Source of the DNA: a virus
DNA: 35,152 nucleotides
Strand: one strand, 5' to 3'
Virus record (IMG/VR): IMGVR_UViG_3300050343_000008
Coordinates: 1-35,152 of that record
Positions 1 to 35,152 of the stretch are shown here, in pieces; within the stretch, counting starts at the first letter, position 1, and each line of letters starts with the position of its first letter. A model generated the notes under the pieces. It was not told the origin of the DNA and did no database searches. It worked only from the letters and a program-made list of their open reading frames with translations. A program made the position numbers and the translations under genes.

Positions 1-190
1 CACACTTGTCAACCCATGCAAAACCCGTGCCAACTCTGCTCGCTACTACATGAGTCCGCCTATGTCAACCCATGCAACAATCGTGCCAACTTTAGTCGCT
101 ACCATAGGCCGCGCCCTGTGTCAACCTTTGTTGAAACCCGTGTAAATAAAGGGGCCGGGGGAGGGGTTGACATGTGTTGTACTTTTGTAG
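1..190. repeat. Left copy of 190-bp direct terminal repeat
   Basis: These 190 bases recur without a mismatch at 34963-35152. In T7-type podoviruses, direct terminal repeats of roughly this size form the genome ends and are duplicated during packaging. An assembler can also leave such an overlap when a circular or permuted map is linearised, so the physical ends are not proven. No convincing gene lies inside; the only open frame runs out of the repeat and has no ribosome binding site. Confidence 0.9.
8..175. repeat. Imperfect 56-bp tandem repeats inside the terminal repeat
   Basis: Three units start at 8, 64 and 120, spaced exactly 56 bp apart, each beginning GTCAACC. Units 1 and 2 share GTCAACCCATGCAA, then CGTGCCAACT, then TCGCTAC. 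Unit 3 keeps only the first part and ends in a G-rich stretch (about 151-166). The reverse complement GGTTGAC occurs at 165-171 and again just outside the right repeat at 34894-34900. Regularly spaced copies at a packaging end could be terminase or replication-protein binding sites; that is inference. Confidence 0.75.
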
Positions 191-363
191 TAGCCACTTA
201 CGCACAAAATAAGCTAAAATTAGGAAAATTACCCTTAAATTAAACTCGTGTAACCCCTTGTTTTTACTCGTGTTTGTACTATTACTGCTTTTACTCCTAA
301 AATAGCTTGACTTTTATGTAAACTTATGTTATACTATTGTTGTATTTAGGGACAATTTATGTT
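191..363. other. Non-coding AT-rich leader before the late genes
   Basis: No gene lies between the terminal repeat and 364. The stretch is AT-rich and holds two ACTCGTGT octamers 22 bp apart (244-251, 266-273), related to ACCCGTGT at 136-143 in the terminal repeat, and then the promoter at 307-335. Together with the terminal repeat it forms a 363-base gene-free left end. No tRNA-like or origin-defining structure could be recognised. Confidence 0.6.
307..335 (+). promoter_or_regulatory. Sigma-70 promoter for the packaging/structural operon
   Basis: TTGACT at 307-312 and TATACT at 330-335 are separated by exactly 17 bp, one mismatch from consensus in each box. Transcription would begin near 342, leaving a short leader before the ATG at 364. 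It points at the long plus-strand gene series and needs only host RNA polymerase. Confidence 0.8.
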
Positions 364-750
364 ATGACCGACGTTGTTAAAAAAAGAGGTCGTGGCAGAC
401 CCCGGAAGTCAGAAGTAGCCGCTGTAAAGCCCGGAAATAAGGGTGTAGTAGGCCGACCCAAGGGTGACGCAGCGATAATCAACGAGTACAAAGCTAGGAT
501 GCTCGCTAGTCCTAAGTCACGTAAGGTACTTGATACTATTTTTGATGCTGCTTTGGACCATGACCATAAGAATCAAGCTGCTGCTTGGAAACTTGTGATG
601 GACCGTATACTACCTGTTGCTGCCTTTGAGAAAGACGTTGTTAAGGACGGTGGTAGGAACGCTATACAAATCAATATTAGTGGTGTAGGTACTGCTGAAG
701 TTACAACACCTAATATAATCGAAGGGGAAATAGTAGAAGATGACTCTTAA
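364..750 (+). CDS. Probable small terminase subunit
   Basis: This 128-residue protein opens with a very basic AT-hook-like stretch (KKRGRGRPRK near residues 6-15, then GRPKG), followed by a helical region and an acidic tail. It sits two genes upstream of the large terminase, where the DNA-recognising small subunit usually lies, and small terminases are short, basic and poorly conserved. ATG at 364 is chosen, with AGGGA upstream, because a TTG at 337 would start in or right beside the promoter -10 box. Its stop overlaps the next ATG by 11 bases, so the two genes are probably translationally coupled. The role rests on position and composition rather than on a recognised catalytic motif; a DNA-binding accessory protein is the alternative. 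Confidence 0.6.
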   Translation: MTDVVKKRGRGRPRKSEVAAVKPGNKGVVGRPKGDAAIINEYKARMLASPKSRKVLDTIFDAALDHDHKNQAAAWKLVMDRILPVAAFEKDVVKDGGRNAIQINISGVGTAEVTTPNIIEGEIVEDDS

Positions 751-1090
751 GCATTTCACCAGAGAAGAATTCGATTGTCAGGAATCAGGTACAAACAATA
801 TGGAACAGGAGTTCCTAGAGAAGTTAGATGAGTTAAGGGCATACTGTGGATTTCCTTTCTTCATTACTAGTGGATACAGACACCCGACACTGCATTCAAT
901 AGAGCGTAAGAAAGAGGTTCCCGGAACTCATGCCCAAGGGATCGCGGCTGACATAAAAATAACTAATGCCGCTGATCGTCTTAAGCTTGTTAGTCTTGCT
1001 CTTAAACTTGGTTTCACAGGGGTAGGTATTGCCAAAGACTTTATTCACGTAGACACTAGGGGTACTACTCCGGTGATGTGGACGTACTAG
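740..1090 (+). CDS. M15-family zinc peptidase, probable endolysin
   Basis: A 116-residue peptidase of the M15 (D-alanyl-D-alanine carboxypeptidase / L-Ala-D-Glu endopeptidase) type that would cut peptidoglycan peptide bridges for lysis. The signature is complete: SGYRHP at 44-49, a zinc-binding HAQGIAAD segment with His64 and Asp71, and FIHVD with His103 and Asp105. It is nearly the minimal size of a single catalytic domain, with no signal peptide or wall-binding domain, so a holin would be needed for release; a holin-like gene lies at 12236. The ATG overlaps the upstream stop, and the 3' end overlaps the large terminase start by 13 bases. Its position between the two terminase genes, far from the holin, is unusual. 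Confidence 0.9.
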   Translation: MTLKHFTREEFDCQESGTNNMEQEFLEKLDELRAYCGFPFFITSGYRHPTLHSIERKKEVPGTHAQGIAADIKITNAADRLKLVSLALKLGFTGVGIAKDFIHVDTRGTTPVMWTY

Positions 1091-2346
1091 TGGACCTTAA
1101 TATTGAGTTACTGCCTTGGCAGCAGGAAGTATGGTCAGACGACACACGGTTTAAAATAGTAGCAGCCGGTAGACGGACAGGTAAGTCTAGACTAGCTGCT
1201 TGGTTGTTAATAGTAAACGCACTTCAGGCAGACAAAGGCCATGTATTTTACGTCGCACCTACTCAGGGACAAGCCAGAGACATCATGTGGCAAACCTTGC
1301 TTGACTTGGGACATCCTGTTATTGCTGGTAGTCACATCAATAATCTGCAAATTAAGCTTGTCAACGGAGCAACAATCAGCCTCAAAGGGGCGGATAGGCC
1401 AGAGACAATGCGAGGTGTTAGCCTCAAGTTTTTAGTGCTAGATGAATACGCGGACATGAAGCCTGATGTATTCGAGCAGATCCTGAGACCAGCCTTGGCT
1501 GACCAAAAGGGCTGCGCAATGTTCATTGGTACGCCAATGGGAAGAAACCACTTTTATGACCTTTATAAATACGCGGACTTAGACGATGATCCGACTTACA
1601 AAGCATGGCACTTTACGTCATACGATAACCCTTTGCTGGACCCAGACGAAATCGACATTGCTAAACGCTCTATGTCGTCTTATGCGTTTCGTCAAGAATT
1701 TATGGCGTCGTTTGAAGCCCGTGGTTCGGAAATGTTTAAAGAAGACTGGGTACGCTTTGCAGAAGATCCGCCGGAAGTAGGCGAGTACTACATTGCGATT
1801 GACTTAGCGGGTTTTGAAGAAGTCAACAAAAAACGAACTAAAAACTCTAAGCTTGACGACACAGCCATTTCTGTGGTAAAAGTAGAAGACAACGGGGATT
1901 GGTTTGTTGAAAACATTATATACGGGCGATGGACGTTAGATGAAACAGCGGTCAAGATTTTTCAAGCTGTGCGTGATTACAGTCCTGTTTCTGTTGGCAT
2001 TGAAAGAGGAATTGCTAAACAGGCAGTTATGTCTCCCCTTATGGACTTACAAAAGAAGTATGCCCAGTTTTTTAGAGTTGAAGAACTAACGCACGGTAAC
2101 AGAAAAAAGACAGACAGAATAATGTGGAGTTTACAAGGTAGGTTTGAAAACGGCACTATTACCTTAAACAAAGGCGAATGGAATAGCAGATTCTTAGATC
2201 AGTTGTTTCAGTTCCCTGATCCACTAACGCACGATGATTTAGTTGATTCACTATCCTATGTCGATCAACTTGCAAACGTACCCTACGGTATAGGGGACAT
2301 AGAGTTCGATGAACCTGAAATTTTAGATATTGTAGCAGGATACTGA
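1078..2346 (+). CDS. terL: Large terminase subunit (packaging ATPase/nuclease)
   Basis: A 422-residue packaging motor. The N-terminal ATPase shows Walker A GRRTGKS (31-37), Walker B FLVLDE (118-123, with Asp122 and Glu123) and the coupling motif GTP (151-153). The C-terminal RNase H-like nuclease shows Asp242 (YYIAIDLAG), Glu309 (VGIERG) and the HDD at 385-387. Both halves are intact, so it should drive ATP-powered translocation and cut concatemers at the packaging sites. The start codon lies inside the end of the peptidase gene, and the portal begins 2 bases after its stop. It docks on the portal encoded next. Confidence 0.97.
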   Translation: MDVLVDLNIELLPWQQEVWSDDTRFKIVAAGRRTGKSRLAAWLLIVNALQADKGHVFYVAPTQGQARDIMWQTLLDLGHPVIAGSHINNLQIKLVNGATISLKGADRPETMRGVSLKFLVLDEYADMKPDVFEQILRPALADQKGCAMFIGTPMGRNHFYDLYKYADLDDDPTYKAWHFTSYDNPLLDPDEIDIAKRSMSSYAFRQEFMASFEARGSEMFKEDWVRFAEDPPEVGEYYIAIDLAGFEEVNKKRTKNSKLDDTAISVVKVEDNGDWFVENIIYGRWTLDETAVKIFQAVRDYSPVSVGIERGIAKQAVMSPLMDLQKKYAQFFRVEELTHGNRKKTDRIMWSLQGRFENGTITLNKGEWNSRFLDQLFQFPDPLTHDDLVDSLSYVDQLANVPYGIGDIEFDEPEILDIVAGY

Positions 2347-2347
2347 T

Positions 2348-4402
2348 ATGACTGAACTATATGAACAAGATCCATTGATGATCCAAGAGTCTCTAGAAGA
2401 TTGGGTTATAACTAAGTGTGAAGATTGGAGGGATAACTACGAAAGCAATTATGAACAGAAATTTGAAGAATATTATAGATTATGGCGTGGTCAATGGGAT
2501 CCTGCTGACAGTGAGCGTGGGTCTGAGCGTTCCCGTATTATTTCTCCTGCACTTCAACAGGCAGTTGAGTCTAATGTTGCTGAGTTAGAAGAGGCGACGT
2601 TTGGACGTGGTAAGTGGTTTGACGTTAGTGATAACTTTGGTGACACGGATAAGCAAGACGTACAGTTCCTACGTAACAAGCTTACAGAAGATTTTGAAAA
2701 CTGTATGGTACGTAAGGCCGTTGCTGAATGCTTAATTAACTCAGCAGTGTTTGGTACAGGCATTGGTGAGATTGTCATTGAAGAAATGAAGGAGATGGTT
2801 CCAGCAACTCAGCCTGTCATGGGTGGTGATTTACAAGCAGTAGGCGTAAACATTACTGAACGTGTGGTTGTAAAGCTTAAGCCTGTGCTTCCTCAGAACT
2901 TTTTAATTGACCCTGTAGCAACGTCTGTAGAAGACGCTATGGGTGTAGCTGTTGATGAGTTTGTGAGTAGTCATCATGTTGAACTACTACAGGAACAAGG
3001 TGTGTATAAGGACGTGTACGTTGGTAACGCAGCGCCTGATACAGACCTAGAGCCTGACCAAGACCTTACTGTCTACAGTGACGACAAGGTACGTCTTACT
3101 AAGTACTATGGTTTAGTGCCACGAGAGCTTCTAGACGCCGCTATGAGCGACGATGACGAAGAAGAGGTACTAGAGCAAGAGTCTGATTCAAAGTACGTAG
3201 AGGCCGTTGTAGTGATCGCTAACGGCGGTATCTTACTTAAAGCTGAAGCTAACCCCTACATGATGCAGGATCGTCCTGTTATTGCATTTCCTTGGGACGT
3301 AGTACCCGGACGCTTCTGGGGTCGTGGTGTATGTGAAAAAGGCTACAACAGTCAAAAAGCCCTTGACACTGAGCTACGTGCTCGTATTGACGCACTAAGC
3401 CTTACTATCCATCCAATGATGGCTATGGATGCTACGCGCTTACCTAGAGGCTCTAAACCAGAAGTACGGCCCGGTAAGATAATTTTAACAAGCGGAGACC
3501 CTCGTGAAGTACTCCAGCCTTTCAACTTTGGGCAAGTTAATCAAATTACTTTTGCTCAGGCCGGAGCCTTGCAGCAGATGGTACAGCAAGCAACAGGAGC
3601 CGTTGACTCAGCAGGAATTGCAGGTCAGGTTAACGGCGAGAGTACTGCCGCTGGTATTAGTATGTCTCTTGGCGCTATTATTAAACGCCATAAACGCACA
3701 CTAATTAACTTCCAACAATCTTTCTTGATTCCTTTTGTTAAGAAAGCAGCTTATAGGTATATGCAGTTTGACCCCGAAAATTACCCCGTTGCTGATTATA
3801 AATTTAATGCTAGTAGTACTTTGGGTATTATTGCAAGAGAGTACGAGGTTACTCAGTTAGTACAGTTGTTACAGACAATGGGCAAAGAGTCTCCGTTGTA
3901 CAATACACTGATACAGTCTGTTGTTGACAACATGAACTTGTCTAACCGTGAAGAACTAGTTGCAGCTCTTGCTCAAGCCTCACAGCCTAACCCACAAGCA
4001 CAACAAATGCAGCAACAGGCACAACAGTTGCAGATGCAGTTCCAGCAGTCACAGACTCAAGCACTAACTGCTCAGGCTCAGGAATCACAAGCTAGGGCTA
4101 CTAAGTTAGCTGCCGAAGCTGCTGTAGTTCCTCAAGAACTAGAAATTGACAAGATCAACGCTATTACTAGAAACCTCAAGGAAGGTGACGCCGAAGATAA
4201 AGAGTTTGACCGCCGCATGAAGGTAGCTGATACTCTCCTCAAAGAAAAGCAACTACAAGGTAAGACTAATGCTAATAACGCAAAAGGAAATGCAGTCCCT
4301 GTTGGACCAAGTCAACGACCACTTCAAAGGGACGTTCCAGCGCCTCAAAGTCCTAGAGGACCAGCTGAACCAACTGGAAATCAAGGTGGAGGGATTATCT
4401 AA
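2348..4402 (+). CDS. Portal protein
   Basis: A 684-residue protein immediately after terL, the canonical place and size for a podovirus portal, the dodecameric ring through which DNA enters and leaves the head. The N-terminal third has the helical, Trp/Tyr/Glu-rich start typical of these portals (WRDNYESNYEQKF... near 27-39) and SRIISPALQQAVESNVAELE near 62-81. The middle is a mixed core. The last roughly 140 residues are Gln/Ala-rich coiled coil (many QQ and QAQ repeats) and a disordered Pro/Gly tail, matching the helical barrel or crown at a portal C-terminus. TAATG overlap couples it to the next gene. The length is closer to P22-type (about 725) than T7-type (about 536) portals. Confidence 0.92.
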   Translation: MTELYEQDPLMIQESLEDWVITKCEDWRDNYESNYEQKFEEYYRLWRGQWDPADSERGSERSRIISPALQQAVESNVAELEEATFGRGKWFDVSDNFGDTDKQDVQFLRNKLTEDFENCMVRKAVAECLINSAVFGTGIGEIVIEEMKEMVPATQPVMGGDLQAVGVNITERVVVKLKPVLPQNFLIDPVATSVEDAMGVAVDEFVSSHHVELLQEQGVYKDVYVGNAAPDTDLEPDQDLTVYSDDKVRLTKYYGLVPRELLDAAMSDDDEEEVLEQESDSKYVEAVVVIANGGILLKAEANPYMMQDRPVIAFPWDVVPGRFWGRGVCEKGYNSQKALDTELRARIDALSLTIHPMMAMDATRLPRGSKPEVRPGKIILTSGDPREVLQPFNFGQVNQITFAQAGALQQMVQQATGAVDSAGIAGQVNGESTAAGISMSLGAIIKRHKRTLINFQQSFLIPFVKKAAYRYMQFDPENYPVADYKFNASSTLGIIAREYEVTQLVQLLQTMGKESPLYNTLIQSVVDNMNLSNREELVAALAQASQPNPQAQQMQQQAQQLQMQFQQSQTQALTAQAQESQARATKLAAEAAVVPQELEIDKINAITRNLKEGDAEDKEFDRRMKVADTLLKEKQLQGKTNANNAKGNAVPVGPSQRPLQRDVPAPQSPRGPAEPTGNQGGGII

Positions 4403-4668
4403 TGGCAAAGAAAGCAGACCCAAGACTAGCACGAGCAGGAGTAAGCGGGTACAACAAGCCAAAGCGGACGCCTAGTCACAAAACTAAGAAGTTTGTAGTC
4501 GTTGCCAAGGAAGGCGACACAGTCAAAACCATACGTTTTGGCGATCAAAACATGAGTATTAAGAAGGACCAACCTGCACGTCGTAAGTCCTTCAGAGCGC
4601 GTCACAAGTGTGACACCAGTCCACCCAGTAAGCTAACAGCTAGATACTGGTCATGTAAAAAATGGTAA
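4402..4668 (+). CDS. Small basic conserved phage protein (88 aa)
   Basis: An 88-residue, Lys/Arg-rich protein beginning MAKKADPRLARAGVSGYNKPKRTP. I recognise this opening, and the middle VVAKEGDTVKTIRFG, from a family common behind portals in marine phages. The C-terminal ARHKC...ARYWSCKKW carries two Cys, which could bind metal or form a disulfide. No enzymatic motif is seen; the family is uncharacterised and possibly a DNA-associated or minor virion component. It shares TAATG with the portal stop and is followed by AAGGAG for the next microprotein. Confidence 0.85.
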   Translation: MAKKADPRLARAGVSGYNKPKRTPSHKTKKFVVVAKEGDTVKTIRFGDQNMSIKKDQPARRKSFRARHKCDTSPPSKLTARYWSCKKW

Positions 4669-4678
4669 GGAGATAGTT

Positions 4679-4795
4679 ATGCCATACGGAACAGGAACAT
4701 ACGGAAATAAAGTTGGACGACCACCGGCTAAAAAGAAAAAGAAAGCCATGCCTGTAAAACGCAGTAGAGGTACGGGAAGCCGACGAGGTAAATAA
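4679..4795 (+). CDS. Lysine-rich microprotein (38 aa)
   Basis: A 38-codon gene with a strong TAAGGAG ribosome site ending about 8 bases before the ATG. The product starts MPYGTGTYGNKVGRPPAKKK and is mostly Lys, Arg, Gly and Pro, hence almost certainly disordered and nucleic-acid binding by charge. It is packed between two similar basic genes, 10 bases after one stop and 1 base before the next start, which supports real translation despite its size. The MPYG...GRPP opening resembles short proteins I know from marine phage genomes. Function is unknown. Confidence 0.75.
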   Translation: MPYGTGTYGNKVGRPPAKKKKKAMPVKRSRGTGSRRGK

Positions 4796-4796
4796 C

Positions 4797-4967
4797 ATGG
4801 CTAAAGCAAAAGCAAAGCCCAAGAAGTCTGGACCTACTCCTAAAAACAAGGCGTTGTATTCTAGAGTCAAAGCAGAGGCTAAACGTAAGTTTGATGTATG
4901 GCCTTCTGCTTATGCTTCTGCATGGTTAACTCGTGAGTACAAGAAACGTGGAGGTACTTATGCCTAG
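4797..4967 (+). CDS. Small basic protein, DUF5872-like (56 aa)
   Basis: A 56-residue protein: a Lys/Pro-rich head (MAKAKAKPKKSG), then RVKAEAKRKFDVWPSAYASA and WLTREYKKRGG. The pattern K-F-x-V-W-P-S-A-Y-A-x-A-W followed by YKKRGG resembles a short uncharacterised domain (DUF5872-like) found in phages and giant viruses; the family name is from memory. It begins 1 base after the previous stop and ends 8 bases inside the next gene, which uses its GGAGGT codons as a ribosome site. It is too short for ordinary ORF calling, but composition and packing support it. Confidence 0.8.
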   Translation: MAKAKAKPKKSGPTPKNKALYSRVKAEAKRKFDVWPSAYASAWLTREYKKRGGTYA

Positions 4968-5241
4968 AAAGGTTTCTACAGGAGGTGCTAAACGTCCCAA
5001 GAAAGGTCTTACCAAATGGTTTGATGAAGAATGGGTAGACGTTAAGACAGGCAAAAAGTGTGGTCGTAGTGGTAAGGAAAAAAATAAACGTTCGTACCCT
5101 TCTTGTAGACCCAAGGCTGTAGCAGCTAAGATGACAGCAGCAGAAAAGAAGTCTTCTGCAAAACGTAAGACAGGACCAAAGGCTATAAAACACGCAGTCA
5201 CAGCTTCTGGTAAACGTAGAAAAACTACTAGAAACGCTTGA
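4960..5241 (+). CDS. Basic conserved phage protein with GLTKWFDEEWVDV motif
   Basis: A 93-residue Lys/Arg-rich protein. The N-terminal half has KGLTKWFDEEWVDVKTGKKC and then SYPSCRPKAVAAKM, a conserved block with two Cys that I recognise from uncharacterised phage and algal-virus proteins (DUF6321/DUF5872-like). The C-terminal half is a disordered basic tail (KRKTGPKAIKH, GKRRKTTRNA). ATG at 4960 is preferred over a GTG at 4933 because GGAGGT sits 5 bases before it. It is the fourth consecutive basic gene after the portal. A nucleoid-like or head-associated role is possible but unproven. The end of the gene overlaps the -35 box of the next promoter. Confidence 0.85.
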   Translation: MPRKVSTGGAKRPKKGLTKWFDEEWVDVKTGKKCGRSGKEKNKRSYPSCRPKAVAAKMTAAEKKSSAKRKTGPKAIKHAVTASGKRRKTTRNA

Positions 5242-5266
5242 CATTCCTTAAAAAGTATGCTATAAT
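5238..5266 (+). promoter_or_regulatory. Perfect-consensus extended sigma-70 promoter
   Basis: TTGACA at 5238-5243, a 17-bp spacer, and TATAAT at 5261-5266 match bacterial consensus at all twelve positions with ideal spacing. TGC directly before the -10 also makes it an extended -10 promoter. Transcription should start near 5273, 25 bases before the ATG at 5298. It would boost the scaffold and capsid genes above the upstream promoter at 307. Confidence 0.9.
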
Positions 5267-5297
5267 TAAACTATAGTTAACAACTTTAGAGAAACTA

Positions 5298-5552
5298 ATG
5301 ACAACTGAGCTTGAAACTTATTTTAACAACTACAACGAACTCTTCAATAGCGAAGGTTTCAAACAACTCATCCAAGAACTTTCTACTAATGCACAACAAT
5401 TAGCAGACATACAAAGTGTAAAAGACGTAGAAGACCTCTTCTATCGTAAAGGCCAAGTAGCTGCTTTTGCAACAATAATTAATCTACAGGGTACTATAGA
5501 GGCCGCTAGGGACCAAGCAGAGGCTGAAGAAGAAGGCCCTGTAGATGTATAA
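5298..5552 (+). CDS. Conserved phage protein, unknown function (84 aa)
   Basis: An 84-residue acidic, helical protein (TELETYFNNYNELFNSEGFK at 3-22, then LADIQSVKDVEDLFYRKGQV, ending in an EAEEEGP tail). It is the first gene after the strong promoter at 5238-5266 and shares ATGTATAA with the zinc-ribbon gene that follows (8-base overlap). Similar small acidic proteins occur between portal and scaffold in marine podoviruses, as I recall, but no function is known to me. A scaffold- or portal-associated factor is a guess. The ribosome site is weak (AGAG). Confidence 0.8.
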   Translation: MTTELETYFNNYNELFNSEGFKQLIQELSTNAQQLADIQSVKDVEDLFYRKGQVAAFATIINLQGTIEAARDQAEAEEEGPVDV

Positions 5553-5754
5553 AATCTATGACTTCCGTTGTACTAACGGACATGTCTTTGAAGAATTTGT
5601 AACGTCAGGTACTACAACCAGTAGGTGCGGTTGTGGTGCTAACGCTACGAAAATGGTATCTGCCCCGTCTTTCCACCTTAATGGCTCCGATGGTTCATTC
5701 CCCGGAGCACACATTAAATGGGCTAGGGAACACGAAAAAGCAGGTAGTAAATAA
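5545..5754 (+). CDS. FmdB-like zinc-ribbon protein
   Basis: A 69-residue protein with a short zinc ribbon at the N-terminus: YDFRCTNGHVFEEF (Cys9, His13 region) followed by SRCGCGANATKMVSAPSF. This is the shape of the FmdB/putative regulatory zinc-ribbon family (aromatic-rich strand, Cys knuckle, CxCG, then a ...KxxSAPSF end). The first knuckle has Cys/His rather than CxxC. The C-terminus (GSFPGAHIKWAREHEKAGSK) is basic. Known members are poorly characterised; in phages it could act in transcription or assembly. It overlaps the gene before it and precedes the scaffold. Confidence 0.75.
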   Translation: MYKIYDFRCTNGHVFEEFVTSGTTTSRCGCGANATKMVSAPSFHLNGSDGSFPGAHIKWAREHEKAGSK

Positions 5755-5757
5755 TAA

Positions 5758-5782
5758 CTCCACAATGATTATAATCACGGAG
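5758..5782 (+). promoter_or_regulatory. Dyad that could mask the scaffold ribosome site
   Basis: A perfect 12-bp palindrome TGATTATAATCA (5766-5777) is flanked by CTCC (5758-5761) and GGAG (5779-5782). GGAG is the ribosome site for the scaffold ATG at 5790, so CTCC pairing would hide it in the mRNA. The region also contains TATAAT (5770-5775), but no -35 is found. The structure is visible; regulation is inferred. Confidence 0.4.
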
Positions 5783-5789
5783 CTTAATA

Positions 5790-6587
5790 ATGTCAAGAGC
5801 AACATTAGTTGACCCGCAACCAGCAGTGGAAAACGCGGACGATATAAACGAAGAAGCAAATGAGACTCAGTACGAAGAAGAAACAGCTGAACAACCTCAA
5901 GAGCAACCTACCCTTCCAGAGAAGTACCAAGGTAAGTCAATGGAAGAAGTCGTACAGATGCACCAAGAAGCTGAAAAGCTTTTAGGTCGTCAGTCCGGTG
6001 AGGTAGGTGAACTTCGAAAAGTGGTAGACGATTACATTTCTAATCAAACTATCGCACAAGCACCTCAACAAACTGTTGAGCCTGAAGATGACATAGATTA
6101 CTTCACTGATCCACAAGGTGCTGTTAATCGTGCTATTGAGAACCACCCTAAGATTAGAGAAGCACAGCAATACACTGTTGAGTACAAAAAGCAGTCGTCA
6201 CTTGCAACGCTTCAAGCTAAACACCCAGATATGCAGACAATACTAGGAGACCCTAAGTTTGCAGAATGGATTAAGGCATCTAAGATTAGGACTCAGCTAT
6301 TTGTAGCGGCTGACCAACAGTATGATTCTGATTCTGCTGATGAACTATTTACACTCTGGAAAGAACGTAAAGTAGTTGCACAGCAAACTGCCGATGTTGA
6401 AAAACAGGCTAGGAAGCAAACACTGAAGGCAGCTAGTACAGGTAATGCACGAGGCAGTAGCCAAGGGACAAGGAAGAAAGTGTATCGACGGGCCGATATT
6501 ATTAAACTTATGAGAACAGACCCCGACCGTTATACAGCATTAGCCGATGAGATTATGGCAGCTTATGCGGAGGGTCGAGTAAAATAA
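5790..6587 (+). CDS. Capsid scaffolding protein
   Basis: A 265-residue hydrophilic protein directly upstream of the major capsid gene, the usual place for the internal scaffold that templates procapsid assembly and then leaves. The N-terminus is acidic and disordered (EEANETQYEEETAEQPQEQP). KYQGKSMEEVVQMHQEAEKL near 45-64 is a motif common in podovirus scaffolds. A long helical, charged middle and a basic C-terminus (RKKVYRRADIIKLMRTDPDR) follow; the C-terminus is the usual capsid-binding end. No enzymatic motif is present. Translation could be tuned by the dyad over its GGAG ribosome site. The capsid gene begins 14 bases after its stop. Confidence 0.88.
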   Translation: MSRATLVDPQPAVENADDINEEANETQYEEETAEQPQEQPTLPEKYQGKSMEEVVQMHQEAEKLLGRQSGEVGELRKVVDDYISNQTIAQAPQQTVEPEDDIDYFTDPQGAVNRAIENHPKIREAQQYTVEYKKQSSLATLQAKHPDMQTILGDPKFAEWIKASKIRTQLFVAADQQYDSDSADELFTLWKERKVVAQQTADVEKQARKQTLKAASTGNARGSSQGTRKKVYRRADIIKLMRTDPDRYTALADEIMAAYAEGRVK

Positions 6588-6601
6588 TCTAGGAGATTAC
6601 A

Positions 6602-7576
6602 ATGGCTACTCAAACTTATCCCGGTACGGTTGGCGGTGGAAGTATCGTCAACAAAACAGCAGCTGCTACTTTTATTCCAGAAATCTGGAGTGACGAAGTA
6701 ATTGCTGCATATCAGAAGAACCTGAAGATGGCTCCTCTGGTCAAGAAGCTTCCAATGACAGGCAAGAAGGGCGATGTAATTCACATCCCTAAGCCTATCC
6801 GTGGTGCTGCTTCTGCTAAGGTTGCTGACACTGCTGTCAACATCCAAGCAAACGTAGAAGGCGAATTGCAGATAACTGTTGATCGTCACTTCGAGTACTC
6901 ACGTTTCATCGAAGACATTGTAGAAGTACAGGCGCTTAACAGCCTCCGTCAGTTCTACACTGAAGACGCTGGTTATCAGTTGGCTCTTAAGGTTGACACT
7001 GACCTTATGAACGCTGGTACTGGTTTTGGTAACGGTACTCTTGACCTTGCTGCTCCTTCTGGTGCTGACTGGGTTAACAGCAACAGCTACTACTTTGACG
7101 CTGCTTCTGCTGGTGGTACTCCACTGACAGCCTTTGCTGCTTCAACTGTTGCTGCTGGTGATGTCTTCACTGACGCTGGCTTCCGTCAAGCTATCCAGTT
7201 GTTGGATGATGCTGATGTACCAATGGACGGACGTTGCATTATCGTTCCTCCAGTAGTACGTAACACCATCATGGGTACTGAGCGGTTCTCGTCTTCTGAC
7301 TTCGTATCAGGACAAACTGTTAACACCGGCCTTATCGGTAACTTGTATGGCGTAGATGTATACGTTTCATCCAACTGCCCAACACTTGAGGCTAATGTAC
7401 GTGGTTGTATCCTCATGCAGAAGGACGCTCTTGTCCACGCAGAGCAGATGGCTGTACGTTCACAGACTCAGTACAAGCAAGAGTACCTCTCAACGCTGTA
7501 CACTGCTGATTGCCTGTATGGTGTTCAGGTATACCGTCCAGAAGCTGGTCTGGTACTTGCTGTCCACGACGCGTAA
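6602..7576 (+). CDS. Major capsid protein (HK97-fold type)
   Basis: A 324-residue protein right after the scaffold, with a strong AGGAGA site 8 bases before the ATG. The sequence fits podovirus major capsid proteins: an N-terminal arm, FIPEIWSDEVIAAYQKNLKM near 24-43, GDVIHIPKPI, then FIEDIVEVQAL and QLALKVDTDLM, and a C-terminal TADCLYGVQVYRPEAGL. Length and order match HK97-fold coats of T7/P22-like phages. About 415 copies are expected in a T=7 head by family analogy. A hairpin follows its stop, which may let capsid mRNA accumulate separately from the tail-fibre mRNA. Confidence 0.93.
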   Translation: MATQTYPGTVGGGSIVNKTAAATFIPEIWSDEVIAAYQKNLKMAPLVKKLPMTGKKGDVIHIPKPIRGAASAKVADTAVNIQANVEGELQITVDRHFEYSRFIEDIVEVQALNSLRQFYTEDAGYQLALKVDTDLMNAGTGFGNGTLDLAAPSGADWVNSNSYYFDAASAGGTPLTAFAASTVAAGDVFTDAGFRQAIQLLDDADVPMDGRCIIVPPVVRNTIMGTERFSSSDFVSGQTVNTGLIGNLYGVDVYVSSNCPTLEANVRGCILMQKDALVHAEQMAVRSQTQYKQEYLSTLYTADCLYGVQVYRPEAGLVLAVHDA

Positions 7577-7583
7577 GTAGTTC

Positions 7584-7620
7584 TGAGGGGAAAGCTGGCA
7601 ACAGTTAGTACCCTCATTTT
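7584..7620 (+). terminator. Weak hairpin/terminator after the capsid gene
   Basis: TGAGGG (7584-7589) pairs with CCCTCA (7611-7616) and is followed by TTTTATTT. The loop contains a small CTG-GCAA-CAG hairpin with a GNRA-type tetraloop. The outer stem is only 6 bp with a long loop, so termination would be partial. It sits in the 87-base gap between capsid and tail fibre, a common place for a leaky terminator or mRNA-stabilising end. Confidence 0.45.
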
Positions 7621-7663
7621 ATTTCTTCAAAACCTACGACTACTTTACTGAGAGCAATAAGCC

Positions 7664-10600
7664 ATGACTGACTATACAAAGACTACTGACTTTACATCAA
7701 AAGATTCCTTACCGTCAGGCGACTCAGGTAAAATCATTCGAGGCGCTGAATTTGGAACAGAGTTTGACAACATTCAAACGGCAGTAAATTCCAAGTCAAA
7801 CATAGATAACCCCGCATTTACCGGCAACATTACAGTCACAGGCACTGTAGATGGCCGTGACATCGCCGCTGACGGCACCAAACTAGACACCATTGAAACT
7901 AGCGCAGACGTTACTGACACAGCTAACGTGACTGCTGCTGGCGCTGTAATGGACAGTGAGTTAACTGACATCACTGCTGTTAAGGCGTTAAACCAAGGTG
8001 TCGCTACTACCGATAGTCCTACATTCGCCGCTGTTACTTCTACAGGTAATGTTACTGTAGGCGGTACTGTAGACGGTCGAGATGTTGCCGCTGACGGTAC
8101 TAAGTTAGACACAGTAGAAACCAATGCAGACGTTACTGATACCGCTAACGTCACAGCCGCTGGCGCATTGATGGACTCAGAAGTCACTAACTTAGATCAA
8201 GTAAAAGCGTTTGATTCATCAGACTACGCTACAGCCGCACAAGGCACTACTGCTGACAATGCACTGCCTAAGACTGGCGGAGCTATGACTGGTGCAATTA
8301 CTACTAACAGCACCTTTGATGGACGTGACGTAGCTACAGACGGAACTAAGCTGGACGGTATTGAAGCCTCAGCAGACGTAACAGACACAACTAATGTTAC
8401 TGCCGCTGGTGCGTTGATGGACTCTGAGCTGACTAGTGAAGCCTCTGTCAAAGCATTAAACCAAGGCGTAGCTACTACTGACTCTCCAACCTTTGCAGGT
8501 GTTACTGCTAACGGTACTGTAGAGTTTGACGGACTGTCAGGTACAGGCGCTGTCACAGTCACAGACATCCTTGACCAAGACGATATGTCAGGTAACAGTG
8601 CTACGGCATTGGCTACTCAGCAGTCAATCAAGGCGTACGTAGACAGCCAAGTCGGTACAGTAGACACACTCGCTGAAGTCCTTGCTAATGGTAACGCTAC
8701 TGGTGGTACAGACATTGCGTTTGGTGACAATGACAAGGCACTCTTTGGTGCTGGCTCAGACCTACAGATTTATCACGATGGCGGTACATCAGTTATTGCC
8801 GACGTAGGCACTGGGTTTTTAGCTTTACGAGGCGATGGTAATGTTACGTTGCAAAATGCGGCGGGAACAGAAAACAAACTTGTTGCATCAAGCGATGGCG
8901 CAGTAACTCTTTACTACGACAATGCCGTCAAACTAGCCACAACCTCCACAGGCATCGACGTTAGTGGCACAGCCGCGATGGATGGTTTGACAATAGCAAC
9001 AGGTGCTACTGGTCTTATTACTACATATACAGGCTCTAGCTCTTCTAGACCTTTAAAAGTTAGCAATTACGATGGAGATTTTGCAGGCTCTGCTTATGCC
9101 ATTAATGCTGAGTCTTCAGGTGGTGAGATAGCACTACAAACAGCAACAAAAGACAGAATAAAAGTAGGTTCAGGCGGCGACATTAGCTTTTACGAAGACA
9201 CTGGCACGACTCCGAAGTTGTTCTGGGATGCTTCTGCGGAGTCTTTGGGTATTGGCACTAGCAGTCCAAACTCTAACGGCGGCTCAAACGCTACTGTATG
9301 CCACATACACAGCTCTGGCACAGGCGCATGGGCTGTAAATCATTACACTAACGGAACGACAGGCGCTCAAACATCAGACGGGTTTCTTACAGGAATTGTT
9401 GCAAGTGACGCTTATCTATTCAATTACGAAAGCGGCAACATTATTTTTGGCACGTCTAATGCTGAGGTTGCTCGCATCGACGCTAGCGGGAATGTTGGTA
9501 TTGGTACTAGCAGTCCGCAATCTAGCCAAAAATTACACATAGCTAATACATCTGGTAACTGTGAAATGACACTACAGTCGTCAGACTCTGGTGTTGCTTC
9601 ATTATTGTTTGGAGACGCTACGGACTTTAGTAGAGGCAAAGTAACTTACGACAACTCAAACGACTCAATGGCCTTCCAAGTTAACAACTTGCAAGAAGCC
9701 ATGCGCATCGACTCTAGCGGGAATGTTGGAATCGGCACTAGCAATCCAAGTTCTCCTTTGCATATAAGCAATTCTGGAAATTCTGTTCAGTTAAGAATGC
9801 AAAGAGACGCTAGTAACTACTGGGGCTTTCAGCTTACAGGCGGCAACCTAAACTTCCAAGATATTGGCAGTAGTACAACACCGCTTTCTATCGACTCTAG
9901 CGGCAACCTTGCCATAAATCGTTCGTCAGCGGCGGCTAAACTAGACGTTAACTTAGGTGCTTCAGGTGATATTGCTATATTTCGTGGCAGTGATTCTGAC
10001 ACCTTTACAATTGATAGCGATGGAAGCGGTATTAATTTAGACACCAGAAACACTACGACTGGCCTGACGTTTCAAATGCAGGGCGCTAACAAGATGAGGC
10101 TAGACTCTAGCGGCAACTTACTGGTTGGTACTACTGATACAGACACACAGAATAACAATGCAGGTTCTACGGCAGATAACGGCTTTGCTTACAACATAGG
10201 CTCAGGCGGTTATTTAAATGTAGCTAGATATGGCGGAACGGTTGCTTATTTTAATAGAACAAGCACAGACGGAGCTATTGCAGACTTCCGCAAAGACGGC
10301 GCCACAGTCGGTAGTATCAGAAGCCAAAGTGGTTTAGTTACAGATATTATTTTAGACCCACGTTCAAACAACTATGCAACAGGACATGGCATAGGCGGCA
10401 CCCAAGTAAGCGGTGTTCCAAAGATTATTCCTAGAGACGGCTCTGGAAGTGCTTTAGATGGTGGAGTCGATTTAGGGCATTCCAATAACCGCTTCAAAGA
10501 CCTTTTCCTGTCAAACAAAGTACATCTTCAGTATCCCGGCAACAGCTACTACGGAAGAGTACAAATAGACTCAAGCAATAACTTAATTTTTGGTGCAGGA

Positions 10601-11068
10601 GCAAATGGCGCAGAACGCATGCGCATCCTTTCAACAGGCGGCATCACATTTAACGGTGATACTGCTCAGGCCAATGCGCTGGATGACTATGAAGAAGGGA
10701 CGTTTACAGTAACATTTGCAAGCGGTGTAACTTCTCCTACTTATGTTATTCAAGATGGTTCATATGTAAAAATTGGCAAGTTAGTAACTTTCCAAATAAG
10801 AATAGAATTGTCCGCAGGAACAGCAAATGGTTCGCATATAAAAATAGGCGGATTACCTTTTACATCTACAAGTGCGTCTAGCTATGGCGGAGCATTTTTT
10901 AACTATTCTCAAGGATTTATAACCGACATAGGCGCTAGAACTATGCACATTGGCGCCAGTGCGACATTAATTTCATTCTATAAAACTGATGGAGGGCAGT
11001 TAGCAGGAACAGAAGTTGACGACCTTACTTCAACGCTTTTAATAAATGGACAATACGAAGTATCTTAA
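7664..11068 (+). CDS. Tail fibre protein, repeat-rich
   Basis: An 1134-residue receptor-binding-type fibre. Residues 1-60 form a conserved N-terminal attachment region. Three related copies of a VDGRD-AADGTKLD...ADVTDTANVTAAGALMDSE module start near residues 62, 136 and 218. The centre (about 525-830) contains recurring SSGNVGIGTSSP-type beta motifs, as in trimeric beta-helical fibres. The end (from about 1005, LDDYEEGTFTVTF) is a domain common at fibre C-termini in marine phages. No S74 autoprotease is seen. The duplicated modules suggest growth by recombination. Host specificity probably lies in the central and C-terminal regions. Confidence 0.88.
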   Translation: MTDYTKTTDFTSKDSLPSGDSGKIIRGAEFGTEFDNIQTAVNSKSNIDNPAFTGNITVTGTVDGRDIAADGTKLDTIETSADVTDTANVTAAGAVMDSELTDITAVKALNQGVATTDSPTFAAVTSTGNVTVGGTVDGRDVAADGTKLDTVETNADVTDTANVTAAGALMDSEVTNLDQVKAFDSSDYATAAQGTTADNALPKTGGAMTGAITTNSTFDGRDVATDGTKLDGIEASADVTDTTNVTAAGALMDSELTSEASVKALNQGVATTDSPTFAGVTANGTVEFDGLSGTGAVTVTDILDQDDMSGNSATALATQQSIKAYVDSQVGTVDTLAEVLANGNATGGTDIAFGDNDKALFGAGSDLQIYHDGGTSVIADVGTGFLALRGDGNVTLQNAAGTENKLVASSDGAVTLYYDNAVKLATTSTGIDVSGTAAMDGLTIATGATGLITTYTGSSSSRPLKVSNYDGDFAGSAYAINAESSGGEIALQTATKDRIKVGSGGDISFYEDTGTTPKLFWDASAESLGIGTSSPNSNGGSNATVCHIHSSGTGAWAVNHYTNGTTGAQTSDGFLTGIVASDAYLFNYESGNIIFGTSNAEVARIDASGNVGIGTSSPQSSQKLHIANTSGNCEMTLQSSDSGVASLLFGDATDFSRGKVTYDNSNDSMAFQVNNLQEAMRIDSSGNVGIGTSNPSSPLHISNSGNSVQLRMQRDASNYWGFQLTGGNLNFQDIGSSTTPLSIDSSGNLAINRSSAAAKLDVNLGASGDIAIFRGSDSDTFTIDSDGSGINLDTRNTTTGLTFQMQGANKMRLDSSGNLLVGTTDTDTQNNNAGSTADNGFAYNIGSGGYLNVARYGGTVAYFNRTSTDGAIADFRKDGATVGSIRSQSGLVTDIILDPRSNNYATGHGIGGTQVSGVPKIIPRDGSGSALDGGVDLGHSNNRFKDLFLSNKVHLQYPGNSYYGRVQIDSSNNLIFGAGANGAERMRILSTGGITFNGDTAQANALDDYEEGTFTVTFASGVTSPTYVIQDGSYVKIGKLVTFQIRIELSAGTANGSHIKIGGLPFTSTSASSYGGAFFNYSQGFITDIGARTMHIGASATLISFYKTDGGQLAGTEVDDLTSTLLINGQYEVS
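7847..8520 (+). repeat. Three related coding repeats in the tail-fibre gene
   Basis: Modules beginning VDGRDIAADGTKLD, VDGRDVAADGTKLD and FDGRDVATDGTKLD (residues about 62, 136 and 218) are each followed by ADVTDT-NVTAAGA-MDSE. The first and third continue into ALNQGVATTDSPTFA, while the second has a different linker (DSSDYATAAQG). This is a coding duplication, not a mobile element. The DNA has diverged at many third positions, so the duplications are not very recent. Confidence 0.8.
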
Positions 11069-11071
11069 TTA

Positions 11072-11091
11072 TCTCAAGTGGACTCTTGAGA
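11072..11091 (+). other. mRNA hairpin after the tail-fibre stop
   Basis: TCTCAAG and CTTGAGA form a perfect 7-bp stem around a 6-base loop, 3 bases after the tail-fibre stop codon. No T-run follows, so it is not a classical terminator. It could mark an mRNA processing or stability point before the next ATG at 11111. Confidence 0.5.
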
Positions 11092-11110
11092 CGGACTAAA
11101 GGAAAAGACA

Positions 11111-11338
11111 ATGGCATTAACTAAAGAAGTAACAGCAGACAAAATCGAAGTAGTTACAGGCTATGACGAGGACGGCAACGCCATTACCTCTGTTCAAGTA
11201 CGTACTGCTACTCGTGTACTAGAGGACGGCGCTGTAATTTCACAGTCGTATCACCGTCATGTAATTCAATCAGGTGACGACTACTCAGCTGAACCCGCTA
11301 ACGTACAGGCTATTTGTGTAGCCGCATTTGGAGACTAA
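11111..11338 (+). CDS. Small conserved phage protein (75 aa)
   Basis: A 75-residue beta-rich protein (ALTKEVTADKIEVVTGYDED, then SVQVRTATRVLEDGAVISQSYHRHVI). It has a good AAAGGAAA ribosome site and is followed 3 bases later by another small gene. Similar proteins commonly follow tail fibres in marine phages, from memory. No membrane segment, signal or catalytic motif is present. It may be a fibre-associated or accessory protein, but this is only positional. Confidence 0.75.
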   Translation: MALTKEVTADKIEVVTGYDEDGNAITSVQVRTATRVLEDGAVISQSYHRHVIQSGDDYSAEPANVQAICVAAFGD

Positions 11339-11341
11339 CTA

Positions 11342-11671
11342 ATGACTACATGGACTATTGCAACACTTGAGCGTGACATCCAGCCAGCAGACATGGACGG
11401 CGCAGTAGTCGTTGCACACTGGCGGGCTATTGATTCAGAAACTGTAGGCGAGGGTGACGACGCTGTTACTTATTCTGCAACCTCTTACGGTACTGTAGGC
11501 TTTACACCAGACCCTACAGCACCTGACTACATTGCCTATGCTGACTTAACTGAGGCTGATGTCTTAGGTTGGGTATGGGAGTCTGTAGACAAGGACGCTA
11601 CTGAAGAGTCACTAGCGGCTAAGATCGAAGCAGAGAAGAACCCTGTCACTGCTGACGGCGTACCTTGGTAA
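11342..11671 (+). CDS. Conserved phage protein, DUF7936-like (109 aa)
   Basis: A 109-residue acidic protein: TTWTIATLERDIQPADMDGA, then VVVAHWRAIDSETVGEGDDA, and a C-terminal LTEADVLGWVWESVDKDATE. The pattern of a Trp-rich start, an AHWRA strand and ADVLGWVW resembles an uncharacterised family frequent beside tail-fibre genes in marine phages (DUF7936-like; name from memory). No enzymatic residues are recognised. The gene starts 3 bases after the previous stop and belongs to the same transcript. It is probably a tail-fibre accessory or minor virion protein. Confidence 0.75.
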   Translation: MTTWTIATLERDIQPADMDGAVVVAHWRAIDSETVGEGDDAVTYSATSYGTVGFTPDPTAPDYIAYADLTEADVLGWVWESVDKDATEESLAAKIEAEKNPVTADGVPW

Positions 11672-11691
11672 ACCAATAAAAGGAAGTCGGT

Positions 11692-11889
11692 ATGAATTCT
11701 GTAGATGACGCATTAGCACGTTTAGACAAGCATGAGGCTGAGTGTGCCTTACGGTATCAGATGATCCAGTTACAGCTTGATGAGCATAACAGACGCTTTG
11801 ATAGGCTGGAGAAGATGATGCAGGGTGGGTTTGCGTCTATCTCTGTAATCATAGTTGTTGCTGTTGCTATCTTAGAGTTTGCTAGGTAG
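11692..11889 (+). CDS. Small single-span membrane protein, lysis cluster
   Basis: A 65-residue protein: a charged helical N-terminus (DDALARLDKHEAECALRYQM and EHNRRFDRLEKMMQ, likely coiled coil) followed by one membrane segment (about 48-63, ISVIIVVAVAILEF) and a short basic end. It has an AGGAAG ribosome site. It lies 2 bases before another membrane protein and 350 bases before a holin-like gene, which points to lysis or membrane control. It could be a second holin, an antiholin or an inner-membrane spanin subunit; the sequence does not decide. Confidence 0.75.
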   Translation: MNSVDDALARLDKHEAECALRYQMIQLQLDEHNRRFDRLEKMMQGGFASISVIIVVAVAILEFAR

Positions 11890-11891
11890 CT

Positions 11892-12239
11892 ATGGATATT
11901 AATGAGTCAACAAATGTGACTATACCTATTCGTAACTTGATCGCTATGGTTGCGGCTACGTCTATTGCCACTATGGCTTATTTTAGTATGCAGGAACGTC
12001 TTAATACTATTGAGCATTCTTTTGACAAGTCACAACTGGAAATAGAGCGTAACACTGAGTTTCGTATTCTATGGCCTCGTGGAGAGCTTGGGTCTTTACC
12101 TGCTGACGCTCGACAAGACATGATGATTGAAAGTATTCAGATTGATGTTATTGGCTTACGTCAGATAGAAGAAGAGGTTCACGAGTTAACAATTCGTATT
12201 GGAACTATCGAAGCTCTCTGGGATCAGGATACAGAATGA
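11892..12239 (+). CDS. Membrane-anchored coiled-coil protein
   Basis: A 115-residue protein with one N-terminal membrane segment (about 14-31, IRNLIAMVAATSIATMAYF) and a charged, helical outer domain ending VHELTIRIGTIEALWDQDTE. The inner-anchor plus periplasmic coiled-coil layout is what an inner-membrane spanin would show, but no partner outer-membrane lipoprotein gene was found, and the segment NTEFRILWPRGELGSLPADA is a conserved phage block of unknown meaning. The stop overlaps the holin start by 4 bases (ATGA), so translation is coupled. Confidence 0.75.
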   Translation: MDINESTNVTIPIRNLIAMVAATSIATMAYFSMQERLNTIEHSFDKSQLEIERNTEFRILWPRGELGSLPADARQDMMIESIQIDVIGLRQIEEEVHELTIRIGTIEALWDQDTE

Positions 12240-12580
12240 TACAACAGCTTATTGGACCTATTGTTAATCTTGTTGGTGGGCATCTTCAGCGCAAGTCAGA
12301 AGAGAAGAAGGCTGTCCATGAGCGTAAGATGGTAGCTATACAGCAGGACGCTAACTGGGAAAACATACATGCAAACAATGCGGCTAACTCATGGAAAGAC
12401 GAGTGGTTTACAATTTTGTTTTCAGTGCCTTGCATTCTTGCATTCTTCCCTAGCATGGTTCCTGTAGTAATGTCCGGCTTTGAAGCATTAGATTCTATGC
12501 CTGAGTGGTACAAAGGTTTCTTGGGTGCTGCTGTTGCGGCATCGTTTGGTCTTCGCGGCCTAGCTAACTGGAAGAAGTGA
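12236..12580 (+). CDS. Holin, 3-helix GTA-type
   Basis: A 114-residue protein. The first 50 residues are charged and helical with an amphipathic start (MIQQLIGPIVNLVGG). WKDEWFTILFSVPCILAFFP then begins a hydrophobic hairpin (about 57-78), and a further hydrophobic stretch (WYKGFLGAAVAASFGLRGLA, about 91-110) follows. The W-x-DEW...P...WY layout matches the 3-transmembrane holin superfamily of gene transfer agents and phages. It would open the inner membrane to release the cytoplasmic M15 peptidase. It is coupled upstream by ATGA and followed by the large collagen-like gene 1 base after its stop. Confidence 0.82.
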   Translation: MIQQLIGPIVNLVGGHLQRKSEEKKAVHERKMVAIQQDANWENIHANNAANSWKDEWFTILFSVPCILAFFPSMVPVVMSGFEALDSMPEWYKGFLGAAVAASFGLRGLANWKK

Positions 12581-12581
12581 T

Positions 12582-15500
12582 ATGGCGGCTCCAAGATACG
12601 GTGACATTTTAGAAATAAACGGGCAACTTGTTGAGTTTACTCCTGTTGGGTATATGCCTGTAAGTCCCAAAAGGGCTGAAGGAATGTTGACTAAACCAGC
12701 TCCTACTACTAAAGCTACTACGCCCACTGGCACGCCTACTACTGATCCCACTAAAGCTCCTGCTGGAGAGACTGGTGGTTTTGATCCTAATGGTGGACCT
12801 ACAGGTGGCGTAACAGAAGAGACTGGCACTGATGCTCCTGCTCCTGCTCCTGAGACTGGCGGCGTTAAGCCTATGCGGGACGTTAAAGGTGACGAGCCAG
12901 TAGAAACACCTTCTGAAATGACGTTTACATTCTTTGAGGGTGCAGAGCGTGGCGATGCTAGTCCAACTTCTTTGTATGGAAGTAGAGAAGCAGAGCAAGT
13001 AACTGAAGCAGAGCTACGCGCGTACTTTGAAGGCGACACTGTAAACAGATTACCAGAAGTCTTTGGTACGTTTGACAACTACCTTGCCTATATGACTGAG
13101 CGTGAACAGCTTATACAGGCTGGTGATTACGACGTAGGTAACTGGGACGAGTACACAGGATCGCTAACAGAAGACGATCTAATGATCCTTGAAGGTGAGG
13201 ATCTGACTCAGTACGGTGACGATGCCTCATCTACCTACGAAGAGTTGTATGGAGAGCGTACACAAAATCAATCTGCCGCATATAACAACTGGGTTAACTC
13301 TGAAGCTAACCAAGCATTGCTAGAGAAGTATGGTGTTAACGATACGGTCTATAGCGAAACAGGTGATAAGTTTCAATGGAACGGTTCGGCCTATGTAAAG
13401 ACTGTTAACGAAGATCATGCTGGATTAACTGACTACGTTAAGATGGCTATGGTCGTGGCTTTAACAGCAGGTACAGGAGCCGCAGTGTCCGCAGTAGCTC
13501 CAGCTTTAGGAACTGTGGGATCTGCTACTTTAAGCAATGCAATTACACAGGCAATTACTACAGGCAGTATCGACCCAGATCAATTATTGCAAACAGCCGC
13601 TACGGCAGGACTAGGGCAGGCGCTTAGTCAGGTTATGTCGCCTGAAGTTCTTAAGCAGTTAAATGACAAGCTAGGCTTTGACATTACTGCTGTAACGGGC
13701 ATAGAAGAAGTAGACAATGTTTTAAACGCTATGGGCATGACTGCGATACGCCAAGGAGTGTTTGAAGGCAGTCTAGACATGGATCAAATAGTGGCGTCTG
13801 GTTTAATGACCGGCGCACAAGAGCTTGCTAATTTTATAATGGGTCCAATTCAAGACGCTATAAAAGCAGGCCAGCCTGTAACAGAAGAACAACGATTGGA
13901 AGCATTGCGATTAGGGCAGTCAGTTGGCGCAGACGCTGAAGAACAAGTTCTAAGAAACATGGAAAACACTGTTAACGAAGCTCTTGCAACGCAACAGTCA
14001 GAAGCAATGACTAAGTCTCTCAATGCTATGCAAAGCAGTCTTCAAACAATTTTTGAAGAGGTTTATTCTGTAGACACTACAAATATTACCGGCCCTTCTC
14101 TTGAAGATTTTATGGCTAATTCTGTAGACGACGCCGACTCAGAATTGGCAGATACGACAACAGATCTTCAAGCAGATACAACAGAAGTTGGCGCAGAAGA
14201 TCCTGGCATACAGCCCATAAGATACCCAGAAGATGAAGTAAGGGTAATTAATGGTGTTGTTTACTCAAGAAATCCTGATGGTTCTTTGGGAGAAATTATT
14301 AACATAGAATCACGTCCCGAAAACATGACGCCTTATGAATACGGACAACAAGTAATAGACCAAGTAATTAATCCAGCCACAATGTATGCCGACACAGCCG
14401 GACCTAATGGATATAACATAAATGGGTTTGTGATTGAGGAGCTTTACAACGAGTTAGGAGAAGCAGGTCTTACTGATTTACTTCAACAAAACAACCTTCT
14501 TCTTGCTCAAACTGAAGGAGGGTCTTTTATTGTTATTGATGGTCAAACGGGTGGCATAGCCACCAACATTAACATTACTGACTTACAAGAAGCAGGGTCC
14601 CGAAAGATTGCTGACATTTCTACTCCTGAAGCTCAAGAAGAACTAATCAGAGAAACTGAAACTATATTAGCTGATGTTGTTGAGCTAGCAACTCCGGGAT
14701 ATGAAGAGTTAGGAGAAGGTCCAGACACCCCTTTAGATTTAGACATAGAAGTAGATCCTGTTAATTACGAGTTTGAACCAGAGGTAGTTCCAGAGCCACC
14801 GCCTGAGCCAGAGCCTGTAGAGCCTCCTACGCCTACAGAGCAACCCACACCAGATGATGGTCAAGCTGGAGCAACTCCTCCGCCTACTCCTGCGCCTACA
14901 GATACAGAAAACCCAATTACAACTGGTATGTTCCCTGAGTACTTTCCAGAGCCTGCTCCAGCACCAGCACCAGCACCAGCTCCAGCACCAGCACCAGCTC
15001 CTGCACCAGCTCCTGCACCAGCTCCTACTAATGGACGTGATGGTGTAGATGGTACTCCGGGTCAAGACGGAGCTGACGGAGCTGACGGAGCTGATGGAGC
15101 TGATGGGGCTGATGGAGCTGATGGGGCTGATGGGGCTGATGGGGCTGATGGGGCTGATGGGGCTGATGGGGCTGATGGGGCTGACGGTGTAGATGGCGAA
15201 CGCGGAGAACCCGGAAGGGACGCAGACCCAGAAGCAATTCGGGGCGTTGTTGAAAGCGTTTTAGAAAATACTCCTTTTGCTACACCCGAAGAAGTAGCTG
15301 AAGCGGTTGCTAGCGCAGGATACGCAACTCCAGCAGATATTGGAACTGCTCTTGCACAAGCAGGCTTTGCTACACCAGAGGATATTACTAGGGCCGTTGC
15401 TAGCGCAGGGTTTACTACGCCAGAAGACGTAGCTAGTGCGTTAGCGAACGCAGGCTATGTAACCCCTGAGCAACTGGGTAGTGCATTAGCGGCATCAGGT

Positions 15501-16874
15501 TTTGCTACTCCAGAAGACATTGAAAATGCTGTCGCTGGGGCTGGTTTTGCTACTCCCGGAGATATAGACAAAGCACTTCAAGGCGCTGGATTTGCTACAG
15601 CAGGAGAAGTTCAGGATGTAGAGGCTGGTCTTCGTGATGCTCTAGAAGCTCAATCACAGGGTCAGGCTAGGCAACTAACCGAAGCTGAAGCTCGTTTGTT
15701 AGAACAAATTACAGGTGTTGAAGCCAGTACATTACGACAACTATCCGCAGTAGAGGGTGGGTTGCAACGTCAACTAGAACAAATGGGTTCTAACCTTGGC
15801 AATGTACAAAACGAACTACAGTCGTCTATTGCTGGTGTTCGTGGAGAAGTTAAAGACGTAGAGGCAAGCCTTCAGAGTGCATTGGCTGCACAGGCCGCAG
15901 GTCAAGCTCGACAGCTAACAGATGCTGAGGCTAGATTGCTGTCACAGATTACCGGGGTAGAAGCCAGCACACTACGACAACTTTCTACTGTTGAAGGAGC
16001 TTTAAATACACGCCTTAACCAACTTGGCACTAACGTAGATACAGTTAAAAGCGAGTTAACAGCAACCATTGCGGCTGGACAGGCAGAGGCGGCAGATGAA
16101 AGACGCGGATTGCAACAGGCTCTTATTGCTGTGGGTGGTGATGTTACTAAGCTTGATGCAGATACTAAGGCTAGATTTGATGAGTTTGGCGAAGACGTTA
16201 ATCAATTGTTTGCTGGTGTTAATGTAGACATTGAAGGCTTGCGTCAAGGTCAGGTCAGTCAGGCAGATGCTTTTGCTCAGTACCAAGCAGACGCTTCAGT
16301 TAAAGCCGCAGAGGCCGCAAATGAGCGGAGAGGACTACAGCAATCACTGCTTAATGTTCAGGGAGACGTTACGCAGTTAGACGAGAACACACGTCGGCAG
16401 TTTGAAGAGTTTGGCGGCAATGTTAATCAACTATTCTCTGATGTTGACGTAGACATTAATGCACTACAGGAAGGTCAGATTAGCCAAGCACAGGCACAGC
16501 AAGCGTTTGAGAGCAGTGTTGCTGGTCAGTTTAGTGAAGTAGGAAGCGAACTAGGCCTTTTAGGAGGACAAATAGGAGGCCTTACGTCAGACGTTGCCGG
16601 TCTTGGGACTCAAATTGGAGGCATAGGTCAAGGACTAGGACAGCTTGGAGAAGGTGTGGGAATGCTAGGAGCGGCTCTTGGTGCTGGTATAGGAGGCCTT
16701 CAACAACAACAAATAGCTACACAACAAATACTTGCACAACCAGACCCCATAGATTGGAAATCGTTACAACAGATACAATTAGGATATAACCCGTACCAAC
16801 AAGAGCAATTCATACAACAAAAACCAGTATCAAAACAAAACCTTGACAGCCTGTTTGGGAGACTTATCGGATGA
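12582..16874 (+). CDS. Giant collagen-like repeat virion protein
   Basis: A 1430-residue protein, presumably a virion or tail appendage. In order: a Pro/Thr-rich start (30-95); an Ala/Gly-rich hydrophobic region (285-430); a mixed region (430-720); a Pro-rich hinge with a PAPAP run (about 790-816); 13 GAD collagen triplets (830-868); seven 15-residue ATPEDI--AVASAGF repeats (900-1004); long duplicated coiled coils (1005-1330) containing two copies of ARLL-QITGVEASTLRQLS; and a Gly-rich and Gln-rich end. Collagen triplets and coiled coils indicate a trimeric stalk. It lies between holin and adaptor genes, so a second fibre or host-contact protein is plausible; no enzyme domain was recognised. 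Its stop overlaps the adaptor start (ATGA). Confidence 0.85.
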   Translation: MAAPRYGDILEINGQLVEFTPVGYMPVSPKRAEGMLTKPAPTTKATTPTGTPTTDPTKAPAGETGGFDPNGGPTGGVTEETGTDAPAPAPETGGVKPMRDVKGDEPVETPSEMTFTFFEGAERGDASPTSLYGSREAEQVTEAELRAYFEGDTVNRLPEVFGTFDNYLAYMTEREQLIQAGDYDVGNWDEYTGSLTEDDLMILEGEDLTQYGDDASSTYEELYGERTQNQSAAYNNWVNSEANQALLEKYGVNDTVYSETGDKFQWNGSAYVKTVNEDHAGLTDYVKMAMVVALTAGTGAAVSAVAPALGTVGSATLSNAITQAITTGSIDPDQLLQTAATAGLGQALSQVMSPEVLKQLNDKLGFDITAVTGIEEVDNVLNAMGMTAIRQGVFEGSLDMDQIVASGLMTGAQELANFIMGPIQDAIKAGQPVTEEQRLEALRLGQSVGADAEEQVLRNMENTVNEALATQQSEAMTKSLNAMQSSLQTIFEEVYSVDTTNITGPSLEDFMANSVDDADSELADTTTDLQADTTEVGAEDPGIQPIRYPEDEVRVINGVVYSRNPDGSLGEIINIESRPENMTPYEYGQQVIDQVINPATMYADTAGPNGYNINGFVIEELYNELGEAGLTDLLQQNNLLLAQTEGGSFIVIDGQTGGIATNINITDLQEAGSRKIADISTPEAQEELIRETETILADVVELATPGYEELGEGPDTPLDLDIEVDPVNYEFEPEVVPEPPPEPEPVEPPTPTEQPTPDDGQAGATPPPTPAPTDTENPITTGMFPEYFPEPAPAPAPAPAPAPAPAPAPAPAPAPTNGRDGVDGTPGQDGADGADGADGADGADGADGADGADGADGADGADGADGADGVDGERGEPGRDADPEAIRGVVESVLENTPFATPEEVAEAVASAGYATPADIGTALAQAGFATPEDITRAVASAGFTTPEDVASALANAGYVTPEQLGSALAASGFATPEDIENAVAGAGFATPGDIDKALQGAGFATAGEVQDVEAGLRDALEAQSQGQARQLTEAEARLLEQITGVEASTLRQLSAVEGGLQRQLEQMGSNLGNVQNELQSSIAGVRGEVKDVEASLQSALAAQAAGQARQLTDAEARLLSQITGVEASTLRQLSTVEGALNTRLNQLGTNVDTVKSELTATIAAGQAEAADERRGLQQALIAVGGDVTKLDADTKARFDEFGEDVNQLFAGVNVDIEGLRQGQVSQADAFAQYQADASVKAAEAANERRGLQQSLLNVQGDVTQLDENTRRQFEEFGGNVNQLFSDVDVDINALQEGQISQAQAQQAFESSVAGQFSEVGSELGLLGGQIGGLTSDVAGLGTQIGGIGQGLGQLGEGVGMLGAALGAGIGGLQQQQIATQQILAQPDPIDWKSLQQIQLGYNPYQQEQFIQQKPVSKQNLDSLFGRLIG
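14950..15027 (+). repeat. Pro-Ala repeat run in the collagen-like gene
   Basis: About 26 codons alternate Pro and Ala (GCT/GCA with CCA/CCT), forming a stiff extended hinge. Low-complexity CCAGCA/CCAGCT units make this a likely slippage site. It directly precedes the collagen-like triplets. Confidence 0.85.
15069..15185 (+). repeat. Thirteen 9-bp collagen-like (GAD) repeats
   Basis: Thirteen tandem 9-mers encode Gly-Ala-Asp. Six consecutive units (15123-15176) are identical GGGGCTGAT; the rest vary only in the third base of the Gly or Asp codon. Near-identical DNA implies recent slippage, so copy number may vary between relatives without a frame change. Confidence 0.95.
15279..15617 (+). repeat. 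Seven 45-bp repeats (ATPEDI...AGF) plus a partial
   Basis: Seven 15-residue units of the form ATPEDI--AVASAGF, followed by a degenerate start of an eighth (ATAGEVQD). Codons differ between units, so the protein pattern, not the DNA, is being kept. Each unit is probably a short helix-turn repeat. Confidence 0.85.
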
Positions 16875-17518
16875 CTTATCTAAACTTAATGAACAGTGTT
16901 CTGCGTAGGTTACGTGAAGAAGAAACAACATCAGTTACTAGCACCACCTATGTTAAAATGGTCGGGGATTTTATTAACGACGCTAAGAAACTAGTAGAAG
17001 AAGCAACTGATTGGTCCGCCTTACGTAGCACTATTGTAGTAACCACTGCTGCTTCCGACAACAGTTATTCACTTACTGGTAGCAGTGACAATGTAAAAGT
17101 TATGTCTGTTCTTAACGACACTAAAAATTGTTTTATGGACTACCAGACTAAAGATTGGTTTAATGAGCAAATCTATTTACTCAATGCTTCAGAAGGTGCT
17201 CCTTTATATTACACGTACAACGGGCTTGACGCTAACGGAGACACTGAGGTCCTTGTTAGTCCTAAGCCAGACGGTGTGTACAGCCTTCGCTTTAATGTTG
17301 TTAAAAGACAGGCCGACCTTAGCACTAATACTGATTCTTTGCTTGTACCTTCAATGCCTGTAGTACACCTTGCAGTTGCTCTGTTAGCTCGCGAGCGTGG
17401 AGAAACTGGCGGTACTTCTACTGCGGAGTATTTTACTATTGCCGATAAATTTTTGTCTGATGCTGTTGCTATTGACGCAGCAAAACACCCCGAAGAGATG
17501 ATCTTTAGGACTATCTGA
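16871..17518 (+). CDS. Head-tail adaptor (tail tubular A-like)
   Basis: A 215-residue protein equivalent in place and layout to T7 gp11 / P22 gp4 adaptors, which form a dodecameric ring under the portal. The opening MTYLNLMNSVLRRLREEETT and the FINDAKKLVEEATDWSALRS helix near 30-50 are typical, followed by a beta region (YSLTGSSDNVKVMSV) and a C-terminal helical end (LAVALLARERGETG...). The start overlaps the preceding stop by ATGA, and the nozzle gene begins 1 base after its stop. Adaptor followed by nozzle is a diagnostic podovirus gene pair. Confidence 0.88.
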   Translation: MTYLNLMNSVLRRLREEETTSVTSTTYVKMVGDFINDAKKLVEEATDWSALRSTIVVTTAASDNSYSLTGSSDNVKVMSVLNDTKNCFMDYQTKDWFNEQIYLLNASEGAPLYYTYNGLDANGDTEVLVSPKPDGVYSLRFNVVKRQADLSTNTDSLLVPSMPVVHLAVALLARERGETGGTSTAEYFTIADKFLSDAVAIDAAKHPEEMIFRTI

Positions 17519-17519
17519 T

Positions 17520-19043
17520 ATGGCCCAAGAACTTAAAAGCATTAATCTTGTAGCCCCAGCGTTTAAAGGTGTTAACACCGAAGACTCGCCACTGGCTCAA
17601 GACCCGTCGTTTGCAGAGATTGCAGACAACGCTGTGATTGACAAACGTGGTCGTATTGCTGCACGTAAGGGCCACACTGTCGTAACTACAAACAAGACTG
17701 TCCTTGGTACTGATTCATTACGTGCTATCAAAGAGTTCAGGGACGACGCTGGTAACACTAAAGTTTTTTCTGTTGGTAATAACAAGATCATTAGTGGTAC
17801 AGCTACGTTAGTGGACGAAACTCCTGCTGGGTACAGTATTAACGCAGACAACTGGAAGCTTGTAGACTTTAACGGTCGTATCTACATGTTCCAACGTGGG
17901 TTTGAACCTCTGGTGTATGATAACACCTCAGGCGCAGTAGAAGCCATGAGCGACCATACACACGCCACTGGTGTTACTAGTGCTATATACGGTAACGAAG
18001 TCCTAGCAGCTTATGGTAGACTCTGGACAGCAGACTTTACTGCTAACAAGTCTACAATATACTGGTCTGATTTATTAAACGGTATACACTGGACAGGCGG
18101 CTCTAGCGGTAACATAGACATATCTAAAGTATGGCCTGACGGTTATGATGAGATTGTAGCTTTAGCGGCTCACAACAATGCCTTAATTATCTTTGGTAAG
18201 CATAGTATTATTGTTTATGATGGTGCTACTTCTCCTGCTTCTATGACGTTAGCAGACACTGTAGCAGGTATTGGTTGTGTCAACAGAGACACTGTGCAGT
18301 ATACAGGTACTGACTTATTGTTCTTGTCACACACCGGTCTTAAGAGCTTTGGCAGAACAATACAAGAAAAGTCAATGCCTATTAGTAGTTTGTCGGGCAA
18401 TATTAGCAAAGACATTATTGCTGCGCTACAAAACGAGACTGAGTTTTTTAGGTCTGTCTATAGCCCAGAAGAAGGTTTTTATCTGCTTACGTTTACAAGT
18501 CAAGATGTAACGTATTGTTTTGACGTGAGAGGTACATTAGAGAACGGGTCGTACCGTGTTACTCGTTGGCCTTCTACCGGCTTCACAGCGTTTACACGTT
18601 TAACTGACGGTACGTTGTACATCGGCACTACTAACGGCATCAGCACATACACGGGCTACAGTGATAACAATGTTGGTTATCGTTTTAAATACTACAGCCC
18701 AAGCCTAACCTTCGGTGACAGCTCAAGAGTCAAGATTCTTAAAAAGCTTAAGCCTACATTGGTTGGTGCAAACGACGCAACAGTATTTATGAAGTGGGCG
18801 TATGACTTTGATACAACGTATGCAACAGCAGAGTTTACAATAGGTACTCAGATTACAGGTTTTTACGGTGTAAGTGAGTACACAACAGTAGAGTTTACGG
18901 CTGGTCAATTAACTAACCAACGTAGTCTAAACACAACAGGGTATGGCACAAGTGTGCAGGTAGGGCTAGAGTCAGAAATAGATGGCTTTGCTTTGTCGCT
19001 ACAGGAGATTAACGTAATGGCTTTGATAGGTAAACTACTATGA
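17520..19043 (+). CDS. Tail nozzle / stabilisation protein (tail tubular B-like)
   Basis: A 507-residue beta-rich protein of the podovirus nozzle family (P22 gp10-like; T7 gp12 in function), a hexamer closing the tail tube below the adaptor. The start APAFKGVNTEDSPLAQDPSF and the following AEIADNAVIDKRGRIAARKG are the conserved N-terminal signature. Repeated strands such as NNALIIFGKHSIIVYDG and TDLLFLSHTGLKSFGRT fit a propeller-like fold. It is adjacent to the adaptor, and its stop overlaps the next start by 4 bases (ATGA). No lytic or enzymatic motif is present. Confidence 0.88.
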   Translation: MAQELKSINLVAPAFKGVNTEDSPLAQDPSFAEIADNAVIDKRGRIAARKGHTVVTTNKTVLGTDSLRAIKEFRDDAGNTKVFSVGNNKIISGTATLVDETPAGYSINADNWKLVDFNGRIYMFQRGFEPLVYDNTSGAVEAMSDHTHATGVTSAIYGNEVLAAYGRLWTADFTANKSTIYWSDLLNGIHWTGGSSGNIDISKVWPDGYDEIVALAAHNNALIIFGKHSIIVYDGATSPASMTLADTVAGIGCVNRDTVQYTGTDLLFLSHTGLKSFGRTIQEKSMPISSLSGNISKDIIAALQNETEFFRSVYSPEEGFYLLTFTSQDVTYCFDVRGTLENGSYRVTRWPSTGFTAFTRLTDGTLYIGTTNGISTYTGYSDNNVGYRFKYYSPSLTFGDSSRVKILKKLKPTLVGANDATVFMKWAYDFDTTYATAEFTIGTQITGFYGVSEYTTVEFTAGQLTNQRSLNTTGYGTSVQVGLESEIDGFALSLQEINVMALIGKLL

Positions 19044-20149
19044 TAGACACTAATTTATTAAATATAGGTCTTAATGAAACTAACCCGACGCCTCTTTTTC
19101 AAATGCCTTCTATGGAAAATCCGTACACAGGTTTAGGAACAATGGGCACTAGCACAGGCCTTAGTCAACAACAAATGGCTAATTTAATAGGGAACGTCTC
19201 TCCGCAACAAGGGGGAGGTTTCTTTGACACATTGGGTAGTGTGGTGAGCGGAGTTGGCAGTTTCTTAGGAAACAACCCAGCACTTGTAGGAACAGGAGCA
19301 GGAGGAGCCTTAGCTCAACAAGGATATCAACGCCTTGGTGAAGTAGGCGAAAGAGCAAGACGTGAGGCTTCTGCTATAGCTCAACAAGGACTTCAGCAAA
19401 CTCAGTTTAAACCCTTTACTGTCACTACTGCTACGGGTGGTATGTTAGGTGTAGACCCTCAAGGCGGAACAACAATGGCTTTGTCTCCGCAAGAGCAAGC
19501 ACTACAACAACAACTCTTAGGAGGTGCCGGTCAGTTCTACGGTGAAGCTGTACAACCCACTATAGCAAGAGAGCAAGCCATTTTTGATCGTATGCGAGCA
19601 GCCCAACGCCCTGAAGAAGAGCGTCAGCGTCTTGCATTAGAGGAGCGTCTAGCAGGACAAGGCAGGCTTGGTGTTAGCTCTGCTGCTTACGGCGGTGCTA
19701 CTCCTGAAATGCTAGCTATGGCTACAGCGCAAGAAGAAGCACGTAATAGGGCTATGTTAGGGGCTATGCAACAAGCTCAAGCTGAACAGATGCAGCAAGC
19801 ACAACTAGGTGGTCAATTCTTAGGCGCTGGTTATTTACCACAAGGGCAGTTGTTAGCCGCGGCAGAACCCGGACTTACTACTTCTCAGATTGCTCAAAAA
19901 GGTCAGCTTGCTGGCGCAGGTATGTTTGGTGAAGCTGAAATGTCAGGACTACAGGCTCTTTTAGGTGCGGGTGTGGGGCAAGCAGACATCCTTGGGCAGA
20001 TTGGTGCAGGTCTTTTGACACAATCTATGCAGCCACAGACTGTTGGGGGTCAAACATCAATACCTGTTGTAGACCAGTTCGGTAATCTTATTGAGGCCGG
20101 TACACAAGTTTATGACTACTTGTTTGGCGACGGCGGTCTATTCGGTTAA
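19040..20149 (+). CDS. Probable internal/ejected virion protein (369 aa)
   Basis: A 369-residue Gln/Gly/Ala-rich protein. It has a Gly-rich segment (GGGFFDTLGSVVSGVGSFLG, about 54-73, then ALVGTGAGGALAQQ), long helical stretches rich in QQ, and a central REQAIFDRMRAAQRPEEERQ block. It follows the nozzle gene, where P22- and T7-like phages encode proteins stored in the head and injected with DNA. Low-complexity helical composition fits an ejection protein or tail needle. No enzymatic motif is seen. It overlaps the nozzle gene by 4 bases; the next gene follows 11 bases after the stop. Confidence 0.7.
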   Translation: MIDTNLLNIGLNETNPTPLFQMPSMENPYTGLGTMGTSTGLSQQQMANLIGNVSPQQGGGFFDTLGSVVSGVGSFLGNNPALVGTGAGGALAQQGYQRLGEVGERARREASAIAQQGLQQTQFKPFTVTTATGGMLGVDPQGGTTMALSPQEQALQQQLLGGAGQFYGEAVQPTIAREQAIFDRMRAAQRPEEERQRLALEERLAGQGRLGVSSAAYGGATPEMLAMATAQEEARNRAMLGAMQQAQAEQMQQAQLGGQFLGAGYLPQGQLLAAAEPGLTTSQIAQKGQLAGAGMFGEAEMSGLQALLGAGVGQADILGQIGAGLLTQSMQPQTVGGQTSIPVVDQFGNLIEAGTQVYDYLFGDGGLFG

Positions 20150-20160
20150 GGAGAAGAATA

Positions 20161-21225
20161 ATGGCTAAATTTGGAGAACAATTTATTGCTAGTCTGACGA
20201 GACCTTCGTTTGGACAGGGTTTATTCACCGCTGGTCAAACAGCAGGTCAAGCTCTTGCTCAAGCTCCCGGAATGCGTCAACAAAGGGCTATCCAAGATAA
20301 GCAAAAAGCTGAAGCTATAAAAGTAGCTATGGGCAGGGGACAAGCAAACATTGCTAAAGGTATTCAAACAGGAGCAATCACTCCTGAGACTTATTTTGCT
20401 AGTCTTATGCAAACACGTTTTGACCAAGAACTTAAAGACGCGCAAGACCCTACAATTAAAACAGGAACCGAAGTTCTTTTAAGGGACACCGAAGGAAACT
20501 TGTTTACTTCAGTTGTTAGATACCAAGATGGAAAGCCTACACGTCTTATGATACCACAACCCGGACAAGTGGCAAAGAGTCCTGTAGGAAAAGTTACTGT
20601 TGTTTCTTCTACTACAGGCGCTGGTGCTTTTGATAAGCCCGGAATTGCCGCAGCAACAACACGAGAGACAGAGTTTCAAGAGCGCCGTGTAAACGCAATT
20701 ACTCAACTTCCTAACTTACAAAACACACGAGACAACTTGACACAGGCTATGGGAATTCTTCAACAAGAAAGACTGAGGCCGGGAGGGTTCACAGCACAAG
20801 CTGCTAGAGGTTTGGCGTCTTTCTTAGGCAAGGAACCCCAGACTTTAGGCGAGTTTGAAACTTTACTAGGCAACGTGGTCTTACAAAAACTAGAAAACTT
20901 TAAAGGATCTATTTCAGAAGGCGAAAGACAGTTCTTGATTGAGCTAGTAGGTAGCTATAGACAAAGTGGAGAAAGCAACATAGGTAGGCTTACTGCTATC
21001 TTGCGGGATGTCGAAAGACAAATAAGCGACTCTCTGAACGTAGCTACGGCTGAAAACTTTGATTCTTACTTGTCAAGCCTTCTACCTACACCTCCGGAAC
21101 AAGAAGATGCTACAGATCAAGACGTTAGTTTTGTTCCTTCGTCAGACAGAAAGGACGCCTTAGAGGCACTAAAGAACGGCCAAGTGACACTAGAAGAGCT
21201 TCAGGAGATGTACTCTAATGAGTAA
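20161..21225 (+). CDS. Probable internal virion protein (354 aa)
   Basis: A 354-residue protein with a strong TAAGGAG ribosome site 9 bases before its ATG. The N-terminal 60 residues are Gln/Ala-rich (GQTAGQALAQAPGMRQQRAI). The middle has a small beta segment (TEVLLRDTEGNLFTSVVRYQ), and the rest is helical (ITQLPNLQNTRDNLTQAMGI; NFKGSISEGERQFLIELVGS). The C-terminal 50 residues are acidic and likely disordered. Position among ejection-protein genes and its helical character support an internal virion role. Its stop overlaps the following ATG. No known catalytic motif was recognised. Confidence 0.7.
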   Translation: MAKFGEQFIASLTRPSFGQGLFTAGQTAGQALAQAPGMRQQRAIQDKQKAEAIKVAMGRGQANIAKGIQTGAITPETYFASLMQTRFDQELKDAQDPTIKTGTEVLLRDTEGNLFTSVVRYQDGKPTRLMIPQPGQVAKSPVGKVTVVSSTTGAGAFDKPGIAAATTRETEFQERRVNAITQLPNLQNTRDNLTQAMGILQQERLRPGGFTAQAARGLASFLGKEPQTLGEFETLLGNVVLQKLENFKGSISEGERQFLIELVGSYRQSGESNIGRLTAILRDVERQISDSLNVATAENFDSYLSSLLPTPPEQEDATDQDVSFVPSSDRKDALEALKNGQVTLEELQEMYSNE

Positions 21226-23212
21226 TTTTCAAGAAAAACTGGACCAATATCGGCAGCTTCAAGGCAAGTCTGGATTTCAACAAAAGTTGCAGTCTTACCG
21301 TGAGCAACCTCCTATTGTTGACACTCCTCCTACTAGACAAGGCCCTAGTTTTTTAGAGAGAAACCTTGATATTCCTTTGGGTATGGGCGGTTCCCTTGCA
21401 GGAGCAGCGACAGGAGGAATGATAGCAGGGCCTCCCGGAGCTATCATAGGAGGTGTCGTAGGAGGAGCTACAGGTACTGGCGTTGGTTCTTATGTATCAG
21501 CTAGAGAATACGAAGGCACAGACGAAATTAGTGCCTACAAGAAAGCAGTAGAGGACGCGCTTTGGTCTATGGGTTTTGATATAGCAACTATGGGAGTAGT
21601 TACAAAAGTCAAACCAATGTGGTATGCTGCTAAAAGCAAAATGGGCTTAACTGCTGAAGAAGCCGGTAAAGAGCTTATTGAGGGTCAGTTTGGTGCCGGT
21701 AGTCAAGAGTCTTTGCGAGCTTCTCAAGCACTGCTGATGAAAGGAGGGGCTACGCTTTTACCTTCTCAAGTAAGAACCTCTGGTCTTGATAACTTTAGGG
21801 AGCGTGTTGCTTCTGTAGGTTTGATTTCTAGACAAACAATGGAAGATAACTTAAAAGCAGTAAACGACGTAGTACAAGATGAGCTAACAACTCTTGTTAA
21901 CAAAAATGCACCCGGACTAGAAGCAGATCCTTACAGTATGGGAGAAGCTTTTTACACACTGATTCAGGAAGGTAAAGGGTCAATTCAAAATACTTATGTT
22001 AGAGGCCTAGACGAATTAAAAATGAAGCTAGGCGCTGCTTTTGGTAAGAGAGTAGGGACAGAAAGCATTCTACGTCCTCTTGATACTTACTTAATTGGTA
22101 AGAGAGGAGAGGCGGTAGACGAACTTAGTCCTGAGTCTATTCAGTTTTTAAACTCTCAATTGTCACGTCTTCGGGAACTTCCTGCGGCCTCATTTCCAAT
22201 TGCTGAACTTATCACGTTAGATAAGGCTTTTACTCAAAGAGTTACTGCTAAGTTTGGTCCGCAAGGTGCTGAAAGAAATTCAGTAGTGGAAGCAGAGCTA
22301 GCCGACGTTGCTTCTCAGTTGAGAACAGCTATCTATAACTCAATGCAAAGAGTAGACCCCCAAGCTGCTGAGTCTTACAAAGCATTGAAGGAAGCCTATG
22401 GTCAAGGGATAAACACGCTTTTTCCTCCTATAAACAAGTCTTTTATGAGAGGTGCGGGAGAAGGTAAATATCTTGGATTAGGTAACTTAGCGGCACAAGC
22501 TACCAACCTCAATCAAATTTCTGCAATGAAGAAAAGTTTATCAGAAGCCTTTAAGCAAGCCTCTAAAGATCCTAACATAGACCTTCCGTTCCAATCTGTT
22601 GAGCAAATAGACCAAATATTCAAGAGGGGTTTTTTATCGTCAAGGGTGTCTAACATCTTTGATGATACGTTTGTTATGACTAGGCTTAAACCTTTAGCTG
22701 ACAAAACAAAAGTACCTGCTGAAGATAAAAAGTTTAGGTACGTGTTAGGAAAGGACTATCCTCGTTTTAGACAGGTTATGAATATTGTGTTAGAGGCGTC
22801 TGAATCAGCTTCTGGAGACTTCGGTAATTTATGGCTGAGAGGTGCTGAAGCAGGAGGAGTCAAGGGCATTGCCCAAGCTGTAGTTGCTGGTGCAGGAGGC
22901 ACTTACGCTGCTACAGGGGCTGTTAGTCTAACACCTCTTGTTTCTGCTGGGGCATTAGCTCTATATGTACCGCAAGTTTTTGCCAATGTTGTTACTAATC
23001 CTGAGTACGTTAAAAGGCTAATTAATGTTTCTGAGAGCAACGGAGCAATCGAAAGTGCTAACATTGCTATGCAACTGCTTGTTGCTGATGTGTTGGACAA
23101 CATGACCGATGTTGAGAAAAACGGAGTAGTAGACTACTTAACAAACATTGCTCAAGAGCGTATTGCGCCGACACAACAAGAAACAGGAGTTCAAAATGTC
23201 AATGTTAACTAA
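21218..23212 (+). CDS. Internal virion protein with glycine-zipper membrane segment
   Basis: A 664-residue protein. It opens with two related FQ(E/Q)KL..YR motifs near residues 4 and 21. A glycine-zipper hairpin (about 55-93: GGSLAGAATGGMIAGPPGAI, then IGGVVGGATGTGVGSY) is suited to oligomeric membrane insertion. A long helical body follows, with a second Ala/Gly-rich hydrophobic region (about 545-590, IAQAVVAGAGGTYAATGAVS). Membrane-active ejection proteins of podoviruses build a channel for DNA entry, and this layout fits. It starts inside the end of the preceding gene and overlaps the next by 17 bases. Confidence 0.78.
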   Translation: MSNFQEKLDQYRQLQGKSGFQQKLQSYREQPPIVDTPPTRQGPSFLERNLDIPLGMGGSLAGAATGGMIAGPPGAIIGGVVGGATGTGVGSYVSAREYEGTDEISAYKKAVEDALWSMGFDIATMGVVTKVKPMWYAAKSKMGLTAEEAGKELIEGQFGAGSQESLRASQALLMKGGATLLPSQVRTSGLDNFRERVASVGLISRQTMEDNLKAVNDVVQDELTTLVNKNAPGLEADPYSMGEAFYTLIQEGKGSIQNTYVRGLDELKMKLGAAFGKRVGTESILRPLDTYLIGKRGEAVDELSPESIQFLNSQLSRLRELPAASFPIAELITLDKAFTQRVTAKFGPQGAERNSVVEAELADVASQLRTAIYNSMQRVDPQAAESYKALKEAYGQGINTLFPPINKSFMRGAGEGKYLGLGNLAAQATNLNQISAMKKSLSEAFKQASKDPNIDLPFQSVEQIDQIFKRGFLSSRVSNIFDDTFVMTRLKPLADKTKVPAEDKKFRYVLGKDYPRFRQVMNIVLEASESASGDFGNLWLRGAEAGGVKGIAQAVVAGAGGTYAATGAVSLTPLVSAGALALYVPQVFANVVTNPEYVKRLINVSESNGAIESANIAMQLLVADVLDNMTDVEKNGVVDYLTNIAQERIAPTQQETGVQNVNVN

Positions 23213-24887
23213 TATGCGGAACAATGTTCAGAGTGCTTTTGATAGACAGCAACGTGAAAACGAAATGTACGAAAAAGGAGACATCAATACCTTTCAGTAC
23301 GGGCTACGAGGCGCTGCTAATGTTCTTGACGCTACTCTAGGTAATGTTGTAGGAGAAGCAGTGTCCGCAGTTACTCCTGCTTCTGTTGAACGTGGGTTAG
23401 GAGAAGCAGGGCGGGCTTTGATGAACACTTCGGCAGGACAGTACGCTAGCGGTTTGGCTCAACAGTACCCAGAGACGGCTAGGGACTTAGGTGCTGCCAT
23501 GTCTGTAGCAGAGTCCATACCTTTAGTTAGAGGAGTAAACAAAGCATTTAGAGCAGGTCAGGCCGTAGATGAGATGACTGGACCGATGTCTGGCAAAGGG
23601 ATGCTTACCGCCTCTGCTAACAACGTAATCCCTGGGTATTATGGTCCCCAGCGAGCAGGAGCCGTGGCTACGTGGTTACCTAATCAGATGTACAACACAA
23701 CTAGGGATCTTTTGTCCCCAGAGTCAAGAGCAAAATATAGAGAGCAAGGTGTAACTACCACCTCTCAACAAATAATGGGCAAGGCTTTAGCCAATAGCGA
23801 TATTGAAGATTCTTTAGGCTACAATAAAATATACGAGTACTTAGGTTTTGATCCTAAAGCAAAAGGGCTACATAGAGCAGAAGCAGCGGTACAATATGCA
23901 GATAGGGTTCACGCTGGCTCTGCACGAGTAGGGAAAAACGACTTGATACAAGAAGCTATGCTTAAGTCTGACTTAGTGGACTATACTCGTTGGTACCCCG
24001 GTTCTTACAAAGACTTGATAAAGACAAACAAACTAAAGCCGTACCCTATGATTGCTGAAGGTGTTCGCTCTAAGAGGCCTGTAAGTCTCCCTGACTCAGA
24101 CTTAGATTTCATTGAGGATCATTTTGGTAGTGTTTGGACAGAACCTTCAGCACTTCCTTTTAAAACAGACATACCGTTTTCAGAAGCAAGTCGTCCTGTG
24201 ATTGCAATAAAAAGCGCAGGAAAAGGAGGGTCTAAAACAGGTAAACACTACAAAGACGTTCTAATTGACGCTCCTTTTGCAAAAGAAGTTAGACGTTTAT
24301 TTCCTGAAGGAACAAGCCAAGTTTCTCCTTCCTTGCTTAGAGACACTCTAGAGGCGGCGTCTGTCGCAAGCAGAGACCTAGATAAAAAATATAGGTTTAC
24401 TGTGATGAATAGGCCAACAACAGACGGAAGCATTTGGGTCACAGGTTCTAGACCCGGATCTGCAATTACTGAAGGAGGTATCAACTACATTGCCAAAGTT
24501 TCACCCAAAGGTACTATTATGGGTGTAATGTCTGACGAACACAACTTGTTTGAAGGTTTTGCAGGTAAAGCACAGAAGTACACTCTTGGGGCTGTGCCTG
24601 CCCTTTCAGCAATGCGTTATTTATTACCACAGCGTTTTATTGCTGTTACTCCTCCTATGATGACTGACGTTAAAAAGGGAGTAAAGTACATTGAGCGAGA
24701 AAGCTTTGGCACGCCATCGGGACGCTCAAGTAAATCTACTGAGGAAAGAATAAGACCTATAATTGACTACAAACCTTCTTCGGAGGTTTTAGAGCAGGAA
24801 GTCAGAAAACAACGCGGTGCTCAAGAAGCGGCAGTAGGTGCGGGATTAATGTCTGTTACTCAAGGAGACGAAGAAAAGGGGCGCTAA
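23196..24887 (+). CDS. Probable ejected virion protein of unknown activity
   Basis: A 563-residue protein and the last plus-strand gene. ATG at 23196 is chosen because AGGAG lies 7 bases upstream; a TTG at 23148 would add 16 residues and overlap more. The N-terminus (MRNNVQSAFDRQQRENEMYE) and an Ala/Gly-rich segment resemble ejection proteins. The C-terminal half is globular, with SAGKGGSKTGKHYKDVLIDA, YRFTVMNRPTTDGSIWVTGS and INYIAKVSPKGTIMGVMSDE, which I do not recognise. The stop codon sits in the loop of the convergent terminator. Being last after three ejection-type genes, it may carry an injected activity, but none can be named. Confidence 0.7.
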   Translation: MSMLTNMRNNVQSAFDRQQRENEMYEKGDINTFQYGLRGAANVLDATLGNVVGEAVSAVTPASVERGLGEAGRALMNTSAGQYASGLAQQYPETARDLGAAMSVAESIPLVRGVNKAFRAGQAVDEMTGPMSGKGMLTASANNVIPGYYGPQRAGAVATWLPNQMYNTTRDLLSPESRAKYREQGVTTTSQQIMGKALANSDIEDSLGYNKIYEYLGFDPKAKGLHRAEAAVQYADRVHAGSARVGKNDLIQEAMLKSDLVDYTRWYPGSYKDLIKTNKLKPYPMIAEGVRSKRPVSLPDSDLDFIEDHFGSVWTEPSALPFKTDIPFSEASRPVIAIKSAGKGGSKTGKHYKDVLIDAPFAKEVRRLFPEGTSQVSPSLLRDTLEAASVASRDLDKKYRFTVMNRPTTDGSIWVTGSRPGSAITEGGINYIAKVSPKGTIMGVMSDEHNLFEGFAGKAQKYTLGAVPALSAMRYLLPQRFIAVTPPMMTDVKKGVKYIERESFGTPSGRSSKSTEERIRPIIDYKPSSEVLEQEVRKQRGAQEAAVGAGLMSVTQGDEEKGR

Positions 24888-24894
24888 GGCCCCT
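24877..24894 (-). terminator. Convergent terminator shared by both operons
   Basis: AGGGGC (24877-24882) and GCCCCT (24889-24894) form a 6-bp GC-rich stem with a 6-base loop. On the minus strand the stem is followed by TTTCTTC, a proper intrinsic terminator 6 bases after the reductase stop (24900). On the plus strand only GTAGTTT follows, so that direction is weaker. The TAA of the plus-strand gene (24885-24887) lies in the loop. Confidence 0.8.
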
Positions 24895-24899
24895 GTAGT

Positions 24900-26771
24900 T
24901 TACAACTCGCAGTTATTGCCCGTACAAGCTAACTGCTGAGACCCTTCTGTCATGTCGGAGTTCTCAGAGATGTTCCAATCAATCGTCTCTGGGAATTCCT
25001 CCTTAAGCTTCTTATAGGTCTCTAAGTCTATGGGTTCGTAAGGAGCCTGTTGGTACGTATGTTCGGAATAAGGGAGGAACGATACTCCACTAATCTTGTC
25101 GAACTTGTTGTACAACCACTGACCTACCTCAAGGAATTCATCATCACGGTAGTAGCATGTCATGGACGGCTTATGCTCACACCAAAAGTCCTGATAAATC
25201 TCCCATAGCTCAAGTTGTTCCATTGCACCCATCTCAGAGGCCACCACAGCCCCGTCAGGGGATTTTATAGGGAAGCTGAATACCTTAGTAGTGGGTGACA
25301 TTACGTCGTCCTCTACAGGGATTCCTGCTGCCTCTAAGACTTCACAGAGTGGGTCTCTGGCGTCCGCTCTAACTCGTCTAATATACTGATCTGAGTATCT
25401 AGGGTGGATGCCAGACGCAGAATCCACCAACTGACTAACAGTGCCGGAAGGCTTAACAGCAGTAATGGCAGTGCTAATGTTAATGCCAAGACGGTTAGCC
25501 CATTCTGCGTTAGTTTTAATAGCCTCTTCTTTAAGCTCAGTAAGCCACGTTTTGAGTACACCTTTATCTCTCCTTCCTGATAGGGTTGGATGATCCATGA
25601 TCCCTGTTAACGACACACCCAGTAGTGCTTCTTCCTCTGTGTTCTTCTGCCATACCTTACGTAGGTAGCGGAAGTCAGTTAGGGTAGCCTGTAGAGTTCC
25701 AAGGATAGACGCAGTACGTACTTTTCGTTTGAGGTCTGAGAGTGTATCCTCTGCCCTGACAACAACTTCTGATAGATTGCAGAATTGGTTAGGCCGTAAG
25801 ATGATTTCGCTACATGGATTAGTTCCAAAATCATAGGAAGCATCTCGTCGCTCGTTCTTTGCAGCTTGCTTTTGACTTGCGACTCTAGAGAACATACCTC
25901 GCTCTCCTGAACGGGACTCGTATAAACTTTTCCACTCATTTAAAAATGCCTCGAAGTCTGGCTTCTCTGTATAACAAGCACTGTTGTTTGCTAGTCCACG
26001 TTGAGGGTTGTCTTGCCACCACTGGCCTGACTTGCATCGTCGGAGTCTATCGTCAGTGAGGTTAGACAGACTGATGAGAGCGGACCTGCGTACACCTCCG
26101 ACGACGACGATCTGTGCAATCTTACAGCAGATATCATGACATTCGATGGAGCTAAGTTTACGTCCAGCAGCCTCCCGAAAGACGCTGACTGTGAAGTTGA
26201 ACAGATCGACAAGAGGCTCTGGACCAGATGCTCTACCTCCGAAGGTCTTAAGGGTTGCCCCTGCAAGTCGTACTCCAGACACGTCCCATTTTGGAAGTTG
26301 GCCTGAATACAGCAAGCTAATAAGTTCCCTGTAAGCTTTAGCCCATCCAATTTTGCTGTCGGCGACATGTATAACTGTATCGGTATCATGGAATTCCTCT
26401 GCTACTTCAGGTAGCTTGCTAACGTATTGTCGTTCAACAGAGTAGCCTACTCCAGTGCCGCACATAAGTACGTACATCATCTCGTCAAACGCTTTAGGGT
26501 GGTCAATAGGTAGGTAGCTACAGTTGAAGCCAGCTACGTTGTCACGGTCAAGAGCCTCACCCGCAGTCATCAATGCTCGCATAGACGGCATTACGTTCAT
26601 GTCGTGGATGTCTGCAAAGATACCATTGGCTTCTTCAAGTGTTAACCTACCCTTCTCAATCCAGAAGTTTAGGTAACGGTCAATTGTTTCTTCCCAAGTC
26701 TCACGTCGCTGCTCCTCTGGTAGGTAACGAGCGTAGCGTGACTTGTGTATGTACTGTTGATATGCGTCCAT
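24900..26771 (-). CDS. nrdJ: Adenosylcobalamin-dependent (class II) ribonucleotide reductase
   Basis: A 623-residue monomeric class II reductase of the Lactobacillus leichmannii RTPR type, converting ribonucleotides to deoxyribonucleotides with adenosylcobalamin as radical source. Key features are visible: GFNCSYLP with Cys84; FGTNPCSEI with Asn318, the thiyl-radical Cys320 and Glu322; Cys331 in QFCNLSE as the redox partner; AVKPSGTVSQL at 438-448; and the C-terminal electron-relay pair CTGNNC (Cys616, Cys621). It is somewhat shorter than the ~739-residue prototype. It ends the minus-strand replication operon, sharing TAATG with the gene upstream, and needs no small subunit or oxygen. B12 must come from host or environment. 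Confidence 0.95.
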   Translation of the reverse strand: MDAYQQYIHKSRYARYLPEEQRRETWEETIDRYLNFWIEKGRLTLEEANGIFADIHDMNVMPSMRALMTAGEALDRDNVAGFNCSYLPIDHPKAFDEMMYVLMCGTGVGYSVERQYVSKLPEVAEEFHDTDTVIHVADSKIGWAKAYRELISLLYSGQLPKWDVSGVRLAGATLKTFGGRASGPEPLVDLFNFTVSVFREAAGRKLSSIECHDICCKIAQIVVVGGVRRSALISLSNLTDDRLRRCKSGQWWQDNPQRGLANNSACYTEKPDFEAFLNEWKSLYESRSGERGMFSRVASQKQAAKNERRDASYDFGTNPCSEIILRPNQFCNLSEVVVRAEDTLSDLKRKVRTASILGTLQATLTDFRYLRKVWQKNTEEEALLGVSLTGIMDHPTLSGRRDKGVLKTWLTELKEEAIKTNAEWANRLGINISTAITAVKPSGTVSQLVDSASGIHPRYSDQYIRRVRADARDPLCEVLEAAGIPVEDDVMSPTTKVFSFPIKSPDGAVVASEMGAMEQLELWEIYQDFWCEHKPSMTCYYRDDEFLEVGQWLYNKFDKISGVSFLPYSEHTYQQAPYEPIDLETYKKLKEEFPETIDWNISENSDMTEGSQQLACTGNNCEL

Positions 26772-27058
26772 TAATTCATTTCCTTGATTAGTCGTTCAAT
26801 ATACCAGCGACACTTACGTAAGTCCTCTACTGGTTTTCCTTTGTAGTCATATCGCCAGAGGTACTTCAGTGCGTTACCCTTAAGATAGCCTCTAAACTCG
26901 TTCTCAGGCATGGACGCTTTGATAGCTTCGATAGCTTCTATTGCTCCGTTGTTGTAGTGGTCAGGTTGCTCTACAGGGTCTGGTGTTTTCCTGATAGACA
27001 ACTTACTCAATGCACTCGCATAGTCCCACTCTTGTGGAGTCGCTTCGTTAATACTCAT
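26771..27058 (-). CDS. DUF3310 family protein (95 aa)
   Basis: A 95-residue protein containing the DUF3310 core: PDHYNNGAIEAIEAIKASMP, then FRGYLKGNALKYLWRYDYKG, and a C-terminal DLRKCRWYIERLI. The family is widespread in phages beside nucleotide and replication genes and is sometimes annotated as a nucleotide kinase, without firm biochemistry. The conserved HY...G.EAI and KYLWR..KG motifs are intact. Its ATG lies within the end of the 58-residue gene upstream, and its stop overlaps the reductase start, so all three are probably translated as a coupled set. Confidence 0.9.
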   Translation of the reverse strand: MSINEATPQEWDYASALSKLSIRKTPDPVEQPDHYNNGAIEAIEAIKASMPENEFRGYLKGNALKYLWRYDYKGKPVEDLRKCRWYIERLIKEMN

Positions 27059-27224
27059 TTACTTCCTCCTCTAGCTCTTGTTCAAACACATCCAGCCTGT
27101 TGATTAGTTTGTCCTCAAACCTGTCCAGAATCTGTTCTGAGGTTATCTGTAGGGCCTCCAGTAGGTCATCTGGATCAAAGGTTTTCAAGAGGCGTTCCTT
27201 AACTTCCTCTAGCGTTAGCGACAT
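27048..27224 (-). CDS. Small acidic coiled-coil protein (58 aa)
   Basis: A 58-residue gene too short for many callers. The product MSLTLEEVKERLLKTFDPDD continues into ALQITSEQILDRFEDKLINR and an acidic FEQELEEEVNEY tail, predicted nearly all helix. It has an AGGAG ribosome site, overlaps the endonuclease stop by 26 bases and the DUF3310 start by 11. Small acidic helical proteins with E-x-L-x-x-F-x-P-D-D-L occur next to endonuclease I in other phages, from memory. Function is unknown; a regulatory or interaction partner is possible. Confidence 0.75.
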   Translation of the reverse strand: MSLTLEEVKERLLKTFDPDDLLEALQITSEQILDRFEDKLINRLDVFEQELEEEVNEY

Positions 27225-27588
27225 AACTAATCAACTCCTGTAGTGTCTCTATATTATACCATAGTATTTTCTCTTTGTCACACCATTGTGCCATAGTCAT
27301 TTTTGCACCCTTACGTATTCTCTTGTTAGGCTGCATCAAAACAAAGATTAACTCTTGTCCTTCTGGGAGGCTGTCCCTGATGCTGGTGTATTTCTTGGTG
27401 TCTCCATCTCTGAAATATCCTTTGCACTCAATAAGATATAAACCGCTAGCATCAACGAAGTCAGGACGGTAGCTCCTAGAGATAGTGTAAGGAATAGTGA
27501 AAGGCTCATAGTCAAACTCCTGTAGTATTTTGGCGACATCTTCTTCAAACGTGCTTCTAAATGGTGATTTCTTGGACTTTCGGCTCAT
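27199..27588 (-). CDS. Endonuclease I-like Holliday junction resolvase
   Basis: A 129-residue protein of the T7 gp3 endonuclease I family, which resolves branched DNA and degrades host DNA. The PD-(D/E)xK site is intact: Glu15/Glu16 in STFEEDVA, Asp43 in YRPDF, and Glu54-Cys55-Lys56 in YLIECKGYF. This mirrors T7 residues Glu20, Asp55, Glu65 and Lys67. The N-terminus is basic (SRKSKKSPFRS). ATG at 27588 has AGAGGT upstream and lies within the 3' end of the exonuclease gene. In T7-like phages it works with exonuclease in host DNA breakdown and replication-intermediate processing, and the neighbouring gene supplies that partner. Confidence 0.92.
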   Translation of the reverse strand: MSRKSKKSPFRSTFEEDVAKILQEFDYEPFTIPYTISRSYRPDFVDASGLYLIECKGYFRDGDTKKYTSIRDSLPEGQELIFVLMQPNKRIRKGAKMTMAQWCDKEKILWYNIETLQELISYVANARGS

Positions 27589-28420
27589 TGTGTACCTCTA
27601 CTAAATAACGTGGACCGGTAGAATAAGCGAAGGCGCGAACGGACGGCCAGCATTCCTTTTTGTACGCACAGTATGAGCAACCTACGGCGAGTTTCTGGTT
27701 TCCACTCTTTCCATCGGCGATAGGCTCGTAGCATACGCCGGGTGGGGTTGGTTGCTCCACTAGCTTTTTTACGTGGTCAATGCGCTCCTTGATGTCATAG
27801 CCAATGAGGTCGTAGACAGGCGCTTGGGTATCCTCAGAGTCGTACATGAGGTACGTCAAATGCCCGTTCTGTTTGTCCATTGCTAACCATCCGAATTTAG
27901 TAGCACCTTCCGCATACGCATATCCCTTAATTTGACCAATGTATCCAAACGGGTCGTCATAAGCCAGAGTGCCGTCTTTGAATTTCCTAAACCCATACGT
28001 TGATACAGACTTAACATCAGTGACAATACCGTCGATTTTGCAGTCCATAGACCCTGTAATGCCGTTAACTTCACACTTCTTTTGTTCATCAGTAACCTCG
28101 TGTCCTGCTGCTTTAGTTAGAAACAACAGCATCTCTTCGATCAAGTGGCCGTAGAGGAACTTGACATAGGTGTGACCCTGTATCTCATCAGCTGTCTCTA
28201 CGTCGTTGTAGACGTTCCAGAGGTAACGGTCGTCACGTCCTATGTTAGACATACGTAGCTTACGTCCGTCCCTCTTCTTGCCACCAAACTCGTTACGCAT
28301 GAGTTCCTTGACATTCTCTCCGAACTTCTCAACACAAGCGTCAAAGTCCACACCCTCAGCTACTTCTTTTGTCTCCATTAGTTTGTAAATGTCAGAGACT
28401 AAGTTGTATACGTTTTTCAT
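27557..28420 (-). CDS. PD-(D/E)xK exonuclease, RecB/Cas4-like
   Basis: A 287-residue nuclease. The active-site run is GSMDCKIDG with Asp130, TDVKS with Asp135 and Lys137, and GYIGQIKGY with Gln163; GHLIEE (95-96) provides the upstream acid. The C-terminus has GCSYCAYKKECWPS (Cys248, Cys251, Cys257) and Cys230, a CxxCx5C layout like the iron-sulfur end of Cas4/AddB nucleases, though zinc is not excluded. It stands where T7-like phages encode their 5'-3' exonuclease (gp6). ATG at 28420 is chosen over one 54 bases upstream because it overlaps the preceding TGA as ATGA and follows AGGA. It probably supplies nucleotides from host DNA and supports recombination. Confidence 0.85.
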   Translation of the reverse strand: MKNVYNLVSDIYKLMETKEVAEGVDFDACVEKFGENVKELMRNEFGGKKRDGRKLRMSNIGRDDRYLWNVYNDVETADEIQGHTYVKFLYGHLIEEMLLFLTKAAGHEVTDEQKKCEVNGITGSMDCKIDGIVTDVKSVSTYGFRKFKDGTLAYDDPFGYIGQIKGYAYAEGATKFGWLAMDKQNGHLTYLMYDSEDTQAPVYDLIGYDIKERIDHVKKLVEQPTPPGVCYEPIADGKSGNQKLAVGCSYCAYKKECWPSVRAFAYSTGPRYLVEVHNEPKVQEITI

Positions 28421-28632
28421 TGGTAGTTTCCTACTATACCAGAGACAACCTCTTGAGCTTGTTCCGGTGTGCATTTAAACCACTCACTACGCCTTTCGTA
28501 CAACTTATGTAGCTCAGTGTGTGATTCTGACTCTGCGGCCCTGCGGTCGCTTACGTTCCACTTATAGTTTAACACATAATCCCTAAAAGGTGAAGAGGTT
28601 TGGTAGTTATTTAACCTGTCCTCTGCAGTCAA
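28417..28632 (-). CDS. GIY-YIG-type nuclease, C-terminal fragment
   Basis: A 71-residue frame with only a TTG start (28632), overlapping the preceding frame by 26 bases. It reads AEDRLNNYQTSSPFRDYVLN and continues to RRAAESESHTELHKLYERRS. This is the second half of a T5orf172/GIY-YIG-like domain: R-x-x-x-YQ-TSSP, then D-x-R-AAE-S-E-x-x-x-H. The first half is in the other frame, directly upstream. It joins as GMAID + AEDRL if one base is skipped near 28625. It could be translated independently by coupling, produced by +1 frameshifting, or be the tail of a broken gene. Its TGA overlaps the exonuclease ATG. Confidence 0.6.
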   Translation of the reverse strand: MTAEDRLNNYQTSSPFRDYVLNYKWNVSDRRAAESESHTELHKLYERRSEWFKCTPEQAQEVVSGIVGNYQ

Positions 28633-28885
28633 TAGCCATACCTACCTTGACCCACTCAGGGAAGTTAGGGTTGACAATGACGTACACTTGGCCCTCTACA
28701 CTGGACTCGTACTTTGCTAGACTACTGAAGGCAGCGGCTTCAAAGTTCTTGTATCGTCCGGGCTTGTGCAAAGGGTGCGACTTGGGTATGTACTTACCGT
28801 TTACGAACATCTTAGTCTGGTCTCGTTTCCACACAGACTCTGGGTTGTCCTTGTAGTACTTACCTTCTCCTTTCTTATAGTTCAT
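28607..28885 (-). CDS. GIY-YIG-type nuclease, N-terminal fragment
   Basis: A 92-residue frame with AAGGAG 7 bases before ATG 28885 (preferred over 28915, which lies inside the polymerase gene). It has a basic, possibly DNA-binding start (NYKKGEGKYYKDNPESVWKR; SHPLHKPGRYKNF) and then GQVYVIVNPNFPEWVKVGMA. The paired VYVI and VKVG strands are the GIY-YIG signature in its T5orf172-like variant. The frame ends abruptly (IDCRGQVK, stop), while the rest of the domain continues in the +1 frame. The protein is therefore truncated unless frameshifting occurs, or the sequence has a one-base error. Intact relatives would be nicking endonucleases. Confidence 0.65.
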   Translation of the reverse strand: MNYKKGEGKYYKDNPESVWKRDQTKMFVNGKYIPKSHPLHKPGRYKNFEAAAFSSLAKYESSVEGQVYVIVNPNFPEWVKVGMAIDCRGQVK

Positions 28886-28896
28886 AGTTGCTCTCC

Positions 28897-30528
28897 TTAG
28901 TGGGTTTCTGCCCATGTTGTTCCAACTTGGTACTCTCCATCAAGAGGGCATCTGAGGTTAAAGTGAACCCCTGACGCCTTGAGGCATTCGACTGCAAGCC
29001 AACCGAATTTCTCTGCTTGGTCTGTAGCCACCTCCGACTGTACTTCATCATGTATGTTCCCTATAAACTTGTAGTCTAGTTTCCACTGCGGTGCATAGTC
29101 GTCCAGTATGACTAGGGCCTTCTTCATCACGATGGCTCCTGCCGCCTGTAACAACGTATTCAATGCAGCATGTTCAGATCTAACTCTAAGTCTTCGTCCG
29201 TCAAGTCCTGTGAGATAGCCTCGCCCAGATGCTCGACCAACGCGTTCTCGTAGACTTTCAAGAGCAGGTGTATTTCGTAGAAATCGTTGTTTAAGTTTTG
29301 CGCCGTCTCGTGGGCTTCCTCCAACGATAGATCCAATTTTTGCATCTCCGGCTCCGTAAAGGAAAGCGTAGATGAAAGTCTTAGCTTGAGGTCTTGTTTC
29401 AAGCCCAGCAGCCATTTGGTTTCTTGTGTGAATGTCTTCGGTGAGAAGGACATTGGTAAACTCCTTGTCGTCCATGTAGTGAGCCAACATACGTAGCTCA
29501 AGGCCACTAGCGTCAAAACCTACTAGCTTCTTACCCTCTGGTACAGTCCAGCATGAGCGACACTCTTTACCGTATAGGCTGTGTCCTGCTGGTACTTGTG
29601 CCATGTTGGGGCTTTGGTGGGTCATGCGTCCTGTAACAGCGCCGTTGCTAATGACACGACCGTGGACTCTTCCGTCGTCCTGCACATGTTCCATCCATGA
29701 GTGTACCTGCGCGTATCTCTTTTGTAGCATCAAGTACTCACTGACGGACCTAGCCTCTGGAAGGTCAATGGTGGCTAGTACAGCCTCATCAACGATGGGA
29801 TTCCCTTTCTCCGTAACTTTATCGAAGACCACACCAAGCGACGATAAGCGCTTTGCAATTTGCTGCCTAGAGCCAACATTAAATACTTCAACTCTATCCT
29901 TAAGACGCTTACCGGTTTTCTCAGAATGGCGCTCGTGTATAATCGGAGGAAACTCCTCCTGAAGCTCCGCTTCAATTTCATTCATTCTCTCCTTAAATGT
30001 TGCTAGTAAGTCCATGCACTTGTACTGGTCCAAGAGCCACCCGTTTTTTTCCTGTTGGTGTACTACAAACTGTACCTTATGTTCCAAGTCAATGGACTGT
30101 TGGTCAAAGCTTGTCATGTCCTTGGTCAACCGCTGATGCACTGCTTCGGTGACTGCTACGTCTTGTATACAGTAGTCAATCATTTCCTGTGACAGTCTTG
30201 ACCAGTCGTTGTGGTCGCCTTTTGGAAAGCCTAGTTCGTTGCCCCAGTTGCGCAAAGAGTGTCCACCGGACTTGCTTGGGTCAAACAAACGTGACAACAC
30301 CAGAGTATCGACTATGCGCTCAGGAGCCACAGAAAGCCCCCAGAGACGTTTTAGCACTGGGAGGTCATAACCTATCAGATTATGTCCACAGACGCTTACA
30401 GAGCCTTCTAGAGCCTTTCTGAGCGATCTCTGGTCCAGATGCACCTCAGTTTCACCGTTCTGCTGTGTCACAACGCACCAGATGGTGTCTGGGTCTAAAC
30501 CGTTGGCCTCAAGGTCAAGGTAGATCAA
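28897..30528 (-). CDS. polA: Family A DNA polymerase with 3'-5' exonuclease
   Basis: A 543-residue T7-like replicative polymerase. Proofreading: Exo I DLEANG (Asp5, Glu7), Exo II GHNLIGYD (Asn50, Asp55), Exo III YCIQD (Tyr119, Asp123). Polymerase: motif A FDASGLELR (Asp339), motif B RPQAKTFIYAFLYGAG (Arg379, Lys383, Tyr387, Tyr391), motif C HDE (493-495). All catalytic residues are present. Tyr387 sits where E. coli Pol I has Phe762, as in T7, a state linked with lytic viruses. It is shorter than T7 gp5 (704), so thioredoxin-binding and other insertions are probably missing. It overlaps the primase-helicase stop by 4 bases (ATGA). Confidence 0.96.
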   Translation of the reverse strand: MIYLDLEANGLDPDTIWCVVTQQNGETEVHLDQRSLRKALEGSVSVCGHNLIGYDLPVLKRLWGLSVAPERIVDTLVLSRLFDPSKSGGHSLRNWGNELGFPKGDHNDWSRLSQEMIDYCIQDVAVTEAVHQRLTKDMTSFDQQSIDLEHKVQFVVHQQEKNGWLLDQYKCMDLLATFKERMNEIEAELQEEFPPIIHERHSEKTGKRLKDRVEVFNVGSRQQIAKRLSSLGVVFDKVTEKGNPIVDEAVLATIDLPEARSVSEYLMLQKRYAQVHSWMEHVQDDGRVHGRVISNGAVTGRMTHQSPNMAQVPAGHSLYGKECRSCWTVPEGKKLVGFDASGLELRMLAHYMDDKEFTNVLLTEDIHTRNQMAAGLETRPQAKTFIYAFLYGAGDAKIGSIVGGSPRDGAKLKQRFLRNTPALESLRERVGRASGRGYLTGLDGRRLRVRSEHAALNTLLQAAGAIVMKKALVILDDYAPQWKLDYKFIGNIHDEVQSEVATDQAEKFGWLAVECLKASGVHFNLRCPLDGEYQVGTTWAETH

Positions 30529-32150
30529 AAGTCTGCTCCTACTTCAGGGTTAGCTACTTCTTGCATTCTACCGGTGGTCCTGTCGTACTGTAAGTAACAC
30601 GCTGGGCCTGTCTCACCAGTGTAACGATTCTTCAGGACTCGAACAGTAGTCGTGTTCCTGATGTCCTCGTTACCGTTTTGCTGATCACGTTCCATGCCTA
30701 TTACTATGTCTGACAGTTGTGCGATTGCCTGTGAACCTCGTAGTTCACCCAAGGATATCTGAGCACCGTCCTCGTGTGCCTTACCTTGGGATCGTTTGAG
30801 GTGTGAGACTAGGAATAAACTAATGCCTGTCTCTGCCACAAGCGTACGCAGCTTAGTCATTATTTCATCAATGGCTTTTCGTTCGTCTCCGGACTCTTGG
30901 GAAGACACGACGATGGACAGGTGGTCCAGTACGACATACCGGCAGTCCAAAGCTTTTGCCATGTAGCGAACACGGGCGAGCAAGTTATCTGTTGAAGTTG
31001 ACCCCCAATGGTCGAATAGGTAGTAACGTCCTGTTCCCAGTGTGGCTTCCCAGTAGGGCCGTAGCTGGTCCACAGGCGTGTCCTCTTCCAAGTGTAGAGG
31101 CCTGTTTGCCGCCACCGACATGATACCAAGACTTGTTCGGGCCACGTCTTCTTCGAGGGCCAGCACCCCAATATTTCCTTCACATCGCTGTAGAAGGTCA
31201 TACTCAATTTCTCTGATGAACTGTGACTTGCCCATACCACTACCGCTGGTGATCGTAACGAGTTCATACGGCCTATGCCCTCTGGTTATATGATTGAGGC
31301 CCTCCCAAGGGTACGGAATGGACTTGACCTGTCGTTTCTCAACGAGCTTGTCCCACGTCTCCGTACCTGCAATGATGCCGTCAGGACGGTACACCTTAGC
31401 GTTCCACCATGCTTGGGTGAAGTCCTTGACACGGTTCGCCATGAGCATGTCACTGGCGTCCTTGAGTGGTAGCTTGCAGACCTTCAGCTTGTTAGGACTA
31501 AAGAGGTCCTTCACTGCGTCCACTGCTACGTCACCCGCCTTGTCATTATCAAAGCATAGGACTACGTTTTCGTACCCTTCGAGCCACTCCAGTTGCTCTT
31601 TGATCTCCTTGGATGCGTTGTTAGCACCAGAGCGTAGCGACACTACGTCGTACTGCTTATTGAACATCTCGTACACAGCGAGGGCGTCAAGCTCCCCTTC
31701 GGTGATCGTGATGTACTTGTTGTTGGTGCACTGTTGTTGACCGAAGAAGCCAACACCTGTCACGTCTCCAGAAGAACAGAAGCCCTTGGTTTTAACGTCA
31801 CGGGACTTTGCAGCACTGACCTCCCCTGTGTCTAACTTGTAGTAAGGGTAGTAGTGCTTGATGATTTCGCCCGTCTTGGAGTACTCCACAGTGACACCGA
31901 AGCGAGCGCACGTCTCCTGTGAAAGCCTACGTTGTGGTATTGCCGCTACCGTACCGCCCATGCTCAGGGGTTTAGCTTTTGGCAGTTCCTGTTGTTGCGT
32001 TGTCATTGGTTTCTCGCCGTCCCCAAATAGATGATAGTCACAACCAGAGGCGAAACAGTGTTCGCCCCCGTTGTCGTAAATAGCGAGAGCGTCCGAAGAA
32101 CCACACTCCGGACAACTCTCGTGACGTAGGAACTTAGAAGTCTGCGGCAT
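30525..32150 (-). CDS. Primase-helicase (T7 gp4-like)
   Basis: A 541-residue bifunctional replication protein. It has a zinc-binding domain with CPEC (Cys13, Cys16) and Cys32...Cys37; a TOPRIM primase core TEGELDAL (Glu151) and CFDNDKAGD (Asp201, Asp203); and a RecA-type helicase with Walker A SGSGMGKS (302-309), ALEED (331-335), Walker B VVLDH (Asp409), VSHLKR (His450) and GSQAIAQLSD (472-481). It primes Okazaki fragments and unwinds DNA ahead of the polymerase. ATG 32150 is preferred to a TTG at 32177, which would enlarge the overlap with the binding-protein gene. The order binding protein, primase-helicase, polymerase forms a compact replisome operon. Confidence 0.95.
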   Translation of the reverse strand: MPQTSKFLRHESCPECGSSDALAIYDNGGEHCFASGCDYHLFGDGEKPMTTQQQELPKAKPLSMGGTVAAIPQRRLSQETCARFGVTVEYSKTGEIIKHYYPYYKLDTGEVSAAKSRDVKTKGFCSSGDVTGVGFFGQQQCTNNKYITITEGELDALAVYEMFNKQYDVVSLRSGANNASKEIKEQLEWLEGYENVVLCFDNDKAGDVAVDAVKDLFSPNKLKVCKLPLKDASDMLMANRVKDFTQAWWNAKVYRPDGIIAGTETWDKLVEKRQVKSIPYPWEGLNHITRGHRPYELVTITSGSGMGKSQFIREIEYDLLQRCEGNIGVLALEEDVARTSLGIMSVAANRPLHLEEDTPVDQLRPYWEATLGTGRYYLFDHWGSTSTDNLLARVRYMAKALDCRYVVLDHLSIVVSSQESGDERKAIDEIMTKLRTLVAETGISLFLVSHLKRSQGKAHEDGAQISLGELRGSQAIAQLSDIVIGMERDQQNGNEDIRNTTTVRVLKNRYTGETGPACYLQYDRTTGRMQEVANPEVGADF

Positions 32151-32511
32151 CGCCCACAGCCATCTCAGCTTCCTCAAGGACTTTTACTGCTTCAAGGTAG
32201 GTAGACACACCGTGTACCGGGTGAGCTGGACCCATCTTGTACTTCAGGCGTACACGGGAGTTGTAAGGTACTTCTCCGTTGTACGGGTTGCCTTCAGCGT
32301 CAAAGGTCTTGATGTCGTACTTGGACTTGAACTTGCGTTGCTTGTTGCCTTGGTAGTCCTTGATTTTGACACCGTTGGCCGCAAGGGTTGACGCGTCGTC
32401 CTCTGACATTGTAATTGTCATGGAATAGGCTCCAGTGTCCTGACCGTTGTACACGTCGTGTTCGGTGAGTTTGCTGAAGTTAACTATGCCTTCTACTGTC
32501 GTTGCTGTCAT
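32134..32511 (-). CDS. Single-stranded DNA-binding protein, gp2.5-like
   Basis: A 125-residue OB-fold-like protein at the head of the replication genes. It opens MTATTVEGIVNFSKLTEHDV and has beta strands (SMTITMSEDDASTLAANGVK; YNSRVRLKYKMGP). The acidic C-terminus ends DAADF; an acidic tail with a final aromatic is the T7 gp2.5 hallmark used to contact polymerase and helicase. It is about half the size of gp2.5 (232). A sigma-70 promoter lies 60 bases upstream, so the replication block can be transcribed on its own. It overlaps the primase-helicase by 17 bases. Confidence 0.8.
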   Translation of the reverse strand: MTATTVEGIVNFSKLTEHDVYNGQDTGAYSMTITMSEDDASTLAANGVKIKDYQGNKQRKFKSKYDIKTFDAEGNPYNGEVPYNSRVRLKYKMGPAHPVHGVSTYLEAVKVLEEAEMAVGDAADF

Positions 32512-32570
32512 GGAATAATCTCCGTTGGTTGCTTTGGGTTACGTTCTGCTTTTCTTCAGAACATACTATT

Positions 32571-32599
32571 AGTATACACTACTTACGCCTCTCAATCAA
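32571..32599 (-). promoter_or_regulatory. Sigma-70 promoter for the replication operon (minus)
   Basis: On the minus strand TTGATT (32594-32599) and TATACT (32571-32576) are separated by 17 bp; the -10 has one mismatch and the -35 two. The start would be near 32564, in the leader of the binding-protein gene. A dyad ATACT-ATT-AGTAT (32563-32575) overlaps the -10 and start, where a repressor could sit. The -35 overlaps the stop codon of the upstream gene. Confidence 0.7.
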
Positions 32600-32874
32600 A
32601 CCATATTGACGTATTCATCGTTGATAAGTGTTTGAACATGTACGTAACCTTCAGGCCAGTACGTGTAGGACTCCTTGAGTGCCTTGGCTGTTCGGTGTAC
32701 TGATGCCTCAAAGTGTTCAAACATCCCTAACTCCTCTTTGTAGTACCAAAAGGGGATACGTAAGACAGGCTCTGCTGGACCGTGCTGCTCGTAGTACACA
32801 ATGATCTCTGCGTCGTTACCAATGGGTCCGTCGTTGCCAAAGTGCTTCGTGTGGCTGTTCTCTGGTTGTTTCAT
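32596..32874 (-). CDS. Unknown phage protein (92 aa)
   Basis: A 92-residue acidic protein. It starts MKQPENSHTKHFGNDGPIGN and has a beta-strand pair (AEIIVYYEQ, AEPVLRIPFWYY), then a helix (MFEHFEASVHRTAKALKESY) and WPEGYVHVQTLIND. No family was recognised; it looks like a small folded early protein. It starts ATGA-overlapped with the gene before it. The replication-operon promoter overlaps its last codons. Confidence 0.7.
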   Translation of the reverse strand: MKQPENSHTKHFGNDGPIGNDAEIIVYYEQHGPAEPVLRIPFWYYKEELGMFEHFEASVHRTAKALKESYTYWPEGYVHVQTLINDEYVNMV

Positions 32875-33128
32875 GCGTCACCCTCGATCTCTGGTAGTTC
32901 GTCACTGGCTAGGATCAGTATCTTGTCCAGTGTGGACTTAGACATAACCACGTTCCCACGGTCGTCCAGTGACAGCTCTAGGTCCTTACGTAGCACAAAG
33001 GGTATACCACCCCAGGGGTCGAGCCTCATGATGTCATTGGTCACTGCACGGGCTTGTGTGTAGCCTAGGCAGTAGATGGAGTAGTCGCCCCCGTCCACTA
33101 CGTAGATGCTTTTTTCGTCGATTGCCAT
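32871..33128 (-). CDS. Unknown phage protein (85 aa)
   Basis: An 85-residue protein with AAGGAG upstream of ATG 33128. It has MAIDEKSIYVVDGGDYSIYC, then GYTQARAVTNDIMRLDPWGG and an acidic end (ASDELPEIEGDA). The WGGIPFVLRKDLELSLDDRG stretch might be a small beta unit. There is no signal peptide, membrane segment or catalytic motif. The leader before it contains the repeated CTACTAAGGTA elements and a palindrome. Function is unknown. Confidence 0.7.
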   Translation of the reverse strand: MAIDEKSIYVVDGGDYSIYCLGYTQARAVTNDIMRLDPWGGIPFVLRKDLELSLDDRGNVVMSKSTLDKILILASDELPEIEGDA

Positions 33129-33146
33129 ACTTAAGTTGCTCCTTAG

Positions 33147-33211
33147 GTTTACCTTAGTAGTAACTACTACTGTTTACTCTTTAGTATATATACTTATGTA
33201 TACCTTAGTAG
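33147..33211 (-). promoter_or_regulatory. Repeated elements and palindrome in an early-gene leader
   Basis: Two 14-bp copies (33147-33160 and 33198-33211 on plus: GTTTACCTTAGTAG and GTATACCTTAGTAG) match at 13 of 14 positions. A perfect 7-1-7 palindrome, TAGTAGT-A-ACTACTA, lies at 33155-33169. AT-rich TATATA lies between. No good -35 was found on either strand, so the role (operator, processing or attenuation) is open. Confidence 0.5.
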
Positions 33212-33396
33212 AGGGTATCACACTTGTCCTCGTCTGTAAATACCTCATATTGGTAATAGTTCATAGTATCAGGGTCTACTCCCGCACTAGAAGAAGCAGA
33301 AAGGCAGTTACCGCAAAGATCAAGAAAGTTGCCATGTGTGTCCTTCCGTGTCAGTTCTGAATCTTCCAGTATCTTATCACAAGCTCTACAGCGCAT
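33205..33396 (-). CDS. Small zinc-finger protein (63 aa)
   Basis: A 63-residue protein with a treble-clef-like zinc site: MRCRACDKILEDSELTRKD (Cys3, Cys6) and LDLCGNCLSAS (Cys28, Cys31). ATG 33396 is preferred over 33459 because GGGAGG lies upstream and the longer frame would cover much of the preceding gene. I recognise this motif (MRCRACDKIL...D-E-L-T-R) from short early proteins in T7-like and cyanophage genomes. It may bind nucleic acid or a host transcription component, as many small phage zinc proteins do; that is inference. It overlaps the gene before it by 11 bases. Confidence 0.8.
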   Translation of the reverse strand: MRCRACDKILEDSELTRKDTHGNFLDLCGNCLSASSSAGVDPDTMNYYQYEVFTDEDKCDTLY

Positions 33397-33610
33397 CTTT
33401 CCAGTCCTCCCCGTGTAGGTTAATGAGTAGTGAACGCAGTTGTCTATACGTACAGCCACTGTATCGTCTCCGGCATTCTAGTTTGAACATCTCTGTTTCG
33501 TACTCTATGAGGTGCTCAAGCATGGCCTGTGTCTCTGGGTCCTCTGGAGGCCCTGAGTAGTCCTCAGAGTCCCCCATGTAGTAACCCAGCTCGTACTCTG
33601 CGTACGTCAT
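33386..33610 (-). CDS. Unknown acidic early protein (74 aa)
   Basis: A 74-residue protein with AGGAG 8 bases before its ATG. The N-terminal 30 residues are acidic and Pro-rich (MGDSEDYSGPPEDPETQAML), and the rest is helical and charged (HLIEYETEMFKLECRRRYSG; YRQLRSLLINLHGEDW). The Arg-rich RRRYSGCTYRQL could contact nucleic acid. Function is unknown. It is coupled by ATGA to the membrane microprotein before it and to the zinc-finger gene after it. Confidence 0.7.
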   Translation of the reverse strand: MTYAEYELGYYMGDSEDYSGPPEDPETQAMLEHLIEYETEMFKLECRRRYSGCTYRQLRSLLINLHGEDWKDAL

Positions 33611-33765
33611 CGTTTTTTTCTCCTCTTAATCATCTCTTTTCGTGGCTTATCGTCCGGCATTCCGTAGTAAGGGTCTGCAATCAATCCCAGAATAAAACCT
33701 AGGATTGACAAACCAATAAACAAGGCGAACGGAGCCACTAAAAACGTAAAAAATAAATCTAACAT
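33607..33765 (-). CDS. Membrane microprotein (52 aa)
   Basis: A 52-codon gene below common length limits. The product has a long hydrophobic N-terminus (MLDLFFTFLVAPFALFIGLS, then ILGFILGLIA) forming one long or two short membrane helices, then DPYYGMPDDKPRKEMIKRRK and a basic tail. An AGGGGG ribosome site lies 5 bases before the ATG, and the stop overlaps the next start (ATGA). It could be a membrane-acting early protein (superinfection exclusion or host membrane modulation); no family is known to me. Confidence 0.7.
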   Translation of the reverse strand: MLDLFFTFLVAPFALFIGLSILGFILGLIADPYYGMPDDKPRKEMIKRRKKR

Positions 33766-33914
33766 TTAACCCCCTGTAGTCTTTGTATTACGTTGTCTAT
33801 TACTTTCTGTTCTTCTTCTTTCCAAGCCTCGATGTCATCAGGATACACAGGCGTCTCGTCCTCGTAGTACTCCTGATACTCGTCTGCCCACATCTCCCAT
33901 GTCTCTCTAGTCAT
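33759..33914 (-). CDS. Acidic microprotein (51 aa)
   Basis: A 51-codon gene with a strong AAAGGAGG ribosome site 10 bases before ATG 33914. The product is very acidic and aromatic (TRETWEMWADEYQEYYEDET) with an EAWKEEEQKVIDNVIQRLQG helix. Such acidic, DNA-mimic-like composition is common in small anti-restriction or host-inhibitor proteins, but no specific match is claimed. It overlaps neighbours on both sides (8 and 7 bases), which supports translation. Confidence 0.65.
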   Translation of the reverse strand: MTRETWEMWADEYQEYYEDETPVYPDDIEAWKEEEQKVIDNVIQRLQGVKC

Positions 33915-34011
33915 CCTTTGTTTCCTCCTTTACCCATAACCAAAGCGTTAGTAAACCACCCGTTGACAGTAAAAACATCACGTCCCACCACGGTTGCCAT
34001 TGTTCAAACAT
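33907..34011 (-). CDS. Tiny single-span membrane protein (34 aa)
   Basis: A 34-codon gene with a near-perfect AAGGAGG ribosome site 8 bases before ATG 34011. The product MFEQWQPWWDVMFLLSTGGL continues LTLWLWVKEETKDD: one Trp-rich membrane segment with an acidic C-terminus. It is packed between two other genes with 8-base overlaps on each side. Function is unknown. Size alone makes this a lower-confidence call. Confidence 0.6.
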   Translation of the reverse strand: MFEQWQPWWDVMFLLSTGGLLTLWLWVKEETKDD

Positions 34012-34222
34012 TTCTAATCCTCCTTATGAATCTAGTGAAGCGATAGAATAACCCACGGTTACGGTCTGTGTCAAATCTAGACAGCTTATCGCGTAGCGTG
34101 CAGAGTAGACGCGAGTAGTTGTTGATGGTGTACTCTGGGTATTTGAAGCCCTTGCGTCCGTCATAGATGTCCCAGACGTGGTCCTCGTGGTTGTACCAAA
34201 TTGTGTAGTGTCCAAAGTTCAT
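34004..34222 (-). CDS. Unknown basic phage protein (72 aa)
   Basis: A 72-residue protein. The N-terminus is aromatic and beta-rich (MNFGHYTIWYNHEDHVWDIY), followed by DGRKGFKYPEYTINNYSRLL and an Arg-rich tail (SRFDTDRNRGLFYRFTRFIR). The tail suggests nucleic-acid or membrane contact. No known domain was recognised. It starts ATGA-overlapped with the gene before it, and its stop lies inside the next tiny gene. Confidence 0.7.
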   Translation of the reverse strand: MNFGHYTIWYNHEDHVWDIYDGRKGFKYPEYTINNYSRLLCTLRDKLSRFDTDRNRGLFYRFTRFIRRIRNV

Positions 34223-34329
34223 CGTCGTCTGCCCTCGTCTCTGCCCTTTTCATAGCCCACAGCGTGACCAATGATAGCCCCGAATGTGAACAAAATTGTA
34301 ACCAGTGTCGCCAGTAATAAAAATTCCAT
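34219..34329 (-). CDS. Tiny membrane protein (36 aa)
   Basis: A 36-codon gene: MEFLLLATLVTILFTFGAII is a membrane helix, followed by a charged tail (GHAVGYEKGRDEGRRR). It begins at the TAATG overlap with the preceding gene and ends with ATGA into the next. GGGGAGG lies 10 bases before the ATG. Close packing supports expression. Function is unknown. Confidence 0.6.
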   Translation of the reverse strand: MEFLLLATLVTILFTFGAIIGHAVGYEKGRDEGRRR

Positions 34330-34610
34330 TATGCTACAACCTCCCCGTTTAGATATACGTCACCTTTGCGTGTGCATACGTCCACACCTAATGCACGTAA
34401 GCGGCTCATGGTGGTCCGTGTGGGCCATGCGATCAGGGTTGATAGGCAGGCCCTAGCTATGCCGAAGTCGTCCACTACGGCTATCAGGTGCCCGTGTAGG
34501 TAGACTTTGGAAGCGTCATCTTCCCCGTCATAGACTACTGTCGTGTTTGCTAACGACCAATCCTCGTTGCTGTTAACTGCCTCTAACATCTGTTTTTCTA
34601 TCTTTCTCAT
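34329..34610 (-). CDS. Conserved phage protein, DUF8033-like (93 aa)
   Basis: A 93-residue protein: MRKIEKQMLEAVNSNEDWSL, then NTTVVYDGEDDASKVYLHGH, and a C-terminal AWPTRTTMSRLRALGVDVCT with RKGDVYLNGEVV. I recognise this as a short conserved phage family (DUF8033-like by memory) seen among early genes of cyanophages and related podoviruses. It has no catalytic motif. It is the second gene of the minus-strand operon, coupled by ATGA to the first and by TAATG to the membrane microprotein that follows. Confidence 0.8.
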   Translation of the reverse strand: MRKIEKQMLEAVNSNEDWSLANTTVVYDGEDDASKVYLHGHLIAVVDDFGIARACLSTLIAWPTRTTMSRLRALGVDVCTRKGDVYLNGEVVA

Positions 34611-34801
34611 GCCTCTAGCTCCTCTAGTGCCTCTAGTGCTTCAGCGAATGCTTCGTGCTCAGTATCCAGACCGTAGCAAGTGAAGGCGTGGAAGTCTACC
34701 CACTCACCGCCTATGGGTGTCTGAAAGTTGAACATGGCGTTCTCGTTCCATTCGATGCGAACGTGTCCGTGTGTCCCGTGTTGTAGCTCTAAGTACTTCA
34801 T
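34607..34801 (-). CDS. First early gene, unknown function (64 aa)
   Basis: A 64-residue acidic protein (MKYLELQHGTHGHVRIEWNE; GEWVDFHAFTCYGLDTEHEA; AEALEALEELEA). AAGGAG lies 9 bases before ATG 34801. It is the outermost minus-strand gene, so it should be made first if transcription begins in the right-end leader. No family is recognised. It could be a small host-takeover protein by position. Confidence 0.7.
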   Translation of the reverse strand: MKYLELQHGTHGHVRIEWNENAMFNFQTPIGGEWVDFHAFTCYGLDTEHEAFAEALEALEELEA

Positions 34802-34862
34802 TTGTCCGTCTCCTTAGTTGATGTAGCCATCTTACAGGAACCACTGGAGATGTACACAGTAA

Positions 34863-34871
34863 ATAATACCA
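34863..34871 (-). promoter_or_regulatory. Candidate extended -10 promoter for early genes
   Basis: On the minus strand TGG followed by TATTAT forms an extended -10 element, with one mismatch from TATAAT. No acceptable -35 hexamer lies 16-18 bp upstream, so the promoter is weaker or activator-dependent. A start near 34856 would leave a 55-base leader to ATG 34801. Confidence 0.4.
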
Positions 34872-34936
34872 CAAATAAACTATTGACCGCATTGGTTGAC
34901 GTATGCTATTCGCGTGTGCGCGTGTAATAGAAGGTA

Positions 34937-34950
34937 GGTCCAAAGGGACC
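34937..34950. repeat. Small hairpin 12 bp outside the terminal repeat
   Basis: GGTCC (34937-34941) and GGACC (34946-34950) pair around an AAAG loop. It ends 12 bp before the right terminal repeat begins. It could be a terminase landmark or a cruciform element; the stem is short. Confidence 0.4.
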
Positions 34951-34962
34951 AACATAGGCTCA

Positions 34963-35152
34963 CACACTTGTCAACCCATGCAAAACCCGTGCCAACTCTG
35001 CTCGCTACTACATGAGTCCGCCTATGTCAACCCATGCAACAATCGTGCCAACTTTAGTCGCTACCATAGGCCGCGCCCTGTGTCAACCTTTGTTGAAACC
35101 CGTGTAAATAAAGGGGCCGGGGGAGGGGTTGACATGTGTTGTACTTTTGTAG
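34963..35152. repeat. Right copy of 190-bp direct terminal repeat
   Basis: Exact copy of positions 1-190. Together the two copies define a unique genome of about 34,962 bases. The internal 56-bp units fall at 34970, 35026 and 35082. It is non-coding, and with 34802-34962 forms the gene-free right end. Confidence 0.9.

What the first reader, a model, noticed from the sequence alone, without database searches (positions are those of the whole stretch)
28417..28885. GIY-YIG-type nuclease split by a one-base frameshift
The minus-strand frame 28607-28885 ends just after VKVGMAID, and a second frame beginning AEDRLNNYQTSSP continues the same domain. Skipping one base near 28625 restores a continuous T5orf172/GIY-YIG-like protein of about 156 residues. 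This is a fresh mutation, an assembly error, or a programmed +1 frameshift; no classic slippery codon is seen.
Basis: partly seen in the sequence, partly recalled or inferred. Interest (0 to 1): 0.6.

Follow-up and report, generated by a model that had tools for sequence, protein, structure and literature searches.

The report
Private frameshift in optional phage nuclease
In this marine phage sequence a single extra base cuts a small GIY-YIG nuclease gene in two, but every relative examined has the gene unbroken or lacks it, so this is an ordinary one-off mutation or sequencing/assembly slip in a dispensable gene, not a special decoding trick.

Summary
On the minus strand the gene starting at 28885 hits TAA at 28607-28609 just after VKVGMAID (plus six out-of-frame residues). 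The next frame continues the same domain to a TGA at 28417-28419. Reading across gives 155 aa that match Pfam T5orf172 and MUG113 (both about 1e-12). The first piece alone matches nothing.

The lesion is private to this record. The closest relative aligns over 8,740 bp at 98.5% identity, and this base is the only indel. All 80 best IMG/VR relatives are uninterrupted there, as are all 138 distinct polA-exonuclease intervals carrying the gene. This rules against programmed frameshifting and natural two-protein splitting. Mutation and consensus/assembly error cannot be separated without reads.

The gene is an optional cassette. Between polA and a Cas4-like exonuclease, relatives carry this GIY-YIG gene, an Endonuclease VII-type HNH gene, a PD-(D/E)XK gene, or only 12 nt. 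Frameshifted T5orf172 genes near replication and RNR genes are already documented (Barth et al. 2023). Ordinary; the nuclease-swapping slot is the more interesting by-product.

The parts
28417..28885 (-). T5orf172/MUG113 GIY-YIG-type nuclease gene carrying a +1 nt lesion; 155 aa if read across the lesion
28607..28885 (-). N-terminal piece: 86 native residues plus CRGQVK, ends at TAA; contains the GIY/YIG-equivalent hairpin (GQVYVI...VKVG) but no Arg/Glu part
28417..28629 (-). C-terminal piece in the next frame (AEDRL...GNYQ), with the conserved R90, E118, H122 and E134-W135-F136; a mechanical ORF starts at TTG 28632
28626..28628 (-). Interval holding the one extra base (GACTGCAGAG here; GACTCAGAG in the closest kin, GATGCAGAG in another close relative)
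28897..30528 (-). DNA polymerase A-type (polA), left border of the variable slot; its stop TAA is 28899-28897
27557..28420 (-). Cas4-like PD-(D/E)XK exonuclease, right border of the slot; ATG 28420 overlaps the nuclease gene's TGA (ATGA) and has its own AGGA at 28432-28429
27199..27588 (-). Phage endonuclease I (T7 gp3-like Holliday junction resolvase), present whatever occupies the slot

Best explanation
A one-base insertion private to this sequence disrupts an accessory T5orf172-type GIY-YIG nuclease gene in the slot between polA and a Cas4-like exonuclease of an uncultured marine phage. Shown: the lesion, its absence from relatives, and the optional presence of the gene. Inferred: translation stops at 28607, leaving a 92-residue product that has the GIY-YIG hairpin but lacks the conserved Arg and the catalytic-type Glu, so the nuclease is inactive; the exonuclease downstream keeps its own ribosome site. 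Loss is tolerable because many close relatives have no gene, or a different nuclease gene, in that slot. Whether the extra base was in the phage DNA or arose in sequencing, consensus or assembly is open (about even odds).
For: Joined protein matches T5orf172 and MUG113, N-half alone matches nothing. All 80 nearest IMG/VR relatives uninterrupted. Single indel in 8,740 bp at 98.5% identity to the closest contig. In loci holding both neighbours, 138 distinct slots with the gene, each one continuous match, longest open frame at least 150 codons; this includes 23 and 21 distinct GIY loci chosen by polA or exonuclease similarity and so not by this gene. The +1 degenerate pattern gives 0 hits in viral contigs against at least 120 for the control pattern. 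Intact copies are under purifying selection, median dN/dS 0.14 against 0.12 for polA and 0.08 for the exonuclease, and the window copy is still 98% identical in protein to its kin, so the break is recent. The slot may be empty or hold other nucleases. Frameshifted, variably present T5orf172 genes near essential phage genes are described in PMC10448857.
Against: No reads are available, so mutation and artefact cannot be told apart. The sequence GACTGCAG is exactly the union of two natural alleles, GACTCAG and GATGCAG, which hints at a consensus merge of co-occurring strains; however 6-9% of random insertions would look like that against relatives at least 90% identical, and 12-22% against all relatives, so this is weak. 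The collections leave out records very near the window's own, so sister genomes with the same lesion could be hidden.
Confidence: 0.94

Rival explanations
1. Assembly or consensus artefact (sub-case of the best explanation): reads of two co-occurring strains, one with Asp-Ser (GAC TCA) and one with Asp-Ala (GAT GCA), were merged so that both variant bases were kept and one base too many was written. The gene is intact in nature.
For: The window is locally the exact union of the two alleles. No other copy is broken. It is the only indel in 8.7 kb, in a gene otherwise under purifying selection.
Against: By my enumeration, 6-22% of random one-base insertions would show the same union pattern. No homopolymer is present. 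Indels elsewhere in the coding part of the window come in frame-preserving sets, so the contig is not error-rich.
Confidence: 0.48
2. Programmed +1 ribosomal frameshifting makes a full-length nuclease from the two frames.
For: The downstream frame is open and unmutated, and both halves are conserved in sequence.
Against: All relatives encode the protein in one frame. The +1 arrangement is absent from IMG/VR. There is no stop codon at the shift point (ATT GAC TGC) and no slippery tetranucleotide.
Confidence: 0.02
3. Two separate functional polypeptides (split nuclease), the second started from TTG 28632.
For: A TTG lies at the start of the second frame and AAGGTAGG lies upstream.
Against: No homologue is split at this boundary. 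The cut goes through one compact domain, and the N-half matches no family.
Confidence: 0.02
4. The intact gene family is a mobile free-standing homing endonuclease, and the broken copy is a stage of its decay after fixation (compatible with the best explanation; it concerns what the gene was for).
For: T5orf172 genes in phages have been interpreted as homing endonuclease genes that are variably present, frameshift-prone and near RNR or replisome genes (PMC10448857). The slot lies between polA and an exonuclease, near RNR, and alternates between empty and filled, with at least 8 state changes on a 66-tip polA tree.
Against: No sign of faster horizontal spread than polA: no pair has close GIY genes and distant polA, and dS values correlate at 0.65. 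All other copies are intact. No cleavage site or homing was shown here or, for the vibriophage genes, in that paper.
Confidence: 0.45

Closest known systems
T5orf172 (PF10544) / MUG113 (PF13455) GIY-YIG subfamily of phages, including the putative homing endonucleases of vibriophage ICP1 (Barth, Dunham and Seed 2023, PMC10448857)
   Same: Same domain over its full length; located near RNR and replication genes; presence varies between close relatives; frameshifted copies occur in that family.
   Different: Single short protein without a recognised Zn-finger repeat (CapR, DUF723-like) part; the variable N-terminal 35 residues match no Pfam family; all relatives but this one intact.
T4 seg genes (free-standing GIY-YIG homing endonucleases, PMC2988022)
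   Same: GIY-YIG nuclease gene in an intergenic position between conserved replication genes.
   Different: Several T4 Seg proteins have experimentally shown cleavage sites and homing; nothing of this kind is shown here.
Roseobacter phages CRP-235, CRP-2 and CRP-603 hypothetical proteins
   Same: Closest named-phage homologues of the protein (55.5%, 51.5% and 33% identity), uninterrupted.
   Different: Located elsewhere in the genome: near RNR and glutaredoxin in CRP-2, upstream of the terminase in CRP-235, not between polA and the exonuclease.

Membership tests
T5orf172 / MUG113 GIY-YIG nuclease domain | Profile match above Pfam's gathering score | tested here: met
   Joined protein 48.8 bits against 20 and 48.5 against 22.3
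T5orf172 / MUG113 GIY-YIG nuclease domain | GIY-YIG-type hairpin followed by conserved Arg and Glu in one polypeptide | tested here: not met
   Met in all aligned homologues (invariant G65, Y68, K80, G82, R90, E118, E134); in the window the frame is lost between G82 and R90, so the gene as written does not encode it
T5orf172 / MUG113 GIY-YIG nuclease domain | GIY-YIG fold | tested here: inconclusive
   Model of the L002 homologue (mean pLDDT 72.5, confident C-terminal half) gives only weak Foldseek matches to GIY-YIG Slx1 (6sei, 4xm5, 4xlg; probability at most 0.35, none significant)
Free-standing homing endonuclease | Presence/absence polymorphism at a fixed site between close relatives | tested here: met
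   Empty 12-nt slot, GIY, Endo VII and PD-(D/E)XK states; for example L027 with the gene and its polA sister L230 without
Free-standing homing endonuclease | Horizontal spread beyond that of flanking genes | tested here: not met
   No locus pair with GIY dS below 0.15 and polA dS above 0.4 among 118 loci
Free-standing homing endonuclease | Site-specific cleavage of the empty allele and super-Mendelian inheritance | not testable with these tools
   Needs protein and mixed-infection experiments
Programmed +1 frameshift gene | Two-frame arrangement conserved in relatives | tested here: not met
Programmed +1 frameshift gene | Slippery codon with slow A-site codon or stop at the shift point | tested here: not met
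   ATT GAC TGC AGA GGA at 28633-28619, no stop until 28609

The most novel reading that the evidence does not exclude
The interval between polA and the Cas4-like exonuclease in this marine phage group is a dedicated nuclease-exchange slot, where unrelated small nucleases (GIY-YIG, Endonuclease VII-type HNH, PD-(D/E)XK) replace one another or are absent. They may perform an interchangeable task, such as branched-DNA processing or exclusion of co-infecting relatives, and the frameshifted copy is a natural knock-out at that slot.
Probability: 0.3. Interest if true: 0.45.

Novelty: new member of a known kind. Interest (0 to 1): 0.17.

Why it matters
As a finding it matters little: it is one broken copy of a common phage nuclease gene, and it warns against annotating two proteins or a programmed frameshift here. 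If the extra base is real, the copy is a natural loss-of-function allele in a slot where relatives carry alternative nucleases, which makes the slot a usable natural comparison for asking whether small phage nucleases next to polA are selfish or useful.

Tried and rejected
Programmed frameshift: rejected by homologues and by the pattern scan with control. Natural two-protein split: no example found. Error-rich contig: rejected, because indels elsewhere in coding parts against contig G001 come mostly in frame-preserving sets and only this one stands alone in 8.7 kb. Merge of two alleles as proof of artefact: attractive, but a control over all possible one-base insertions gave 6-22% union-like by chance, so it is kept only as a hint. 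Recombination junction at the lesion: SNP phasing showed alternating resemblance to L002-like and L008-like kin within a few bases and no clean switch. Fold search: no significant PDB match, only weak Slx1 hits. PDB sequence search gave only chance matches. Annotated phage DNA search found only one weak DNA relative.

Full report
What is there. The window is a 35,152-base virus record of an uncultured marine phage. It has terminase, portal, capsid and tail genes on the plus strand, and on the minus strand an SSB-like protein, primase-helicase, polA, the gene in question, a Cas4-like exonuclease, phage endonuclease I, a DUF3310 protein and a B12-type ribonucleotide reductase. Its polymerase is at most 49% identical to cultured pelagiphages and roseophages.

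The observation. The gene starts at ATG 28885 behind AAGGAGAG (28898-28891), just after the polA stop (TAA 28899-28897). Its frame ends at TAA 28609-28607 with CRGQVK after VKVGMAID. The adjacent frame resumes at AEDRLNNYQTSSPFRDY and ends with a TGA that overlaps the exonuclease ATG. Reading across gives 155 aa with full-length matches to T5orf172 and MUG113; the first piece alone has none.

Is it conserved? No. The 80 best IMG/VR relatives (72-98% identity) are all uninterrupted. The closest contig shares 8,740 bp at 98.5% identity, with one indel: this base. Because ranking by full-length match could hide broken copies, loci were also fetched by polA and by exonuclease similarity. Of distinct loci containing both neighbours, 138 have the gene, each as one continuous match with an open frame of at least 150 codons; the polA-selected and exonuclease-selected subsets hold 23 and 21 distinct GIY loci. 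The two-frame arrangement is therefore private, as far as these collections show; records very near the window are left out of them.

What caused it. Closest kin read GACTCAGAG (Asp-Ser-Glu); another close relative reads GATGCAGAG (Asp-Ala-Glu); the window reads GACTGCAGAG. The window is the union of the two, as an alignment-based consensus of mixed strains would produce. But a test over all 1,285 possible single insertions shows 6-9% (kin at least 90% identical) or 12-22% (all kin) would look like such a union, so this is only a hint. There is no homopolymer. Other indels in genes against the nearest contig largely preserve frame, so the record is not generally faulty. Fresh mutation and artefact remain about equally likely.

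Consequence. The predicted product keeps the GIY-YIG hairpin equivalent (GQVYVI, VKVG) but loses R90, E118 and E134-W-F, which are invariant in the aligned homologues. Loss of nuclease activity is inferred. The downstream exonuclease loses its ATGA overlap with a translated stop but has its own AGGA eight bases before ATG, so it is probably still made (inference).

The setting. The gene is optional. Among polA-selected loci the slot is empty (12 nt) in 26, GIY-YIG in 23, Endonuclease VII-type in 8 and PD-(D/E)XK_5 in 2 (families). On a polA tree of 66 sequences at least 8 changes of slot state are needed, with sister pairs such as L027 (GIY) and L230 (empty), and L216 (GIY) next to L210/L212 (Endo VII). 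The replacements sit precisely between the polA stop and the exonuclease start. Endonuclease I is present whatever the slot holds, so a missing resolvase is not the reason for the cassette. Where present and intact, the GIY gene evolves under purifying selection similar to polA (dN/dS 0.14 and 0.12) and without excess horizontal spread, which does not favour recent homing but does not exclude it.

Comparison with the known. Barth, Dunham and Seed 2023 (PMC10448857) describe T5orf172 genes as putative homing endonucleases that vary between close relatives, are unstable through frameshifts, stops and deletions, and cluster near essential genes including RNR and the replisome; homing of the vibriophage ICP1 genes was not tested. 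T4 seg genes are the experimentally established analogue (PMC2988022). The present case fits that known pattern. I file the gene family under T5orf172 GIY-YIG nucleases and the window copy as a broken member; I do not file it as a homing endonuclease, since the spread test was not met and cleavage is untested.

Verdict. True observation, ordinary explanation, low interest. The nuclease-swapping slot is worth a separate look.

Noticed in passing
window 28417-28899 and homologous slots, e.g. L210, L218, L230, L246, L262, L274, L350: The interval between polA and the Cas4-like exonuclease holds, in close relatives, a GIY-YIG gene, an Endonuclease VII-type HNH gene, a PD-(D/E)XK_5 gene, another HNH-like gene, or only 12 nt.
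   Followed up: partly
Alignment A1, residues 1-35 of the nuclease (e.g. L026, L028, L040, L048, L062, L075): The N-terminal 25-35 residues of the nuclease come in several dissimilar versions in front of a conserved VNGKYIPKSHPLHKPGRYK core, which suggests exchange at the 5' end of the gene.
   Followed up: no
window 30520-30530 against L008, L009, L010: Alignments to several relatives break at the primase-helicase/polA border near 30527, with the two sides matching as separate pieces (about 150-760 nt extra in the relatives); a second variable slot may lie there.
   Followed up: no
window 1-24900 against contig G001: The replication half is 98.5% identical to G001, while the structural half ranges from about 68 to 97% with unalignable stretches, a strong modular mosaic.
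   Followed up: no
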